Assembly (NCBI RefSeq): GCF_006717095.1
Contig: NZ_VFQE01000001.1
Location: 1,054,001 to 1,118,000 of the forward strand
DNA: 64,000 nucleotides
Origin: Blastococcus colisei
GTDB lineage: Bacteria > Actinomycetota > Actinomycetes > Mycobacteriales > Geodermatophilaceae
Direction of reading: 5' to 3'
The notes beneath the pieces are model-generated. The model had not been told where the DNA came from. It made no database searches and worked only from the letters and a program-made list of their open reading frames with translations. Position 1 is the stretch's first letter; every line of letters starts with the position of its first letter. Positions 1 through 64,000 of the stretch are shown piece by piece. A program made the position numbers and the translations under genes.

Positions 1-1
1 C

Positions 2-610
2 AAGAAGGAGCGCGACGCCGAAGGCGCGCCGACGGGCGGCGGGCACCGCGAGCTGCGGGCCGTGCGCTGGGGGCTGGTCCCGTCCTGGGCCAAGGACGCG
101 TCGGTCGGCAACCGGCTGCTCAACGCCCGCGTCGAGTCCCTGACGGAGAAGCCGGCCTTCCGCAAGGCCGCAGCCTCGCGCCGGTGCCTCGTGCCGGCCG
201 ACGGCTGGTACGAGTGGGCCAAGCGGCTGGACTCACCGACCAAGCAGCCCTACTTCCTCACCCCGCGCGACGGCTCGGTGCTCGCCTTCGCCGGGCTCTG
301 GGAGGTCTGGGGCCGCGGCCAGGACCGGCTGTACACCTGCACGGTCATCACCACCCCCGCGGTCGGCGAGCTGACCGAGATCCACGAGCGCATGCCGCTG
401 GTCCTGCCGCCCGACCGCTGGAGCGCCTGGCTGGATCCGGCGCGGGACGACGTCGGCGAGCTGGTCGAGCCGACGCCCCTCGAGCTGGTCGAGGCACTGG
501 AGCTGCGCCCGGTGAGCACCGCGGTGAACAGCGTGGCCAACAACGGCCGCGAGCTCGTGGCCCGCGCGGAGTCGGTCAGTCCGCCCGCCGAGCAGCCCGC
601 GCTGTTCTGA
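2..610 (+). CDS. SOS response-associated peptidase (SRAP/YedK/HMCES family), 5' end missing
   Basis: SRAP proteins crosslink to abasic sites in single-stranded DNA through an N-terminal cysteine and so shield them. The frame is open from base 2, so the start codon and the catalytic Cys2 lie outside the window. Visible family motifs are RWGLVPSWAKD, NARVE (the conserved Asn and Glu), RRCLVPADGWYEW and the TxxA/HxRMP region (IHERMPLVLPP, with the conserved His). The apparent GTG at 62 is internal, because conserved residues precede RWGLVP in the same frame. The gene ends 2 bases before the next start, which suggests co-transcription. Confident on family. Confidence 0.93.
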   Translation, partial: KKERDAEGAPTGGGHRELRAVRWGLVPSWAKDASVGNRLLNARVESLTEKPAFRKAAASRRCLVPADGWYEWAKRLDSPTKQPYFLTPRDGSVLAFAGLWEVWGRGQDRLYTCTVITTPAVGELTEIHERMPLVLPPDRWSAWLDPARDDVGELVEPTPLELVEALELRPVSTAVNSVANNGRELVARAESVSPPAEQPALF

Positions 611-612
611 CG

Positions 613-2127
613 GTGAGCAGCCCCGCTCCTCCGCCACCCTCGGAACCCCTGCCGCGCTGGGTCGCGGCCGCCGTCACCTTCCTCTCCTCCGGCGCGGTGC
701 TGGTGCTGGAGATCGTCGGGCTGCGGCTGATCGCGCCCTACGTCGGCGTCACGCTGCAGACCAGCACCGCGGTCATCGGGTTCGCGCTGGCCGCCATCGC
801 CATCGGGGCGTGGACCGGGGGAGCGACGGCGGACCGGACCGACCCGCGCCGGCTGCTGGCGCCGCTGATGGTCGCCGGCGGTGCGCTCGTGGCCGCCGTC
901 CTTCCGCTGGTGCGGTTCACCGGTGCCCTGCTCACCGGCGCCGACGCGGGGGGCGTGCTGCTGCTGGCCGCGGTCGCCGTCGTGGTCCCCGCGGCGTTGC
1001 TGTCCGCGGTGCCGCCGATGGTGGTCAAGCTGCAGCTGGCGAGTCTGGCGGAGACCGGGTCGGTCGTGGGCCGCCTGTCGGGCATCGGGACGCTGGGCGC
1101 GATCGCGGCCACCTTCGCCACCGGCTTCCTGCTCATCGCGGTCCTCCCCAGCAGCGTGATCCTCGTGGGCACCGGTGCGGTGACCGCCGCGGTCGGAGTC
1201 GCCCTCGGCGTCCTGATCCACCGCCGCACGCCGGCGGCCGGTCGCGTGCCGCCGGCGCTGCTGGTCCTCGCGGTGGCCGGCCTCGGCCTGGCCGCGGTCG
1301 CGCCGACGCCGTGCGAGGAGGAGACCGCGTACCACTGCGCGCGCGTCGTCGCCGACCCCGAGCGGGACACCGGGCGGGCGCTGCTGCTGGACACCCTCCG
1401 CCACTCCTACGTCGACCTCGCCGACCCGACCCATCTCGAGTTCGAGTACGTCCGGGCGATCGCGGCGGTCACCGACGTGCTCGCCCCGGCCGGCGAGCCG
1501 TTGTCGGCGCTGCACATCGGCGGCGGCGGCCTGACGCTGCCGCGCTACCTGGCGCACGCGCGGCCCGGCACGGAGAGCCTGGTCGTGGAGGTGGACCCCG
1601 GGGTCGTGGACATCGACCGGGAGCAGCTGGCGCTGGAGACCTCCGAGCAGCTGCGGGTGCGGGTGGCCGACGGCCGGGTGGCGCTCGCCGAGGAGGCCCC
1701 GGGGCAGCGCGACCTCGTCGTCGGCGACGCGTTCGGTGGCCTGTCGGTGCCCTGGCAGCTCACCACCCGCGAAGCGGTCGAGCTGGTCGACCGGGCGCTG
1801 GCCGACGACGGCGTCTACGCGCTCAACCTCATCGACCACCCGCCGCTGCAATTCGTCCGCGCGGAGCTGGCCACGCTGCGATCGGTGTTCCCGCACGTCG
1901 CGTTGCTCGCCCGCATCCCGGTGCTGGCCGGGGAGGACGGCGGGAACCTCGTCGCCGTCGCCTCCCGCTCGCCCATCCCCACCGAGGAGATCGCCGCGCG
2001 GCTGACCGACCGGGATCTCGTGTGGCAGGTCGCGCACGGGTCCGAGCTGGACCGCTTCGTGGGGGACGCCGAGGTGCTCACCGACGACTTCGCCCCGGTC
2101 GACCAACTGTTGACCCCCTACGGCTGA
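613..2127 (+). CDS. Fused integral membrane / spermidine synthase-like protein
   Basis: A 504-aa protein from a GTG at 613. The N-terminal half (residues about 15-230) has about seven hydrophobic segments. The C-terminal half is a Rossmann methyltransferase-like fold of the spermidine synthase superfamily: HIGGGGLTLPRYLA is the nucleotide-binding loop, VVEVDPGVV the acidic strand end and DLVVGDAFGG the region near the active site. Such fusions are common in Actinobacteria and few have a proven substrate, so polyamine synthesis is only a family-level guess. The frame is open far upstream to 184, but that part overlaps the SRAP gene and has no membrane character, so the GTG at 613 is preferred. 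Confidence 0.85.
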   Translation: MSSPAPPPPSEPLPRWVAAAVTFLSSGAVLVLEIVGLRLIAPYVGVTLQTSTAVIGFALAAIAIGAWTGGATADRTDPRRLLAPLMVAGGALVAAVLPLVRFTGALLTGADAGGVLLLAAVAVVVPAALLSAVPPMVVKLQLASLAETGSVVGRLSGIGTLGAIAATFATGFLLIAVLPSSVILVGTGAVTAAVGVALGVLIHRRTPAAGRVPPALLVLAVAGLGLAAVAPTPCEEETAYHCARVVADPERDTGRALLLDTLRHSYVDLADPTHLEFEYVRAIAAVTDVLAPAGEPLSALHIGGGGLTLPRYLAHARPGTESLVVEVDPGVVDIDREQLALETSEQLRVRVADGRVALAEEAPGQRDLVVGDAFGGLSVPWQLTTREAVELVDRALADDGVYALNLIDHPPLQFVRAELATLRSVFPHVALLARIPVLAGEDGGNLVAVASRSPIPTEEIAARLTDRDLVWQVAHGSELDRFVGDAEVLTDDFAPVDQLLTPYG

Positions 2128-2144
2128 GTCATCGCCCGACGAAG

Positions 2145-2193
2145 TGTGCGCAGAAGCCCACTTCCAGGGCCCGGACGTGGGCGTCAGCGCACA
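2145..2193. terminator. Hairpin between convergent genes
   Basis: Two nested inverted repeats pair across this stretch: TGTGCGC at 2145-2151 with GCGCACA at 2187-2193, and GCCCAC at 2156-2161 with GTGGGC at 2177-2182. The hairpin lies between the stop of the + strand membrane/synthase gene (2127) and the stop of the - strand ybaK gene (2218), so it probably ends both transcripts. There is no clear U tract, as usual for high-GC actinobacteria. Confidence 0.55.
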
Positions 2194-2217
2194 TCGTCCG
2201 ATGCTCGAGGGGGCGCG

Positions 2218-2691
2218 TCAGCGGCCGATCACGGCCGTGGTGGCCCGCGTCAGCCGTACCAGGTCGGCGGGCGGGAGCTCCACCTGGAGGCCGCGGCGCC
2301 CGGCGCTCACCATGACGGTGCCGAAGCCGAGCGCCGAGGAGTCGACCACGGTCGGGAGGGCCTTCTTCTGGCCCAGCGGGCTGATGCCGCCCAGCACGTA
2401 GCCGGTGGCCCGTTCGGCGTCGGCGGGGTCGGCCATGACCGCCTTGCGACCGCCCGAGGCCGCGGCCAGCGCCTTGAGGTCGAGGGTGCCGGCCACCGGG
2501 ACGACGGCGACGGTGAGCGCGCCGTCCACTCGTGCCACGAGGGTCTTGAAGACCTGCCGCGGATCGGCCCCGAGCGCGGCGACCGCGGCCTCGCCGTGGC
2601 CCTGGTCGGAGGGGTGCTCCGGGTCGTAGGGGTGCAGGGTGTGCGTCACGCGGTCCCGCTCGAGAACCCGTACCGCCGGAGTCGCCGCCAC
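2218..2691 (-). CDS. ybaK: Cys-tRNA(Pro) deacylase YbaK/EbsC
   Basis: A 157-aa protein of the YbaK/ProX editing family, which hydrolyses Cys mis-charged onto tRNA-Pro. Family motifs include QVFKTLVA, the catalytic Lys-containing [33 protein letters not shown] (the GGISPxGxKK signature) and [12 protein letters not shown] near the end. The GTG at 2691 gives the usual length. The frame is open further upstream, but the extension overlaps the sigma factor promoter and resembles no domain. It runs opposite to the neighbouring sigH gene. Confidence 0.92.
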
Positions 2692-2735
2692 GGCGCCGGA
2701 GCGTAGCGAGCGTCCTGCCGGTCGTGCGCCGGAGA

Positions 2736-2762
2736 GGGAATCGGCATGAGCACCGCTCGGTT
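2736..2762 (+). promoter_or_regulatory. SigH/SigR-type promoter upstream of sigH
   Basis: GGGAAT at 2736-2741 and GTT at 2760-2762 are separated by 18 bases. This matches the consensus known for SigR of Streptomyces and SigH of mycobacteria (GGGAAT or GGAAT, then 18-20 bases, then GTT). It lies about 140 bases before the sigma factor start at 2901 and reads in the same direction, so it predicts the positive autoregulation known for this family. The match is read directly; activity is inferred. Confidence 0.65.
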
Positions 2763-2900
2763 GCACCGGCCGTGAGCAGCACCGTCTCCAGCACCCGCCC
2801 ACGGCCCGCGCGCCGGCGGCCCCCGGGCCGTCCCGATGCCGCGCGGCTAGGATCGACCGATGCGGCGCCCCGCATCCGGGGGCCCCAGAGAGGACGGTCG

Positions 2901-3587
2901 GTGCCTGAGCAGACCGCAGATCAGACCCCCGAGGCAACGGTTCCGGTGGAGACGCCCGAGGCGCGGGCGGACGGCAGCCGGGCCGAGGCGGCCGAGACCC
3001 GTGCCGAGCGGGACGCCCGTTTCGAGCGCGACGCGCTGCCGTTCCTCGACCAGCTCTACCCGGCGGCGTTGCGGATGACCCGCAACCCTGCCGACGCCGA
3101 GGACCTGGTCCAGGAGACCTTCGTGAAGGCGTACTCGGCCTTCCACCAGTTCGCCGAGGGCACGAACCTCAAGGCGTGGCTGTACCGGATCCTGACCAAC
3201 ACCTACATCAACAGCTACCGGAAGAAGCAGCGGCAGCCGCAGCAGTACCCCACGGAGCAGGTGCAGGACTGGCAGCTCTACGCGGCCGAGGAGCACACCT
3301 CCAGCGGGCTGCGGTCGGCCGAGATCGAGGCCCTGGACCACCTGCCCGACACCGACATCAAGGAAGCGCTGCAGCAGCTCCCGGAGGACTTCCGGCTGGC
3401 GGTGTACCTCGCCGACGTCGAGGGCTTCGCCTACAAGGAGATCGCCGAGATCATGGGGACGCCCATCGGCACGGTGATGTCGCGGCTGCACCGTGGCCGC
3501 CGGGGGCTGCAGAAGCTGCTGGCCGACTACGCCCGCGAGCGCGGTTTCGTCCGTGCCGGAGCCGGTGAGGAGGCGAGCCAGTCATGA
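2901..3587 (+). CDS. sigH: ECF sigma factor of the SigH/SigR thiol-oxidative stress group
   Basis: A 228-aa sigma-70 family factor directing transcription under disulfide and heat stress. Region 2 is seen in [25 protein letters not shown] (in parts), the [11 protein letters not shown] helix and [15 protein letters not shown]. Region 4 is [16 protein letters not shown] and [23 protein letters not shown], a helix-turn-helix that reads the -35 element. The GTG at 2901 gives an acidic N-terminal extension typical of the group. The stop overlaps the next start as ATGA, so the anti-sigma factor is translationally coupled. A matching promoter lies upstream at 2736-2762. Confidence 0.95.
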
Positions 3588-3958
3588 CCGACGACGTCCA
3601 TGGTCGCGCCGGGAAGGGCCCCTCCGATGAAGGACATGGCGAGCCGATCGAGATCCACTCCTGTGACGACGTCCTGTCGCACGTGTTCGAGTTCCTCGAC
3701 CACGAGACCGGTGACGAGCGGCGCGCGCTGATCGCCGAGCACCTCGAGGACTGTTCCTCCTGCCTGCGCGAGTTCGGCATCGAGCAGGAGTTCAAGGCGC
3801 TGGTCCGGCGGCGCTGCGGCGGCGACGCCCCGCCCTCCGGCCTGCGCGAACGCATCAAGATCCAGCTGACCACCGTCTCCTTCGAGGAGGACGGCACGCA
3901 GATCACCGTCGAGCGGATCAGCACCGAACACACGGTGGACCGGCCCGCCTCCGCCTGA
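3584..3958 (+). CDS. rsrA: Zinc-binding anti-sigma factor RsrA/RshA
   Basis: A 124-aa ZAS-domain anti-sigma factor that holds SigH inactive while reduced and releases it when its cysteines form disulfides. The zinc motif HxxxCxxC is present as HLEDCSSC, with an upstream cysteine in [14 protein letters not shown] that can pair with it in the oxidised form. It is the partner of the sigma gene immediately upstream, whose stop it overlaps by four bases. The order sigH-rshA-biotin protein also occurs in Mycobacterium tuberculosis, which supports the assignment. Confidence 0.94.
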
Positions 3959-3972
3959 CCCCACGACGACGA

Positions 3973-4006
3973 GCGCCCCGTTCCCGCAGCTGCGGGGACG
4001 GGGCGC
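3973..4006 (+). terminator. Terminator after sigH-rsrA
   Basis: GCGCCCCG at 3973-3980 pairs with CGGGGCGC at 3999-4006, and the inner bases CCCGCA/TGCGGG extend the stem. It starts 15 bases after the rsrA stop and lies 20 bases before the stop of the oppositely oriented bL37 gene, so it can serve both. No strong T run follows. Confidence 0.65.
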
Positions 4007-4026
4007 TGTCGCGCTCCAGCCGTGTT

Positions 4027-4101
4027 TCAGGCGTTGGGCCGCTTGCCGTGGTTGGCCTTGTTTCCCTTGCGGGAGCGACGCTTGCGTCCGCGCTTGGACA
4101 T
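4027..4101 (-). CDS. 50S ribosomal protein bL37 (24 residues)
   Basis: A 24-residue, strongly basic protein beginning MSKRGRKRRSRKGNK and ending ANHGKRPNA. The ending is the same as I recall for the actinobacterial ribosomal protein bL37 seen in mycobacterial ribosome structures. The ATG at 4101 is preceded by a good ribosome binding site (GAGAGGAGGG, about 6 bases away). The gene is too short for usual ORF cut-offs. It is convergent with sigH-rsrA and divergent from the biotin carboxylase-like gene. Confidence 0.88.
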   Translation of the reverse strand: MSKRGRKRRSRKGNKANHGKRPNA

Positions 4102-4272
4102 CGCTGCCCTCCTCTCGCTGCCGGTGTGGGCCCGCAGACCCCGCGTTCTCGCGGGCCGGGACGCCGGGGCACGTATCGTGCGCGGCGCCGCCGGAACCGC
4201 CAAGCTGACGCTGCAAGCCTCTCACGGGGCGCTCCGGTCGCATGCCGGGCGGGGAATGCGGAGGGAGCACTG

Positions 4273-5325
4273 GTGGCACAGCTGGGGATCGAGAGCGCGC
4301 TCGTGGCCGGCCGTGGGCCGGCCGCCTGCGCCGTCGTGACCGCCTGCACCCGGCTCGGGGTGAAGGCCGTGGCGGTGCACTCGGAGTCCGAGCGCTCGGC
4401 GCGGCACGTCCGGCTGGCCGACGACGCCGTGCTCCTCGGCCCGGCTCCCGCCAGCGAGTCCTACCTGGCGGTCGAGCGCATCGTCGAGGCCGCGCGCCGC
4501 AGTGGCGTGAAGGCCGTCCTCCCCGTGCACCCGGCGCTCGCCGGCAACGCCCGTCTGGCCGCGGAGGTGGCCGCAGCGGGGCTGATCTGGGTCGGCCCCG
4601 ACGCCGAGGTGCTCGAGCGTCTCGGTGGCGACGGGGTGGAGCCGGCCAGCGAGCGCGGCCTGCTGGCGTGGGTGACCGCCGACGGGCTGCGCTTCGTCAC
4701 GCCCGTCGCCCGCGACCGCGCCGCCGGCATCGCCCGGGTGTCGTGGACGCCCGAGGAGTGGGCGGCCGACGGCTCCCTCGCGCTGCCGCCGGCCGCGCAG
4801 CGGCTGGCGGACGTGGGATGGCGCGGGCTGGTGACGGTCGGGATCGCGCCGGACGGCGACCTCGCCGAGGTCGCGGCCGGCTTCTCGCTCGACATCGCCG
4901 TCCTGGAGCGCGCGCACGGCGTGGATGCCGTGGAGCTGGCCCTGCGCAGCGCCGACGGCGGCCACACGCAGGTGCCGGCGGGGCGCGGCGTTCGGGCGGC
5001 GGTGGCGGCCCAGCTGAGGTCGACGCTGCCTCCTGGAACGGCCGGCCGGGTGACCGGGAAGCTGCCGGGGAGCGACGGCGGCACACCAGCGACCGACGTG
5101 GAGCTGGTGGCCGTCAGCGGTTACGACCCCGGGGACCGGCTGGACGGCTGGTACGACGCGCTGCTGGCCACGGTGAGCGCGGCCGGCCCCGACACGCGGT
5201 CCGCGGCGAGCATCGTCTCGGACGTCCTCGGGGAGCTGACCGAGGCAGGCGTGCCGCACGACGGGACCGAGGTCTCGGCGGTCCTGGCGCGGCTGGCCGC
5301 CGGGAGCAGCGTCTCCACGCCGTGA
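4273..5325 (+). CDS. Biotin carboxylase N-terminal-like protein (degenerate, no ATP-grasp domain)
   Basis: A 350-aa protein from a GTG at 4273 with GGAGGGAG just upstream. Residues 1-110 resemble the N-terminal Rossmann domain of biotin carboxylases: VTACTRLGVKAVAVHSES, HVRLADDAVLLG and SYLAVERIVEAARRSGVKAV. The rest keeps fragments of the carboxylase order (WVGPDAEVLERLGG) but lacks the ATP-grasp glycine-rich loop and the metal-binding EVN/NPR motifs, so it is probably not a complete carboxylase. Its partner may be the biotinyl protein 55 bases downstream. Function unproven. Confidence 0.7.
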   Translation: MAQLGIESALVAGRGPAACAVVTACTRLGVKAVAVHSESERSARHVRLADDAVLLGPAPASESYLAVERIVEAARRSGVKAVLPVHPALAGNARLAAEVAAAGLIWVGPDAEVLERLGGDGVEPASERGLLAWVTADGLRFVTPVARDRAAGIARVSWTPEEWAADGSLALPPAAQRLADVGWRGLVTVGIAPDGDLAEVAAGFSLDIAVLERAHGVDAVELALRSADGGHTQVPAGRGVRAAVAAQLRSTLPPGTAGRVTGKLPGSDGGTPATDVELVAVSGYDPGDRLDGWYDALLATVSAAGPDTRSAASIVSDVLGELTEAGVPHDGTEVSAVLARLAAGSSVSTP

Positions 5326-5380
5326 TCGCCCGTGCTTGGATGACTGCGCCTGGAACGGTGCACGCTCACGAGGAGGCACG

Positions 5381-5605
5381 GTGGCGGTCGAGGAGATCCA
5401 CGCGGAGATGGTCTCCAGCGTCTGGAAGGTCCTCGTGCAGCCCGGTGCGCCGGTCGCTGCGGGGGACACGCTGGTGATCCTCGAGTCGATGAAGATGGAG
5501 ATCCCCGTCCTCACCGAGCGGTCCGGCGTCGTGCACGAGATGCACGTCGTCGAGGGTGAGGTGCTCCAGGAGGGCGACCTGATCGCCACCGTCACGCACG
5601 GCTGA
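5381..5605 (+). CDS. Biotinyl/lipoyl carrier protein, TB7.3-like
   Basis: A 74-aa single-domain biotin attachment protein. The biotinylation site is the Lys within ESMKME, flanked by the usual hammerhead strands (VLVQPGAPVAAGDTLVIL before, VVEGEVLQEGDLIATV after). The GTG at 5381 follows a strong AGGAGG at 5371-5376. The equivalent M. tuberculosis protein (TB7.3, Rv3221c) also sits next to the sigH-rshA locus. It presumably carries carboxybiotin for an acyl-CoA carboxylase; the enzyme partner cannot be read here. Confidence 0.9.
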   Translation: MAVEEIHAEMVSSVWKVLVQPGAPVAAGDTLVILESMKMEIPVLTERSGVVHEMHVVEGEVLQEGDLIATVTHG

Positions 5606-5616
5606 GTGCGGAGCAG

Positions 5617-6156
5617 CTAGCGCTGCAGTCGCTGACGCGCCTCCTCCAGCTCCTCCCCGAGCGAACGAAGCGCCAGCTCGGCTGCGCGCTCGCCGCCCCG
5701 GGCCATCACCTCGACGGCCTCCTCGTCGTCGAGTTCCGCCGTGTCCAGGGTCGGCTCACCGACGTGGGCCCGCAGCGCCACGAGCGCGCCGCCGAGCAGG
5801 ACGTCCAGCAGTGCGGACGCGTCGACCCAGTTGCTGTCCGGTCGCTCTTCCCGGCCCGGCCGCCACGGGTCGACGTCGGGGACGAGGTCGGGCATCGCCC
5901 GCTGCAGGACGAGGTCGAGGACGAGCTGGAAGGACTGGCACTGGCTCGCTCGGCGGCCCAGTGCGTCGCGCGCGTGCACTCCGACCAGCTTGAGCGCCAG
6001 CGGCGTCATGTCTTCGAGATCCGGGTTCGAGGTGGTGAGCACGGCCTCGAACACGTTGCCGTCGAAGATCACGTCGAGCGCCAGCCGGCTGTTCATGCAG
6101 CGGATCCGGTCGGCCCGGGTGCCCCACACAGCGAGATTGCGGTAGTAGGCCCGCAC
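5617..6156 (-). pseudogene. 3' part of a gene cut by an in-frame TAG (continuation of the 6157-7314 gene)
   Basis: This 179-codon stretch directly continues the reading frame of the gene at 6157-7314. The only interruption is a single TAG at 6157-6159, between SAAGSSHLE and VRAYYRNLAVWGTR. There is no spacer, ribosome binding site or overlap that would suggest a separate gene; the first codon after the stop is GTG only by chance. The C-terminal region ends in a charged helix (ELALRSLGEELEEARQRLQR). Together the two parts would make about 565 residues. A CAG to TAG change is the simplest explanation; suppression or a sequencing error is possible. Confidence 0.65.
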
Positions 6157-7314
6157 CTATTCCAGGTGGGACGAGCCGGCCGCCGAGCCCAGGAAGCCCT
6201 TGTCGAACTCGGGCAGTTCCGGGAACACCATGCCGACGAGATTGATGTTGACGAAGTGGTGCCAGGTCGCATCGGTGATGACCCGGCCGACCCCGGCGCG
6301 ATGCCCGTCGTAGGCACAGATGCCACCGAACGCCTGCGCGTATGTCGCGCGCTTCTGCCCACCGGGGAGCCGGGCGACGTTGCCGGCGGGGACGGTGTTG
6401 GTGGAGATGACCTCCGGCAGAGGGCGCGGACCGCCGTCGACGGCTGGTGGGTACTCGGCGTCCCCCGTCGGGAGCGTGGCCGAGGTGTCGGCGGGCTCGA
6501 CGCACTCGCCTTCGTGCGGGTGGTCGGGCATCACCCGGATGACGCCCCGTGGACCGCACAGGAGTGGGTGGGGGAAGGTCAGGGGGAAGAAGTGTCCGGC
6601 CGTGTACATCCTCGGCGCGACCACCTGCGGGACGTCGTCGGACTGGTCGTTGAACAACCCGCCGCGATTCGTGTCGTTGCGGCGGGGACCGCCCATGGAG
6701 ACCCGATCGAACTCCTCCTGCGCGGACGTGGAGTTCCAGAGCCGCATCCCACGGGCCCGGGGCACCTCCGAGGAGAGGGCTTTTCCGAGGGCCCCGTGGT
6801 CACCGGTCGCGAAGAGTCCGCCGCCGCCGTTCATGTACTCCGTCAGCGCGCGCAACTCGCTCTCGGCGAGACTGTCCGCGGGACCGCGTCCGGGGTACGC
6901 CGAAGAGATGCCGAACAGCATCACGACGTCGTAGCGGTCCGCGGCGAAGTGGTCCCCGTCGTCGAACCGGAAACCGGAGATGCGCCGCGCGATGCGAGGC
7001 TCCCCGACCATGAGCCGGGTGGGGTCGACCGCGGAGATGTGCGCCAGCGTGATCTCGTGCCGGACGTAGCGCCCGGGAGTGTTCAGCAGGGTACGCACGA
7101 ACACGCTGAGGCCGAAGTCCTGCTCGGAGAAGTCGAGTCCTCCGTCGGCCACCAGGAGCACCCGGTTGCGGCACGGGCGGAAGAACGGATACAGGCGCTC
7201 GGGCAGCAGCTGGAGGTCCCGGCGGAAGCGCTCGCGGAGCAGCACTTCCTCCAGCGCCCACGGCGGAAGCGGACCGGCCAGGTCCACGGGCATCGGCACG
7301 TCGGTCTCGGTCAT
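6157..7314 (-). CDS. Uncharacterised protein with a class I glutamine amidotransferase/ThuA-like fold, ended early by an amber codon
   Basis: A 385-aa product from the ATG at 7314. The middle region, with YDVVMLFGISSAY, ELRALTEYMNGGGGLFATGD and VLLVADGGLDFSEQ upstream, resembles the alternating beta-alpha pattern of ThuA-like or glutamine amidotransferase-like folds; no catalytic Cys triad is obvious. Several His- and Asp-rich stretches follow (MYTAGHFFPLTFPHPLL, DATWHHFVNINLVG). The product stops at a TAG, after which the same frame continues for 179 codons, so it may be a truncated form of a longer protein. I do not recognise a specific function. No signal peptide is seen. Confidence 0.6.
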   Translation of the reverse strand: MTETDVPMPVDLAGPLPPWALEEVLLRERFRRDLQLLPERLYPFFRPCRNRVLLVADGGLDFSEQDFGLSVFVRTLLNTPGRYVRHEITLAHISAVDPTRLMVGEPRIARRISGFRFDDGDHFAADRYDVVMLFGISSAYPGRGPADSLAESELRALTEYMNGGGGLFATGDHGALGKALSSEVPRARGMRLWNSTSAQEEFDRVSMGGPRRNDTNRGGLFNDQSDDVPQVVAPRMYTAGHFFPLTFPHPLLCGPRGVIRVMPDHPHEGECVEPADTSATLPTGDAEYPPAVDGGPRPLPEVISTNTVPAGNVARLPGGQKRATYAQAFGGICAYDGHRAGVGRVITDATWHHFVNINLVGMVFPELPEFDKGFLGSAAGSSHLE

Positions 7315-7529
7315 GGACGTCCCCCTGTTCGTGACTACCGTCAGGCGGACGACTCCCGGGTGAGACCGGCTCCATCAGTGATCCGACGGATGCGACGCGG
7401 GACCTCGTCAGGAGTGTTCCCGTCGCTCGCGTCTGCCTGTGGCCAGGCTGACAGGCGCCTCATCACCGCACCGTCACGGTGTCGTCACGGCGACGCCGGC
7501 GTCCCTGGACCAGCGGGGGAAGGCCGCAG

Positions 7530-8027
7530 CTACAGGTACAGCGAGTAGACGAGCAGATCGACGCCGGGGACCGGTGTCCAGTCCCGCTCGGGCACACGGG
7601 TGAAGCCGAGCCGCTCGTAGAGCCGCTGCGCTGCGGTCATCCGCGAGCCGGTGGACAGCACCATGCGCCGCTTGCCGGCGGCGCGCGACCGCTCGAGGCA
7701 CTCGGTCATGAGCATCTTCCCGAGCCCGCGCCCCTGAGCCGACGGGTCGACGACAAGCATGCGGACGCCGGCGTCGTCGTCGGACTCCGTGACCTCCCCG
7801 AAGTCACCCTGCAGCACGAGCGCGACGCTGCCGACGACCCGGTCGCCCTCGCCGCGCAGCACGAGCAGTTCCGCCTTGCGCGCGCGACCCGCCACGTCGG
7901 CGAGCTCGGCGGCATAGCCGGGCGAGGCGAGCCCGCCGTCGATGTAGGTGCGGACGGTCAGGTCGGCGATGCGGTCGTAGTCGGCGGGGGAGGCAGTGTC
8001 GATGCGGAGGGCGGGGGTGCTGACCAC
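7530..8027 (-). CDS. GNAT family N-acetyltransferase
   Basis: A 165-aa acetyltransferase. The acetyl-CoA binding motif A is MLVVDPSAQGRGLGKMLM (the Q/R-x-x-G-x-G/A loop as QGRGLG), and motif B is RLYERLGFTRVPERD. The GTG at 8027 is chosen because the following STPALRIDTASPADYDRIADL matches a usual GNAT beginning; the longer open frame runs into the inverted repeat at 8044-8099. Substrate unknown. The 215 bases upstream of its stop, to the start of the 7314 gene, hold no gene or motif that I recognise. Confidence 0.88.
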   Translation of the reverse strand: MVSTPALRIDTASPADYDRIADLTVRTYIDGGLASPGYAAELADVAGRARKAELLVLRGEGDRVVGSVALVLQGDFGEVTESDDDAGVRMLVVDPSAQGRGLGKMLMTECLERSRAAGKRRMVLSTGSRMTAAQRLYERLGFTRVPERDWTPVPGVDLLVYSLYL

Positions 8028-8043
8028 ACCCCCAGCGTAGTAA

Positions 8044-8099
8044 GAGGCCCTGTCCCACTCCTCCCTCACAGGCTCGGGTGAGCCTCCGGACAGGGCCTC
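8044..8099. repeat. Nested inverted repeat (12-bp outer arms)
   Basis: GAGGCCCTGTCC at 8044-8055 pairs perfectly with GGACAGGGCCTC at 8088-8099. Inside, AGGCTC pairs with GAGCCT across a 4-base loop. The structure sits just upstream of the GNAT start and just before a short IS-like coding scar, so it could be a transcription terminator left by a lost gene or the remnant of an insertion. Confidence 0.6.
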
Positions 8100-8106
8100 A
8101 CCGGGC

Positions 8107-8294
8107 GTGTCCTATTCGGCTGAGACTGCCGTAGCAGGGTCGGTCGGCACCGTGCACGGCATGTCGTACGCCAGTGACCTGACCGACGAGCGCGCCTGGC
8201 GCGTCGAGGTCGCCCACGGCCGGCTGGGCGCATCGTGTAGTGATCTCTACAGCGCGTCGGCCGGGATGACCCCGGCGCGCGAGATCCGGCGCTG
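8107..8294 (+). mobile_element. Possible scar of an IS5-type transposase start
   Basis: At 8161 a frame begins MSYASDLTDERAW. This resembles the conserved opening of many IS5/IS4-group transposases (M-S-Y-x-S-D-L-T-D-x-x-W). The resemblance ends after about 13 residues, and no DDE residues, second ORF or matching terminal repeats are present. The scar lies between two unrelated - strand genes. Weak evidence; reported as a remnant only. Confidence 0.35.
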
Positions 8295-8864
8295 TCAGAC
8301 AGTCTGGTCGGACTGCTTGCGGACGCGGAAGCGGAGGATGGTGGCGTCGCCCGACCGCGTGCTGCTGATCGGTTCCAGGTCTGTCCTCGCAAGGCCCGGG
8401 GACGAGAAGCGGATGCCGTCGCCCAGCAGAACCGGCAGCACATACACCAGGATCTCGTCGACGAGCCCCCGCTGCAGGCACTGGCCGGCCACGTCGGCGC
8501 CGAGGATTTCGAGGTTCTTGCCGTCGGCAGCGTCCAGTGCCGTGGCGACCGCTTCGCCGATGTCGCCGGTGAGGATCGTGACGCTCGGATTCGGTGGCAC
8601 CAGCGGCCTATGGGTGAGGAGGAACATGGGTCCGGAGAAGGGGTAGTCGACGCTGCCCGGCTTCTCGTCCTCCATCCGGTCGCCTACCTCCCACGTCCGC
8701 CGGCCGACGAGCATGGCACCGGTGGCTGCTGCGATCTCCGCGACATCGTCCGGTGCCACGAAGTCGGCGAGAGCGCGATCATCCCCCCAGTCCATGGAAT
8801 GGCCGGGACCGGCGATGAAGCCGTCAAGCGACATGCACCGGTTCACGACAACCTTGCCGTTCAT
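8295..8864 (-). CDS. Dihydrofolate reductase-like / RibD C-terminal domain protein
   Basis: A 189-aa protein with the RibD_C fold: VVVNRCMSLDGFIAGP (first strand with SLDG), GAMLVGRRTWEVGD (the nucleotide-binding GRRT turn), ADGKNLEILGADVAGQCLQRGLVDEI (GGxxL-type helix followed by LVDE) and VLPVLLGDGIRF. Such standalone domains bind NADPH and reduce unknown substrates. The ATG at 8864 is preceded by GGGGGTG. Family assignment is firm; substrate unknown. Confidence 0.88.
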   Translation of the reverse strand: MNGKVVVNRCMSLDGFIAGPGHSMDWGDDRALADFVAPDDVAEIAAATGAMLVGRRTWEVGDRMEDEKPGSVDYPFSGPMFLLTHRPLVPPNPSVTILTGDIGEAVATALDAADGKNLEILGADVAGQCLQRGLVDEILVYVLPVLLGDGIRFSSPGLARTDLEPISSTRSGDATILRFRVRKQSDQTV

Positions 8865-9133
8865 TTCACACCCCCATCCCTGAGTCATCACCGCACGTCT
8901 GACCAATCCCCGAGCCGACGTCTGCGAGACCTCAGCGCGCGCTGTCACGGTTGATCTTTCCGCCGATCGGGGCAGTCGGGGAAGTGCCCCTCCAGCACGT
9001 CCACGCGTGACAACCCGGCCGGGCAGTAGCGACAGCTAGGACATCCGCATCTCGGCATGACAGCGCGCCCGGCTCCCAGGGCCGGAGGCGCTAGGGAATG
9101 AGCACACCCGCTTAGACTTAGGCTCCGGTCACC

Positions 9134-10627
9134 ATGAGCAGCCTCTCGGAACGCCTGACCCGCGGGTCGGCGTCGACCCCCTCGCAGGTCGACCACGCGC
9201 GCCGGCTGGTCGCCGACTGGCAACTGCTGGCCGATCTCGCGTTCGCCGACCTGACCCTGTGGGTTCCCCTGCCCACCGGTGCGTGGTGGTGCGTGGCGCA
9301 GGTCCGCCCGCTGACCGCGCCCACGAGCCGACCGGAGGACCTGGTCGGCAGCGAGGTCGCCGGCGAGCTCGCCGAGCCCTTCAGGACGGCGCACCGCGAG
9401 GGGCGACCGCTCACCGAGGGCGAGCCCGACTGGTCCGGTGCGACGCCACGACGCCGCGAGGTGATCCCGGTCCGGCACGACGGCGTGGCCGTGGCGGTGC
9501 TGGCGAAGGACACCAACCTCGCGGTGACCCGGTCGCCCTCCACCCTGGAGCTCACCTACCTCGACATCGCCGCCGACCTCTGCCTCATGGTGTCGGCGGG
9601 GACGTTCCCTCCGCAGAAACTCCAGGACGCCGAGATGAGCCCCCGCGTGGGCGACGGCCTGGTCCGCCTCGACGGGGCGGGCCGGGCGACCTACGCCAGT
9701 CCCAACGCGCTGTCGGCCTACCGCCGGATCGGGGTGTCCGGAGACGTCGTCGGCGCCGACCTGGCCGACCTCACCCGAGGCGTGTGCGCCGACCGCGTGG
9801 CCGGCGAGGCCGTGGCCGCGGGGATCGCCGCCGCCGTCGCGGGCCGGTTCCCCGACCCCATGGACGTCGAGAGCCGCACGGCCACGATGCTCCTGCGCGC
9901 GCTGCCACTGCAGGCCCCGGGCGGTGAGGAGGGGGCGCTGGTCCTCGTCCGCGACGTCACCGACGTCCGCAGCCGGGACCGTGCGCTGCTCACCAAGGAC
10001 GCCACCATCCGGGAGATCCACCACCGGGTGAAGAACAACCTGCAGACCGTCGCGGCCCTGCTGCGGCTGCAGGCACGCCGCATGACCGAGCCGGCCGCGC
10101 GTGCCGCCCTGGAGGAGTCCGTCCGGAGGGTCGCCTCGATCGCGGTCGTCCACGAGACCCTGGCCGGCAGCCGCGAGGACGTCGTCGACGTGGACGACGT
10201 CCTGGACCAGGTGCTGCCCATGCTCGGCGACCTGACCTCCATCGGCCCGGCGGCGGGCACGCGGCGCACCGGCTCCTTCGGCGAGCTGCCCGCCGCGGCC
10301 GCCACACCGCTGGTCCTGGCGGTGACCGAGTTGTTGCACAACGCCGCCGAGCACGCCTTTCCCGAGGGGCCGGGCAGCATCGAGCTGGTCGCGGAGCGGG
10401 ACGACGAGGACCTGGTGGTACGGGTGCGGGACAACGGCACCGGCCTGCCGGAGGGTTTCGACCCGGCTGCCAACGACGGGCTGGGACTGCAGATCGTGCG
10501 GACACTGGTCACCAGCGAGCTGGGCGGCACGCTGTCGATGACCAGCCCGCCGAGCGGAGCTGCCGCCGGCCAGCGGGGCACCGAGGTGGTCCTCGCGCTG
10601 CCCGGAGCAGGCCGGCCGCGACGCTGA
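9134..10627 (+). CDS. pdtaS: Sensor histidine kinase PdtaS
   Basis: A 497-aa soluble kinase that in mycobacteria phosphorylates the ANTAR RNA-binding regulator PdtaR. Order: GAF-like sensor (about 20-160), PAS-like domain (about 170-275), HisKA_2 dimerisation domain with EIHHRVKNNLQTVAALLRLQ (phospho-acceptor His in HHRVKNN), and a HATPase domain with N box TELLHNAAEHAF, G1 box VRDNGTGLPEGF and G2 box GLGLQIVRTLV. It is followed by whiB1 on the opposite strand, the same neighbourhood as Rv3220c-Rv3219. The partner PdtaR is not in this window. Confidence 0.94.
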   Translation: MSSLSERLTRGSASTPSQVDHARRLVADWQLLADLAFADLTLWVPLPTGAWWCVAQVRPLTAPTSRPEDLVGSEVAGELAEPFRTAHREGRPLTEGEPDWSGATPRRREVIPVRHDGVAVAVLAKDTNLAVTRSPSTLELTYLDIAADLCLMVSAGTFPPQKLQDAEMSPRVGDGLVRLDGAGRATYASPNALSAYRRIGVSGDVVGADLADLTRGVCADRVAGEAVAAGIAAAVAGRFPDPMDVESRTATMLLRALPLQAPGGEEGALVLVRDVTDVRSRDRALLTKDATIREIHHRVKNNLQTVAALLRLQARRMTEPAARAALEESVRRVASIAVVHETLAGSREDVVDVDDVLDQVLPMLGDLTSIGPAAGTRRTGSFGELPAAAATPLVLAVTELLHNAAEHAFPEGPGSIELVAERDDEDLVVRVRDNGTGLPEGFDPAANDGLGLQIVRTLVTSELGGTLSMTSPPSGAAAGQRGTEVVLALPGAGRPRR

Positions 10628-10635
10628 TACGCGCC

Positions 10636-10669
10636 GAGGCCGGCCCGGGAGAATTCCCGGACCGGCCTC
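10636..10669 (+). terminator. Terminator after pdtaS
   Basis: A strong GC-rich hairpin: GAGGCCGG and CCGGGA on the left arm pair with TCCCGG and CCGGCCTC on the right arm, with one mismatch. It begins 9 bases after the pdtaS stop. Confidence 0.75.
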
Positions 10670-10739
10670 GAGGCGATCTGTTCGTGCTGTCGTGCCGGCG
10701 CTCCGGGGAGGATGCCCCGGGTGCCCGTGGTGCTCGGGA

Positions 10740-10991
10740 TCAGGCGGTGTGCACCCGGGTGCGAGCCTGACGGCGCTTGAGCGCGCGTCGCTCGTCCTCG
10801 GACAGCCCACCCCAGACGCCGGAGTCCTGACCCGAGCGCAGGGCCCAGTCCAGGCACGACTGCGTCACGGGGCAGCGGCGGCACACGGCCTTGGCCTGCT
10901 CGATCTGCACGACTGCCGGGCCGGCCGTCCCGATCGGGAAGAACAGCTCCGGATCCTCGTCCCGGCAGAGCGCGCGGTGGCGCCAGTCCAT
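10740..10991 (-). CDS. whiB1: WhiB family iron-sulfur transcription factor WhiB1
   Basis: An 83-aa Wbl protein. The four cluster ligands are Cys9, Cys37, Cys40 and Cys46 (CRRCPVTQSC for the last three). The turn GVWGG follows at about 59-63, and the basic tail RRALKRRQAR binds DNA. In mycobacteria WhiB1 binds the primary sigma factor, carries a nitric-oxide-sensitive [4Fe-4S] cluster and is essential. The ATG at 10991 gives MDWRHRALC, the usual start. It is transcribed from a 306-base upstream region. Confidence 0.95.
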   Translation of the reverse strand: MDWRHRALCRDEDPELFFPIGTAGPAVVQIEQAKAVCRRCPVTQSCLDWALRSGQDSGVWGGLSEDERRALKRRQARTRVHTA

Positions 10992-11297
10992 GGCGGTGTA
11001 CTCCTCGGTGTCGTCTACGGTTGGTGCGTCAGTCGCCGGCTCGGACCGCGGTGCAGGGCCGACACCGGTTGCCCAGCGCTGTGGCTCAGCGACTACCTGC
11101 CTTGTTACCGGCAAGTTGCGTTCTGCACGCGATGTTTTCACGTGAAAGACGCCTGTCAAGCAGATCGAGGCCGTCGTTCGACCCCTCGTGAGCAAGCTCA
11201 CCACGGGCGTGCTAGGACCGCCACTCGACGGAACCACACACCGGTCCGGCGCGTTGACAACTTCCGGTCGGCGTGCGTGAGAGCGGAGCCCCGGGGC
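10992..11297 (-). promoter_or_regulatory. whiB1 upstream region
   Basis: This 306-base gap between the whiB1 start and the diacylglycerol kinase stop holds no supported gene. Wbl genes usually have long leaders. The one clear element is the palindrome at 11136-11147; no -10/-35 pair could be assigned with confidence. Confidence 0.5.
11134..11149. promoter_or_regulatory. parS-like palindrome
   Basis: The 12-base perfect palindrome TTTCACGTGAAA lies at 11136-11147. It is the exact core of the ParB-binding parS site (TGTTTCACGTGAAACA). The flanking bases match poorly: 13 of 16 positions agree overall. It could be a degenerate parS or a repressor site for whiB1, about 145 bases upstream of its start. 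Confidence 0.45.
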
Positions 11298-12320
11298 TCA
11301 GGCCACGACGCGGAGAGCGGCCGGCACGTGGCGCACCCGCAGCCCGGTCGCCGTCCCCAGGTGATCGCCGTCCACCTGCCAGCCCTGCGGCCGGACGGCG
11401 GTCAGGGAGAGCTCCTCCAGGTCGTGCCGGCGGTGCACGCCGCGGCCGCGCGCGTCGGGTTCACGGGCGAGAGCCTGGCGCAGCGTGTGCAGCATCCGCA
11501 GCGGGCCCATCCGGCCCAGGGCGAAGACGTCCAGACCGGTGTCGAAGGACGCCTCCGGCGACGGGTTCACCGGGCGCCCGCCCAGATATGTCCACGGGCT
11601 CACGTTGGACACCAGGCAGAGGAACAGTTCCTCCAGGTCCGGCTCGTCCGGCAGGTGCAGCGCCAGGGCCGGACGACGTCGTTCCCGCCCGAGCAGGAAG
11701 GCGGTGGTCGCCTCCTTCACGTAGAGGGCTCCGGTGGAGCGGCGGCCGGCCGCCCGGCGGGCCTCGACCCGTGCGAGCACCTCCGCGTCGAAGCCCAACC
11801 CTGCCGTGAAGACGAACCAGCGGGGCGCGGTCCACTCGTCGTGCACGGCGGCGTCGGCGGTGGCCACCGCCGACGCAGTGGCCGGCTCGACGCCGCTCAC
11901 CGGTGCGCTGCTGGTTCCCGTGGCGCTGGCGGTGCCGAGGGAGACCAGCCGGGTCCGTCCGGCGCGCAGCGAGGCCAGGATCTCTGCCGTGGCCTCGACG
12001 GGGTCGCGGGAGCGTCCGAGGGCCCGGGAGAAGACATTGGTCGAGCCGCCCGGCACGACGGCGAGCATCGGCAGGTGGGGCGCCGGACCGTCGCCGAGCA
12101 GTCCGTTGACGACCTCGTTGACCGTGCCGTCACCGCCCACGGAGACGACGAGGTCCATGCCCTCGGCGACCGCCTGGTGGGCGAGTTCGCGGGCGTGCCC
12201 GCGGTGGGAGGTCTCGACGACGTCCAGCTTGAGCTCGCTGGCGAGGGCGCCGACCAGGACGTCGCGCATCTTGGCGCTGGTGGTCGTCGCCGCCGGGTTG
12301 ACCACCACGAGCGCGCGCAT
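11298..12320 (-). CDS. Diacylglycerol/lipid kinase family protein
   Basis: A 340-aa member of the DagK_cat (LCB5/YegS) family. The N-terminal nucleotide-binding region has VVVNPAATT, the signature VSVGGDGTVNEVVNGLLG (GGDGT loop) and VVPGGSTNVFSRALG. The C-terminal lid region includes TAGLGFDAEVLARVE. It phosphorylates diacylglycerol or a related lipid. The ATG at 12320 gives MRALVVVNPAA; the open frame upstream is not conserved-looking. It lies 306 bases from whiB1 in the same direction, as in mycobacteria. Confidence 0.9.
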   Translation of the reverse strand: MRALVVVNPAATTTSAKMRDVLVGALASELKLDVVETSHRGHARELAHQAVAEGMDLVVSVGGDGTVNEVVNGLLGDGPAPHLPMLAVVPGGSTNVFSRALGRSRDPVEATAEILASLRAGRTRLVSLGTASATGTSSAPVSGVEPATASAVATADAAVHDEWTAPRWFVFTAGLGFDAEVLARVEARRAAGRRSTGALYVKEATTAFLLGRERRRPALALHLPDEPDLEELFLCLVSNVSPWTYLGGRPVNPSPEASFDTGLDVFALGRMGPLRMLHTLRQALAREPDARGRGVHRRHDLEELSLTAVRPQGWQVDGDHLGTATGLRVRHVPAALRVVA

Positions 12321-12415
12321 GGACGCCAGGCTAATCAGGCGCAGCGCGGATCCGGGGGAGGAGCCGGCCGGCGGGAACCGCGGGGCAGCGGAGCGCGCCG
12401 CGTAATCTCGCCGTC

Positions 12416-12907
12416 GTGGACGAGTCGAGCGGGCTGCCGCGCCGGCCTTCCCGTCGCGCGCTGGACCGGTTGTTCGGCGCCGCCGCCGAACCGTCGGCGC
12501 CGCGGCCGGCGCGCCCCCGGGTCGAGGCGCCGCGGGCACTGCGCTGGGCGGCGCTCGTCGTCGGCATCGAGGCGGCCGCGATCGCCCTGGGTGCTCTCGT
12601 CCTGCTCTACCTGACGTTCACCAGCGACGCCGCCAGCGTGTCCCGCGCGGTCGCCGAGGTCGTGCTCGTGGCCGGCGGGGCGGCGGTGCTCGCGGCGGCC
12701 GCGGTCGGGCTCTGGCGGGTCGCCGGCTGGGCGCGGGGCCCGGTGATCGCGCTGCAGCTGCTGCTGGCCGCGCTCGCCTACACCACCGCCTTCGAGGCCG
12801 AGCAGCCGCTGATCGGCGTGCCCGTCCTCGTGCTGGTCGCCGTGGAGCTCTACCTGCTGGCCACTCCCGAGGCGCGGCTGGCCTACCTGGAGCGCGACGA
12901 CCGCTGA
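12416..12907 (+). CDS. Small integral membrane protein (four helices)
   Basis: A 163-aa protein with a basic, proline-rich cytoplasmic N-terminus of about 45 residues. About four hydrophobic helices follow: WAALVVGIEAAAIALGALVL, VVLVAGGAAVLAAAAVGLW, GPVIALQLLLAALAYTTAF and LIGVPVLVLVAVELYLLA. The GTG at 12416 has almost no leader, and TAATCT lies 10 bases before it, so the mRNA may be leaderless. Divergent from the lipid kinase. Function unknown; similar proteins are conserved in Geodermatophilaceae-type genomes (recollection, not searched). Confidence 0.75.
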   Translation: MDESSGLPRRPSRRALDRLFGAAAEPSAPRPARPRVEAPRALRWAALVVGIEAAAIALGALVLLYLTFTSDAASVSRAVAEVVLVAGGAAVLAAAAVGLWRVAGWARGPVIALQLLLAALAYTTAFEAEQPLIGVPVLVLVAVELYLLATPEARLAYLERDDR

Positions 12908-12925
12908 GCCCCTCGCAGGCTCGCG

Positions 12926-12946
12926 GCGGGCCCCTGGAGGGCCCGC
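12926..12946. terminator. Bidirectional terminator
   Basis: GCGGGCCC at 12926-12933 pairs with GGGCCCGC at 12939-12946 around a 5-base loop. It lies in the 40 bases between two convergent stops, so it can end both transcripts. Confidence 0.7.
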
Positions 12947-12947
12947 G

Positions 12948-13730
12948 TCAGATCAGGTCGATGACGTCGGCGATCGAGTCGAGGATCCGGCTGGGGCGGA
13001 ACGGGAAGCGGGCGACGTCGGCCGCCGCGGTGGAGCCCGACAGCACCAACACCGTCTCCAGCCCGGCCTCGATACCGGCCACGACGTCGGTGTCCATCCG
13101 GTCGCCGATCATGATCGTCGATTCCGAGTGCGCGTCGATCCGGTTCATCGCGCTGCGGAACATCATCGGGTTGGGTTTGCCGACGAAGTAGGGCTCGGCG
13201 CCGGTCGCGCGGGTGATCATCGCCGCGACGGAGCCGGTCGCGGGCAGCGGCCCCTCGGGCGACGGGCCGGTGACGTCGGGGTTGGTGGCGATGAACCGGG
13301 CGCCCCGCCCGACCAGCCGGATGGCCCGGGTGATCGCCTCGAACGAGTAGGTGCGCGTCTCGCCGAGGACCACGTAGTCCGGGTCCGTGTCGGTCATGAC
13401 GTAGCCCACCTCGTGCAGTGCGGTGGTGAGGCCGGCCTCGCCGATCACGAAGGCGGAGCCACCCGGGAGCTGCGTCTTGAGGAAGTCCGCCGTCGCCAGG
13501 GCGGAGGTCCAGATCGACTCCTCCGGCACGTGCAGGCCGGTGCGCGCGAGGCGGGCGGCCAGGTCACGCGGGGTGAAGATCGAGTTGTTGGTGAGCACCA
13601 GGAAGCGGCGCTGCTTCGCGACCAGCTGGTCCAGGAACTCCGCGGCGCCGGGCAGCGCCTTCTCCTCGTGGACGAGCACGCCGTCCATGTCGGTGAGCCA
13701 GCACTCGGCGGGCGCGCGTTCGATGGTCAT
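12948..13730 (-). CDS. HAD-IIA family phosphatase (NagD-like)
   Basis: A 260-aa HAD hydrolase. Motif I is LTDMDGVLVHE (nucleophile Asp in DMDG), motif II RRFLVLTNNS, motif III the Lys of FVGKPNPMMF, and motif IV IMIGDRMDTDV. The cap position and AGIEAGLETVLVLSG ending are typical of NagD/p-nitrophenylphosphatase enzymes. Substrate unknown. The ATG at 13730 overlaps the stop of the upstream GNAT gene by one base, so it belongs to the psd-pssA-GNAT-HAD operon. Confidence 0.92.
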   Translation of the reverse strand: MTIERAPAECWLTDMDGVLVHEEKALPGAAEFLDQLVAKQRRFLVLTNNSIFTPRDLAARLARTGLHVPEESIWTSALATADFLKTQLPGGSAFVIGEAGLTTALHEVGYVMTDTDPDYVVLGETRTYSFEAITRAIRLVGRGARFIATNPDVTGPSPEGPLPATGSVAAMITRATGAEPYFVGKPNPMMFRSAMNRIDAHSESTIMIGDRMDTDVVAGIEAGLETVLVLSGSTAAADVARFPFRPSRILDSIADVIDLI

Positions 13731-14227
13731 CAGGTCCTCCGGTCGGCGGCGAAGTCGGTCAGGGCCTCGTCGGTGAGACGGAAGACGGTCCATCCGTCCA
13801 TGGGGACGGCGCCGGCCGCCTTGTAGAACTCGATCGACGGGGTGTTCCAGTCGAGCACCGACCACTCCAGCCGCGAGTACCCGCGCTCGACGCAGACCGC
13901 GGCCAGCGTGCGCAGCAGCTCCTTGCCGAGCCCTCGGCCGCGCTGCCCGGGCTGCACGTAGAGGTCCTCGAGGTAGACGCCGTGGGTGCCGCGCCAGGTG
14001 GAGAAGTTCAGGAACCACAGGGCGACCCCGACGACGTTCCCGAGGGTCACCCCGTCGTCAGCTACAGCGACGTGGCCGAAGAGGGCGGGCGAGTCGCCGA
14101 AGAGGCACTCGGTGAGCTGCTCCTCGGTCAGGCGGACCTCGTGCAGCGCCTTCTCGTAGTCGGCGAGCTCGCGGACGAGCCCGACCACCGCGGGGACGTC
14201 GTCGGGGCGGATGGGCCGCACGCTCAT
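13730..14227 (-). CDS. GNAT family N-acetyltransferase (spermidine/diamine acetyltransferase-like)
   Basis: A 165-aa protein with motif A LYVQPGQRGRGLGKELLRTL and motif B EWSVLDWNTPSIEFYKAAGA, the arrangement of diamine N-acetyltransferases (SAT-like). The N-terminus MSVRPIRPDDVPAVVGLVRELADYE is also typical of that subgroup. The start overlaps the pssA stop by four bases (ATGA) and its stop overlaps the HAD gene start, so it is translationally coupled on both sides. Polyamine as substrate is a family inference. Confidence 0.88.
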   Translation of the reverse strand: MSVRPIRPDDVPAVVGLVRELADYEKALHEVRLTEEQLTECLFGDSPALFGHVAVADDGVTLGNVVGVALWFLNFSTWRGTHGVYLEDLYVQPGQRGRGLGKELLRTLAAVCVERGYSRLEWSVLDWNTPSIEFYKAAGAVPMDGWTVFRLTDEALTDFAADRRT

Positions 14228-15024
14228 GAGAGGGCCTCCTTCAGCTTGCCCGGGAGCAGCCTGCCCAGCGGAGCGAGGACGGGGACGAGGACCGGCGCGA
14301 ACAGGTAGCCGTAGGCCAGGAACATGCCCGTGACGACCGGCCACAGGGCGAATCCGACCACCAGCAGCAGCGCGGTGGCGATGAGCCCGTACGGCCGCCC
14401 GCTCTTGGGACTGACCAGCGAACGGAAGGAGCGGAACCGGATGTTGGTGACCATCAGCAGGGCCGGCACGAGGACGATGAGCAGCACCCACAGCCGGTCA
14501 CGGCCCTGCATGTCGTCACCGAAGGCGAACACCGAGGCGAGGACGACGCCGGCGGCGCCGGGGCTCGGCATGCCGATGAAGTACCGCTTGTCGGCGGTCG
14601 GATCGATCGTCGTGTTGAACCTGGCCAGCCGGATCGCGGCGCAGGCCACCCAGACGAAGCACACCACCCAGCCCAGGGGATCCCACTCGTCCTTCCCCTG
14701 CGAGAAGAGTGTGAAGGCCAGCAGGGCCGGCGCCAGACCGAAGGACACCAGGTCGGCGAGGGAGTCGAACTGCAGGCCGAAGGGGGTGACGGCGCCGACC
14801 AGCCGGGCGACGGCGCCGTCGGCGATGTCGAAGACGACCGACAGCCCGATCAGGACCGCCGCGAGGCTGTACTGGCCGCGGATCGACACCAGGATGGCGA
14901 AGAACCCGCAGAACATGTTGCCGAGGGTGAAGAGGCTGGGCAGGCTCGCGAGGGCCCGGCGGCGGGTACCGCGGACGGAGCCGCGGACGAACTCCACGGT
15001 GGCGGTGCGCCGGGTCGGTGGCAT
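14224..15024 (-). CDS. pssA: CDP-diacylglycerol-serine O-phosphatidyltransferase
   Basis: A 266-aa membrane enzyme that makes phosphatidylserine from CDP-diacylglycerol and serine. The CDP-alcohol phosphotransferase motif DG-x2-AR-x8-G-x3-D-x3-D appears as DGAVARLVG, then FGLQFDSLAD. About six to eight hydrophobic helices follow. The ATG at 15024 gives a short basic N-terminus before LFTLGNMFCGFFAIL, the usual first helix. It follows psd by 12 bases, so substrate and product enzymes are made from one mRNA. Confidence 0.95.
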   Translation of the reverse strand: MPPTRRTATVEFVRGSVRGTRRRALASLPSLFTLGNMFCGFFAILVSIRGQYSLAAVLIGLSVVFDIADGAVARLVGAVTPFGLQFDSLADLVSFGLAPALLAFTLFSQGKDEWDPLGWVVCFVWVACAAIRLARFNTTIDPTADKRYFIGMPSPGAAGVVLASVFAFGDDMQGRDRLWVLLIVLVPALLMVTNIRFRSFRSLVSPKSGRPYGLIATALLLVVGFALWPVVTGMFLAYGYLFAPVLVPVLAPLGRLLPGKLKEALS

Positions 15025-15036
15025 GGCCTCGCCCTC

Positions 15037-15681
15037 TCAGCCGGCCGCGGGCCAGCGCGCGATGACGGTCTCGCCGCCCCGCACCCGCTGCCCCTTCGTC
15101 ACCGTGACCGTGCACTCCGGCGGGAGGAAGACGTCCATCCGCGAACCGAACTTCATCAGTCCCATGCGTTCCCCGGTCGCCAGCCGCTGCCCCGGTCCGG
15201 TGCGGGTGACGATCCGCCGGGCGAGCACACCCACGATCTGCCGGAAGACGACCGTGCGGTCCCCGTCCCGCACCCACAGCTCGCTGCGCTCGTTCCGGTG
15301 CGCGGACTCCTTGCGGTAGGCCGCCAGGAAGCTGCCCTTGCGGTAGGAGCTCTCCACGACCTCCCCGCGGTAGGGCGACCGGTTCACGTGCACGTCGACG
15401 ACGGAGAGGAAGACGCTGACCTGCTGCCACTCGCCCTCCGGGGCGACGCCGTCCTGAGGCGCCCCGGCGACCATCACCACGCCGTCGGCGGGGGAGAGGA
15501 CGTCGTCCGGATCCGGCGGCACGGTGTCGCACCGCCGGTCGGGGTCACGGAAGAACAGGGCCATGTAGGCCGAGAGGGCCAGGAAGGGCCATACGGCCCA
15601 GCGGCGTCGGGCCGCGCCGAGGGCGGCGGCGGGAAGAAGGGGTCCGGTGATGAAAGGCCACCCGGCCCGGTCGATGCGCAT
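15037..15681 (-). CDS. psd: Phosphatidylserine decarboxylase proenzyme
   Basis: A 214-aa decarboxylase converting phosphatidylserine to phosphatidylethanolamine. The self-cleavage site is in LMKFGSRMDVF, where the Ser of GS becomes the pyruvoyl cofactor. Upstream are ALFFRDPDR, LSPADGVV and VFLSVVDVHVNRSPYRG, all typical of the short archaeal/actinobacterial class. An N-terminal hydrophobic segment (PFLALSAYMALFF) anchors it. The ATG at 15681 gives MRIDRAGWPF; an upstream extension of the open frame overlaps sodN and is not credible. First gene of the psd-pssA-GNAT-HAD operon. Confidence 0.95.
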   Translation of the reverse strand: MRIDRAGWPFITGPLLPAAALGAARRRWAVWPFLALSAYMALFFRDPDRRCDTVPPDPDDVLSPADGVVMVAGAPQDGVAPEGEWQQVSVFLSVVDVHVNRSPYRGEVVESSYRKGSFLAAYRKESAHRNERSELWVRDGDRTVVFRQIVGVLARRIVTRTGPGQRLATGERMGLMKFGSRMDVFLPPECTVTVTKGQRVRGGETVIARWPAAG

Positions 15682-15830
15682 GGTGGGCAAACGGTACCGG
15701 CCCTTGTATGTGCCCGGTCCCGACGTCCGGGGTCGACCGGGCGCCGAGGCGCGGTCGGGGTCGGTGCTGAGCTCGGAGGTGCCGTTCGGGAACGACCGCG
15801 GCAGGCCATCGTGGCGTCGTCCCGGAGGCC

Positions 15831-15860
15831 GCCGCCCGTGGTTGCGAGACGACGGGCGGC
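15831..15860 (-). terminator. Hairpin downstream of sodN
   Basis: GCCGCCCGT at 15831-15839 pairs with ACGGGCGGC at 15852-15860 around a 12-base loop. It lies 49 bases beyond the sodN stop on the - strand and before the psd promoter region, so it probably ends the sodN transcript. Confidence 0.6.
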
Positions 15861-15908
15861 GCCGGCCGACGGATGTCGGACGGCGCCGTCCGAGGCGCTG
15901 CGGGAGGG

Positions 15909-16313
15909 TCAGGCGGCGGCCTTCGTCTCCCAGAAGATCTTGTCGATCTCGGCGATGTAGTCGAGCAGCTTCTGACCCTCGGCCGGATCCATGCTGTTCT
16001 TGGCGGCACCGCCACCGGCCTGCTTGGTGGCCTTGTTGAACAGTTCGTGCAGCTGCGGGTACTTCTCGAAGTGCGGGGGCTTGAAGTAGTCGGTCCACAG
16101 CACCCACAGGTGGTGCTTGACCAGGTCGGCGCGCTGCTCCTTGATCAGCACGGCGCGCTGGCGGAAGACCGGGTCCTCGTTGCCCTGGTACTTCTCCTGG
16201 ATGGCCTTGACCGACTCCGCTTCGATGCGGGCCTGGGCCGGGTCGTACACGCCGCAGGGGAGGTCGCAGTGAGCGGTGGCCTCCACGGTGGAGAACATGC
16301 TGGTGAAACGCAT
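15909..16313 (-). CDS. sodN: Nickel superoxide dismutase
   Basis: A 134-aa precursor of Ni-SOD, which converts superoxide to oxygen and hydrogen peroxide. The mature protein begins at His15 of HCDLPCGVYDP, the nickel hook, whose His1, Cys2 and Cys6 bind the metal. The first 14 residues (MRFTSMFSTVEATA) are a propeptide removed by a dedicated protease. The mature length of about 120 residues matches the family. The ATG at 16313 follows GGAGG. Its likely maturation peptidase is encoded divergently next door. Confidence 0.97.
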   Translation of the reverse strand: MRFTSMFSTVEATAHCDLPCGVYDPAQARIEAESVKAIQEKYQGNEDPVFRQRAVLIKEQRADLVKHHLWVLWTDYFKPPHFEKYPQLHELFNKATKQAGGGAAKNSMDPAEGQKLLDYIAEIDKIFWETKAAA

Positions 16314-16364
16314 GGATGTGCCTCCGGATGTCGTGGGGTTGTGTCGTCTGCGACCCTACTCGCG

Positions 16365-16742
16365 GTGGTCCACGGCGACAGTGCGGGAGACGGGGGCCAT
16401 GCTTGCCTCCCCGGGCTCGACAGCCCCTGGGCGCTGGTCCGGGTGAGCGGCCCGTCGATGTCCCCGACGGTGCGGCACGGCGATCGGCTGCTCGTCCGCC
16501 GCGTCCGGCCCCGAGCCGACGTCGCACACGGGACCGTCGTCCTGGCCCGGTTCCCCTCACGACCGGAGCTGCTGGTCGTCAAGCGGGTGCGCCGGTCGGT
16601 CCCCGGCGGGCACTGGGTCGAGGGCGACAACCAGTTCGTCGAGGACGACAGCCGGGCGTTCGGGCCGGCGGTCGTGCTCGGCCATGTCGTGGCGCGCCTG
16701 TGGCCGCGGCCCGGCCGCCTGCCCTCGGCGCCGTCGGTCTGA
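16365..16742 (+). CDS. sodX: Ni-SOD maturation protease SodX (S26 signal peptidase family)
   Basis: A short S26 peptidase of about 125 residues. The catalytic Ser lies in VSGPSMSPTVRHGDRLLVRR and the general-base Lys in LLVVKRVRR; HWVEGDNQFVEDDSRAFGPV (in parts) is the conserved ending. It presumably removes the sodN propeptide, as described for SodX/SodC-type proteases. The start is uncertain: the GTG at 16365 leaves a glycine-rich leader, while a GTG at 16443 would begin right at VSGPSM. It is divergent from sodN with about 50 bases between them. Confidence 0.85.
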   Translation: MVHGDSAGDGGHACLPGLDSPWALVRVSGPSMSPTVRHGDRLLVRRVRPRADVAHGTVVLARFPSRPELLVVKRVRRSVPGGHWVEGDNQFVEDDSRAFGPAVVLGHVVARLWPRPGRLPSAPSV

Positions 16743-16806
16743 GACGGAGGCCCTGAGATGGAGGGCCCTGACCGACGAGGGGTCGCCCGCCTTTCGATTA
16801 CGCTCG

Positions 16807-18003
16807 ATGTCCATGGGTGCAGACACCATGGGCGATCAGCCGGCCGACCGCTTCGCCGACGACCCGGCCTTCGCCGTCCACGAGGGCGGGAAGCTATCGG
16901 TGACGCCGACCCGGTCGATCGACTCCATCGCCGACCTCGCCCTCACCTACACACCCGGGGTCGCCCGCGTCTCCAGCGCCATCGCCGCCGAGCCGGACCT
17001 GGCCCGGCGGTTCACCTGGGCTCCCCGTGTGGTGGCGGTGGTCTCCGACGGCACGGCGGTGCTCGGCCTGGGCGACATCGGTCCGGTCGCCTCCCTGCCG
17101 GTCATGGAGGGCAAGGCGTGCCTGTTCAAGGAGTTCGGCGGGCTCGACGCCGTCCCCATCGTGCTGAGCAGCACCGACGTCGACACGATCGTCGAGACCG
17201 TCGCGGCGATGGCGCCGTCCTTCGGGGGCGTCAACCTCGAGGACATCAGCGCCCCGCGGTGCTTCGAGATCGAGGCCCGGCTGCGGGAGCGGCTGGACAT
17301 CCCGGTCATGCACGACGACCAGCACGGGACGGCGATCGTCGTCCTGGCCGCGCTGCGCAACGCCGCGAAGGTGGTCGGGCGCGAGCTCGCCGACCTGCGC
17401 GTGGTCGTCGCGGGGGCCGGCGCCGCGGGAGTCGCCTGCACCAAGATCCTGCTCGAGGCAGGCATCGGCGACATCGCCGTCGCGGACTCGCGGGGCATCC
17501 TGCACGCCGGCCGGGAGGATCTGACGCCGGTCAAGCGGTGGATCGTCGAGAACACCAACCGCTCGGGGTTCGCCGGGACCATGGTGGCCGCGCTCGAGGG
17601 GGCCGACGTCTACCTGGGCCTGTCCGGCGGCACGGTGCCGGAGTCGGCGATCGCGTCGATGGCCCCCGGCTGCATCGTCTTCTCCCTGGCCAACCCGACG
17701 CCCGAGGTGGACCCGGAGATGGCGGCGAAGTACGCGGCCGTCGTCGCCACCGGCCGCAGCGACCTGGCGAACCAGATCAACAACGTGCTGGCCTTCCCCG
17801 GGATCTTCCGGGGCGCCATCGACGCCGGAGCGACCGCCATCACCGAGGAGATGAAGCTCGCCGCGGCGGGCGCCATCGCCGATGTCGTCGGGGACGAGGT
17901 GCGGGCGGACTACGTGGTGCCGAGCCCGCTGGACCGGCGGGTGGCCGAGGCCGTCGCCGCGGCTGTCGCGTCCTGCGCACGGGAACAGGGCATCACCCGG
18001 TGA
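16807..18003 (+). CDS. NAD(P)-dependent malic enzyme
   Basis: A 398-aa malic enzyme making pyruvate and CO2 from malate. Conserved parts are [13 protein letters not shown] (catalytic Tyr), [20 protein letters not shown] (Lys and metal site), [35 protein letters not shown] (nucleotide-binding GAGAAG) and [16 protein letters not shown] near the end. The length fits the short, bacterial NAD-type class; cofactor choice is not certain. ATG codons at 16807 and 16813 are both possible; a TTACGCT-like -10 just before 16807 suggests a very short leader. Confidence 0.95.
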
Positions 18004-18036
18004 CCGCCGACTCACCGCAGGCGCGGTGCCCGGGGC

Positions 18037-19224
18037 TCAGTCGCCCTTCACGTTGACCAGCTGCCGGAGCGTGTGCCGGATCTGGACGAGGTCCGCGGCA
18101 TCGGCCATGACGACGTCCACGTCCTTGTAGGCAGCGGGGATCTCGTCGAGGAAGGCGTCGCTGTGCCGCCACTCGATGCCCTTCATCGACTCCTCCAGCT
18201 GGGCCCTGGTGAACGTCTTGCGGGCCTTCGTCCGCGAGAACATCCGCCCGGCACCGTGCGGGGAGGACGCGAGCGAGTCCGGGTTGCCGAGTCCGCTGAC
18301 CACGTAGCTCGCCGTGCCCATGGAGCCGGGGATGAGGCCGTCCTGCCCCTTCCTCGCCTGGATGGCGCCCTTCCGGGAAATCCAGAGATCGCTGCCGAAG
18401 TGCTGCTCCCGCTGGGTGAAGTTGTGGTGTGCGTTGATCCGCTCGAGCTCCGGTGTCTCGTCGGCCCGCAGGTGGGTGGCCAGGCACGCGGCGACGCGGT
18501 CCATCATCTCCTCGCGGTTGAGCAGCGCGAAGTGCTGCGCCCACCGCAGCTCGGCGATGTACCGGTCGAACTCCGGCGTCCCCTCGTCCAGCCACGCCAG
18601 ATCGCGGTCGGGCAGATCGAGGCCCTCCCGGCGGGCCCGTTCCTGCGCGATCGCGATGTGCTTCTGGGCGATCTTGTTGCCCACCCCGCGGCTGCCCGAG
18701 TGCAGGAACAGCCAGACCCGGTCCTGCTCGTCCGCGGTGACCTCGATGAAGTGGTTACCGGAACCGAGGCTGCCGAGCTGCATCGCCCAGTTCGGTGCGG
18801 TGGTGGTCACCGAGTGGAGAACCCGGCCCCCCAGCTCGTCGGCCGTCGCCTGCAGTTCGGCGACCCGGCGCTCGGCCGACTCGGTCAGCTTCCTGTTGTA
18901 CTTCCCGGCCGACAGGGGCACCGCCCGCTCGATGTCGCCGCGCAGCGGTGCGAGAGAGCCGCGCGCCCGCACCTCGTCGGCCGTCCACGGCGAGCGGACG
19001 GCGATCATGCCGCAGCCGATGTCGACGCCGACGGCCGCCGGGATGATCGCGCCCTTGGTCGGCAGCACCGACCCGACGGTGGCGCCCTTGCCCAGGTGCG
19101 CGTCCGGCATCAGCGCCACGTGCGGATGGATGAAGGGCAGCGTGGCGGTGCGCTCGGCCTGCCGGCGGGTCTCGTCGTCGAGGATGCTGGCCCAGTTCAG
19201 CAGCTTCTCGGAGAGGCGTTCCAC
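18037..19224 (-). CDS. rtcB: RNA-splicing ligase RtcB
   Basis: A 395-aa GTP- and manganese-dependent ligase that joins RNA 2',3'-cyclic phosphate or 3'-phosphate ends to 5'-OH ends. Conserved elements are MPDAHLGKGATVGSV, GVDIGCGMIAVRS (metal-binding Cys), GSLGSGNHFIEV, LFLHSGSRGVGNK and SSPHGAGRMFSR, whose His is the guanylylation site. The GTG at 19224 gives MERLSEKLLNWAS, a usual start. It is convergent with malic enzyme. No adjacent rtcA or rtcR was seen. Confidence 0.96.
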   Translation of the reverse strand: MERLSEKLLNWASILDDETRRQAERTATLPFIHPHVALMPDAHLGKGATVGSVLPTKGAIIPAAVGVDIGCGMIAVRSPWTADEVRARGSLAPLRGDIERAVPLSAGKYNRKLTESAERRVAELQATADELGGRVLHSVTTTAPNWAMQLGSLGSGNHFIEVTADEQDRVWLFLHSGSRGVGNKIAQKHIAIAQERARREGLDLPDRDLAWLDEGTPEFDRYIAELRWAQHFALLNREEMMDRVAACLATHLRADETPELERINAHHNFTQREQHFGSDLWISRKGAIQARKGQDGLIPGSMGTASYVVSGLGNPDSLASSPHGAGRMFSRTKARKTFTRAQLEESMKGIEWRHSDAFLDEIPAAYKDVDVVMADAADLVQIRHTLRQLVNVKGD

Positions 19225-19272
19225 ACCTGCGAGTCTGCGGCGGGCGGAGGTTGTCCGCGATCGGAATCCGGG

Positions 19273-19937
19273 TCAGCTGTGCGACGTCGCCAGCCGGTCC
19301 ACGCCCGGGCCGGAGAGCCGGCCCAGGGCGGCGGTGCGGCCGGTGAGCAGCAGGAGGAGGGCCTCGATCGGGCCCTCCACCAGGACGCCCTCGCCGGCCG
19401 ACCAGTCGGTGTCGGTGGCGACGAGCCGCAGGCCGCGCATCCGGCGCCGGACGTGGAAGGCGATGGACAGCGGCCATCCCGTCGTCCACACCCGGGTGGC
19501 CGCTGCGGTCGCCGCCGCCACCGGCATCGTGCGGGAGCGACCCAGCGGGAGGGTGAGGTCCTGGCCGTGGACCAGGACGTCGATCAGCGGCTCGAGCGGG
19601 GTGATCAGCGGCGCGCGCCGGCGTGAACCCGCCATCGCCCGGATCTCGGCTGTGAGCTGCCCCGTCGGGACGACGGCGTGGCGCAGGGCGGTGTCGCGGA
19701 CCATCCGGTGGTAGTCGCCGCGGGCGCGAGTCATCTCCGCGACGGCCTGCCCCAGCCCATCTGCGCCAGAGCGCGGTGCGCGGCGACGTCGCGGACCCGC
19801 CAGCCGTCGCAGAGGGACGGCGTCTCCCACTCCTTCGGGGAGAGATCGTCGAGCAGGTCGGTCTGGCTGAGGTGTGCCCTGACCGTCGACCCGGAGCTCA
19901 CGGAGTCCGATCTCGACGTCGGTCTCCTGCTGTTCAT
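19273..19937 (-). pseudogene. Maleylpyruvate isomerase-family (mycothiol-dependent, TIGR03083-like) gene with a frameshift
   Basis: The N-terminal part is in one frame (LSPKEWETPSLCDGWRVRD then VAAHRALAQMGWG) and the C-terminal part in another (QAVAEMTRARGDYHRM onward to VDRLATSHS). WxxPSLCDGWxVRDVxAH is the signature of the DinB-like mycothiol-dependent family. The switch occurs at the four-C run 19750-19753. One more C there would restore a continuous MGWGQAVAEMTRARG, so a one-base deletion explains the break. The enzymes use mycothiol as cofactor; substrate unknown. It adjoins another decayed gene. Confidence 0.8.
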
Positions 19938-19951
19938 CCCCTCCCGGGCAG

Positions 19952-20204
19952 GTGACCAAGCAGACGGCCAGCTTCCTCGTGGCTGCGCTGGAGCGCGCCG
20001 GCTACGTGCGCCGCATCCCTGATCCCTCGGACGCCCGTGCGCGGCTGGTCGTACTCGGCGAACGCGCCCGGGCGGCGCAGCCGATCGCCGAGGCCGCCGT
20101 CGCCGCGGTCGAGGCGGAGTGGCGCGCGCGCCTGGGAACCCGGAGTGGGACAGGTTGCGGACCACGTGACCCGCCTGCGCGAGATCACCGACCCCTATCG
20201 ATGA
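19952..20204 (+). pseudogene. MarR-family regulator fragment (5' part missing, frameshifted)
   Basis: VTKQTASFLVAALERAGYVR, then RIPDPSDARARLVVLGERAR, is the recognition helix and wing of a MarR repressor. The dimerisation helices and first half of the winged helix that should precede it are absent. Near 20140 the frame changes, and the usual ending VTRLREITDPYR is found one frame over, stopping at 20202-20204. So the gene is 5' truncated and frameshifted. It abuts the decayed maleylpyruvate isomerase-like gene; one deletion between them could have damaged both. Confidence 0.75.
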
Positions 20205-20223
20205 CCGGTGTCCGGAGCAGGGG

Positions 20224-20943
20224 TCAACCCAGGCTGAGCAGGCGCTCCACCAGCGGGTCCACCGCGCCGCGGACCGCGGTGTTGAGGTAGACGAAGACCG
20301 CGATCGCGACGAGGAAGGCCGGCACCAGAACCGCCTTCTCGACGAAGGCGCCGGTGCGCAGGTGGATCGGCGCCAGCCGGCTCCGGCGGACCAGCCAGAC
20401 GATCGGGACCGGCACGCCCTCCTTGGTCAGGAAGTCGCCGGCGATGTGAGTCAGGACGCCGACCCCCACCGCGTAGGGCAGCCAGGCCGGGCTCGGGCTG
20501 TGCTCGAGCAGGTACCAGGCGCCGCCCCACGAGAGGAGCAGGTTTCCGATGACGGTGTTCTCCGCCCGGCCGGGGATGACGAAGTGCAGCGCCCGCAGGG
20601 CCAACCCGATGGCGAGCGCCAGCAGCAGCAGGCTCGACCAGTAGGCGCCGGCCGCCAGGTGGGCGAGCAGACCGAAGACCGCCGGCCCGAGGATCGCGTC
20701 GTGCGTGCCCCAGCGGTGACCGCGGGCCACCGTGCCGACCGCGCCGGAGGGGACGTCGGTGAACGGTCCCCACATGCGCGAGATGGTCGAGCCCCGCTGG
20801 TCGAGGTCGGGGAGCATCGCGAAGCCGCCCGCTGCGGAGATCCAGGCGACCTGGGCGACGGTGCCCTGGACGGGTGCCCACGGCAGGGTCGCCGCACCGG
20901 CGGCTAGGCCGGACAAGGCATGCGAGTGGCCGAGCACGCGCAC
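20224..20943 (-). CDS. Membrane-bound metal-dependent hydrolase (YdjM/LexA-binding inner membrane-like)
   Basis: A 239-aa membrane protein of the YdjM family. An N-terminal H-x-x-SG motif (LGHSHALSGLAAGAAT) and the acidic/His sites MLPDLDQRGST, ARGHRWGTHDAILG and THIAGDFLTKEGVPV are the usual metal-ligand positions. Four to five hydrophobic helices lie between them. The GTG at 20943 is the only start that keeps the HSH motif near the N-terminus. Catalytic activity has not been shown for this family. Confidence 0.82.
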   Translation of the reverse strand: MRVLGHSHALSGLAAGAATLPWAPVQGTVAQVAWISAAGGFAMLPDLDQRGSTISRMWGPFTDVPSGAVGTVARGHRWGTHDAILGPAVFGLLAHLAAGAYWSSLLLLALAIGLALRALHFVIPGRAENTVIGNLLLSWGGAWYLLEHSPSPAWLPYAVGVGVLTHIAGDFLTKEGVPVPIVWLVRRSRLAPIHLRTGAFVEKAVLVPAFLVAIAVFVYLNTAVRGAVDPLVERLLSLG

Positions 20944-21057
20944 AGGGTGACGCCCGGACGAGGCGCGTCGGGATAGGCGCGCGGTCGGCCGACCGCAACT
21001 TCGGGGAAGTCGCGGCCTGGTCGGTGGATCAGGCAGCGACTTCCCCGAAGTCGTCGT

Positions 21058-21246
21058 TCAGTCGTCGAGGTCGGCGTCGTCCGTGCCGCCGCGGGCCAGC
21101 CAGGTGGCCAGCCGCTCGACGGGCACCTCGAAGTCGGGGAACTGGTCCACGAACGCCTGCATCTGGTCGGCCAGCCAGGCGAGGGTGACCTGCTCCTCGC
21201 CCCGCCGCTCGGCCAACTCCTCGAGTCCGCGATCGGTGAAGTACAT
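21058..21246 (-). CDS. DUF6104 family small protein downstream of kgd
   Basis: A 62-aa acidic protein starting MYFTDRGLEELAERRGEE and containing FPDFEVPVERLATWLAR. This matches, from memory, a small protein widely conserved beside kgd in Actinobacteria (DUF6104). It begins 25 bases after the kgd stop in the same direction, so it is probably co-transcribed. No catalytic motif is visible and the function is unknown. Confidence 0.82.
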   Translation of the reverse strand: MYFTDRGLEELAERRGEEQVTLAWLADQMQAFVDQFPDFEVPVERLATWLARGGTDDADLDD

Positions 21247-21271
21247 GGTTCGGGTCCAGGTGTGCCGGCGG

Positions 21272-24200
21272 CTAGTCCGCGAAGGCCTCGGCGACCAGCT
21301 GCCGCTGCTCGAGGTCGTGCACCTTGGCCGAGCCGACCGCGGGACTCGCCGACGCCCGCCGGCTGACCCGGCGGAACGTCCGGCCCTGCGGCAGGTGCTC
21401 GGGGAGGTTGACGGCCATGAACTGCCAGGCGCCCATGTTCATCGGCTCCTCCTGCACCCAGACGACGTCGTTCGCGTCCGGGTACCGCTCGAGCTCGGTC
21501 CGGATCTGCTCGGCCGGCAGCGGGTACAGCTGCTCGACCCGCACGATCGCGGTGTCGGCGCGGCCATCGGACTCCCGCTGCGCCATGAGGTCGTAGGCGA
21601 CCTTGCCGCTGCACAGCAGCACCCTGCGGACGGCGGACGCGTCGAGCGGGTCTCCACCGACGCCGGTGTCGGGCAGCACCGGGCGGAAGCTCTGCTCGGT
21701 GAAGTCCTCGACCGGGCTGACCGCTGCCTTGGCGCGCAGCAGCGACTTGGGCGTGAAGACGACGAGCGGCCGGTGCACGTCCGAGAGCGCCTGGCGGCGG
21801 AGCAGGTGGAAGTAGTTGCCGGGGGTGGTGCAGTTGGCGACGGTCATGTTGTTCTCCGCCGACAGCTGAAGGAACCGCTCGATCCGGCCGCTGGAGTGGT
21901 CGGGGCCCTGACCTTCGAGGCCGTGCGGGAGCAGCATGACGACGCCGGAGCGCTGACCCCACTTGGCCTCGCCGGAGCTGATGAACTCGTCGATGACCAT
22001 CTGGGCGCCGTCGACGAAGTCACCGAACTGGGCCTCCCACAGGACGAGGGCCTTCGGGTTGGCGACCGAGTAGCCGTACTCGAAGCCCAGCGCGGCATAT
22101 TCGCTCAGCAGCGAGTCGTAGACGAAGAACTTCGCCTGGTCGTCGGTGAGGCTGGCCAGCGGCGTGTACTCGGCGCCGTTCTCGCGGTCGATGAGCACCG
22201 AGTGCCGCTGCACGAACGTCCCGCGCCGGGAGTCCTGACCGGCCAGCCGGACCGGGATGCCCTCCATGAGCAGCGACCCGAAGGCCAGCAGCTCGCCCAT
22301 GGCCCAGTCGACGCCGCCCTCGCTGGCCATCGCCGCGCGCTTCTCGAGCATCTTCTGGAGCTTCGGGTGCGGGGTGAAGTCCGGCGGGAAGGAGACGTGG
22401 GCGTCGCCGATGGTCTTGAGGACCTCGGGGGTGATCGCCGTGTCGACCTGGGACTCCTGCGGCGTGCGGGGGTCCATGACCGGCTCGGGCTTGGAGGAGT
22501 CCTGCGCGTCGTGGGTCTCGGCGAACGCCCGCTCCAACTGCCCGCGGTAGTCCTTGAGCGCCTCCTCGGCCTCCTGCAGCGTGATGTCGCCCCGGCCGAC
22601 CAGTGCCTCGGTGTAGAGCTTCCGGACCGAGCGCTTGCGGTCGATGATGTCGTACATCTGCGGCTGGGTCATCGACGGGTCGTCACCCTCGTTGTGCCCG
22701 CGCCGGCGGTAGCAGACCAGATCGACGACGACGTCCTTCCTGAACGCCTGCCGGTACTCGACCGCCAGCCGGGCGACCCGCACGCAGGCCTCGGGGTCGT
22801 CGCCGTTCACGTGGAAGATCGGCGCGTTGACCATCCGGGCGACGTCGGTCGAGTACAGGCTCGAGCGCGCAGCCGTCGGGCTGGTGGTGAAGCCGACCTG
22901 GTTGTTGATCACCACGTGCACCGTGCCGCCGGTGCGGTAGCCGCGCAGCTGGGAGAGGTTCAGCGTCTCGGCGACGACGCCCTGGCCGGCGAACGCGGAG
23001 TCGCCGTGCAGCAGGACGGGCAGGACGGTGAAGCCCTCCTCGCCCTTGTCGATCATGTCCTGCTTGGCCCGGACGATGCCCTCGAGCACCGGGTTGACCG
23101 TCTCGAGGTGGCTGGGGTTGCTCGCCAGGGACACGGCGATCTCGGTGTTCTCGCGGAACGGGTTGCGGAACTTCCCGGTGGCGCCGAGGTGGTACTTCAC
23201 GTCGCCGGAGCCCTGGACGGTGCCGGGGTCGATGTTGCCCTCGAACTCGCCGAAGATCTTGGCGTAGCTCTTGCCGAGCACGTTGGCCAGGACGTTGAGC
23301 CGGCCGCGGTGCGCCATGCCGATCGCGACCTCGTCGAGGCCGTGGTCGGTGCCGGCGATCAGCACCTCGTCGAGGATCGGGATGACCGACTCGCCGCCCT
23401 CGAGGCTGAACCGCTTCTGGCCGACGTACTTGGTCTGCAGGAAGGTCTCGAAGGCCTCCGCGGCGTTGAGCCGGCCCAGGACGTGCTTCTGCTTCTCGCG
23501 GTCGGGCTGCTCGTGCTTGACCTCGATCCGCTGCTGGAGCCACTCGCGCTCCTCGGGATCGGTGATGTGCATGTACTCCACGCCGACGGTGCGGCAGTAG
23601 GAGTTGCGCAGCACGCCCAGGATGTCGCGCAGGGCCATCAGCCGCTCGCCGGCGAAGCCGCCGACCGGGAACTTCCGGTCGAGGTCCCACAGGGTCAGGC
23701 CGTGCTGGAGGATGTCGAGGTCGGGGTGGGTGCGCACCTTGAACTCGAGCGGGTCGGTGTCGGCCATGAGGTGGCCGTTGCGCCGGTAGGACTCGATGAC
23801 CTCGACGACCCGGGCTTCCTTGTCGATCTGCCCCTCGCGGGTGATCCGGACGTCCGGCATCCAGCGCACCGGCTCGTAGGGGATCCGCAGCGACCGGAAG
23901 ACGTCGTCGTAGAAGCCGTCCTCACCGAGCAGCAGGGCGTGCAGCCGGCGCAGGAAGTCGCCGGACTCCGCGCCCTGGATGATCCGGTGGTCATACGTCG
24001 AGGTCAGGGTGATGATCTTCGACACGGCCATCTCGGTCAGCGCGTCGGGGTTCATCCCCTGGAACTCGGCCGGGTACTCCATGGCGCCCACGCCGATGAT
24101 CGCGCCCTGGCCGGCGGTGAGCCGCGGCACCGAGTGGTTGGTGCCGATCGTGCCCGGGTTGGTCAGGCTGATCGTCGTGCCGGAGAAGTCCTCCATCGTC

Positions 24201-25054
24201 AGCTTGTTGGCGCGAGCCCGCCGGATGATGTCCTCGTAGGCGGCCCAGAAGCCGGCGAAGTCCATCTCCTCGGCGGCCTTGATCGAGGCGACGACGAGCG
24301 ACCGGGAGCCGTCGGGCTTCGGCAGGTCGATGGCCAGGCCGAAGTTGACGTGCTCGGGCTGCACCAGCACCGGCTTGCCGTCGACCTCGGCGTAGGCGTT
24401 GTTCATGTTCGGGAAGTCGTCGAGCGCCCGGACCAGCGCGTAACCGATCAGGTGCGTGAAGGAGATCTTCCCGCCGCGGGAGCGGGCGAGGTGGTTGTTG
24501 ATGACGATGCGGTTGTCGGCGAGCAGCTTCGCCGGTACCGCACGCACGCTCGTCGCCGTCGGCACGGTCAGCGAGACGTTCATGTTCTTGACCACGGCGG
24601 CGGCCGCGCCGCGCAGCGGTGACTGGGAGCCGGCGGCCACCGGGGGAGCGGGGCTCTTGGCGGCCGGCTTGTCCGCGGGCTTGTCCGCGGCCTTCTCCGC
24701 CGGCTTGTCGGCGGGCTTGTCGGCGGCCTTCCCGGCCGGCGCTGCGGCGGCCGGCTCGGGGGCGGGCGCCTTGGGGGCGGGCGTGTTGTCGCGGGCGGGG
24801 GCCGGCGAGGCAGGGGACGTGGCCGCGGGCCGGGCGGCGGCAGGGGCTCCGTCGCGTGCGGCGGCGGGCTCCTCGCGGTCCGCGCCACCGACGGGGCCAC
24901 CGGGCCGGTAGTCGGCGAAGAACTCGTGCCAGGCCTGGTCCACGCTCGAGGGGTCGGCCAGGTACTGCTGGTACATCTCCTCGACCAGCCACTCGTTGGT
25001 GCCGAATCCGGCCACCGGGGAGGAGGACGCGGAGGAGGGCCGGGATGAGCTCAC
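21272..25054 (-). CDS. kgd: Multifunctional 2-oxoglutarate decarboxylase / dehydrogenase E1-E2 (Kgd/SucA)
   Basis: About 1260 residues. Residues 1-45 carry the E1o N-terminal helix ([20 protein letters not shown]). A flexible Ala/Pro/Lys linker with repeated KPADKP-type units follows (about 60-150), then an E2-like acyltransferase domain ([38 protein letters not shown]), then the thiamine-diphosphate E1 domain ([59 protein letters not shown]). It feeds 2-oxoglutarate into succinyl-CoA; actinobacterial forms are inhibited by the FHA protein OdhI/GarA. The GTG at 25054 is chosen; a GTG at 25063 is also possible. Followed by the DUF6104 gene. Confidence 0.96.
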
Positions 25055-25229
25055 GCTTGACACGGGGTCGAGTGCCTTCTTCGTCTGTGGGCGGCGTCTG
25101 GTGCAGTGGTCTGGTGCAGTCGTCTCGGCCGCGGCGTGGCCGCAGGCCGGAAGTGCGGAGCCTGTGGACATGGCTGGACCGGGTGTCGAGTCTACGCCGG
25201 GTCGGAGGCGCTGACCGGGTGTGACAGTC

Positions 25230-26036
25230 CTAGTCCGCGGCACCGTGTGACACGAGCAGCTGCGCCAGGGCGTCGTCCGCCGTCGCCCGGGCGGAGTCGC
25301 CGCGCCGGTGACGGGCCGCCGACACCCTGCTGATGTCCAGAGCGCTCGCGCCGTCGTTGGTGGTGGCGTTGACGTCGGCGCCCGCGGCGAGGAGCACCCG
25401 GACGACCTCCAGAGAGTCGTCCGCGCCGCCGGTCACGGCGGCGTGCAGCGGCGCCCGCCCGGTGTCGGGATCGCGACGGTCGACGTCGGCGCCGGCCTCC
25501 AGGAGCAGCCTCACCAGCTCGAGCCTCGAGCCGCCGGCCGCCGCGTGCAACGCTCCGCCGTCGGCATCGGCACCCCGCTCGAGCAGCAGCCGCGCGGCGG
25601 CCGGGGCCCCGCCGAGAGCTGCCCAGGAGAGCAGGTCCAGACCGGACCCCGCGTCGCTGAGCGATGCGCCGTCGTCGAGGTGGGCGGTGAGCTCGTCGAG
25701 CCGGCCCAGGTAGGCGGCACTCGGGGCGTCGAGGACGGCGCCCAGCTCGAGGAGCGACGGCACCAGGACCGGGCAGAACTCCAGGGCGACGTGCAGCGGC
25801 GTCCGGTGGTGCTCGGTGCGCGCGTCCAGGTCCGCGCCGGCGTCGACCAGGACGCGCGCGATGTCTGCCCGGCCCTCCGCGACGGCGACGTGCAGAGGGG
25901 TCCAGCCCCCCTGGCCGTCCCGCTCGACGGTGCTGCCGAGCAGTCGGGGCGTCGACGCGATCGCGGCCTGCACGGCGTCGATGTCGCCGGCGGCGATCAA
26001 CCTGCCCAGCCGCTGTGCGGTCATGCGAGTGGTCAC
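25230..26036 (-). CDS. Ankyrin repeat protein
   Basis: A 268-aa protein made largely of ankyrin repeats. Clear units are [84 protein letters not shown] and [20 protein letters not shown]. Ankyrin repeats bind other proteins; the partner is not evident. GAAGGA precedes the GTG at 26036 by five bases, which favours this start over the in-frame ATG at 26024. No signal peptide is seen. Confidence 0.88.
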
Positions 26037-26164
26037 GCGTGTCCTTCGGTGTCGGGGACGGAGGGGCGATCGGCCACGTCCAGGTAACCACCTCGAGCCT
26101 GCGCGAGGCGGCCCTCCTACCCGACCCTCGCACGCTCGGGCCGGGTCCGGGAGGGGGCCTTCGT

Positions 26165-26916
26165 TCAGACGACGTCGCGCCGCACGGCCAGCAGGGTGCC
26201 CAGGAGCGCGGCGAGCAGGCCGTAGCCGACCAGCAGCAGGCCGCCCTGCCAGGCGCCCAGGAGGTCGGGCCCCTGGAACGTCGCCGTCATCGCCTCCAGC
26301 CCACCTCCCGGCATCCACTTGTAGGCCCCTGACGTCGCCGGGATCGAGCGGATCACCGGCTCGACGACGAAGAGGTACACCAGCCCACCGACGATGGCGC
26401 CGACCTGGTTGCGCAGCAGCGCCCCGATGCCCACTCCCATCAGGGCGTAGATGACCAGCGCGAGGCCCGAGGTGCCGATCACCTCGAGGTTGTCGCCGGT
26501 GAGGGACGGCGCCGCACCCCTGGCGCCCGCGTAGAGCCCGACCACGAGGAGGTTCACGCCCAGCAGGATCAGCGCGAACGGGACGGCGACGAGCGCGTAG
26601 GCGATCAGCTTCGCCACCACCACCTTCCAGCGGCGGGGAGTCGTCAGGAAGGTGGGGGTCGCGGTGCGGTGCCGGTACTCCTGCGTCATCCCGATGATGC
26701 CCAGGATGAGGAACAGCACGGTGGCGTTGGTCGCCTGCGCCAGCGCGACCTGCTCGAATTCCGCCGTACCGACCGGGGGGAGCCCGCTCTCCGCGTTGCC
26801 GGCGAAACCGGTCAGCAGCGCAGCGAAGCCGCCCACCATGACGCATGCCCCGAGCAGCAGCCCGAGCCAGACCTTGGTGGTGAACAGCTTGGTCCACTCC
26901 GCACGCACCAGGCGGA

Positions 26917-26920
<4 letters not shown>
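26165..26920 (-). CDS. ABC transporter permease (ABC-2 type)
   Basis: A 251-aa membrane protein with about six helices. It begins MIRLVRAEWTKLFTTKVWLG, the typical start of ABC-2 permeases paired with Bcr/Nod-type ATPases, and has EYRHRTATPTFLTTPRRWK after the second helix. The start overlaps the ATPase stop by four bases, so the two proteins form one transporter. Export substrate unknown; antibiotics, lipids or peptides are all possible for this class. Confidence 0.88.
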
Positions 26921-27837
<917 letters not shown>

Positions 27838-28036
27838 CTCGACCCGGACGGGGTCGACCGTTCCGGTGCTTGCGATGGAAATGATGTCTCCTCGTCGTGG
27901 GCCGCGGGGTCCTCCCCATCCAAACGCACCGGGGGTTGCGCCCGGGAGCCCCCGGGTGCCCTGGCGTGCCGACGTCCACCGGGGCGAGATGATCTCGGCG
28001 TGACCCCTGGCACACGCCTCACATAGAGTGCGCGCC

Positions 28037-28507
28037 GTGAGCGAGACCTCGAACGCCTACCGGACGGTCGTCGTCGGGACCGACGGATCGGAATCCTCCC
28101 TGCGGGCCGTCGCGCGGGCGGGCTCGCTGGCCGGCGCGTGCGGCGCCACGCTGGTGATCGCCTGCGCCTACCTGCCCGCCGAGGCCGACGACCGCGAGCT
28201 GGCCCGCGCCCAGGACGTGCTCCGCGACGAGGCGTACCAGGTCGTCGGCTCGCACCCCGCCGAGGACACCGTGCGGACGGCGGCGGAGCGGGCCGGTTCC
28301 GCGGGGGCGACGAAGGTGAAGACCGTGGCGGTCCAGGGCTCGCCGGTGGAGACGCTGCTCGACGTGGTCCGCCGCGAGAGCGCCGACCTGCTGGTGGTCG
28401 GGAACCGGGGCCTGGCCGGCATCAAGGGGCGCCTGCTCGGCTCGGTGCCCGCCGACGCGACCCGCCGCTCGGAGTGCGACGTGCTCGTCGTGCACACGAC
28501 CGACTAG
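28037..28507 (+). CDS. Universal stress protein (UspA family)
   Basis: A 156-aa single Usp domain. The beginning YRTVVVGTDGSESSLRAVAR holds the conserved Asp, and VVGNRGLAGIKGRLLGSVPA contains the ATP-binding G-x2-G-x9-G(S) motif. ATP-binding Usps act in dormancy and stress. GTG codons at 28028 and 28037 are both in frame; the latter fits the family length better. It lies 14 bases before the adenylate cyclase gene in the same direction, so the two may be one operon. Confidence 0.9.
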   Translation: MSETSNAYRTVVVGTDGSESSLRAVARAGSLAGACGATLVIACAYLPAEADDRELARAQDVLRDEAYQVVGSHPAEDTVRTAAERAGSAGATKVKTVAVQGSPVETLLDVVRRESADLLVVGNRGLAGIKGRLLGSVPADATRRSECDVLVVHTTD

Positions 28508-28521
28508 GTCGCCGGACGCCC

Positions 28522-29580
28522 ATGGACGACCCGGGGGAGGGCCCCGGCCCGAGTGCCCGTGAGGCGCTCGAGCAGCTGCTGCTCGACGGGCCGCGGCGGT
28601 ACACCCGCCTGCAGGTCGCCGAGATGGCCGGCATGGCGTCGCAGCGCACCCAGCGGCTGTGGCGGGCGCTCGGCTTCCCGGACGCCGCCGACGACGACCC
28701 CGCCTTCACCGACGCCGACGTCGCCGCCCTCGGCGTGCTCTCGGAGCTGATCGACTCCGGTTTCGTCGATGCGGCCACCGAGGCCTCGATCGCCCGGGCC
28801 ATGGGGCAGGCGCTCTCCCGCCTCGCCGACTGGCAGGCGGACATGCTCGCCGACGCGCTCATGCGGACGGGGCCGGACGGCGAGCGGCGGCCCGCCTCCC
28901 CCGAGGAGGCCGTCGCGGTGGCCCAGGCGCTCCTGCCGAGGATGCGCGACATCCAGAGCTACGTGTGGCGGCGGCACCTGGCCGCCAACGCCGACCGGCT
29001 GCTGGCCGTGTCCGCCGGGCAGGGCGACCGGCGGGTACTGGCCGTCGGGTTCGCCGACCTGGTGGGTTACACGTCGCGCAGCCGCGGCATGGGCGGCCGG
29101 GAGCTCGGGGCCATGGTCGAGGACTTCGAGAGCACGGCGACCGAGGTCATCGCGCGGCACCGTGGGCGGGTGGTGAAGACGGTCGGCGACGGCGTGCTGT
29201 TCACGGTGGCGTCGCCGGGCGACGCAGCGGAGATCGGGCTGCTGCTCCCCGAGGCCTGGGACACCGAGGAACGGCCGCCGCTGCGCGTGGGTGCGGCGTA
29301 CGGGACAGTGCTCACCCGCCTCGGCGACGTCTACTCGCCCGTGGTGAACCTGGCCAGTCGGCTGACGTCCCTGGCGCGCCCGGGCGCGGTGCTGGTCGAC
29401 CGCGACCTCGCGGACCGGCTGCGCGACCATCCCGGCTACCGCGTCCGGCCGCTGCGCCGGGTGTCGGTCCGCGGGTACGACCACCTCCAGCCGTGGTTGG
29501 TGCGGCGCCGCCCGACGGGGGACGACGCCCCGGCCGCGCCGGACGCCTACGACGAGGACTCCTTCGACGACGAGGGGTGA
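28522..29580 (+). CDS. Class III adenylate cyclase with an autoregulatory N-terminal domain
   Basis: A 352-aa soluble cyclase resembling M. tuberculosis Rv1264. The N-terminal helical domain (about 1-165, with RYTRLQVAEMAGM and DIQSYVWRRHLAANADRLLA) is the pH-responsive regulatory type. The catalytic domain has GFADLVGYTSRSRG (first metal Asp), RVVKTVGDGVLFTV (substrate Lys and the second metal Asp in GD) and YSPVVNLASRLTSL (transition-state Asn and Arg). All key residues are present, so it should make cAMP. An acidic tail (EDSFDDEG) ends it. The ATG at 28522 lies 14 bases after the Usp stop. Confidence 0.9.
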   Translation: MDDPGEGPGPSAREALEQLLLDGPRRYTRLQVAEMAGMASQRTQRLWRALGFPDAADDDPAFTDADVAALGVLSELIDSGFVDAATEASIARAMGQALSRLADWQADMLADALMRTGPDGERRPASPEEAVAVAQALLPRMRDIQSYVWRRHLAANADRLLAVSAGQGDRRVLAVGFADLVGYTSRSRGMGGRELGAMVEDFESTATEVIARHRGRVVKTVGDGVLFTVASPGDAAEIGLLLPEAWDTEERPPLRVGAAYGTVLTRLGDVYSPVVNLASRLTSLARPGAVLVDRDLADRLRDHPGYRVRPLRRVSVRGYDHLQPWLVRRRPTGDDAPAAPDAYDEDSFDDEG

Positions 29581-29601
29581 CCGGGTGGCACGCTCTGCTC
29601 C

Positions 29602-31239
29602 ATGAGCGCCACCCTCGTCGCCCGCGGTCTGGCGGCCGGACACGGCGCCCGCGTGCTGTTCTCCGGTCTCGACCTCGTCGTCGCCCCCGGTGACGTCGTC
29701 GGACTCGTCGGCGTCAACGGGGCGGGCAAGTCCACGCTGCTGCGCACGCTTGCCGGGGAGCTGGCGGCCGAGGCCGGATCCGTCGTCGTCAGTCCGCCGA
29801 CCGCCACTCTCGGATACCTGCCGCAGGAGCACGAGCGCCGGGAGGGGGAGACCGTCCTCGACGCGCTCGCGCGGCGCACCGGCGTGGCTGCCGCCCAGGC
29901 CGCGCTGGACACGGCGACCGACGACCTGGCCGCCGGCCGCGAGGGCGCTGACGACGTCTACGGCGACGCGCTCGAGCACTGGCTCGCCCTCGGCGGCGCC
30001 GACCTCGACGAGCGTGCGGCGGACGTCGTCGCGGAGGTGGCCCCCGGTGTGGAGCTCGCCGCACCGACGGCGTCGTTGTCGGGGGGACAGGCGGCCCGCG
30101 TCGGCCTGGCGGCGCTGCTGCTCTCCCGCTACGACGTCCTGCTGCTCGACGAGCCCACCAACGACCTGGACCTGGCGGGGCTCGACCAGCTGGAGCGGTT
30201 CGTCACCGGTTCGCGCGCGGGCATCGTCGTCGTCAGCCACGACCGCGAGTTCCTGGCCCGCACGGTCACCCGGGTCGTCGAGCTCGACCTCGCGCAGCAG
30301 CTCGTGCGGGTCGTCGACGGGGGGTACGAGGCGTACCTGACCGAGCGCGAGGTGGCCCGCCGGCACGCGCGCGAGGAGTACGAGGAGTTCGCCGACACGA
30401 AGGCCTCGCTCGAGGCGCGCGCACGGATGCAGCGCAACTGGATGGCCAAGGGCGTCCGCGACTCCATCAAGAAGCCCAAGGACGGCGACAAGCACATCAA
30501 GGCCGCCAATCGGGCGTCGTCGGAGAAGCAGGCAGCGAAGGCGCGGCAGACCGACCGACGGATCGAGCGGCTGGAGGTGGTGGAGGAACCGCGCAAGGAG
30601 TGGGAGCTGCGGATGGAGATCGCCACCGCACCCCGCGCGGGCGCCGTGGTGGCCACCCTGCGCGGCGCGGTCGTCCGACGTGGTGACTTCCGGCTCGGTC
30701 CGCTCGACCTCCAGGTCGACTGGGGCGACCGGGTCGCCATCACCGGCGCCAACGGCTCGGGGAAGTCCACGCTCCTGGCCGCCCTGCTCGGCCGCGCGCC
30801 GCTGGACGAGGGCACCGCCTCGCTCGGGCCGGCCGTGCGGATCGGTGAGATCGAGCAGGCCCGCAGCCGGTTCTTCGGTGCCGAGCAACTGCTGGACGCG
30901 TTCTCCGCCGAGGTGCCCGACTGGCCGACGGCGGAGGTGCGCACCCTGCTGGCCAAGTTCGGGCTCGTCGCCGACCACGTGCTGCGCCCCGCCGCGACCC
31001 TCTCGCCCGGCGAGCGCACGCGGGCGGGCCTGGCCCTGCTGCAGGCGCGCGGGGTCAACGTCCTCGTGCTCGACGAGCCCACCAACCACCTCGACCTGCC
31101 GGCGATCGAGCAGCTCGAGCAGGCGCTGGCCGGATACCCGGGCACGCTCCTGCTGGTCACGCACGACCGCCGGATGCTCGAGGCGGTCGCGACCACCCGC
31201 CGGCTCGAGGTCGCCGACGGGCGGGTCACCGAGCGCTGA
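29602..31239 (+). CDS. ABC-F family ATPase
   Basis: A 545-aa protein with two ABC domains and no membrane segments. Domain 1: GVNGAGKST, LSGGQAARVGLA, LLLDEPTNDLDLAGL. Domain 2: GANGSGKST, LSPGERTRAGLA, VLDEPTNHLDLPA. The linker of about 80 residues between them is basic and charged, as in ribosome-binding ABC-F proteins that rescue stalled or antibiotic-bound ribosomes. Which subfamily (EttA, Uup or resistance type) cannot be set by eye. It follows the cyclase gene by 21 bases and is convergent with the next gene. Confidence 0.93.
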   Translation: MSATLVARGLAAGHGARVLFSGLDLVVAPGDVVGLVGVNGAGKSTLLRTLAGELAAEAGSVVVSPPTATLGYLPQEHERREGETVLDALARRTGVAAAQAALDTATDDLAAGREGADDVYGDALEHWLALGGADLDERAADVVAEVAPGVELAAPTASLSGGQAARVGLAALLLSRYDVLLLDEPTNDLDLAGLDQLERFVTGSRAGIVVVSHDREFLARTVTRVVELDLAQQLVRVVDGGYEAYLTEREVARRHAREEYEEFADTKASLEARARMQRNWMAKGVRDSIKKPKDGDKHIKAANRASSEKQAAKARQTDRRIERLEVVEEPRKEWELRMEIATAPRAGAVVATLRGAVVRRGDFRLGPLDLQVDWGDRVAITGANGSGKSTLLAALLGRAPLDEGTASLGPAVRIGEIEQARSRFFGAEQLLDAFSAEVPDWPTAEVRTLLAKFGLVADHVLRPAATLSPGERTRAGLALLQARGVNVLVLDEPTNHLDLPAIEQLEQALAGYPGTLLLVTHDRRMLEAVATTRRLEVADGRVTER

Positions 31240-31244
31240 CCGGC

Positions 31245-31796
31245 TCAGCCGGGTGCGTCCAGCTCGTCGGCGATGCCCACCGTGTCCATGCCGGCCCACG
31301 TCTCGGACACGTGGTGGGCCAGCACCATCAGGTCCCGCAGCTGACCACCGCGGTCACGGATGTGATCGCGCAGCAGCGCCTCTCCGGAGAACCCCAGGTC
31401 GGTGAAGAGCGCCAGCGCCGCCCCCTGCTCGGCCACCACCTCCACGACGAGCTTCGACAGGCCCGACGAGACCGCCTCCACGAGGGCGCGGCGGGCCAGT
31501 TCGCGTCCCAGTCCGCTGCCCCGCCGGGACGGGGAGACGACGAGGCGCACCTCGCCGACGTGGTCGGACCACCCGGGCAGTGGCCGGACGGCGACGTAGC
31601 CGGTGACCTCCTCGGCGTCCGGACTGCCGTCGACGGCCACCCAGCGCCCGCCCGGTGTTTTCGCGGAGGCCCAGGAGCGGACCGTCTCCGGATCGGTGAC
31701 CTCCTCCTTGATGAAGGTGAGGTCGCCGTCGGGCAGTGCCTCGAAGAAGCGCAGCAGCGCGTCGCACCGCTCCGGTCCGAGCTCCACGACCGCCAT
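31245..31796 (-). CDS. GNAT family N-acetyltransferase
   Basis: A 183-aa acetyltransferase. Motif A is VRLVVSPSRRGSGLGRELAR (the R-x-x-G-x-G loop), and motif B is ALALFTDLGFSGEALL. It starts one base past the phaC stop and probably ends the PHA operon. Substrate unknown. Confidence 0.85.
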   Translation of the reverse strand: MAVVELGPERCDALLRFFEALPDGDLTFIKEEVTDPETVRSWASAKTPGGRWVAVDGSPDAEEVTGYVAVRPLPGWSDHVGEVRLVVSPSRRGSGLGRELARRALVEAVSSGLSKLVVEVVAEQGAALALFTDLGFSGEALLRDHIRDRGGQLRDLMVLAHHVSETWAGMDTVGIADELDAPG

Positions 31797-31797
31797 G

Positions 31798-32919
31798 TCA
31801 CGCCTCCTGACGCGCGTCGTCGCCGAGGAGGTCGCTCCGGCGGCGGACGAAATCGATGATCGTGGGCACCGTCGTCCTGGCCGCCGTCCGGCCGACGACC
31901 AGCCCCATGTGGCCGGCGTCCAGGCGCAGCTCGTGCTTGTCCGGCGAGCCGACCAGGTCGATCAGCGGCGCCGTGGCGTCCGGCGGCACGATGTGGTCGC
32001 GGGTGGCCCGCACGGTCAGGAACGGCACCTGGATGTCGGCGAGGTGCACCGGATCCCCGCCGACGGTGAGCCGGTCGGTGACCATGCCGTTCCGGCGCAC
32101 GAGCATCTCCGCGGTCTCCCGGGCCGCGGCGCCGGGAAAGGGCACGTGGTCGTCCGACCAGCCGGTCATCGCCTGGTAGGAGGAGACGTACTCGTCGTTC
32201 CAGAGCTTCTCCCACAGGGTCACGTACCGGGTGACCTCGGCCGTCGGCGTCAGCGACCGGAAGCCCTGCACCACGACCGACGGCGGGACGTTGCCGTCCG
32301 CGTCGAGGACGGAGCCGACGTCCATCCCGCCGACGCTGAAGATGTCCGCGAGCGGGCCCATGTGCCGGAAGTCGACCGGCGTCGCCAGCACTGTGAGGCT
32401 GCGCAGCGGTGCGTCGGGGTGGTGGGCCGCGTAGAGCAGGGTGAGGTTCCCGCCGAAGCAGTAGCCGAACAGGTTGACCTCGTCGGCGCCGGAGAGCTCG
32501 AGGACGCGGTCGATCCCGGCGGGGATGTAGTCGTCGGCGTAGTCCTCCAGCCGGTTCTCCGCGTCCCGCTCGTCGGGTTCGCCCCAGTCGAGCATGTACA
32601 CGTCGAAGCCGGCCTCCAGCAACTGCTCCACGAAGCTGTTCCCCGGCGTCAGATCGAGGATGTAGCTCTTGCTGACCATGCTGAACACGATCAGCAACGG
32701 CGGCCCGTAGCGGACGCCCCCGTAGGTGTCGGGGTCGTTGCGGTAGTGCCAGAGCTGGGTGCGGCCCCGCTGCCAGACGACGTCCTTGGGGGTCTGCCCG
32801 ACGCCGGGGCGGTCGACGCCGGCGACGAGCTTGATGCCGTTACGGGCGCGCAGGGCGTTGCGTTCGACGTCGCGCCGGACGCGGTCGAGCACCGTCTGCG
32901 GGCTGGGCACCGTCGGCAT
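31798..32919 (-). CDS. phaC: Class III-type poly(3-hydroxyalkanoate) synthase subunit PhaC
   Basis: A 373-aa alpha/beta hydrolase-fold synthase that polymerises 3-hydroxyacyl-CoA. The nucleophile is Cys in the lipase-box-like GYCFGG. The catalytic Asp lies in VRATRDHIVPPD and His in DAGHMGLVVG. About 370 residues is the length of class III (PhaC of PhaEC) enzymes. GGAGG precedes the ATG at 32919. The upstream gene overlaps the start by 80 bases and may encode the PhaE-type partner. The SDR gene divergent upstream could supply 3-hydroxyacyl-CoA. Confidence 0.9.
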   Translation of the reverse strand: MPTVPSPQTVLDRVRRDVERNALRARNGIKLVAGVDRPGVGQTPKDVVWQRGRTQLWHYRNDPDTYGGVRYGPPLLIVFSMVSKSYILDLTPGNSFVEQLLEAGFDVYMLDWGEPDERDAENRLEDYADDYIPAGIDRVLELSGADEVNLFGYCFGGNLTLLYAAHHPDAPLRSLTVLATPVDFRHMGPLADIFSVGGMDVGSVLDADGNVPPSVVVQGFRSLTPTAEVTRYVTLWEKLWNDEYVSSYQAMTGWSDDHVPFPGAAARETAEMLVRRNGMVTDRLTVGGDPVHLADIQVPFLTVRATRDHIVPPDATAPLIDLVGSPDKHELRLDAGHMGLVVGRTAARTTVPTIIDFVRRRSDLLGDDARQEA

Positions 32920-33280
32920 CGCTGTCCTCCGTGGGGGCGGTCGTGGGATGGGCAGTGCCAGGGCGGGACGAGGCACGTCGCCGCTCCTGCTCCAGCTGGA
33001 TGGTCAGCCGTCGCACCTCGCGGTCGAGCGAGCCGATCTGTGCGCGCAGCCGGCTGATGTCGCTGCCGGCAGGGAGGTTCACCAGGTGCCAGGCGCGCGC
33101 CGTGAGGCCCTGGACCGAGCTGCCCGCGACCGTCTGCGCGCGGCGGAGCAGCGCCGTGGCCAGCGAGAAGTAGTCGCTGCGCACCAGGTCCTCGGCGCGC
33201 GGGGCGACCGCGCGCTCGGCGGCGTCGAAGGCCTGCCGCCACAGCGGTGCGGGCGGCGGGGGTTTGCGGGGTGCGTTCAT
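32840..33280 (-). CDS. Putative PHA synthase accessory subunit (PhaE-like)
   Basis: A 146-aa protein with a proline-rich start, a helical middle and a coiled-coil-like stretch, INLPAGSDISRLRAQ-type (HLVNLPAGSDISRLRAQIGS), then a basic, low-complexity tail. The phrase around SDISRLRAQ, followed by LDREVRRLTIQLE, resembles the C-terminal helix of PhaE/PhaM-like partners. Its position right before phaC, with an 80-base overlap, supports a role in PHA synthase or granule assembly. Sequence evidence alone is modest. Confidence 0.6.
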   Translation of the reverse strand: MNAPRKPPPPAPLWRQAFDAAERAVAPRAEDLVRSDYFSLATALLRRAQTVAGSSVQGLTARAWHLVNLPAGSDISRLRAQIGSLDREVRRLTIQLEQERRRASSRPGTAHPTTAPTEDSDADGAQPADGARPRPARRRTQRPARP

Positions 33281-33485
33281 CGCCGGCGAACCCCGTGGGT
33301 CACCTGCGCGATGTCGGGCACGTGGTCCAACCTGGTCACGATCGTCTGCCTCCCCGTAGAACTGCGGGTCCTCGTGGTCCGGAATGCCGCCCTACCCGCC
33401 CGGGAGGTGGCCTACCCCACATCACGGCTACGGTCGCCGGACGGACACGACAGGCAGACAGAGCACGACGAAGGGGAGCCCGACC

Positions 33486-34256
33486 ATGGCAGACCGCACG
33501 ATCCTGGAGATGTTCCGGCTGGACGGCCGGGTGGCGATCGTGACGGGGGCGTCCTCGGGTCTGGGCGCCGTCTTCGCGCGGACCCTCGCGGAGGCGGGGG
33601 CCGACGTCGTCCTCGCGGCCCGGCGCGTCGACCGCCTGGCCGACACGCAGCAGGCCGTGGAGGCCGCCGGCCGGCGGGCGATCTCCGTGCGCACCGACGT
33701 GGCCCTGCCGGAGGACTGCCAGGGTCTCGTCGACGCCGCGATGGCGGAGTTCGGCAAGGTCGACATCCTGGTGAACAACGCGGGCATCGGGACTGCCGCG
33801 CCGGCCACCCGCGAGACCCCCGAGCAGTTCCGCCAGGTCATCGACGTGAACCTCAACGGCTGCTACTGGATGGCCCAGGCCTGCGGACGCGTCATGCAGC
33901 CGGGCAGTTCCATCGTCAACATCTCCAGCGTGCTGGGGCTCACCACCGCGAGCCTGCCGCAGGCGGCCTACGCGGCCAGCAAGGCGGGGCTCATCGGGCT
34001 CACCCGCGACCTCGCCCAGCAGTGGACCGGCCGCAAGGGCATCCGGGTGAACGCCCTGGCACCGGGGTTCTTCACTTCCGAGATGACCGATCAGTACCCC
34101 GAGGGCTACCTGGAGTCGCAGTTGACGCGCGTGCTCGTCGGCCGCAAGGGCGACCCGGAGGAGCTCGCCGCCGCCCTGATCTTCCTGGTCAGTGACGCCG
34201 GCGGGTACGTCACCGGCACGACCATCCCGGTCGAGGGCGGGATGCTGACCAGCTGA
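33486..34256 (+). CDS. SDR family oxidoreductase
   Basis: A 256-aa short-chain dehydrogenase. TGASSGLGAVFARTL is the NAD(P) glycine motif, NNAGIG the second, SSVLG holds the catalytic Ser and YAASKAG the Tyr and Lys; PGFFTSEMTD follows. The ending PVEGGMLTS is typical. The Arg-rich strand AARRVDRL after the first motif favours NADP. It is divergent from the PHA synthase operon, so a 3-oxoacyl/acetoacetyl-CoA reductase role (PhaB-like) is plausible but not proven. GAAGGGGAG precedes the ATG at 33486. Confidence 0.88.
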   Translation: MADRTILEMFRLDGRVAIVTGASSGLGAVFARTLAEAGADVVLAARRVDRLADTQQAVEAAGRRAISVRTDVALPEDCQGLVDAAMAEFGKVDILVNNAGIGTAAPATRETPEQFRQVIDVNLNGCYWMAQACGRVMQPGSSIVNISSVLGLTTASLPQAAYAASKAGLIGLTRDLAQQWTGRKGIRVNALAPGFFTSEMTDQYPEGYLESQLTRVLVGRKGDPEELAAALIFLVSDAGGYVTGTTIPVEGGMLTS

Positions 34257-34270
34257 GCTCCAGCCCCCGG

Positions 34271-35158
34271 TCAGCCGGCCCGCTCGATCAGCGCGCCGAT
34301 GCGGTCGAGGATCTGCGGCCACACCTCGCGCGGCAGGTCGTGCCCCATGCCGTCGACGACGAACAGGTCGGCCTCCGGGATGGCCGCCGCGGTCGACCGG
34401 CCGCCGCTGACGTTGACCAGCGCGTCGTCGGACCCGTGGATCACCAGCGTGGGGACGGCGACCTTCACCAGATCGGCGGTGCGGTCAGGGGTGGTGAGGA
34501 TCGCCGCCAGCTGCCGCGCGACGCCGGCCGGGTCGTGGGCGCGGTCGAAGGAGAGGCCGGCGCGGTCGCGCAGCGCGGACTCGTCGAACTCGAAGCCCGG
34601 GGATCCGATCACCCGGTAGGTGTCGATGACCCGCTGGACCGCGGCCTCCCGGTCGCTCGCCGGCGCGGCCAGCAGAACCCCCATGGCGGCCTCGTTCGGT
34701 GCGCCGACCGCGGGGTCGCCCGTGGTCGACATGATCGAGGTCAGGCTCCGCACCCGCTCCGGGTGATGGACGGCCACGAGCTGGGCGATCATCCCGCCCA
34801 TCGATGCGCCGACCACGTGCACGGAGTCGAGCCCGAGGGCGTCCAGCAGACCGACCGTGTCGTCGGCCAGGTCGCTGAGCGCGTACGGAACGGTGGAGGT
34901 GTCGCCGCCGAACACGGTGAGGATGTCGGGGGCACCCGCGGCGTGCAGGTGGGTGGAGAGGCCGATGTCGCGGTTGTCGAAGCGGACGACGAAGTGGCCC
35001 CGCTCCGCCAGCCCGGCGCAGAAGTCGTCGGGCCAGCCGATCATCTGGGTGGCCAGCCCCATGACGAGGAGGACCGGCGGATCGCCCGCGTCGCCGAAGG
35101 TCTCGTAGGCGAGCTCGATCTCGCCCACCTGGGCCCGCTGGATGCCGCTGCTCTGCAT
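34271..35158 (-). CDS. Alpha/beta hydrolase
   Basis: A 295-aa hydrolase. The nucleophile elbow is GASMGGMIAQLVA, the oxyanion-side loop VLLVMGLATQMIGW, the acid is the Asp in IHGSDDALVNVSGG and the His in DGMGHDLPREVW. The group includes carboxylesterases and aclacinomycin methylesterase (RdmC)-like enzymes; substrate unknown. The ATG at 35158 is the last chromosomal start before the genomic island. Confidence 0.9.
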   Translation of the reverse strand: MQSSGIQRAQVGEIELAYETFGDAGDPPVLLVMGLATQMIGWPDDFCAGLAERGHFVVRFDNRDIGLSTHLHAAGAPDILTVFGGDTSTVPYALSDLADDTVGLLDALGLDSVHVVGASMGGMIAQLVAVHHPERVRSLTSIMSTTGDPAVGAPNEAAMGVLLAAPASDREAAVQRVIDTYRVIGSPGFEFDESALRDRAGLSFDRAHDPAGVARQLAAILTTPDRTADLVKVAVPTLVIHGSDDALVNVSGGRSTAAAIPEADLFVVDGMGHDLPREVWPQILDRIGALIERAG

Positions 35159-35221
35159 GGGCCCGGACGCTAACGCAAGCCGTTGTGCACGGTCACGGGC
35201 GGTGCGGCGCGGATCGGATGA

Positions 35222-35668
35222 GTGCGCCTAAGAGAATCTCTTTCCAGCGCATTGCCCCTGTTCAGACGCCTGGCCGGCGAACAAAATCGTCTACGCGAGC
35301 GGTCCGGCGTGTTGGAAGACCGTCCGCGGGTCGTGCTCACGCAGCCGAACCGGAAGCTGTCGCCGGCTGAGATCGATGAGCTGGTGTCGGCGTACGAGGC
35401 TGGCACAGCCATCGCGCATCTCAGCAGCCGCTTCGGCATGCACCGGCAGACGGTGCGCTTCCATCTGAAGCGGCGCGGGATCACGCTGCGCTTCAGCACC
35501 CGGCTCCTGGAGTCCGCTCAGATCGATGAGGTCGTACAGCGCTACGCCGATGGATCGTCGACCGCCGAGCTCGGTCAGCGGTTTGGGGTCAGCGCGGACA
35601 CGATCCGCCGTGCCCTGCGAGGGCGTGGTGTCAGGCTGCGTCCGCCGCCGGATCGTCCCCGCCCATAA
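35222..35668 (+). CDS. Helix-turn-helix protein of a recombinase-associated type
   Basis: Up to 148 residues with two resolvase-like HTH units: LSPAEIDELVSAYEAG with IAHLSSRFGMHRQTVRFHLK, and SAQIDEVVQRYADG with TAELGQRFGVSADTIRRALR. It has the same architecture as the protein at 43175-43645. From memory, such proteins often follow serine recombinase genes in actinobacterial elements. The start is unclear: GTG at 35222 directly follows a TGA, and GTG at 35309 would begin closer to the conserved part. It lies at the island's left edge, so in an excised circle it would sit just after the recombinase gene. Confidence 0.7.
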   Translation: MRLRESLSSALPLFRRLAGEQNRLRERSGVLEDRPRVVLTQPNRKLSPAEIDELVSAYEAGTAIAHLSSRFGMHRQTVRFHLKRRGITLRFSTRLLESAQIDEVVQRYADGSSTAELGQRFGVSADTIRRALRGRGVRLRPPPDRPRP

Positions 35669-35818
35669 TCAGTACGCCTGGGTGCCCATGCTCTATACCC
35701 TGTGGGGACAGACTCTAGGAGGGGACTTCGTACACCCGGGCCCTTCCGAGCGTCCCAAGGAAGTCATCATCATCGGGGTCGCAAACGCCACATATCGCCC
35801 CCGTCTTGCCGCACTGAC

Positions 35819-35840
35819 ATTACGAGGCGCCTGCCGTAAT
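35819..35840. promoter_or_regulatory. Inverted repeat upstream of the candidate defence operon
   Basis: ATTACG at 35819-35824 pairs with CGTAAT at 35835-35840, with AGGCGCCT between them as an inner palindrome. It lies 8 bases before the -10 box at 35849, where a bound repressor would block RNA polymerase. The regulator is unknown. Confidence 0.45.
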
Positions 35841-35848
35841 ATAGGGGC

Positions 35849-35854
35849 TATAAT
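35849..35854 (+). promoter_or_regulatory. -10 box of the candidate defence operon
   Basis: A perfect TATAAT lies 12 bases before the ATG at 35867, in an AT-rich stretch unusual for this genome. No good -35 hexamer is found at 16-18 bases. The implied leader is only about 6 bases, so the first gene may be translated from a nearly leaderless mRNA. Confidence 0.55.
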
Positions 35855-35866
35855 GGAACGGAACAT

Positions 35867-36043
35867 ATGTCCAATATTGAACAGCAAATTCTCATCGACT
35901 TCGTGTCGGAACTCGTCACGCAAGGCTCAGTTCCTGCATCACTAATCTCCGAGCTGCATGATCGGTTGACTTCCGAGAAGTTGCCGAGCGCCGAGATGCT
36001 CCTAACGGTCCTGCGTGACGCAGCCAAGGAGGGAACGCCTTGA
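35867..36043 (+). CDS. 58-residue first gene of the ATPase-SIR2 operon
   Basis: A small, mostly helical protein starting MSNIEQQILIDFVSELVTQG and containing LISELHDRLTSEKLPSAEM. It carries a good AAGGAGGG near its 3' end that serves the next gene, and its TGA overlaps the ATPase start (TTGA). This tight coupling supports a real gene. Its position and size recall the small middle component of ABC-three-component conflict systems, but no specific family is recognised. Confidence 0.65.
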   Translation: MSNIEQQILIDFVSELVTQGSVPASLISELHDRLTSEKLPSAEMLLTVLRDAAKEGTP

Positions 36044-38493
36044 TTCAGCTTGAGGCCATACACATTGAAGAGTTTCGCGGCATTCGCAAACTCGACCTTA
36101 AGCTGGACTGCAAGTCGTTCGTCGTACATGGCCCGAACGGCTCAGGGAAAAGCGGGGTGGTGGATGCGATCGGCTTCGCAATCACCGGTACGATCAGTCG
36201 GCTTAGCGGTCCCGGAACCGGCGGCTTGACGGTTCTCAGACACGGACCGCATGTCCACCGACGCGACGATCCCGCTGCCGCCAAGGTCTCTCTGACGATC
36301 CGCGATACCACCACGGGCAAGAGTGCAGTGCTCAGTCGCACCATCAAGGCGCCAGGCAGCTTCACGCTGACGCCGGACACAACCGAGATGCGCGAGGCAT
36401 TGAGGTCCGTACAGGATCATCCTGAGCTGACGCTCTCCCGTCGTGAGATTATCAAGTTCATCCTCGCCGAGTCAGGCAAGCGGGCTGCAGAGGTCCAGGC
36501 TCTCTTGAAACTTGAGGGCCTCGAAGAACGTCGGAAGACACTGAAAACCACCTTGTCTCTGGCGTCAAGGGACGTTACTGGGTCGAAAGCCTCACTTGAG
36601 GACGCCAGGGACGGTGCGCGCAGGCATTTCGATGTAGCCGATCTCGACGCCACAGAAATCATGAAGGCCGCAAACAAGCGGCGTGATTTGTTGAAGCTTA
36701 CGCCGCTCCAAGAACTCAGCCTTGACACGGACTTCAAGCAGGGGCTTGAACAAGAGGAGACGCAGACGACTTTCAATAAGGCTTCTGCGACTCGAGACGT
36801 GGAAGCCTTGGTGAAAGCCTTAGCGCACTCGGAAGTCATGAACGACAACATCGCGGCGCTGCGACCTGCACTGAGCGATCTCGCGAGCGACGTGACCATC
36901 CTTGAGGCGTTGCAGCAGCGGGAGTTCGTGGCCAGCGGTCTTGACTTGGTCATCGATGCAGCGGTGTGCCCGCTCTGCGACACCGCCTGGGAGAATGTTG
37001 ACGCGCTCCGTCAGCACCTCCAGGAGAAGATCGCGCGTTCCGACGCTGCTGCAGCGCTACAGAAGAAGATCATGACGGCCGGCACGGCTCTGATAGCACA
37101 GATTCGCAGTCTTCGAGGGCTCGTGCGAGCTACCCAGCCTCACGCTCTCGCCCATGGCGACGTGCCGCTGCAGCTTGCCTTGGAGCAGGTCTATGAGGAT
37201 TTTCTGACCGTGGAGACAGCGTTGGGGAGCCCACAGGGAGCGCTTGGGCAGAAGGAACGTGTCGACAGTGACTTGCTTCGTATTCCGGCCGACCTGCAGG
37301 ACGGGCTCGCCGGCTTGATCAGGACACTGAGGGCTCTGCCGGACAACAGCGCCCGCGTGGATGCGCAGAGCTACCTAGTTCTGGCGGACGAGCGCTGGTC
37401 TCAGCTTCGGCTCGCCAAGGCCAAGTATGGGCGCTCCATGGCGGTCAAGTCATCTGCACAGACCATCTACGACGCCTACTGCAAGAGCGTCGACACCGCA
37501 CTTACGAATCTCTACGAAACGGTAGAAGGCAGCTTCAGCGAGTTCTACCGGCAGATCAACTCAGACGACGAGGCCGCCTTCAAGGCAGAGCTTGGACCAA
37601 GTTCCGGAAAGCTCGACCTTGTGGTCGACTTCTACGGGCTCGGCATGTTTCCGCCCGGGGCCTATCACAGTGAAGGCCACCAGGACGGCATGGGCGTCTG
37701 TCTGTACCTCGCTCTCGTCAAGCAGCTGCTCGGCGACAGCTTCCGCTTCGCTGTGCTCGACGACGTCGTCATGTCGGTCGACAGCAACCACCGCCGGCAG
37801 TTCTGCGAGCTCTTGAAGGAGCGCTTTCCCGACGTCCAGTTCGTGATTACTACCCACGACGAGATCTGGGCCAAGCAGATGCAGTCCTCCGGCCTTATCT
37901 CGCGCACGGGTCACGCCCGCTTCTACGGCTGGAACGTCAACGAGGGTCCCGCCGCCGAACAGGGCGTGGATCTCTGGGACCGGATTGACGCAGACCTCGC
38001 CAAGGACGACGTAGCCGGCGCCGCGCACAAGCTGCGCCGCGGCCTAGAAGCCATCATGACCGACCTTGCCGAAGCGCTCCGGGCCAGAGTTGCGTATAAG
38101 GGGGACGCAAAGTATGAGCTCGGCGAACTTCTGGGATCGGTCACGGGGCGACATGGAGACTGGCTAAGCAAGGCGGCGAAGTCTGCGAACAGCTGGGGGA
38201 ATGCCGCGGCGAAGCAATCGGTCGAAGAACTCAAGGACTCGCGAAGTAAGGCAGTGCTCGCTCAGCAGAATGAGAACTGGGCCGTCAATGCGCTCGTGCA
38301 TTACAACGAGTGGGCCTCCATGTCTAAGGCCGACTTCGTCCCAGTCGTGAAGGCTTGGCGGCAGTTTCTCGAACTATTCCAGTGTGACAACGCAGCCTGC
38401 GAGTCCTGGATCTACGTGTCGGGCGCGGCTGGCAAAGAGGAGACCCTTCGGTGCGACTGCGGAGTTTATAACCTCAACCTCGTAGGTAAGTAG
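36040..38493 (+). CDS. Rad50/SMC-like AAA (ABC-type) ATPase with zinc hook and C-terminal zinc ribbon
   Basis: An 817-aa protein from a TTG at 36040. Residues 31-38 are Walker A (GPNGSGKS), within a Rad50-like start EEFRGIRKLDL. Long coiled-coil-like arms flank a CPLC motif (Cys310, Cys313), a zinc-hook arrangement. The signature-like SEGHQDGMGVCLYLALVKQL lies near 544-562, Walker B AVLDDVVMSVD near 571-581 and the switch His in VITTHDE near 602-608. About 200 further residues follow, ending with a cysteine pair CDNAAC (782-787) and RCDCGV, likely a zinc ribbon. This extension is not part of RecF or Rad50. Likely a sensor ATPase of a conflict system. Confidence 0.8.
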   Translation: MIQLEAIHIEEFRGIRKLDLKLDCKSFVVHGPNGSGKSGVVDAIGFAITGTISRLSGPGTGGLTVLRHGPHVHRRDDPAAAKVSLTIRDTTTGKSAVLSRTIKAPGSFTLTPDTTEMREALRSVQDHPELTLSRREIIKFILAESGKRAAEVQALLKLEGLEERRKTLKTTLSLASRDVTGSKASLEDARDGARRHFDVADLDATEIMKAANKRRDLLKLTPLQELSLDTDFKQGLEQEETQTTFNKASATRDVEALVKALAHSEVMNDNIAALRPALSDLASDVTILEALQQREFVASGLDLVIDAAVCPLCDTAWENVDALRQHLQEKIARSDAAAALQKKIMTAGTALIAQIRSLRGLVRATQPHALAHGDVPLQLALEQVYEDFLTVETALGSPQGALGQKERVDSDLLRIPADLQDGLAGLIRTLRALPDNSARVDAQSYLVLADERWSQLRLAKAKYGRSMAVKSSAQTIYDAYCKSVDTALTNLYETVEGSFSEFYRQINSDDEAAFKAELGPSSGKLDLVVDFYGLGMFPPGAYHSEGHQDGMGVCLYLALVKQLLGDSFRFAVLDDVVMSVDSNHRRQFCELLKERFPDVQFVITTHDEIWAKQMQSSGLISRTGHARFYGWNVNEGPAAEQGVDLWDRIDADLAKDDVAGAAHKLRRGLEAIMTDLAEALRARVAYKGDAKYELGELLGSVTGRHGDWLSKAAKSANSWGNAAAKQSVEELKDSRSKAVLAQQNENWAVNALVHYNEWASMSKADFVPVVKAWRQFLELFQCDNAACESWIYVSGAAGKEETLRCDCGVYNLNLVGK

Positions 38494-38685
38494 AGGCGAT
38501 GCAGCGCACTGATCGTGTCGCCGGTTGGACGGTCGAAAGTCTCGCCCCCTGCGCCTCGGTCCCGAAACTGTCAGCGCTGCCTGAGAGAGTCGGGATGCCC
38601 GCAGTTTTTGTGAGACTCGAAGTAGGTAAGCTGGCACGCCGCTCTCTGCATGGCGGTTTACCTGTGGACGAACATTGGAGGTTGA

Positions 38686-39939
38686 ATGTCCGATCACTAT
38701 GTTTTGCTGGGAGCCGGGTTCTCTCGCGCAATCTGCGACGAGATGCCATTGCTGCATGACTTATCCGAGCAGGTATTCACCGAGTTGGGTTTAAGTAGGG
38801 ATGCGTTGGCGCCGTTCGGTGGAGATCTGGAGCAATGGCTGTCTCACTTATCGAGCAATCAACCCTGGCTCACCGACCAGGAGAACCTGCGCAACTTAGC
38901 TACCTTTAGAGATGCAAGCGAAGCTGTGCACACCTGCATCGTTCGATCCGAGACAGTTGCCGTCGCCTCGCCGATCCCTTCCTGGCTGACGCGGTTGATC
39001 TGGCATTGGTGCACACTGAATGCCAACATCGCGACGTACAACTACGACGTCTTACTTGAGACGAGCGTCTCGCACCTGAGCCTGACGAGAACGTGGGCGG
39101 ATCTCTACGCCATGCCAATCGCCGAAAGGAGGGCGCCAGGGGATGTATCGCAGTACCCGACCGAGCAGCCGCCCAGCTCCGTCCTTCGACTCTTCAAGTT
39201 GCACGGCTCAACGAACTGGTTCTACGGCGGCCCTGACGCACCTGTGACCGACCGAGTGGTCATGACCCAGGCTTCTGGTTGGTGGCCTGGCTCGCCAGCG
39301 GAACACTCTCTTCCTCGTTCCTCGGGTCGCCAGACCAACCTATACGACGATCTCCTGCCGTTGATCATCCCACCGACCGGTACGAAAGGCGGCTATTACG
39401 GTAACCGGTCGCTGCGAGCACAGTGGCAGACGGCATTCACGGCTCTTAAGGCCGCCAAGAGTCTCACTATCATCGGCTATTCCTTCCCGCCGAGTGACCT
39501 GGCGGCAAGACACTTCATTGCGAGCAGCCGACTAGCGGTTCCCGTCGCAGTTGTTGACAGGCGTCCTGAGGTCGCGGCTACCGTCGAAGCACTTCTGCCG
39601 TCGGCAGCAATCTCCGCATACTCCGGCGAGCAGGCGATAGAGAAGTACGTTGACGACACATGCGGTGATGTCGTCCTCTGGGGTGTGCAGCACAACGCCG
39701 CAGGACGCCGATCTCGGTTACAGGTTAACGGCATCGACATTGACCTGAGCGGCGAGGTCAACCCGTACGATCCCGATTTGCCTACGGGGGACCCAGATCC
39801 AGCGAGTACGTGGATAGCGCAAGAAGTGGAGCGCAAATACCCTGGCGCAACGCGTGCTGCATTAAGGGATCACTGGCCACGCAGCAATGACGGAACTCTG
39901 TGGCAGGGCATTTACACCGGCCCTCGGCAGTCGGAGTGA
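38686..39939 (+). CDS. SIR2-like NAD-binding protein (probable conflict effector)
   Basis: A 417-aa SIR2 family protein. LLGAGFSRA at 7-15 is the NAD-binding glycine motif, YNYDVLLE near 118-125 holds the catalytic Asn (119) and Asp (121), KLHGSTNW carries His173, and GYSFPPSD is the later nucleotide site. Defence SIR2 proteins (as in Thoeris, DSR, SIR2-APAZ) hydrolyse NAD to stop infected cells. The C-terminal part (about 330-417) matches nothing I know. GGAGG precedes the ATG. It lies 192 bases after the ATPase gene in the same direction; that gap shows no gene. Confidence 0.82.
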   Translation: MSDHYVLLGAGFSRAICDEMPLLHDLSEQVFTELGLSRDALAPFGGDLEQWLSHLSSNQPWLTDQENLRNLATFRDASEAVHTCIVRSETVAVASPIPSWLTRLIWHWCTLNANIATYNYDVLLETSVSHLSLTRTWADLYAMPIAERRAPGDVSQYPTEQPPSSVLRLFKLHGSTNWFYGGPDAPVTDRVVMTQASGWWPGSPAEHSLPRSSGRQTNLYDDLLPLIIPPTGTKGGYYGNRSLRAQWQTAFTALKAAKSLTIIGYSFPPSDLAARHFIASSRLAVPVAVVDRRPEVAATVEALLPSAAISAYSGEQAIEKYVDDTCGDVVLWGVQHNAAGRRSRLQVNGIDIDLSGEVNPYDPDLPTGDPDPASTWIAQEVERKYPGATRAALRDHWPRSNDGTLWQGIYTGPRQSE

Positions 39940-39970
39940 CAAGTTGGCTGGGAGAGCAATCGCTGGCTCG

Positions 39971-40432
39971 CTAATCCCCGTGGGTAAGCATGCCCAAGTT
40001 GATAAGCCTGAATTCCATCGCGCTGCGACTAACCTGAAACTTGCCGGCCAGGACGTCGACTACCTCGCTGTCGGTTCGGTGGCGGCCGCGTACGATCCGA
40101 TGCAATTCGTCGGTCACTGCAGCGCTTGGCATAAGCAAGCCCGCTGCGAATGCGTTCGCCTCCATCTCCTCCCGGTCCGTGGCTAGGGACGAGACCGAAT
40201 CTCGAAAATTGACACGGACAGCGCGATCGACAACCAAGCGCTTGCCCTTGTGTAGGACCAAATGCCCAAGTTCGTGCGCGATAGTGAATCGTTGTCGCAC
40301 TTCGGCATTGTTCGCGTTCACGCCAATAATCGGTGTCTCGCCGGGCTCTCGAAGTAGGAGACCGCTGACAGGCGCCGATGTCAGTAGACGGCAACGAAGC
40401 CGAACTCCTCCAGATTCTGGACGAACGGTCAA
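39971..40432 (-). CDS. ImmA/IrrE family metallopeptidase, N-terminus apparently truncated
   Basis: A 153-aa protein with the zinc motif in RFTIAHELGHLVLHKG and the third-ligand region EEMEANAFAAGLLMP. ImmA-type proteases cleave XRE repressors of mobile elements. The usual first 30-40 residues before SGLLLREPGETPIIGVN are missing, and the only start is a TTG at 40432, just where a decayed HTH remnant begins upstream. No XRE partner adjoins it. It may be a surviving fragment of an older element. Confidence 0.7.
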   Translation of the reverse strand: MTVRPESGGVRLRCRLLTSAPVSGLLLREPGETPIIGVNANNAEVRQRFTIAHELGHLVLHKGKRLVVDRAVRVNFRDSVSSLATDREEMEANAFAAGLLMPSAAVTDELHRIVRGRHRTDSEVVDVLAGKFQVSRSAMEFRLINLGMLTHGD

Positions 40433-40479
40433 GCCCGCTGGCGTGGTGTGTGACGACTACCGCGTGATCTTCATGTCGG

Positions 40480-40881
40480 TCAGGCGCTGAGCGCCGGGAT
40501 CGTCGTCTGGGTGGGCACCTCCTCGGTTCCGTCGGCGGTGTCGGTGGCCGCCTCTACGTGCAGGGCCCGCTGCTCACCGGGGCCGTCGCACACCACCTTG
40601 GTGGACGCCACTGCCGCCACCGTCTCGTCCGACAGCCGCTGGCTTAGTTTGTGTGGCCGGTAGGCGGGCCTGAGGGGCAGCGCTCGCGCCCTGCCCTGTC
40701 GCTCGAGGTGCCGCGTCAGCCTGGTGACGCGCTGGACGACGCCGTACGAGTTCGAGTAACGGCGAAGCACTCCTCGACGCCAACACCCGCCGCCTCCAAC
40801 TCCAACATGCTGGATGCCGGCCGAAGCGACAAGATCGACTTTCTTTCTGAGCCGAGTCTCGGGAGTTGTGCAGACTGTCAC
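40480..40881 (-). pseudogene. Decayed copy of a recombinase-associated HTH gene
   Basis: The middle of this frame (SYGVVQRVTRLTRHLERQ and PHKLSQRLSDETVAAV) matches the first third of the protein at 43175-43645 (NYGVVQRVARLTRYLERQ, PHKLSQRLSGGTVPTI). The HTH domains that should follow are replaced by an unrelated tail ending TEEVPTQTTIPALSA. The DNA match between 40625-40775 and 43455-43610 is roughly 70% by eye. It marks the edge of an insertion or deletion. Confidence 0.65.
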
Positions 40882-40970
40882 GGCCCCGCACCCCCTTCCA
40901 CAAGCGGCGGCAGATGCTTAGGTTGTCGCTGACCCGGGCGCGTCGCTCGGCCGAGAGATGCGAGGGCGCC

Positions 40971-42812
40971 GTGAAGACGTGGACGGCTCGGCTGCGGATT
41001 CTTGCTGTGACTACGGTATTGATGGTTACTAGCGTGGTGACAGCTGCATCTGCGAGCGCGGATGCTCCCTTGGCACTGCAGGCCTGGTCTGGGTCGGGTA
41101 CATATGACGAGACACCTGAAGACACCCAACTGGTCTTCGAAGTGCAGGTGACTGGGGGGCCCTTAGTGCCCCGATCCAATATTCAGATCGGGCTACCTTT
41201 CAGCTATCTCAATTTCGTTTGTAGGGACCCTGGAACCGGTTCGAATCTCGGCGGCGGTGGCTTTGCTTTCGACGAGGAGGAGGCGGTCTCCGTTGTAGGG
41301 GATGTTACAACATATCGCTTGACACTTACTCCAGGTGCGTGGTGGGGAGAGTGTCGGCTAATCAGCGCTATGCTGGTTGCCCAAAGTGGTGCCCAGCAGG
41401 AATACCCATCCGAAGATAGCCTCGCGACTCTTGGCTCCCCATTCCTGGTCAAGCAGGGATCATCCACAGATGGCATAGCGCTTTCCTCGTGGAACGCGAC
41501 TGTAGGGGCCGACCGGTCTGTGATAATCGATCTCACGGTCAGTGGCGGTGGCGGCCTGCAGTCACGGTTCACTGGCGAGGCGAGCGTAATCGGTTACGTG
41601 TGCGTGGATGCCGTTACCGGGGAAGATGTGTATGGGCACGGCAGTCTGATAGGCGCGGAGGAACTCGTCTCAGGTAGCACATATCGGTCGGGTCCTCACT
41701 CGCAGAACAACCCAGATTACCCGACGCTTAACTGCCATATGAACGCTGCGTACCTGTACGGAAAAGATGGATCGTCGAAGCTCTACTACACGGTCGAGGA
41801 CCTGCAGGCGGCTGGACTGACTCTGGAATTCTCGATTCCTGGACCGGATGTCGCACCTCGGCCTCCAGTGGATACCACACTCACGTACGTGGCGCTCGGG
41901 GATTCCTTCGCTGCCGGAGAGGGGGTCGAGCCTTTCTGGCAGCCACCAGATTACAAGTGCCACAGGTCCCAATTGGCATATCCCCGATACGTAGAGCAAC
42001 CAGGCGTACCAGACGCCTCGATCTTCGATCGTCTCGGGACCGATGACGTTGAGTGGGGATTTCAGGCGTGCAGCGGAGCTCGAACTTGGCATGTGCTGCC
42101 GACTGAAATGGGCGGCAAGGGCAACCACGGCGATCCCCTGCCGCAGCTCGAGCAGAATCGTGCGGCTGACACGGACAATGTGTATGACCTTCCGGTGGAT
42201 GAGAGTGTCGAGCTGGTCACTATTACAATCGGCGGCAATAACGTTGACTTCTCGTCCATCCTTGGAATCTGCTATTCCAGCTCCGACTGCACTAAGGCTC
42301 GGGTGAATGGGCGAGTTCTTGAGGCGGAGATCACTCGACGGCTCAGCGCCCTCGGGCGGGAACTAGACAAGGTATATGCGCAAATCCGTCTCCAGGCGCC
42401 TAATGCCCGAATTCTTGTTGCGGGTTACCCGCACCTCTTTCCAGCCACAGCCAAGGAGCAAAATTGCCCGAAGTTGGCTCAACGGCCGTACTTGCGGGGC
42501 ACCAGGGGGCCGAGCGCCACTCTGGGCTTTAGCCGGAAAGAGCAGAACTTTCTTCGCGGGCAAACCTCACGCCTCAACCAGGTCATCGCCGACCGTGTCA
42601 ATAATACTCGGTGGGCAGAGTTTGTGCCGGTGGATGCCATCTTCGCGGGTCATGAGGTCTGCGGCAAGAGCGGTGAGTGGATCAACGCCCCACAAGTAAC
42701 AGCAAGGTGGCCCAGCCCCGTGAATGACCAGTCATTCCATCCGAACGAGCATGGGCACGAGTTGGGATACGCTGCAGCCATCAACGCAGTGCTCCACGGG
42801 GTCACCTTCTAG
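40971..42812 (+). CDS. Secreted SGNH/GDSL-family hydrolase
   Basis: A 613-aa protein from a GTG at 40971. An N-terminal signal peptide (basic start, then ILAVTTVLMVTSVVTAASAS, with A-S-A-D-A near 31) directs export. Residues about 35-300 are two beta-rich, cysteine-containing repeats of unknown type. The C-terminal half is an SGNH hydrolase: VALGDSFAAGEG (nucleophile Ser near 311), TIGGNNVDF, and DQSFHPNEHGHELG with the Asp and His. It resembles secreted lipases such as Rv0518/SCO1725-type, so a lipid or polysaccharide ester substrate is likely. GC is lower than its surroundings, which supports transfer. Confidence 0.82.
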   Translation: MKTWTARLRILAVTTVLMVTSVVTAASASADAPLALQAWSGSGTYDETPEDTQLVFEVQVTGGPLVPRSNIQIGLPFSYLNFVCRDPGTGSNLGGGGFAFDEEEAVSVVGDVTTYRLTLTPGAWWGECRLISAMLVAQSGAQQEYPSEDSLATLGSPFLVKQGSSTDGIALSSWNATVGADRSVIIDLTVSGGGGLQSRFTGEASVIGYVCVDAVTGEDVYGHGSLIGAEELVSGSTYRSGPHSQNNPDYPTLNCHMNAAYLYGKDGSSKLYYTVEDLQAAGLTLEFSIPGPDVAPRPPVDTTLTYVALGDSFAAGEGVEPFWQPPDYKCHRSQLAYPRYVEQPGVPDASIFDRLGTDDVEWGFQACSGARTWHVLPTEMGGKGNHGDPLPQLEQNRAADTDNVYDLPVDESVELVTITIGGNNVDFSSILGICYSSSDCTKARVNGRVLEAEITRRLSALGRELDKVYAQIRLQAPNARILVAGYPHLFPATAKEQNCPKLAQRPYLRGTRGPSATLGFSRKEQNFLRGQTSRLNQVIADRVNNTRWAEFVPVDAIFAGHEVCGKSGEWINAPQVTARWPSPVNDQSFHPNEHGHELGYAAAINAVLHGVTF

Positions 42813-43122
42813 AGGACTGTGGACGCCGCAGGTTGCGATAGGTCAGGAGGCCTGCCGTAACGTCGATGAGAATTGCCGACACTAGCGCACCGTAGGAAAT
42901 CACCGTCGGCCAGAGGCGAGGTCTGAAGTTCTCGGAGGCAGATGCGCCGAAGCCGCCAAGGGTACCGCCTTGTTCGAAGAACATGGCGAGGGCAATGAAG
43001 AATGCGCCGAGGCCCAAGGGAATGGCCAAAGCGATCGCCATCAGCCCTGCCAAGATGCCGGCCTTGAGTCGGCTCATCGTTGGATCGAGGCCAGTAGCTC
43101 TAGAGGAATGTTGTGTTCTCAC
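42802..43122 (-). CDS. Small membrane protein (two to three helices)
   Basis: Up to 106 residues with hydrophobic helices at about 20-45 (ILAGLMAIALAIPLGLGAFF) and 75-95 (VISYGALVSAILIDVTAGLL). The GTG at 43122 lies close behind a perfect -10 box, so the mRNA may be leaderless; an ATG at 43077 is an alternative. Its 3' end overlaps the convergent SGNH hydrolase gene by 11 bases. Function unknown. Confidence 0.6.
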   Translation of the reverse strand: MRTQHSSRATGLDPTMSRLKAGILAGLMAIALAIPLGLGAFFIALAMFFEQGGTLGGFGASASENFRPRLWPTVISYGALVSAILIDVTAGLLTYRNLRRPQSSRR

Positions 43123-43131
43123 TTAAAAGTA

Positions 43132-43137
43132 ATTATA
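43132..43137 (-). promoter_or_regulatory. -10 box for the small membrane protein
   Basis: On the - strand a perfect TATAAT lies 9 bases before the GTG at 43122. No recognisable -35 was found. The spacing fits transcription starting at or next to the GTG. Confidence 0.5.
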
Positions 43138-43174
43138 CCGCGACCGTCCGGAAATAGCGCTCCTTTTCGCACCA

Positions 43175-43645
43175 TTATCGTACAAGTCTGGGGCGGATAT
43201 TGACGCCAGCCCTTACCAGGGCCCGCATGATCGTGCTGGCACCAAAGCCGAGGTGGTCGGCGATGACTCGGACGCTCAGCCCAGCTTCGTAGAGGTCGAC
43301 GGCCTGTCGTGCCTCATCGGCGGTCAGGCTGTGGCTGCGGGCCGTGATGCCGTGCTGCTTGAGCAGCTTGTTGATCGAGCTATGCGCCAGCCCGAACTGC
43401 TCGCCAACTTCGCGGGTAGTGGCCCCAGCCTGATAGGCAGCGAGGATCGTGGGCACCGTGCCGCCAGACAGCCGCTGGCTGAGCTTGTGCGGCTGGTCAG
43501 TGCGGGGTGCTGACGTCCGGTCGCCGACCTGCCGTTCCAGATACCGCGTCAGCCGAGCGACCCGCTGCACGACGCCGTAGTTGTTGGAGGTACGCCGAAG
43601 CACCTCCACCATGAACGTCTTGCTCGAACCCGCGTCCAAGGACAC
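43175..43645 (-). CDS. Helix-turn-helix protein of a recombinase-associated type
   Basis: A 156-aa protein. The first third is helical (SNNYGVVQRVARLTRYLERQ). Two HTH units follow: VPTILAAYQAGATTREVGEQ with FGLAHSSINKLLKQHG, and ARQAVDLYEAGLSVRVIADH with LGFGASTIMRALVRAG. It is the complete form of the sequence decayed at 40480-40881 and a relative of the left-edge protein. No recombinase gene lies beside it now, so it probably marks an earlier element. Start uncertain between GTG 43645 and ATG 43612. Confidence 0.72.
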   Translation of the reverse strand: MSLDAGSSKTFMVEVLRRTSNNYGVVQRVARLTRYLERQVGDRTSAPRTDQPHKLSQRLSGGTVPTILAAYQAGATTREVGEQFGLAHSSINKLLKQHGITARSHSLTADEARQAVDLYEAGLSVRVIADHLGFGASTIMRALVRAGVNIRPRLVR

Positions 43646-43805
43646 GGAGGCGAGACTTCGAGAGCGCCGACGCCACCGTGTGCGCCTGGCCCTTCAGCAT
43701 GTCCCCTCATCGAGACAGGGCTGGCCTCGTCGCGGGTTTGTCAGCCACGGCCGTCGGATTGAAGATCACCGACCTGCCGGTGGTAGACCACCGCCGGTGC
43801 TGCGG

Positions 43806-44060
43806 TTAACCGGCGTCCCGCGGCGGTTTAAGCCCGCGCACCAGTTCGCCGGGGTCGATGCCAAGCCCTCGCGCGATCTTGAGGATGTTGTGCAGCGTTA
43901 GATTCCGCCGTCCGCGCTCGACCTGGCCCAGGAAGGTCCAGTGCAGGTCGCAGGCGTGCGCCAGGGCTTCCTGGCTGAGGCCGAGCTCGTTGCGGCGGGT
44001 GCGCACCCGCTCGCCGAACTGGGTGGCCGCCTTTGAGACCGGGGCGGGAGAGACGGGCAT
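43806..44060 (-). CDS. XRE family helix-turn-helix regulator
   Basis: An 84-aa single-domain Cro/cI-type protein. FGERVRTRRNELGLSQEALA, then HACDLHWTFLGQVERGRRNL, forms the HTH, followed by the dimer helix ILKIARGLGIDPGELV. It lies 183 bases downstream of the 599-aa nuclease-like gene in the same direction and may regulate that gene, as XRE proteins next to restriction-like genes often do. The ATG at 44060 is clear. Confidence 0.85.
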   Translation of the reverse strand: MPVSPAPVSKAATQFGERVRTRRNELGLSQEALAHACDLHWTFLGQVERGRRNLTLHNILKIARGLGIDPGELVRGLKPPRDAG

Positions 44061-44243
44061 GGCGGGCCAAGCACATATGGCCCATGACCATGCGGCCAGA
44101 GACCATACGTCTCATCCCTTGGTCGGCGTACTGCCCACTGCTGCACTTCCAAGAGCAACCAGCGACGCCTGCGAGCTGGCCGCGCTGTTCGAACGGGTGT
44201 TTCCATCGGACAGATGCCCGCGACGGTAGCGGGCCCTCCGCGC

Positions 44244-46043
44244 CTAGCCAGCTGAAGCGAAGCCATCGTCCGCTGCCGCATGTTCGAGCACCGACCGGAT
44301 GAGGTACCAGTGTTCATCGTCGACCGGCTCGAACCAGGCCACCTGTTCGCCCGGAGAGTTTCGGTTGGCCGCCAGTTCGGCACGGTTCGCCAGCCGGATC
44401 CGCGGCGCGTAGGTTGCCAGCCCCGACACGGTATAGGAGCGACCGTCGAGCACGAACTCGGCGGAATGGGTTATGTACAGCGCACCCCCCGCTTCGGCAA
44501 TCGATGCCAGGAATCTCGGCACTCCTCCTGGCACGACCTTGGCGCTCAGTGCGGTGTAGGGCAACTGGGCTCGCTCCCCTGACAACGCGTCGGCGACACT
44601 GAGCAGGTCTCGCACCACGTCCTGCGACAGCTCCTCCGTGGGGATGGGAATCAGCGTCCGCAAGTGCCGCTGGAGCGCGACCAGTGCCCCGACAAGGCGG
44701 CACAGCGGCCCAAGATCGTCTGGCCAGGTCGTGTCCGCTTGGAACCCGCCCAGCTCCGCCGGCCCAGCGCATAGCGTCAGTCGGTCGCCGGGTTGCAGCG
44801 TCGCCAGGAACTGTAGGGCCGGCAGGACTTCATGAGGACGTCGCCCAGCCACCGAGCGAAGGGTGACGTGGAGCTGTCCACGGACAGTGCCGTCCTCACG
44901 GAGGACCAGACGCACCGCAAGCGCGTCGCTGGCGTCGGCACCCAGCATGGTGCTGCCGTGGCTGCCACCGACGCGCCTCGTGAAGGTCACGGGGAGCGTG
45001 ACGGCGGGGCGATCAGCCGTCGATGGCTGGAGCGTCAGAGACGCCTGCAAAGGGAAACCCTGCGTGACGGGAATGCTCAGCAGCTCCAGGTCGCCGGCTC
45101 GGTCGTCGTCACCCAACAAGCGCTGCGTCGCCTCGGACGCCGCTACGACGTCGAAGCGACTGACATAGCGCCCGGGGATAGCTACCTCGCCACCCACCTC
45201 CAAGGTCTCCCTGAGCCGGTCCGCGATGTCGCGCGCTTCCGGATCGTCAGCCGGGAAGTAGAACGTCGGAGTGATTGAGATCGGGTCGTCGACGGGCGCT
45301 TCCGGGTGCCTGGGCATGAGCGTCCGCATGCGCCCGCGCGGGCCGGAGCTGAACTCCCATCGCCAGTACGGGGAGATCTCGTCGCCCCGCTCGAGCAAGG
45401 CGTCGAGCCGCTGCGACAGGTCGTCGCCCGAGGCCAGGACCGCCTGCTCCATGTTGAATTGGCGCGCTCGCTCCAACAGTCCGTACGTTTCGCCTTCGAT
45501 GTACGAGATCAGATCGTGCCGGCCAGCGATCCGGCGATCGAGCCAGTCGCGTCCCCACCACTCCAGAGCAACCCCGGGAGCAATGTCGATCAGACCCGTC
45601 AGCCAGGCCAGCTCCTTGGGGGTGGGGACGGACCGGGTGATCAGCACCCATCGAGTCGGTGCGTGGAGGTTGACCGCCCGGGCCAGCGACCGCTTCACTT
45701 GGCGCCTTTGACTGGTGACGAGACGTCCACAGAACGACTTCACCTCGAAGATGACGAGTCCGTCGGGGCTATCCCACCGCATGTCCTGCGCTTCATCACC
45801 GCCCGCGCCGTCGATGGCAGTGACACTGTCGCCAAGTTCATCGCGCAGCAGCATCTGTACCACCCGCTCCAGCCGGTGCGGGTCGAGATCGTTCCATTCG
45901 AGCACGGCCTCAGTCTGCGGCAAGGCACCGACAGCATTGCCCAGACTCGGCCGGTTGTCGTCTTCGGTCGCAGAAATTGGTGGTGACCGTACGTCACCGA
46001 CTGGGCCGCCGCGCCTACCGCTTGGATAGACCTTGCATCCCAT
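44244..46043 (-). CDS. Large protein with a PD-(D/E)XK nuclease-like N-terminus
   Basis: A 599-aa protein. Residues about 48-130 look like an Mrr/restriction-endonuclease fold: a helix (DPHRLERVVQMLLRDEL), then an Asp/Glu-rich turn (DGAGGDEAQDMRW) and IFEVKSF with the E-x-K pair, followed by RRQVKRSLARAVNL. The remaining 450 residues are mixed alpha/beta with no motif I know. No helicase or ATPase is adjacent. Its XRE neighbour and island location fit a restriction or conflict role, but this is inference. The open frame starts at 46043; an internal start nearer the conserved DLDPHRLER is possible. Confidence 0.6.
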   Translation of the reverse strand: MGCKVYPSGRRGGPVGDVRSPPISATEDDNRPSLGNAVGALPQTEAVLEWNDLDPHRLERVVQMLLRDELGDSVTAIDGAGGDEAQDMRWDSPDGLVIFEVKSFCGRLVTSQRRQVKRSLARAVNLHAPTRWVLITRSVPTPKELAWLTGLIDIAPGVALEWWGRDWLDRRIAGRHDLISYIEGETYGLLERARQFNMEQAVLASGDDLSQRLDALLERGDEISPYWRWEFSSGPRGRMRTLMPRHPEAPVDDPISITPTFYFPADDPEARDIADRLRETLEVGGEVAIPGRYVSRFDVVAASEATQRLLGDDDRAGDLELLSIPVTQGFPLQASLTLQPSTADRPAVTLPVTFTRRVGGSHGSTMLGADASDALAVRLVLREDGTVRGQLHVTLRSVAGRRPHEVLPALQFLATLQPGDRLTLCAGPAELGGFQADTTWPDDLGPLCRLVGALVALQRHLRTLIPIPTEELSQDVVRDLLSVADALSGERAQLPYTALSAKVVPGGVPRFLASIAEAGGALYITHSAEFVLDGRSYTVSGLATYAPRIRLANRAELAANRNSPGEQVAWFEPVDDEHWYLIRSVLEHAAADDGFASAG

Positions 46044-46295
46044 GACCTTTCATCCTTATCGTGGTCAAGGCCGGTCGAGGTACGGCCGGCCCCTCCCAGG
46101 GCGACGGCGGAGGCGGGGTGGCGATCGAATGAACGGCGGCGGCGGTTGAGTACCGCGAATCTGACGTAGGACCGGGGCGCCGCGGCGGCCTTGCTTGGCG
46201 GCACGACCACCGCGGCGTCTCCCTCGTGCCGTGGCCGCTGCATCGCATTTCGCAATCGATAAAGCGCGAGCGCTTTGCCATAATTGGCAATAGTT

Positions 46296-47402
46296 ATGCG
46301 CGACCCGCTCCACCGGCTGTATCAAACCAAGCTCGCTCTCCTGGCGACCATCCTCACCGTGACCGGCCTGGCCCTAATCGTGCTGGCCCGCTGGAGCGAC
46401 GGACAGGCCGGCTGGCAGTGGTTGAGCCGTCTACCCGTCATCGACCTCGGGTCGGCCCTCTTCACAACCGGACTGGTTGCCGTTGTCTTCAGCTACCTGG
46501 ACGGCCAGGACCGCGAAGTTCGGGACACCGAGCGGCTCAAGCGGGTGATTTCCACTGAGGCGCCCGCCATCCGGGACGCCGTCATCGACGGCTTCGCGTT
46601 CAAGCAGGAAGACCTCGCCCGCGTCGCCACCCCGGAGCGGCTCGACCAGATCGTCAGCAACAGCCTGGCTCTGCGGCTGGGAGATGCAGCCTTTGCCGGA
46701 GACATCTATACCGATATCCGCGAGCAAGCCATCCGGGCCACCGAGCGCTGGTACGACTGCCGGATCTCGATACGGCTCTCTAAGGCCTTAGAGAGGGGAA
46801 CGGGCAGCGCCCGTTCCCCTCTCTTCGTCGCCACGGTGACCTGGGAGTACACCGTCATGCCGACGACGCAGATACGCCGTTTCACCTGCGTCGACGACCG
46901 GGCCGAGTACCGCGAACTGACACAGGACCCCACAACCTCCGTCTGGTACGTCAACCCGCGCCATGGCATCCATGCCGGCAGCAAGGCGGCGTTCGAGCTC
47001 GTCCAGTTCGCTGTGCACGGCGCGGATCTACCCATCCGGCGGACCGAGCGATCGGATGGCCAGACCTACAGCGTGAATATCGGCAAGGAAGTCGTTCAGG
47101 AGGGGAGGCCCGTCACGATCGCGTACACCTACCGGACAGTCGTCCCCGTACGTGGACACCTGCTGCACCTTGACCTCGAGCAGCCGACCAAGGGCGTCGA
47201 CATCGAGCTGGACTACAGCGACTGCGGCATCGAGTACGTCAACGTCGTCGACTTCATCGCCAGCAGCGAACAGGCGCGGGTGTCTCAGAGCCCGGAGACG
47301 GTCCCGGGGCAGCGGGTCAGCGTCGGCTTCGATGGTTGGGTCTTCCCGCGCTCGGGAGTGGCTTTCGTATGGGTGCGCGACCGATCGCGCCATCGCGAGT
47401 GA
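46296..47402 (+). CDS. Uncharacterised protein with two N-terminal transmembrane helices
   Basis: A 368-aa protein from an ATG at 46296. Helices at about 12-32 (LALLATILTVTGLALIVLA) and 50-68 (LGSALFTTGLVAVVFSYLDG) precede a large cytoplasmic-type region of beta-rich character. Its C-terminus ends FDGWVFPRSGVAFVWVR. Codons for RLSKALERGTGSARSPLF are built from two overlapping palindromes at 46776-46823, which looks like a short insertion accepted in frame. A decayed second copy of the C-terminus lies 134 bases downstream. I do not recognise the family. Confidence 0.65.
   Translation: MRDPLHRLYQTKLALLATILTVTGLALIVLARWSDGQAGWQWLSRLPVIDLGSALFTTGLVAVVFSYLDGQDREVRDTERLKRVISTEAPAIRDAVIDGFAFKQEDLARVATPERLDQIVSNSLALRLGDAAFAGDIYTDIREQAIRATERWYDCRISIRLSKALERGTGSARSPLFVATVTWEYTVMPTTQIRRFTCVDDRAEYRELTQDPTTSVWYVNPRHGIHAGSKAAFELVQFAVHGADLPIRRTERSDGQTYSVNIGKEVVQEGRPVTIAYTYRTVVPVRGHLLHLDLEQPTKGVDIELDYSDCGIEYVNVVDFIASSEQARVSQSPETVPGQRVSVGFDGWVFPRSGVAFVWVRDRSRHRE
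46776..46823. repeat. Two overlapping perfect palindromes inside a gene
   Basis: 46776-46795 is a 20-base perfect palindrome (CTCTCTAAGG and its complement). It overlaps a second structure, 15-base perfect arms at 46791-46805 and 46809-46823 around a 3-base loop (GAGAGGGGAACGGGC and its complement). The shared GAGAG can pair in either hairpin but not both, like an attenuator. Confidence 0.8.
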
Positions 47403-47535
47403 CCGTAACGTTCAGCTCGTCAGACGCCATCCTCGGACCCGTCGCGCTTGACCACAATGAACTCGACCTTTGCGGTGCTTCCCGCTGCAGCAAGCGTTCA
47501 AGAGCCTCGAGCAAGCAACGGAACTGCAAACTTCT

Positions 47536-47591
47536 TTCGATGGGTGGGTGTTCCCCGGTCGGGCGTAGCGTTCGTTTGGCTTGCCAACTAG
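47536..47591 (+). pseudogene. Remnant of a second copy of the preceding gene's 3' end
   Basis: This stretch aligns with the end of the 46296-47402 gene (about 38 of 48 bases by eye). It encodes FDGWVFP and, one frame over, RSGVAFVWLAN followed by TAG. One base is missing in the CCCC run near 47552. In-frame codons before it (QQAFKSLEQATELQT) have a similar character to the first copy. It is the trace of a tandem paralogue. Confidence 0.6.
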
Positions 47592-49087
47592 CGACTCTTG
47601 CGCTTCCCGCTCAGCGCTGGGCGCGGTGCAGCAAGGATACTCTGCAGGACCACGGAGATGGAATCCGACGCATAGCCAATCACGCGTAGGCGCACGGGGC
47701 GGGCATCATGCACTACAAGAGACACGCTGGCTAGACCCAACTGTCTTCCCACAGGACCCTGGCTTTGCGCGGCAACGTGCACCGAGCTTGCTGGAAGCGC
47801 ATATTGCTTCACCCAGAGAAAGCCGCGCTTGTACTGGATCATCATATCCCCGTGTACGGCAATTGCCGTCCAGAGACGATTTATCCCGAGCAACAGCAGC
47901 AAGCCCAGGACGATGCCAGCGAGCAGACTATCCTCGGAGCGCAGCCACGCGACCAGCGCCCATACGCTTGCGGCGACAACGCAGCAGGAAGCGATGACGA
48001 TGCGGTGGGGCCCCTTAGGCCGTAGCGGCTCCCTGAGGGCGCTGCCATGCTCGGGGAATGTATCGGCGACGGTGGCCATCACATGGTCGAGACGGACAGC
48101 GGGGAAGATTACGTTGGCCTTCATTTTGCTGCCGGCCTCGCGGCTCACCAGGCTTAGTCGGGCGTAGCCCGTTGCACGCATAGCGGGGTTCTGCTCCAAC
48201 TTCAGTCCGGCAACATCAGACTGCTCGATCTGTCGGCGCTCCCGGATAGTGAGTCCGCCGGTGATGTAGAAGGTGTCACCGCGGCGTTCGACCCGAAAGG
48301 AACGATAGCGGAGCCACGCGACAGCCAGTCCATAGGCGAAGGCGAAGACTAGGGCGCTCACTAGAAGCAGCGTCAGCTGCCACGGGTTCGGAGGATTGAA
48401 TAGGCCGACTAGCCAATCCGCGGCTGGCAGTGGTAACCAGGCCGAACCCTCGGCATAGAGACCGAGCAAAACCGGGAAAACCAGAAAGACCTGACCGTAG
48501 GTAGCCGCGATGAGCAGATAGTCTCGTGGCCTAGCGGTGTAAATGACGGCGTCGTTCAGTTCGTCAGCGGCCGTGGGGAAAGCTACGTTAGATGCTTGTC
48601 GCGTATCAGTCTCAGTGGCTACCTTGCCCGGAGGCCCTTGTTCTCTATGCGGCATGGCTGTGGCGGCATGGCGGCGCTGCATTTCTTCTGCCAAGCGACG
48701 ATCTAGTGCGTCCAAAACGACTTGCTGCTTCGTCTGCGCGCCGACCCCAACCTGTACCGAAACACAGTTCAGGACCCGCTGCACCAGCGGTTCGGAGACT
48801 TGCACGGAGGCCATGTCTGCCCAGGCCAGTGACAGCCGCTCCTTGACTATCAGCCCCTTTTCGAAGATGAACGCGTTGTCTGTTAGGGCAAAACGGACAG
48901 TCCACCAGTCGAAAAGGATGGCGTGTAGCCGCGAGTAGGTGAACGCCCAAAAGAATAGGTCGAGCGCGATACCCAATGCACCCTCAGTATGGCGCAAAGT
49001 CGCGAGGTAAAAGAAGAGGAATGGTCCATACAGTTTCACGCTCTCAATTGCCCGGATGGCAAGCATCTTCGGGCTGTTGCGCTGCAT
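47588..49087 (-). CDS. Bacterial PH-domain membrane protein, YdbT-like
   Basis: A 499-aa protein with alternating membrane helices and bPH2 domains. PH-type segments include WTVRFALTDNAFIFEKGLIV, SFRVERRGDTFYITGGLTIR and a third near MMIQYKRGFLWVKQYALP; the linking QVSEPLVQRVLNCVSVQV and KLEQNPAMRATGYARLSL pattern is characteristic of YdbT. Helix pairs lie near 20-50, 200-260 and 375-410. In Bacillus, YdbS/YdbT give resistance to amylocyclicin-type peptides. It overlaps the upstream YdbS-like gene by one base. Such genes are usually chromosomal, so their presence here is unusual. Confidence 0.82.
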   Translation of the reverse strand: MQRNSPKMLAIRAIESVKLYGPFLFFYLATLRHTEGALGIALDLFFWAFTYSRLHAILFDWWTVRFALTDNAFIFEKGLIVKERLSLAWADMASVQVSEPLVQRVLNCVSVQVGVGAQTKQQVVLDALDRRLAEEMQRRHAATAMPHREQGPPGKVATETDTRQASNVAFPTAADELNDAVIYTARPRDYLLIAATYGQVFLVFPVLLGLYAEGSAWLPLPAADWLVGLFNPPNPWQLTLLLVSALVFAFAYGLAVAWLRYRSFRVERRGDTFYITGGLTIRERRQIEQSDVAGLKLEQNPAMRATGYARLSLVSREAGSKMKANVIFPAVRLDHVMATVADTFPEHGSALREPLRPKGPHRIVIASCCVVAASVWALVAWLRSEDSLLAGIVLGLLLLLGINRLWTAIAVHGDMMIQYKRGFLWVKQYALPASSVHVAAQSQGPVGRQLGLASVSLVVHDARPVRLRVIGYASDSISVVLQSILAAPRPALSGKRKSR

Positions 49088-49611
49088 CAGTCGCGGCTCC
49101 CGCCTCGACGCTGCACGGCGGTTCGGACCTCGACGGCTACAGTGGGCGGCACCGGTCCGAGCGCATGATGTTCCGCGATCGTCCCCAACTGAACCTTGAC
49201 CAAGCCATAGCGGGCGAGGGCTGGCCCCTGACGAGTTTCAACGAAGAGTATCTGATGCAACGGCAGCACAAGCAGCCGACGGAATAGCCTGCCCCGGCGA
49301 ATGGCCACATGGTCTTCAGCCACTTGAAACTCATAGTAGCGGTAGCGTCGTGGGATAAGAACGATTGCTTCGAACAAGCCGATAGCAAGGACGGCTGCAG
49401 CGACCGATATGCGCAACGGCTGCCAACTATCAGGGACGGCAGGGATGTAGAATGCCACCACTGCAAGAAGGAGAGCGATCGTCGTTGTAACGACGTTCTC
49501 GATGTGCCACACAACTTTGGCCTCGCTGGGCAGGTGCTGATACGGCTGGGCGGTAATAGTCCAGTCCGCGGGTTGTTCAGATGGTTGTTCGGCTGCGGTC
49601 AACACATGCAT
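49087..49611 (-). CDS. Bacterial PH-domain membrane protein, YdbS-like
   Basis: A 174-aa protein with two membrane helices (TTTIALLLAVVAFYIPAV and ISVAAAVLAIGLFEAIVL) followed by one bPH2 domain: YYEFQVAEDHVAIRRGRLFR, then LPLHQILFVETRQGPALARY. This is the YdbS layout, and it is coupled to the YdbT-like gene. The ATG at 49611 is preceded by the inverted repeat at 49621-49636 where the ribosome binding site should be. Confidence 0.82.
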   Translation of the reverse strand: MHVLTAAEQPSEQPADWTITAQPYQHLPSEAKVVWHIENVVTTTIALLLAVVAFYIPAVPDSWQPLRISVAAAVLAIGLFEAIVLIPRRYRYYEFQVAEDHVAIRRGRLFRRLLVLPLHQILFVETRQGPALARYGLVKVQLGTIAEHHALGPVPPTVAVEVRTAVQRRGGSRD

Positions 49612-49620
49612 CCTCGCTTG

Positions 49621-49636
49621 CTGAGCATTTGCTCAG
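49621..49636. promoter_or_regulatory. Inverted repeat at the YdbS-like start
   Basis: CTGAGCA at 49621-49627 pairs with TGCTCAG at 49630-49636 around two bases. It sits 9-25 bases upstream of the ATG at 49611, over the expected ribosome binding site, so it may act as a protein operator or as an mRNA hairpin limiting translation. Confidence 0.4.
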
Positions 49637-49730
49637 TTTCCTCTTGCAGTGTACCAATTGGCAACGGGTGCGTCCATACTTATGCATTGGTGGCGCTTGT
49701 TCGCCGTATGTCATTGCCTGCTTGCAAAGG

Positions 49731-49769
49731 GGCCTGCCTTGGCCCTCTCTTCCTGAGCCAAGGCAGGCC
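49731..49769. terminator. Terminator-like hairpin
   Basis: GGCCTGCCTTGGC at 49731-49743 pairs perfectly with GCCAAGGCAGGCC at 49757-49769 around a 13-base pyrimidine-rich loop. It lies between divergent genes, so it ends no present gene; it may insulate the two sides or be left over from a lost gene. Confidence 0.45.
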
Positions 49770-50266
49770 TCCTCGCGCGGCTACCTACAGGTTCGACAGA
49801 ACCCACCAAACGACTTGACCAATGGGCCAGCCGTTCGTGAGCAGCCAGATGATCTGGCTCTTGTGGGCCCAGGCCCAGTTGACGGCACGAGATCCGTACG
49901 GGGCCAAAGCCCGGATCACACGCAGGAATGCGAACATTCAGTTCCTCCGGAAACCGTGGGTGATGAAGTCAGTGAGGCGCAAGGGCATCCGGGCCCTTAG
50001 CCTTTACTCAGGGTGCCTCCTCCTCTGCGAAGAAGCCGGGGCTTCGACGTAGCCCGCGCGCCGCGGAGCCGGACAGCAGCGAGAATGAGGGCAGGGCCCG
50101 CACGTCGGTCAACACGGACCAGCGCTGTCTAGCCATGTGGGGACGCCGTGAGGACGCCCTGGAGATGGAACGAGGACGCCGGGGGGACGGCCGAGGACCG
50201 TCCGTGGCTGGGACGCATCCCACGCCAGGTTGCCTGTCTTCCGACCGGGCTACATGGGAGGGCACT

Positions 50267-51106
50267 GTGAGAGACGGAGATGCGGTAGGGAGCGTCTCGC
50301 CCGATCCCGCGCGATTACTGGCGGCCGCCCGTCAGTTCGGTCGAGAGATGGAGCAGCTCCGACTCATTCAGGGAATGTCATGGCGACAGATTGACGAGGC
50401 GGTCCAAGGCCAGCCAGGCGTATCCGGCTCGGAGAGCACCTTCTACAGGATGGTAAAAAACCCAACGGGAATGCCTAAACCCGATTACGTCCGCAGCTTC
50501 GTCCTCACGCTTGGGCTGACCGAGCAGGACGGAAACTACTGGCTGGAGCGCCGAAAGCAGCTCATCGACAAGGCGAGCCGCGGCGACTCGCAGGACGAGC
50601 CGGCCACGCAGCCGGCTTCCACGAGCAAGCTTCCATTGTCTAGCTCCCCGGAACTGTGGCCCCCTGTGGCGGAAGATCAGGCGGATGGTCATTCTCTGCG
50701 GTGGCGGAAGCCTATGACCGTGGCATCCGCCGCCATTCTCGCTGTCGCTGTGATTAGCGGCGGGACATTCCTGGCCTTTCAACCGGGATCAGAGGGGGCG
50801 TCGCTCGTCGAGGGGGAAGTGACGTGTCAATCTGGAGCTCAGGTCGTGGGTGTTTGGATACAAACAGAAAATGGTCCAAGCTCCGGTTTTGCTGCCAGAA
50901 GCACATCGGGCGCCGGTGTCCGATACGAGTATGCCTTGTCCGAGGGCACGCGATATGCCGTCCATGTTGGATGTGGCGGAACACGAGAGAACTGGGACAC
51001 GAACAATCGGTCTGGCTATGGAACCGGCCCCTTCCGGTCGTTTGTGTGCCGCGATCAAGCGACTCCAAGTGAAGGCCGCAAGTACGGCATCTGCGATGAG
51101 ATATAG
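50267..51106 (+). CDS. Helix-turn-helix protein with a single transmembrane segment and extracytoplasmic domain
   Basis: A 279-aa protein from a GTG at 50267 with GGGAGGG five bases before it. Residues about 15-100 form a helical HTH-like region (QGMSWRQIDEAVQG, ESTFYRMVKNPTG, DYVRSFVLTLGLTEQDGNYW). A Ser/Pro-rich linker and one membrane helix follow (MTVASAAILAVAVISGGTFL, near 150-170). The C-terminal part has four cysteines (VTCQSGAQVVG, VGCGGTREN, SFVCRDQA, YGICDEI) and probably lies outside the cell. A one-component membrane regulator is plausible; no ligand is known. Confidence 0.65.
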   Translation: MRDGDAVGSVSPDPARLLAAARQFGREMEQLRLIQGMSWRQIDEAVQGQPGVSGSESTFYRMVKNPTGMPKPDYVRSFVLTLGLTEQDGNYWLERRKQLIDKASRGDSQDEPATQPASTSKLPLSSSPELWPPVAEDQADGHSLRWRKPMTVASAAILAVAVISGGTFLAFQPGSEGASLVEGEVTCQSGAQVVGVWIQTENGPSSGFAARSTSGAGVRYEYALSEGTRYAVHVGCGGTRENWDTNNRSGYGTGPFRSFVCRDQATPSEGRKYGICDEI

Positions 51107-51159
51107 ACGTGAATCTAGTCCGAGCGAAGATATGGGTTCACTGGCCTTGTAGCCCACAG

Positions 51160-51474
51160 TCACGTTAAGTTGGCAGCTGCCCGCCGAAAGCCTTCCCAAG
51201 CAGTCCGCCGGCGCCGGACGGTGTTCTCGCTGTACTTCCGCCGCCTCAGGAGCGCCTGATACTGCCTGAACTGCTGCTCGGTAAGGGTGAAGACGTCGAA
51301 GCCCCGCTCCTCGCACCAGTCGTACAGGTGCTCAAGGTCGCCCCAGTACGCCCGAGCGGTGTTGTAGCCGTAGTTCAGTAGGTACTCCTCGCGGGCCTCT
51401 GCGAAGCGCCGATCGCGCTCCGGCAGGTGCCGGATGAACATCGACCGGCCTTCGGGATATCGCCCCTCCGCCAC
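51160..51474 (-). CDS. Orphan core-binding (SAM-like) domain of a tyrosine integrase
   Basis: A 104-aa protein resembling only the N-terminal DNA-binding domain of phage-type integrases: EYLLNYGYNTARAYWGDLEH, then LYDWCEERGFDVFTLTEQQF and YSENTVRRRRTAWEGFRRAA. The catalytic domain with R-H-R-Y residues is absent and the frame stops right after the core-binding fold. It could be a remnant or a working DNA-binding cofactor. It is divergent from the transfer module that begins at 51591. Confidence 0.72.
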   Translation of the reverse strand: MAEGRYPEGRSMFIRHLPERDRRFAEAREEYLLNYGYNTARAYWGDLEHLYDWCEERGFDVFTLTEQQFRQYQALLRRRKYSENTVRRRRTAWEGFRRAAANLT

Positions 51475-51590
51475 TGGTTCAGAGTAGGTGTGGGGGGCCT
51501 GCGTGCTATCACGCTTATGTTTTGAGCCCTCTGACCTGCGCCTTAGCGTCGAAGACGATCCGTTCGTTTCCGACCAAGGAGTTGTCAGAC

Positions 51591-51920
51591 ATGTCCGCAG
51601 AGCTCTCCCGCTACAGCGCCGATCTGCTACCCGGTGATGCCCGGCGCGCCGGCCGGGCCATCAGCCGCTACCAGACCGGCGGCCAGGTCCGTACCGCCAA
51701 GGTCGACACCGAGACCGACGTCGCCATGGCGAAGGCGGATGCCCTCACCGCCGTGACGGGCCAGGCCATGGCCAACGTCGTCCGCGTCGCGCAGGCCCAC
51801 CGTCAGCTGGAGCAGTTGGCACCCGAAGCAGCCGGCCGGCTGGCCTTCCTGGCCGACGACCACCTGCTGGCCATGAGCGAGACCGTGGCGGACTTGCGCC
51901 GCGATCTGCGCCGGAGGTAG
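51591..51920 (+). CDS. Small helical protein, first gene of the transfer module
   Basis: A 109-aa protein starting MSAELSRYSADLLPGDARRA and rich in long alpha helices (ANVVRVAQAHRQLEQLAPEA, then LAMSETVADLRRDL). AAGGAG lies 10 bases before the ATG at 51591. It precedes a single-helix membrane protein by 6 bases. No family recognised. Position suggests a structural or regulatory conjugation component. Confidence 0.65.
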   Translation: MSAELSRYSADLLPGDARRAGRAISRYQTGGQVRTAKVDTETDVAMAKADALTAVTGQAMANVVRVAQAHRQLEQLAPEAAGRLAFLADDHLLAMSETVADLRRDLRRR

Positions 51921-51926
51921 GCAGCC

Positions 51927-52148
51927 GTGATCATCTTCCTCGCCCTCACCGGCGTGCTGGTCATCGGCCTGATGCTTGGTCTGCTCTGGCACAGCACCGT
52001 CCTGATTGGCGACCGTCGGGCCCTCGACCGGCTGGCGAGCCACTTGGCAGCGGAGCAGCTGATTCAGGCCCGGACCCACGACACGTTGCGCGCCATGCGC
52101 GACGCCGCACACAACCAATGGCAGCGCGGCTCGGGCGGTGCCTCGTGA
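51927..52148 (+). CDS. Small single-helix membrane protein
   Basis: A 73-aa protein with an N-terminal membrane helix (MIIFLALTGVLVIGLMLGLL) followed by an amphipathic tail (RRALDRLASHLAAEQLIQAR). The stop overlaps the next start as GTGA. It belongs to a run of closely packed genes, probably one operon with the conjugation ATPase. Function unknown. Confidence 0.65.
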   Translation: MIIFLALTGVLVIGLMLGLLWHSTVLIGDRRALDRLASHLAAEQLIQARTHDTLRAMRDAAHNQWQRGSGGAS

Positions 52149-52705
52149 GGGGCCTGAGCCTGCGCCGGGCCTGTAGTGATCTCAGCGATCTCATCCTGAG
52201 CGCCACTGCCACTACCCAGGGGCTGGTCGGCTTCGGCTGGGCACCCCGCCCGGATGCGCCGAGTACCTATCCCGACCTTGTCGCAGCGGTCGAACGATCG
52301 GTACGTACCGGGGAGCCGTTGCCGGTGAGCGACGAGAATTCCGAGTCGGTCATCTACGCCCACCCCGACGTCAACCTGGCGCTGCGCTACTGGCATGACG
52401 TCTCGCATGTTCTGCGCGGGTTGGACTTCACGCCGCCGCAGGAGCTGCAGTTGGCGCAGGTCCACCTCAGGGTTCTCGAGATAGCCGGTTACGACGAGGA
52501 GACGCTCGTCTGGCGGCTGCTGCGCGCCGACCTGGTAGGGCAGGTCTACCTGTCGGCCGTCGGCAAGCGCTTCCCTGCGGATCAGGCGGCGTTCGTGCAG
52601 CGCTGCCTCGAACGCGGTCTCGAGGCGGCCGTACTGGCCGAGCTCGGCGGCGAAGTGACGCCGCAGCGCCTGACACTGCCGCCGTCAGGAGTCGTGGCGG
52701 CGTGA
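52145..52705 (+). CDS. Conserved-looking mobile element protein of unknown function
   Basis: A 186-aa soluble protein from a GTG at 52145. Features are HPDVNLALRYWHDVSHVLRG with several His residues, ELQLAQVHLRVLEIAGYDEE and FPADQAAFVQRCLERGLEAA. The aromatic/His cluster is suggestive of a metal or ligand site, but no family is recognised. Overlaps the genes on both sides by four bases (GTGA), so expression is coupled. Confidence 0.65.
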   Translation: MRGLSLRRACSDLSDLILSATATTQGLVGFGWAPRPDAPSTYPDLVAAVERSVRTGEPLPVSDENSESVIYAHPDVNLALRYWHDVSHVLRGLDFTPPQELQLAQVHLRVLEIAGYDEETLVWRLLRADLVGQVYLSAVGKRFPADQAAFVQRCLERGLEAAVLAELGGEVTPQRLTLPPSGVVAA

Positions 52706-52893
52706 GCTCGGACCCGCGGTCGTGGACGGCCGGCATCGTGGGCTTCGCGCTCGCGGTGCTGGTCGCCTGCTGGGCGCTTCAGTTGGCGGCGGGGCTACTG
52801 CTCGACGCCCTGCCGATCCTCGGGCCGGTAGCCGGCCTGGTGGTCGTTGGGTGGGCGGGCTGGCGGTATGTCAACCGGCCCCGTGGCTGGTAA
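52702..52893 (+). CDS. Small membrane protein (two helices)
   Basis: A 63-aa protein with two hydrophobic stretches (AGIVGFALAVLVACWALQLA and ILGPVAGLVVVGWAGWRYV). It starts with GTG overlapping the preceding stop and ends with the basic tail VNRPRGW. The following 219 bases to 53112 carry no gene that I can support. Confidence 0.6.
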   Translation: MSSDPRSWTAGIVGFALAVLVACWALQLAAGLLLDALPILGPVAGLVVVGWAGWRYVNRPRGW

Positions 52894-53112
52894 CCCTCGA
52901 TGCCTCACGATCTGCGATCGCCGCCCGGCGGCCGTTGCATAAATATGCCGCCTGACAAATCCCCCAGCCAACTCGGTCAGCGCATTCCAGTCGGTGTTGT
53001 GAAATCATCATAGTCCATTGACCGCTGCAATTACGCAGCACATAGTAGTTCCCACTGCTGCGCAAGTGCAGCGATTCCACACATTAACTTGAGCGGAAAG
53101 GAGGGCGGAGCT

Positions 53113-53331
53113 ATGTCCAGGACATATCGAAACAGCAAGCAGGGGGACGACCGACGCCGGCGCGTCAACGCCCGGGCGGTGCGACGGAACCCGCCGGACC
53201 TGCGCACGCTGGCCAAGGCCCTGCTCATGCAGGCGGCCGACGAAGCAGCTGCCGCCATCCAGAAGGTCGACGCCACCAAGCCCAGCGGTCGGACGGACGA
53301 GCCGCCCGAGACGAAAGGGCCGCGCCCGTGA
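53113..53331 (+). CDS. Small basic protein upstream of the conjugation ATPase
   Basis: A 72-aa protein starting MSRTYRNSKQGDDRRRRVNA. The first 35 residues are strongly basic and the middle is helical (LAKALLMQAADEAAAAIQKV). A strong AAAGGAGGG precedes the ATG at 53113. Its stop overlaps the ATPase start by four bases. DNA binding is a guess from charge only. Confidence 0.62.
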   Translation: MSRTYRNSKQGDDRRRRVNARAVRRNPPDLRTLAKALLMQAADEAAAAIQKVDATKPSGRTDEPPETKGPRP

Positions 53332-55469
53332 GCCGGCACGAGTCTTCGATGAGCTGGCGACTGCTCCAGTGGCAGCGGCCACTACCGCCCGAGGTCGCCC
53401 TGAGCGTCCTCCGGCAATGGGCGGCAGATCAGCGCAGCCCCCGACTGGTACTGGAGGCCCGGGCGAACCGGACGGGTGTGCGCTACCTGTTGGGCGGCAC
53501 AGCCCCCGCACTGCATGACGCCGCTTCCGTGGTGACGCGAGGCTTCCCGGGCTCAGCACTGTTGCCGGCTCCCGAACGATCGCCCATCGAGGCGGCCGGA
53601 CGGCTACAGGCATCAACGCGGCACCGGGCGATCGGCCGCAGCGAACCGGAGACCGTCGTCCGAAGCATCCTCGGAGCGCTGACCCAGGTCACCGCCGACG
53701 AGCAGCTGGTCCTGCAGATAGTTCTGGGACCGCGGCGGATACCGCTGTCGGTACCGACGCAGAGCCCGTCGTCCGTCGTCGCTCCCTGGCACCAGGCGCT
53801 CTGGCACGGCCGGGGCGGCGTCATCGACGGGGAGAAGCGCACGGCGCTTCGCGACAAGGTCAGCGACCACGGCTTCGCCTGCACGATTCGGCTCGGCGTC
53901 AGCGCTGCCAGCCCTGCGCACCGTCGTCGGCTCCTCCTCGGGCTGCTGGCGGCAATCCGCACCAGCGAGGCACCCGGCGTACGGCTGCGGCTGATCCCCG
54001 AGCCGGCCAGGCGGCTCAACGAGACGCGCCCCCCGTGGCTCTGGCCCCTGCGGCTCAACGTCCGGGAAGTTCTGGCCCTCACCGCCTGGCCGCTCGGCAA
54101 CGACGAGCTGCCCGGCCAGCCGCCGGCCCACCCGCGGCTGCTGGCCCCCGTTGCACCTGGACCACGCCGTGGCCGGATCGTGGCGGCTCCCGCTGCTCCC
54201 GGCGTGGCTGCCCCATTGAGCCTGTCAGCGCGAGACGCACTGCACCATCTGCATGTCATCGGGCCGACCGGCGTCGGGAAGTCGGTACTGCTCGGCCGGC
54301 TGATCGAGCAGGACATCTATGACGGCCGGGCGGTCGTCGTCATCGAGCCGAAGGGCGACCTGGTCGACGACGTCCTGGCCCGCATCCCGGAGCACCGCCG
54401 GGGCGACGTCGTTGTCCTCGACCCGACCGACGCCCGTCCGGTCGGCTTCAACCCGCTGCTCCGCGGCGGCCAATCGGCCGAGGTCGTCGCCGACAACCTG
54501 CTGAGCGTCTTCAAGGCCCTCTACGCCGACGCCTGGGGCCCGCGCCTGCAGGACATCCTGCACGCCTGCCTGCTGACCCTCGCCCGCCGAGACGATGCCA
54601 GCCTGGTCATGCTGCCGCTGCTGCTGACCAACCCCGGCTTCCGACGTTCGCTGACGGCAGGCCTGCGCGACCCGATCGGGCTCGGCCCGTTTTGGGCCTG
54701 GTACGAGGCGCTTAGTGACGCCGAGCGTGCGGCCGTCATCGCCCCGGTCATGAACAAGCTGCGGCAATGGCTGCTGCGGCCCAGCCTGCGCGCCGTCCTC
54801 GGACAGCGGCGTCCGGCCTTCTCGATCAGGCAGGTCTTCACGGAACGGAAGATCCTGTTGGTCCCGCTGCGCAGCGGCGTCATGGGACCCGAAGCGGCCA
54901 GCCTGCTCGGCTCGCTGGTCGTCTCCGCGCTCTGGCAGGCCACTCACTCGCGCGCTGCCATCCCGGCCGATCGGCGCCACCCCGTCATGGTCTACATCGA
55001 CGAGGTCCAGGACTACCTGCACCTGCCGACCGACCTCGGCGACGCCCTGGCTCAGGCTCGCGGGCTCGGCGTCGGCTTCACTCTGGCGCACCAGTACCTC
55101 GACCAGTTGCCACCGGCGATGCGGAGCGCGGTGCTCAGTAACGCCCGCTCGCGGGTCTGCTTCCAGCTGTCGCACGAGGACGCCGCCGCCCTCGCCAAGG
55201 GGCATCCGGAACTGAGCCCGGAGGACTTCACGGCGCTCGGGCCGTTCGAGGTATACGCCAGCCTGTTCACCGGCGGGCGGGTCACGCCCTACGCCTCTGG
55301 GCGCACCCTGGCGCCGTCGTCACCCGCTAGGGACGCCGGGCTGCTCCGCCGAGCCAGTGCCGAGCGCTACGGCCAAGCGGTGGACGCCGTCGAGGCCGGC
55401 TTCGCCGAACTTCTCGAACCCCATAAAGCCCGTCCGGACAGCGGCCGTCGGCCCCGGAGCACGTCATGA
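53328..55469 (+). CDS. VirD4/TraG-like conjugation coupling ATPase
   Basis: A 713-aa ATPase of the type IV coupling protein group. Walker A GPTGVGKSVLLGRLIE lies near 312, VVVIEPKGDLVDDVLARIPE and VVVLDPTDARPVGFNPL follow, Walker B VMVYIDEVQDYLHLPTDLGD lies near 552, and RGLGVGFTLAHQYLDQLP carries the sensor-type Gln. The first 280 residues are a family-specific domain without membrane helices, so membrane contact may come from the small proteins upstream. It would bring DNA to the transfer channel. The GTG at 53328 overlaps the preceding stop. Confidence 0.88.
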   Translation: MSRHESSMSWRLLQWQRPLPPEVALSVLRQWAADQRSPRLVLEARANRTGVRYLLGGTAPALHDAASVVTRGFPGSALLPAPERSPIEAAGRLQASTRHRAIGRSEPETVVRSILGALTQVTADEQLVLQIVLGPRRIPLSVPTQSPSSVVAPWHQALWHGRGGVIDGEKRTALRDKVSDHGFACTIRLGVSAASPAHRRRLLLGLLAAIRTSEAPGVRLRLIPEPARRLNETRPPWLWPLRLNVREVLALTAWPLGNDELPGQPPAHPRLLAPVAPGPRRGRIVAAPAAPGVAAPLSLSARDALHHLHVIGPTGVGKSVLLGRLIEQDIYDGRAVVVIEPKGDLVDDVLARIPEHRRGDVVVLDPTDARPVGFNPLLRGGQSAEVVADNLLSVFKALYADAWGPRLQDILHACLLTLARRDDASLVMLPLLLTNPGFRRSLTAGLRDPIGLGPFWAWYEALSDAERAAVIAPVMNKLRQWLLRPSLRAVLGQRRPAFSIRQVFTERKILLVPLRSGVMGPEAASLLGSLVVSALWQATHSRAAIPADRRHPVMVYIDEVQDYLHLPTDLGDALAQARGLGVGFTLAHQYLDQLPPAMRSAVLSNARSRVCFQLSHEDAAALAKGHPELSPEDFTALGPFEVYASLFTGGRVTPYASGRTLAPSSPARDAGLLRRASAERYGQAVDAVEAGFAELLEPHKARPDSGRRPRSTS

Positions 55470-55584
55470 CCGGACTACCGACCGCCCTGCCGGTCGCCCC
55501 CCAGATGACTACCGCGCCATGCCTGGCCAGCGGCCCGCCTGCCGGATTTGCTGACCGGAAAGACTGCTCTCCCGGGGGCTCCTC

Positions 55585-56409
55585 ATGAGCCGTCCCGAAC
55601 GCCGCCGCGGCCCCGGTCGCCCGGGGCTGACCACCCTGGCGGAGCGGCTCAGCGACCGGGATCAGGCGGTAATGGCCGAGTTGCAGCGACACCGCTTTCT
55701 ATCCACCGATCACCTGCAGCAGCTGGTCTTCACGGGTCACCGTTCGCTCATCTCGGCTGCCCGGACTTGTCGGCGGGTGCTCGGCCGGCTGCATGACGAG
55801 CGCCTCATCGAGCGCCTCGACCGCCGGGTCGGCGGCCTGCACGGTGGCTCGGCGGCCTCAGTTTGGACGCTCACCGCTGCCGGCCAGCGCGTGCTCGGGC
55901 TGCAGACCGGTAGCGGCAGCAGCATGCGGGTCCGGCAGCCCGGCGGGGCCTTCGTGCAGCACTACCTGGCCGTCGCCGACGTCCACCTGGTGCTGCTCCG
56001 GGCCGCCCGTGAGGGGCAGATGGAACTGCTCAATCTGGAATTGGAACCGGTCTGCTGGCGGCACTTCCTCGACCCGATGGGGACCCGGCAGGTCCTTAAG
56101 CCGGACCTGTTCGCCGTCACCGCCACGGAGAACTACGAGAACCACTGGTTCATTGAGGTCGACCGCGGCACGGAGGGCATCCCGACGCTGGTCCGGCAGT
56201 GTCAGGCCTACGCCCGCTACCGAGCGTCCGACCAGGAGCAGGCTGAATCCGGGTTGTTTCCGCGGGTCATCTGGCTGCTGCCGACTGAGATTCGGCGGCG
56301 GCGCTTCCAGGCGGCGCTCACGGCAACGCGCTCGCTCGACGGCGATCTGTTCCGCCTGGTGACCGCTGGTGGACTCTTACCCGTTGTCACCGACCAGGAG
56401 GCCTCATGA
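55585..56409 (+). CDS. Replication-relaxation family protein
   Basis: A 274-aa protein matching the Replic_Relax family (PF13814 in memory). It has an N-terminal winged helix (RDQAVMAELQRHRFLSTDHL, RVLGRLHDERLIERLD), SAASVWTLTAAGQRVL, and a nuclease-like C-terminal half (RQVLKPDLFAVTATENYENH, then WFIEVDRGTEGIPTLVRQCQ). The D...EVD arrangement resembles a PD-(D/E)XK core. It probably serves plasmid-like replication or strand processing of the element. Overlaps the methyltransferase start by four bases. Confidence 0.88.
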   Translation: MSRPERRRGPGRPGLTTLAERLSDRDQAVMAELQRHRFLSTDHLQQLVFTGHRSLISAARTCRRVLGRLHDERLIERLDRRVGGLHGGSAASVWTLTAAGQRVLGLQTGSGSSMRVRQPGGAFVQHYLAVADVHLVLLRAAREGQMELLNLELEPVCWRHFLDPMGTRQVLKPDLFAVTATENYENHWFIEVDRGTEGIPTLVRQCQAYARYRASDQEQAESGLFPRVIWLLPTEIRRRRFQAALTATRSLDGDLFRLVTAGGLLPVVTDQEAS

Positions 56410-57395
56410 GCGGCCTCACTCTTGATCTCGTCAACCGCGTGCTCGTCGGTGACGCGACGGAACTCCTGGCGCATCTGCCCGACAGGAGCGTCGACATAGT
56501 CCTGACCAGCCCGCCGTACTTCCGGCTGCGCGACTACGGCGTCGACGGCCAACTCGGGCTGGAAGGCGACATCGAGGAGTGGGTCAAGAACCTGCGCGGC
56601 GTCAACCGGGAGGTGGCCCGGCTGCTGACGCCGACCGGCAGCCTGTGGCTCAACCTCGGCGACAGCTACGCCACCCATCCGCGCGAGGGCGCCACCCGTA
56701 AGAGCCTGCTGCTCGGTCCGGAACGGCTGCTGCTGGCGCTGCAGGCCGACGGCTGGCTGGTCCGCAACAAGATCGTCTGGAGTAAGAGCAACCCGGTACC
56801 GAGCCCAGTCCGCGACCGGCTGGCTGCCACCTGGGAAGTCGTCTTCTTCCTGACGCGCCATCCGCGCTACTTCTTCGACCTCGACGCCATCCGGCAGCCG
56901 CACACCAGCCATGCGCAGGCGCCACGGCGACCGGCATCAGCACCACACACGCCGGACACATGGCGCGGCCCGAACGCCGTCGGTCGCAGTGGTTTGGCCG
57001 GGATGCGAAGGTCCGGACGAACCGGCCACCAGCGAGGCAAGAACCCCGGCGACGTCTGGCGCATTGCCAGCGGTCGAAGGCATGGGTCGCACCACGCCAC
57101 CTCCCCGCTGACGCTGGTTGAACGGGTCATCTGCGCCGCCTGCCCGGAGGCCGTCTGCAGCGAGTGCAGCTCCCCGTGGACGGCCGGGACGGCGGCCTGC
57201 CAGTGCCAGGCACCCAGCCGGCCGGGACTGGTACTCGACCCGTTCCTTGGCTCGGGCACCACGGCCGTCGCCGCCAATCGACTCGGCCGCGACTGGCTCG
57301 GTATCGAACTGAACCGCGCCTTCGCCGCCGAAGCCGAGCAGCGGATTCGGGCCGCCGGGGCCGAGCGCCCGAAGCGAAGCCGCTCGCCGCCGTAG
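56406..57395 (+). CDS. Site-specific DNA methyltransferase (beta-class N4-cytosine/N6-adenine)
   Basis: A 329-aa methyltransferase. The catalytic motif IV TSPPYFRLRDYG comes first and the SAM-binding motif I DPFLGSGTTAVAANRLGRDW near the C-terminus, a beta-class order. VERVICAACPEAVCSECSSP adds a probable zinc knuckle in the target region. No restriction endonuclease adjoins it, so it is likely an orphan protecting the element from host restriction, acting with the ArdA-like protein downstream. Confidence 0.92.
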   Translation: MSGLTLDLVNRVLVGDATELLAHLPDRSVDIVLTSPPYFRLRDYGVDGQLGLEGDIEEWVKNLRGVNREVARLLTPTGSLWLNLGDSYATHPREGATRKSLLLGPERLLLALQADGWLVRNKIVWSKSNPVPSPVRDRLAATWEVVFFLTRHPRYFFDLDAIRQPHTSHAQAPRRPASAPHTPDTWRGPNAVGRSGLAGMRRSGRTGHQRGKNPGDVWRIASGRRHGSHHATSPLTLVERVICAACPEAVCSECSSPWTAGTAACQCQAPSRPGLVLDPFLGSGTTAVAANRLGRDWLGIELNRAFAAEAEQRIRAAGAERPKRSRSPP

Positions 57396-57436
57396 CGCAC
57401 CGACCGGTCCGGAAACAAGTAACGAAAGGAGGTGAC

Positions 57437-57775
57437 GTGAGCCTTGAGACCCAACAACGAGAGAAGCGTGAGGAGCTGCAGACCGCCTGGTACGCCTTCC
57501 AGTACTGGACGGGCACCCAGGACGAGAGCCGGTTCCGGGAGAGCTACCTCGGCCACTACACCGACCGGGAGGCCTTCGGGGAGGAGCTGCTGGCTCGCCT
57601 GGGCGCCGACGGCCGCCTGGCCAGGCTCCCCGACTGGCTCCGGGCCTACATCCGGCTCGACGGCGAGGCCGTCGTCCGAGACTTCGAACGCGCCGGCCAC
57701 TTCTACGTCTTCGAGGCACCCGAAGGCGGCGGCACGTTCGTTTTCGACAGACACAGCTACGCCGCGGGCGAGTGA
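57437..57775 (+). CDS. ArdA-like antirestriction protein (short form)
   Basis: A 112-aa acidic protein corresponding to the C-terminal two-thirds of ArdA: FRESYLGHYTDREAFGEELL, LPDWLRAYIRLDGEAVVRDF and the closing GGTFVFDRH. ArdA mimics DNA and blocks type I restriction enzymes when an element enters a new cell. The GTG at 57437 follows an almost perfect AAAGGAGGTGA, suggesting strong early translation. The missing N-terminal domain is unusual but short forms occur. Confidence 0.78.
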   Translation: MSLETQQREKREELQTAWYAFQYWTGTQDESRFRESYLGHYTDREAFGEELLARLGADGRLARLPDWLRAYIRLDGEAVVRDFERAGHFYVFEAPEGGGTFVFDRHSYAAGE

Positions 57776-57885
57776 GACCGGGGCTGGCAGGTGCCCACGG
57801 CTTCGTCGCTGCCCCGGGCCCTTCGATCCAAGAGAGCGGGCATCCAGCACGCTCGTCGAAGCGCCCCAGCACCGAGGAGGCCGCA

Positions 57886-58209
57886 ATGTCCCTGGCCGAC
57901 AACGGTTCCACCCGCGGCGGCGTCAAGACGCTCGCCATCCGGTTGGAGCCGGACATGCACGCCCAGCTGAGCCTGGTTGCCCAGCTGCGCGGCAGCACCA
58001 TCACCGATGAGATCCGGCGAGCCATCGAGGCGCACATCGCCGGCGCTACGTCCGATCCCGACTTCACCGCCCAGGCGACTGGGGCGCTCGAGGACATCGA
58101 GCGCGAGGTCGAAGCCCGGCGGGCCGCCATCGCCAGCCTGCTCAAGCCGAAGTCGGCAGGAGCGGCTGAGGGCAGCCCGAAGGGTCGACGGAGCGGGCCG
58201 GCCGACTGA
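57886..58209 (+). CDS. Ribbon-helix-helix DNA-binding protein
   Basis: A 107-aa protein with a CopG/Arc-like N-terminal unit: KTLAIRLEPDMHAQLSLVAQ (strand and helix A), then LRGSTITDEIRRAIEAHIAG (helix B). A charged helical tail follows. RHH proteins at this position often act in relaxosomes or repress transfer genes. GAGGAGG precedes the ATG at 57886. Confidence 0.78.
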   Translation: MSLADNGSTRGGVKTLAIRLEPDMHAQLSLVAQLRGSTITDEIRRAIEAHIAGATSDPDFTAQATGALEDIEREVEARRAAIASLLKPKSAGAAEGSPKGRRSGPAD

Positions 58210-58441
58210 CCCTTCTACGGGTTCACGGTCGACCTGACCGTGTCGGTGCACCACCGCGGCGGGGCGACAGATGTTGGCAGCTACTCGGCCGCCACTCTGA
58301 TCGTCCCCGCCGCGCAACACTAAATGCAGTAAGGAAAGGCTTTGCTCGGCGAAAGAGGCGTTGTGAAATTGTCCGACAGTGATGCGTTTTTGCAACTAAT
58401 CCGATAGAATTAAAAGAAATGGCACAGGAAAGTATTGCGAC
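58210..58441 (+). promoter_or_regulatory. AT-rich promoter region of the ImmR-ImmA-recombinase operon
   Basis: 232 bases without a gene. From about 58330 the sequence is much more AT-rich than its surroundings. TAGAAT at 58405-58410 is a one-mismatch -10 box 32 bases before the ATG at 58442. No clear -35 or repeated operator could be assigned. Confidence 0.45.
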
Positions 58442-58819
58442 ATGTTGACCACGAGAAGCCACGAACTGGGCGCCCGGCTCCGCGCGGCGCGCGAAGACGC
58501 CAAACTATCGACGCGCGAGCTCGCAGCGGCCGTCGGGGTCAACTCCTCGCAGATCAGCCGGCTGGAGCGCGGCACGGTCGGGTCGCCCAACATCGAGCTA
58601 CTGAGCCGGATCGCCAGCACGCTTCACCTCAGTTTGGCCAGCGTCCTCGACCATGCCGGCTTCCCGATGCACCGCGAGCTGCCGCATCTCGTGCCATACC
58701 TCCGGGAGCGCTACCCGGAACTTCCAGAGGCGGCGGTCATCGAAATGGAGCGCTACTTCGACCGGATCGCCCGCGACTACGGCACCAGTGGTCCGGCGGC
58801 GAAAGAGGACGAGACATGA
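58442..58819 (+). CDS. XRE family regulator (ImmR-like)
   Basis: A 125-aa protein. LGARLRAAREDAKLSTRELA, then AAVGVNSSQISRLERGTVGS, is a Cro/cI HTH. A helical domain follows (LPHLVPYLRERYPELPEAAV, then IEMERYFDRIARDYG). It sits 51 bases upstream of an ImmA-like protease in the same direction, the pair known to control ICEBs1: ImmR represses and ImmA cleaves ImmR upon DNA damage or quorum signals. This use here is inferred. Confidence 0.85.
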   Translation: MLTTRSHELGARLRAAREDAKLSTRELAAAVGVNSSQISRLERGTVGSPNIELLSRIASTLHLSLASVLDHAGFPMHRELPHLVPYLRERYPELPEAAVIEMERYFDRIARDYGTSGPAAKEDET

Positions 58820-58870
58820 GCCGGACGCCATAACGCGGCCGGAGACCTAACGAGAGAGGAGGAAAGCAAG

Positions 58871-59527
58871 ATGCGTTATCAATCATCACCGGTGAACCAC
58901 AACCCGCTCAACGTCTTGACCAAACTCCGTCAGCTCGTTCCTAACCGGCCCCTGCGCTTCTCCGAAGCGATGCATCTGGCCGAACTGCAAGCCCGGCGGC
59001 TGCTGGAGCTCGCTGGTGTAACCGCGCTGCCCGTCTCCTGCCGCGTCATCACGGATCTGCCGCAGATCCGGATCGTCGACGATCCGCAACTGCCACTTGC
59101 CGGCGCCAGCCACTGGGACCCCGCGGCCCGTCAGTGGGTTATCCGCCTCAATCCCACCGACTCGGCGGCGCAGCGTCGCTTCACCCTGCTGCACGAGTTC
59201 AAACACATCCTCGACTTCGGCGGCCCGGGCCTCCTGCCAATCGGCCTCGACCAGCACCAGCTCTGCACTGACCAACTGGCCGAGCAGATCGCCGATCACT
59301 TCGCCACCTGCGCCCTGCTGCCCAAGCGGCTGGTGCGGGAGGCCTGGGCCGCCGGCACGCCCGCGATCGCAGCCCTGGCTACCCGCTGCGACGCGCCGCC
59401 CAGCGCGACGCGAAGCCGACTCATCCAGCTCGGCCTGATTGACCCCGCCACGCGCACGGGCCGGCCGCATGAGCATCCAGATGACATCTCCCCGTCCAAT
59501 ACCGAAGCGACTGAGGTAGCGGCATGA
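58871..59527 (+). CDS. ImmA/IrrE family metallopeptidase
   Basis: A 218-aa protein with the zinc site LLHEFKHILDFGG (HExxH) and LAEQIADHFATCALLPKRLV, the third-ligand helix. Upstream LAGASHWDPAARQWVIRLNP is the usual strand region. A C-terminal helical domain (IAALATRCDAPPSATRSRLI) resembles the repressor-contact part of ImmA. It is coupled to the recombinase gene by an ATGA overlap, so the regulator, its protease and the recombinase form one operon. Confidence 0.88.
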   Translation: MRYQSSPVNHNPLNVLTKLRQLVPNRPLRFSEAMHLAELQARRLLELAGVTALPVSCRVITDLPQIRIVDDPQLPLAGASHWDPAARQWVIRLNPTDSAAQRRFTLLHEFKHILDFGGPGLLPIGLDQHQLCTDQLAEQIADHFATCALLPKRLVREAWAAGTPAIAALATRCDAPPSATRSRLIQLGLIDPATRTGRPHEHPDDISPSNTEATEVAA

Positions 59528-62214
59528 CGTCCCAGACTGACTCACTCCCGCAGGCGGCAGCCGTCTCCTACCTGCGTGTCTCCACCAAGGAGCAGGCCGA
59601 GCGCGACGGCGACCCCGAGGGCTATTCGATCCCGGCGCAGCGGGACGCCAATCGCCGTAAGGCCGAAGCCCTCGGCGCGGTCATCACCGCCGAGTTCGTG
59701 GATCGGGGCGAGTCCGCCCGCTCGGCTCACCGGCCGGAGCTACAGCGGATGCTGGCGTACGTCTTGGAAAACCCGGTCGCCTTCGTCGTCGTCCACAAGG
59801 TCGACCGGCTGGCCCGCAACCGCATCGACGACGTCGAGATCAACCTGGCACTGCAGGAGGCCGGGGTGACGCTGGTGTCGGCTACCGAGAACATCGACGA
59901 GACGCCCAGCGGCATGCTGCTGCACGGGATCATGAGCACCATCGCCGAGTTCTACTCGCGCAACCTGGCCAACGAGGTCGTCAAGGGCATGAGCCAGAAG
60001 GCTCGCACCGGCGGCACGCCGAACCGGGCGCCGCTCGGCTACCGCAACGTCCGGGCCGTCAACGACGAGGGTCGCGAGGTCCGCACCATCGCAGTCGACC
60101 CTGAGCGCGGCCCGCTGATCACCTGGGCCTACCGGGCCTACGCCACCGGCAACTGGACGCTCCTCAAGCTGGCTGCTGAATTGGAAGTCCGCGGCCTGCG
60201 CACCGTCGCCACCCCGGCGCAGCCCAGCCGGCCGGTCCGGCCGAACATCGTCCACAAGATCCTGACCAGCCCCTACTACAAGGGCGAAGTCATCTGGCGC
60301 GGCGCCAGCTACCCCGGCCGGCACACCCCGCTGATCGATGAGGTGACTTGGCAGCGGGTGCAAACCGTGCTGTCGACGCACCGGGTGGGGGAGAAGCAGC
60401 GGGCCCACCCGCACTACCTGAAATCGACCGTCTTCTGCGGCACCTGCGGTAGCCGCTTTGTGGTCAACCTGTCGACAAACCGCTACGGCGCCAGCTACCC
60501 GTACTTCATGTGCCTCGGCCGACACCAGAAGCGGACTGGCTGCACCCAGAAGGCGCTGCTCATCGCGGCCGTGGAGGAGCGCGTCGAGGACTTCTACGCC
60601 GACGTTGAACTACCTGCCGAGCTGCGGGAGCAGATCGAGCGCTTCCTCCGCGACGAGCTCGCCACCTCCCGTGCCGCGGCCGAACGCGAGCACGGCGCGC
60701 TCACCACGCAGCGGCAGCGCCTGATCAACGAACGGGCCAAGCTGCTGCAGGCCCACTACGCCGGTGCCGTCCCGGTCGACCTGTTGAAGGTCGAACAGGA
60801 CCGCATCGCCGCGCAGCTGGCCCACATCGAGGACCGGCTGCAGCGCGCATCGGAGGCCGCGGAAACCGTTGAGGAGAGCCTGACACTGGCCCTCGACTTG
60901 CTCAGCGACTGCCACGAGGCTTACCGCCGGGCCAGCGACAGTGTCCGCCGGCTCTACAACCAGGCCTTTTTCGAGCAGATCTTTTTCTCCGACGAGGGGA
61001 TCAGCGCCGTCCTCGCCGAACCCTTCCGCACTCTCATCGGGCCGGAGGTCGTTCACGAGGTCCAGACGGGCACGGACGACGCCGACACGGCGGCCGAAGG
61101 GCCGGTGGAGACATCCGATGACGGCCTGGACACGTCGCCGGGCGCCTGGACGGCCGAGGACCTCCGCCTCATCCGGACCTCGCCGGTCCGGCCACCACGG
61201 GGCACAACGAAACAACCTGCGCCGCATTGGTCATGCGGCGCAGGTTGGAAACAACACACGTTGGTGCCCCCGGCAGGATTCGAACCTGCGCCCCTGCCTC
61301 CGGAGGGCAGTGCTCTATCCCCTGAGCTACGGGGGCTCGTCCGTTCGTGCGGGACGAACGCTATCAGCCGCCGGACGACGTCCGGACGCAGGCCCTCAGG
61401 GGGCCGGCAGCGGGGTGCCGCCGCGCGCCGCCAGCATGTCGGCCATCAGCGTCGTCTCGGCCGTCTGCGACTCGGCGATCGCATTCGCGAGGTTGCGCAC
61501 GACGTCGGTCTCGGCGTTCTCCTCGGCGTACTCGGCCATGCCCAGGCCACCCTGGTGGTGGCGGATCATGAGCCGGAGGAACTCCACGTCGAAGGCGTTT
61601 CCCGACAGCGACCGGAGCTGGGCGAGCTCTTCCTCCGTCGCCATCCCGGGCATGACTGCGGTGTCCACGTCCATGGCGTGGCCGGAGTGCCCGCCCGCGT
61701 GGTCCATCCAGCCCATGACCTCACCGCCGGTCGGGGAGTAGCCCCAGAGGGACAGCCAGCCCTGCATGCGGCCGACCTGGTTCGTCTGCGTCGTCCCGAT
61801 GTCGAACGCCAGTCCGCGGACGGCGGGGTCCTCGCTGCGGTCGAGGGCGGCGTTCGCCATCTCGACGCCCTGCAGGTGGTGGAGCGCCATGTCCCGGGAG
61901 AACCCGACGTCGACCGCACTGGGCTCGGCTGCGTCGTCCCGGCCGAGGCCCAGCGCCACTGCCAGCCCGCCGCCCAGCAGGACCAGCCCGACGGCGATGA
62001 CCGCCAGCAGGACCACCCGCAGAGGACTCCGGGTCGATGTCGGTTCGTCGGCCGTGGTCACGGTCCTCCTCGGTGTCGTCCGGTGCTCTGGCAGCGGGTC
62101 AGGGGGCGGCCGTCTCGGCCGGCGCCTCGGTGCCCGTCGCGCCGTCGGGCTCCTCGAGCAGCGGGTCCGCGGCGAACGTGGGGTTCTCGCAGCTGGCACC
62201 GGGCTCAGGAGTGA
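59524..62214 (+). CDS. Large serine recombinase; frame runs out of the island through tRNA-Arg
   Basis: The catalytic domain (about 13-165) has SYLRVSTKEQ with the nucleophile Ser20 and VVVHKVDRLARNRIDDVEIN. The recombinase domain follows (RAPLGYRN, ILTSPYYKGEVIWRG), then a zinc ribbon (Cys305, 308, 330, 340) and a coiled-coil arm (about 360-450). Recognisable sequence ends near residue 530-560. The frame then crosses the tRNA terminator at 61214, the tRNA itself from residue 580 (VPPAGFEPA, the telltale antisense tRNA translation), and the antisense of the DUF305 gene, stopping at 62214. The last 300 or so residues are therefore host sequence, not a domain. Confidence 0.85.
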   Translation: MTSQTDSLPQAAAVSYLRVSTKEQAERDGDPEGYSIPAQRDANRRKAEALGAVITAEFVDRGESARSAHRPELQRMLAYVLENPVAFVVVHKVDRLARNRIDDVEINLALQEAGVTLVSATENIDETPSGMLLHGIMSTIAEFYSRNLANEVVKGMSQKARTGGTPNRAPLGYRNVRAVNDEGREVRTIAVDPERGPLITWAYRAYATGNWTLLKLAAELEVRGLRTVATPAQPSRPVRPNIVHKILTSPYYKGEVIWRGASYPGRHTPLIDEVTWQRVQTVLSTHRVGEKQRAHPHYLKSTVFCGTCGSRFVVNLSTNRYGASYPYFMCLGRHQKRTGCTQKALLIAAVEERVEDFYADVELPAELREQIERFLRDELATSRAAAEREHGALTTQRQRLINERAKLLQAHYAGAVPVDLLKVEQDRIAAQLAHIEDRLQRASEAAETVEESLTLALDLLSDCHEAYRRASDSVRRLYNQAFFEQIFFSDEGISAVLAEPFRTLIGPEVVHEVQTGTDDADTAAEGPVETSDDGLDTSPGAWTAEDLRLIRTSPVRPPRGTTKQPAPHWSCGAGWKQHTLVPPAGFEPAPLPPEGSALSPELRGLVRSCGTNAISRRTTSGRRPSGGRQRGAAARRQHVGHQRRLGRLRLGDRIREVAHDVGLGVLLGVLGHAQATLVVADHEPEELHVEGVSRQRPELGELFLRRHPGHDCGVHVHGVAGVPARVVHPAHDLTAGRGVAPEGQPALHAADLVRLRRPDVERQSADGGVLAAVEGGVRHLDALQVVERHVPGEPDVDRTGLGCVVPAEAQRHCQPAAQQDQPDGDDRQQDHPQRTPGRCRFVGRGHGPPRCRPVLWQRVRGRPSRPAPRCPSRRRAPRAAGPRRTWGSRSWHRAQE
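61214..61246 (-). terminator. Intrinsic terminator of tRNA-Arg
   Basis: Perfect 14-base arms AACCTGCGCCGCAT (61214-61227) and its complement (61233-61246) enclose a 5-base loop. On the - strand it starts 16 bases after the tRNA CCA and is followed by GTTTCGTTG, a weak T tract. It belongs to the chromosome, so the island ends to its left. Confidence 0.85.
61262..61336 (-). tRNA. tRNA-Arg (anticodon CCG)
   Basis: A 72-base tRNA with CCA encoded. The acceptor GCCCCCG pairs with CGGGGGC; the D arm is GCTC-AGGGGATA-GAGC; the anticodon arm is CTGCC-CTCCGGA-GGCAG, giving CCG, which reads CGG arginine codons; the T arm is GCAGG-TTCGAAT-CCTGC. All stems are perfect. The 3' end faces the genomic island. 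Confidence 0.97.
61396..62061 (-). CDS. DUF305 family protein, membrane-anchored
   Basis: A 221-aa protein with an N-terminal membrane anchor (VVLLAVIAVGLVLLGGGLAV) and an extracytoplasmic DUF305 domain: FSRDMALHHLQGVEMANAAL, then LRLMIRHHQGGLGMAEYAEE. The paired HH motifs and Met-rich GHSGHAMDVDTAVMPGM suggest copper or other metal binding; the family is ferritin-like. GAGGA precedes the GTG at 62061. It follows the DUF3105 gene by 37 bases, so the two probably form an operon. Confidence 0.9.
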   Translation of the reverse strand: MTTADEPTSTRSPLRVVLLAVIAVGLVLLGGGLAVALGLGRDDAAEPSAVDVGFSRDMALHHLQGVEMANAALDRSEDPAVRGLAFDIGTTQTNQVGRMQGWLSLWGYSPTGGEVMGWMDHAGGHSGHAMDVDTAVMPGMATEEELAQLRSLSGNAFDVEFLRLMIRHHQGGLGMAEYAEENAETDVVRNLANAIAESQTAETTLMADMLAARGGTPLPAP

Positions 62215-62845
62215 ACTCGGCGTTCAGCGTGAGGAAGTCGGCGAACTGCTTGATGCGGATGTCGTCGACGCTGTCGACCTTGAGCTGGTGGCCCCACGAC
62301 TGGAGGGAGATGGGTGAGTCCAGCCCCTCGACGGGGGACAGCATCCGCCCGGACTCGTCCTCGACGAGCGCGGCAAGGGTGTCGATCTCGTCCTGCGAGA
62401 GAGCCTCGGGGTCGTAGGTGATCCAGACGGCGCCGTGCTCGAGGCTGTGCACGGCGTTCTCGTGCCGGATGTCGACGTCGTAGACCGTGCCCGTGCAGTC
62501 GGCCCAGTCCGGGGGCGGGGCGTGCGGACCACCCACCGGCGGCGACTGCTCGTAGTCGACCGGAGTGGTGACGTGCTCCGCGGACAGGTCGTCGTAGACC
62601 TGGACCCCGTCGATCTCGTCGACCGCCTCGACCCGGTTGGCGTTGGACTCGTTCACCTGGACCACGGCGTAGGTGATGACCGCGGCGGCGAACACCACCA
62701 CGGCGAGGGCGCCGGCGATAAGGCCCCAGGGCCGCTGCGGGGCGACGACGTTGGCCGCCGGACGGGTGCGTCCGCCCTTGCCGGCCGTGGCGCCCTTGCC
62801 GGCAGGCCTGCCGTTGCCGCTCGCGGGCTTGCGGTCCTTGGCCAA
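62099..62845 (-). CDS. DUF3105 family membrane-anchored protein
   Basis: A 248-aa protein. A basic cytoplasmic start is followed by one membrane helix (GLIAGALAVVVFAAAVITYAV) and a DUF3105 domain with YEQSPPVGGPHAPPPDWADC, then VHSLEHGAVWITYDP, the conserved His and Cys positions. Usually found beside DUF305 genes; function unknown, metal handling is possible. A TTG at 62845 after GGAGAGG gives the expected MAKDRK start. Confidence 0.88.
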   Translation of the reverse strand: MAKDRKPASGNGRPAGKGATAGKGGRTRPAANVVAPQRPWGLIAGALAVVVFAAAVITYAVVQVNESNANRVEAVDEIDGVQVYDDLSAEHVTTPVDYEQSPPVGGPHAPPPDWADCTGTVYDVDIRHENAVHSLEHGAVWITYDPEALSQDEIDTLAALVEDESGRMLSPVEGLDSPISLQSWGHQLKVDSVDDIRIKQFADFLTLNAEFTPEPGASCENPTFAADPLLEEPDGATGTEAPAETAAP

Positions 62846-63006
62846 GGCCTCTCCTCATGCTGACGTGACGCTTACGGGGGATGCGGGCACGGACGGCCCT
62901 CGCCGGACGAGTCTAGGTCGGGGCCCTGTGCAGACCCTGTGAGCGTGAGAATCCTGTGGCCGGGCGGGTCGACGGGGCAGCCGAGGCCGGTCAGTACGCT
63001 CGTGCG

Positions 63007-64000
63007 GTGACACCTGAGCAGCTGCGGAACGTCGTCCGGACCGTCGTGGCCGCGGCCGTCGACCGTGGCGCCCTCGCGGTCGAGGTGCCCGACGAGGTCG
63101 TGGTCGAGCGCCCGAAGAACCGGGCGCACGGCGACTACGCCACCAACATCGCCCTCCGGCTGGCCAAGGCCGCCGGCCGGCCGCCGCGCGAGGTGGCCGA
63201 GCTGCTGGCCGGCGACCTCGCCGCGCAGCCCGGCATCGCGGCGGTCGACGTCGCCGGCCCCGGCTTCCTCAACATCACCCTCGCCCAGGGCGCGCTCGGC
63301 CGGATCGCGGTCGACGCGGTCACGGCCGGGGCCGCGTACGGGCGAACCGAGGTGCTGGCCGGCCAGAGGCTCAACCTGGAGTTCGTCTCGTCGAACCCGA
63401 CGGGTCCGGTCCACATCGGCGGCACCCGCTGGGCGGCTGTGGGCGACGCACTGGGCCGGCTGCTCGAGGCCAGCGGTGCCGACGTCACCCGGGAGTTCTA
63501 CCTCAACGACGCCGGGGCGCAGATCGACCGGTTCGCCAAGAGCTTGCACGCCGCCGCGCTCGGCAGGCCCGTGCCGGAGGACGGGTACGCCGGGAGCTAC
63601 ATCGGGGAGATCGCCCGCCAGGTCGTGGCCCGTGAGCCCGGGCTGCTCGACCGGCCCGCCGACGAGCAGCTGGCGGTGTTCCGCGCCCACGGCGTGGAGC
63701 TGATGGTCGCGGAGATCCGCAGCTCGCTGGTCGCGCTCGGCGTCGAGTTCGACGTCTTCTTCTCCGAGACGAGCCTGCACGAGTCCGGAGCCCTGGAGAA
63801 GGCGGTGGCCCGGCTGCGCGAGCAGGGGCACGTCTTCGAGCATGACGGGGCCGTCTGGCTGCGGACGACGGACTTCGGCGACGACAAGGACCGGGTACTC
63901 ATCAGGGCCGACGGCGAGCCGACCTACTTCGCCGCCGACTGCGCCTACTACCTGGACAAGCGGGCCCGTGGCTTCGATCGCGTCGTGATCATGCTGGCCT
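63007..64000 (+). CDS. argS: Arginyl-tRNA synthetase, 3' end missing
   Basis: Class I synthetase that charges tRNA-Arg. The first 110 residues form the additional N-terminal domain (RPKNRAHGDYATNIALRLAK), then the HIGH region is LEFVSSNPTGPVHIGGTRWA. Later VLIRADGEPTYFAADCAYYL is also typical. The GTG at 63007 is preceded by another GTG at 63002 in a different frame. The window ends within the catalytic domain, before KMSKR. It lies in the same neighbourhood as tRNA-Arg, an arrangement seen in other Actinobacteria. Confidence 0.95.
   Translation, partial: MTPEQLRNVVRTVVAAAVDRGALAVEVPDEVVVERPKNRAHGDYATNIALRLAKAAGRPPREVAELLAGDLAAQPGIAAVDVAGPGFLNITLAQGALGRIAVDAVTAGAAYGRTEVLAGQRLNLEFVSSNPTGPVHIGGTRWAAVGDALGRLLEASGADVTREFYLNDAGAQIDRFAKSLHAAALGRPVPEDGYAGSYIGEIARQVVAREPGLLDRPADEQLAVFRAHGVELMVAEIRSSLVALGVEFDVFFSETSLHESGALEKAVARLREQGHVFEHDGAVWLRTTDFGDDKDRVLIRADGEPTYFAADCAYYLDKRARGFDRVVIMLA

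Follow-up and report, generated by a model that had tools for sequence, protein, structure and literature searches.

Within the 64,000-nucleotide stretch of Blastococcus colisei DNA analysed here (the window), a small gene and the Rad50-like ABC ATPase gene that overlaps it form what is almost certainly a conserved, near-obligate pair, common to bacteria and archaea. With confidence barely above even, we read this unit as a two-gene module composed of a partner of ~58 residues and an ATPase to which a HEPN-like RNase domain and a zinc ribbon are fused, and we propose that it acts by aborting phage infection. A defence role of some kind is likely. The ATPase would dimerise through its zinc hook and would sense either invading DNA or a partner restriction system that has failed; the small protein would serve it as a dedicated subunit, either loading it or acting as a safety catch. 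Once triggered, the C-terminal tail of the ATPase would cut RNA, with tRNA the likeliest candidate as in PrrC/RloC, and the resulting stop in translation would abort phage growth; taken by itself, tRNA as the target of this putative RNase is a tentative assignment. This reading places the effector role in the tail of the ATPase itself instead of the adjoining SIR2-like gene, and it defines a conserved partner small enough to be missed easily.

The small gene and the ATPase gene

Three co-directional ORFs of 58, 817 and 417 aa were confirmed in the window, as described in a first-pass annotation made from the sequence alone (Table 1). The ATPase gene has a TTG start and a 4-base overlap with the stop of the small gene, and a gap of 192 bases separates it from the SIR2-like gene. 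A consensus scan of the region found 3 promoter-like sites against 1.0 expected.

Table 1. Features of the locus, in window coordinates.
Feature	Position	Strand	Remarks
Promoter-like site CTGACA-17-TAATAT	35814..35842	+	consensus scan; weak evidence
6-base inverted repeat ATTACG/CGTAAT	35819-35824, 35835-35840		overlaps promoter-like site; weak evidence
Small partner gene, 58 aa	35867..36043	+	ORF; held-out HMM test
Shine-Dalgarno-like AAGGAGGG of ATPase gene, within small gene	36026..36033	+	read directly
Rad50/SMC-like ABC ATPase gene, 817 aa, zinc hook and C-terminal extension	36040..38493	+	
Walker A GPNGSGKS, residues 31-38	36130..36153	+	G31, P32, N33, G34, G36, K37, S38 invariant (19-row alignment)
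Zinc hook CPLC, residues 310-313	36967..36978	+	C310, P311, C313 invariant in 19/19
ABC signature SEGHQD, residues 544-549	37669..37686	+	
Walker B / D-loop LDDVVMSVD, residues 573-581	37756..37782	+	D574, D575 invariant (19-row alignment)
Modular C-terminal domain, residues 638-817	37951..38490	+	helical bundle, HEPN-like by motif, then zinc ribbon
R666-x3-E670 motif on long helix	38035..38049	+	R and E in 22/22
N750-x3-H754 motif ahead of last long helix	38287..38301	+	H 22/22; N 20/22, H in other two
Zinc-ribbon cysteines C782, C787, C805, C807	38383..38460	+	22/22
SIR2-like gene, 417 aa, adjacent to pair	38686..39939	+	probably independent of pair

The ATPase could be aligned end to end with its relatives at 22–59% identity, and the CPLC hook ascribed to it by the annotation was borne out. 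Asp occupies the usual Glu position of Walker B (invariant in 19/19), and a TTHD motif is also present. We assembled 26 distinct loci (the window, L002–L006, L007/L008, L009, L010–L023, L028, L075, L087 and L088, with the partial ATPase match G629 outside this count); two of them, L007/L008 and L021, have a disrupted ATPase frame. A small ORF of 53–69 aa precedes the ATPase gene in 25 of the 26 and ends 4–20 bases inside it, which upholds the proposed genetic coupling of a small helical protein to the zinc-hook ATPase. The one exception (L009/L071) lies within a type I R-M operon, where a small-protein match was sought and not found.

The small proteins were compared by a held-out test, in which an HMM built from 19 members was used with each of 20 left out in turn. 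It recovered 18 of the 20 at E≤1e-5 among 13,302 six-frame segments, a figure to which near-identical relatives contributed in some cases; L017 scored E 0.088 and L023 was missed. The small protein of L019, outside the 20, matched the 20-member model at 1.1e-12, and the small-ORF copy of L028 gave a weak score only (0.17). An HMM from seven small proteins found 6 of 13 others at E<0.002 and also picked up L019, with L023 and L017 at only E 1 and 2 and five others unlisted at E≤10. The small protein of the window had no family match in Pfam, PADLOC or NCBIfam, and no Pfam family matched more than one of the 20 members. Pairwise distances between small proteins correlated with those between ATPase heads (first 640 residues; r=0.82, 23 pairs, above all 5,000 permutations), a correlation that shared descent alone could produce. 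The whole-length alignment of the ATPase with its relatives, together with the held-out recovery of the small proteins, places the first two ORFs beyond chance. At the level of sequence, the small proteins are one family, and small protein and ATPase are shown to move together and to diverge in step.

The ATPase is rare: it was found in 3 of 98 genomes at 1e-40 and in 2 of 396 within the phylum at 1e-60, both counts including the window's own, and, in two further phyla, in 2 of 251 and 2 of 286 genomes. The centre genome is included in both of these last counts, and the second match among the 251 is partial. Four loci came from genome contigs. Among 72,556 plasmid records 27 matched at E≤1e-10, 18 of which cover at least 80% in one place. 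Viral contigs gave 38 related loci, full length in one (L028, which adjoins phage-like genes by eye), and none of 50,697 phage records held a relative. Gene tables were available for 15 plasmid loci (L010–L018, L020–L023, L087 and L088). Named defence-type genes lay nearby in six and none could be counted in the other nine, as a raw count. These neighbours were a GmrSD-type DUF262 (L010), DarT and a TIR protein (L011), an N-6 DNA methylase (L013), BREX-5 with the pair between pglX and pglZ (L017), DUF499/DUF1156 (L018) and AbiE/Abi genes (L020). Three loci picked because their neighbours looked interesting had type I HsdM/HsdS with Fic and BRO (L071), GmrSD_N (L076) and a type ISP R-M protein (L019). 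No gene recurred in most of the 15 tables, and no separate effector gene recurred.

The C-terminal domain of the ATPase

The annotation described an unusual 200-residue extension ending in a zinc ribbon; its unusual character and terminal cysteines stood, and its length came to about 180 residues. Judged from alignment, the tail is shown to be a modular domain in which an R-x3-E ... H set and four cysteines are strictly conserved; it is missing from the ATPases of L023 and L088. In 22 sequences the spacing from E to H is 80–87 residues, and the R-x4-6-H motif of HEPN domains is absent, with N-x3-H there instead; the part of a HEPN survey available to us also lists families without the R (Table 1 of PMC3710099). 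The N750-x3-H754 loop was modelled at low confidence.

We predict, with a slight lean in its favour, that the tail is a HEPN-type RNase domain. Support from fold and profile searches was weak: hhalign probabilities were low, similarity to AAA_13 tails was confined to 11 residues, and a comparison of AAA_13 tails with that of a single-gene ATPase family (L034 type, below) failed. The low hhalign probabilities and the failed comparison lowered our confidence, both in the HEPN assignment and in the overall reading. Searches of Pfam, PDB sequences and BFVD with the tail returned nothing usable, and the absence of PrrC, RloC and DUF4145 among the fold matches listed excludes none of them. The tail is a better effector candidate than the SIR2-like protein. 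If this is true, the pair would represent a new branch of ABC-HEPN RNases with a dedicated subunit, and off/on control of Rad50-like sensors such as RloC would become testable, with the natural tail-free copies as a direct means of telling sensing and killing apart.

A wider form of this proposal is possible and is put forward tentatively. The pair might be an immune module of bacteria and archaea in which a subunit of <70 residues serves a Rad50-like DNA sensor. The sensor would set off the HEPN-like RNase fused to it, which would belong to a new subclass (R-x3-E ... N-x3-H with a zinc ribbon), and so convert a DNA signal into RNA destruction. It might serve as a backup in R-M, BREX and GmrSD-type loci, and in some archaea the RNase might have been lost while the sensor pair was retained.

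The SIR2-like gene and its setting

The annotation held that the SIR2 protein had its Asn, Asp and His in place, and by eye GAGFS, TYNYD and KLHGS, which we take to be NADase motifs, are intact. The protein scored 24.3 bits against Pfam SIR2_2, just under the cut-off of 24.5, and 39.3 bits against the PADLOC SIR2 model. Its assignment as the effector of the system was rejected, since it was not found at the 22 other loci searched and the relatives identified occur without the ATPase. A blastp search against the ORFs of L002–L023 found it in 0 of 22 loci at 1e-3 (flanks of ~1.5 kb for L006–L009 and of at most 8 kb elsewhere). In seven other ATPase-bearing whole genomes there was no close relative and one remote partial match (31%) on another contig. 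Relatives were found in G024 (59%; one of the other 145 genomes searched) and on a Curtobacterium plasmid (40%). G024 had no ATPase match at 1e-40, the plasmid is not among the 27 records matching the ATPase, and no ABC ATPase was found around either relative; the neighbours in G024 encode a HIRAN-domain protein and an unmatched protein. The ATPase-SIR2 gene order of the window was not found at other loci. The expected co-occurrence of three genes held for the small gene and the ATPase and failed for SIR2, which is very probably independent of the pair.

G+C from 36 to 52 kb is 0.59–0.67 (2-kb blocks) against 0.72–0.73 at 30–34 kb, and returns to near 0.66–0.72 from 52 to 62 kb, where a TraG/TrwB-like protein, a replication-relaxation protein, a DNA methylase and a serine recombinase are encoded. 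Because of this profile and gene content, the stretch around the pair appears to be acquired, mobile DNA. A search for a direct repeat of the tRNA-Arg region gave only matches of chance length (15 and 13 bases), and the position of neither suits an attachment site.

Rival readings and known systems

The annotation's comparison with Lamassu-like systems would make this a three-gene Lamassu/ABC-3C-like locus in which the small protein is LmuC, the ATPase LmuB and SIR2 the NAD+-depleting LmuA effector. Several observations favour it: LmuB was the best PADLOC profile for the ATPase (73.8 bits over residues 2–611, no cut-off shown), LmuB 9hqu was second in the Foldseek list for the whole ATPase model, a CPxC hook is shared, a small partner possibly comparable to LmuC is present, and the three genes are co-directional. 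The portion seen of a Lamassu review also places a sirtuin domain among the effectors, beside a small LmuC, and describes a Walker B change from Glu to Gln as general in LmuB (PMC10586767). In the pair, however, Asp rather than Gln follows the Walker B Asp, the effector-like domain is fused to the ATPase as its own modular tail, and no conserved separate effector gene (LmuA) was seen; the SIR2 distribution and the intergenic gap also argue against this reading, which we regard as decidedly unlikely. Lamassu membership was rejected on the lack of a conserved effector, and the profile similarity stands.

A tail that is a non-catalytic helical/zinc-ribbon binder of nucleic acid, in a pair that acts on DNA directly by Rad50-like tethering or end sensing or that signals to changing neighbours, is rather unlikely. 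The weak fold and profile evidence for HEPN, the tail-free copies and the GmrSD-type, R-M and BREX genes adjoining some copies are consistent with it, but R, E and H are invariant in 22/22 amid a drifting domain, as is commoner in active sites than in scaffolds, and no single neighbour recurs in most loci. We consider very unlikely a toxin-antitoxin pair in which the small protein is an antitoxin blocking the RNase tail and the main role is plasmid or island upkeep. The small-then-large gene order with translational overlap, the many plasmid copies and the small, rapidly diverging partner would suit it; however, both tail-free copies keep the small gene, so that its product is more likely to assist the ATPase. 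An ABC ATPase of 817 aa would also be an unusual toxin body, and the small gene is missing from the type I R-M copy.

Under the favoured reading of a two-gene module with an RNase tail, the pair may work like RloC. It shares with RloC and PrrC a Rad50-like head and an R-x3-E followed by His in the C-terminal domain, and with RloC a zinc hook in the coiled-coil insert (CPxC invariant in 19/19). One family copy lies within a type I R-M operon, with Fic and BRO genes next to it, a setting close to the PrrC/RloC company described in the available part of the HEPN survey, namely R-M operons with RhuM-like or Fic/Doc genes. RloC membership was nevertheless rejected on AAA_13 score and spacing. The ATPase scored 16.3 bits against Pfam AAA_13 (PF13166), below the cut-off of 36, and the E-to-H spacing exceeds the 36–52 of the C-proximal Arg-x3-Glu-x36-52-His motif given in the published passages seen; it is 38–43 in six AAA_13 tails. 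AAA_13 matched 8 of 19 ATPase family members at E≤1 (best 4.2e-11), none of 61 relatives at 1e-20, and 1 of 151 genomes of another phylum. The zinc ribbon and the dedicated small gene are further differences.

An ABC ATPase survey by Krishnan et al. 2020 is the likeliest to have catalogued this clade. The first-pass view that the locus fits no known system held insofar as no exact match was found in PADLOC, NCBIfam, Pfam or the literature passages seen; according to those passages, ABC ATPases fused to a C-terminal HEPN RNase are, as a broad kind, already described. The dedicated small gene, ribbon and spacing are variant features relative to that kind. The open-licence literature, as far as its passages were available, contained no named description of the pair (including PMC2610378, PMC3710099, PMC10853773, PMC12839542, PMC12137116, PMC10586767 and PMC12409363), and an earlier entry in Krishnan et al. 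2020 is possible.

DndD/DndE and CxC-ABC/DndE (Pbe), as described in the portion seen of PMC10853773, likewise combine a coiled-coil ABC ATPase with a small partner that co-diverges with it. The pair resembles these in that respect and differs in its CPxC hook (not CxC), its fused tail and its partner, whose 53–69 aa would probably not accommodate the two ribbon-helix-helix repeats of DndE. The pair is not assigned to RloC, PrrC, Lamassu or DndDE because their defining features were lacking or came out undecided on testing. The L034-type single-gene ABC ATPases (viral contig L034 and 25 plasmid records) differ in having no zinc ribbon in their tails by eye and in a fused N-terminal domain of ~85 residues, not detectably related to the small protein; the small protein as a fused part of these ATPases was rejected (profile score 11.6 against 8.3 reversed). 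They resemble the pair in a CPAC hook and in a tail with R-x3-E and N-x3-H in register.

Pairs within or beside defence genes

The small gene and the ATPase gene form a pair that, in a haloarchaeal BREX-5 locus, lies inside the locus and is flanked by pglX and pglZ. A GmrSD_N (DUF262) gene overlaps the small gene or sits directly upstream of it in two distant lineages (L010 and L075). The gene directly 3' of the pair at L016 matches Pfam PIN-TPR-GreABC (66 bits); this gene was left out of the defence-neighbour count.

Single-gene, tail-less and broken relatives

The ATPase of the viral contig L034 is encoded by one gene, with a helical domain fused at its N-terminus, and its tail carries both R-x3-E and N-x3-H. 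Relatives occur in 25 plasmid records, of which 19 are typed as conjugative. Downstream of an archaeal pair that lacks the tail come two genes: one encodes a queuosine precursor transporter, the other a phospholipase D-like protein; queuosine is a modification of the anticodon loop. The ATPase frame is broken at L008/L070 (split in genome G067) and in Phaeobacter M631 (L021, a change near the end).

Surroundings of the pair in the window

A 599-aa protein was weakly matched by PADLOC to short-Argonaute-associated TIR-PNTD models (E 3e-4). The tRNA-Arg(ccg) gene falls within the span of the serine recombinase ORF, whose tail is probably noncoding. This tRNA gene may mark the island end; a repeat framing the island there was looked for in the window and none was found.

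Coordinates of the features discussed
Feature	Location	Strand or orientation	Size
IrrE/M78-type metallopeptidase	window 39971-40432	convergent to SIR2-like gene	
Protein with weak TIR-PNTD match	window 44244-46043	-	599 aa
Serine recombinase ORF	window 59524-62214		896 aa
tRNA-Arg(ccg)	window 61262-61336	opposite to recombinase ORF	
BREX-5 locus	L017:2024-10667		
GmrSD_N with small gene	L010:4049-6004		
GmrSD_N with small gene	L075:572-1520		
Gene 3' of pair with PIN-TPR-GreABC match	L016:8511-12233		
Archaeal pair without tail	L023:5822-10674		
Single-gene ABC ATPase	L034:6749-9415		888 aa
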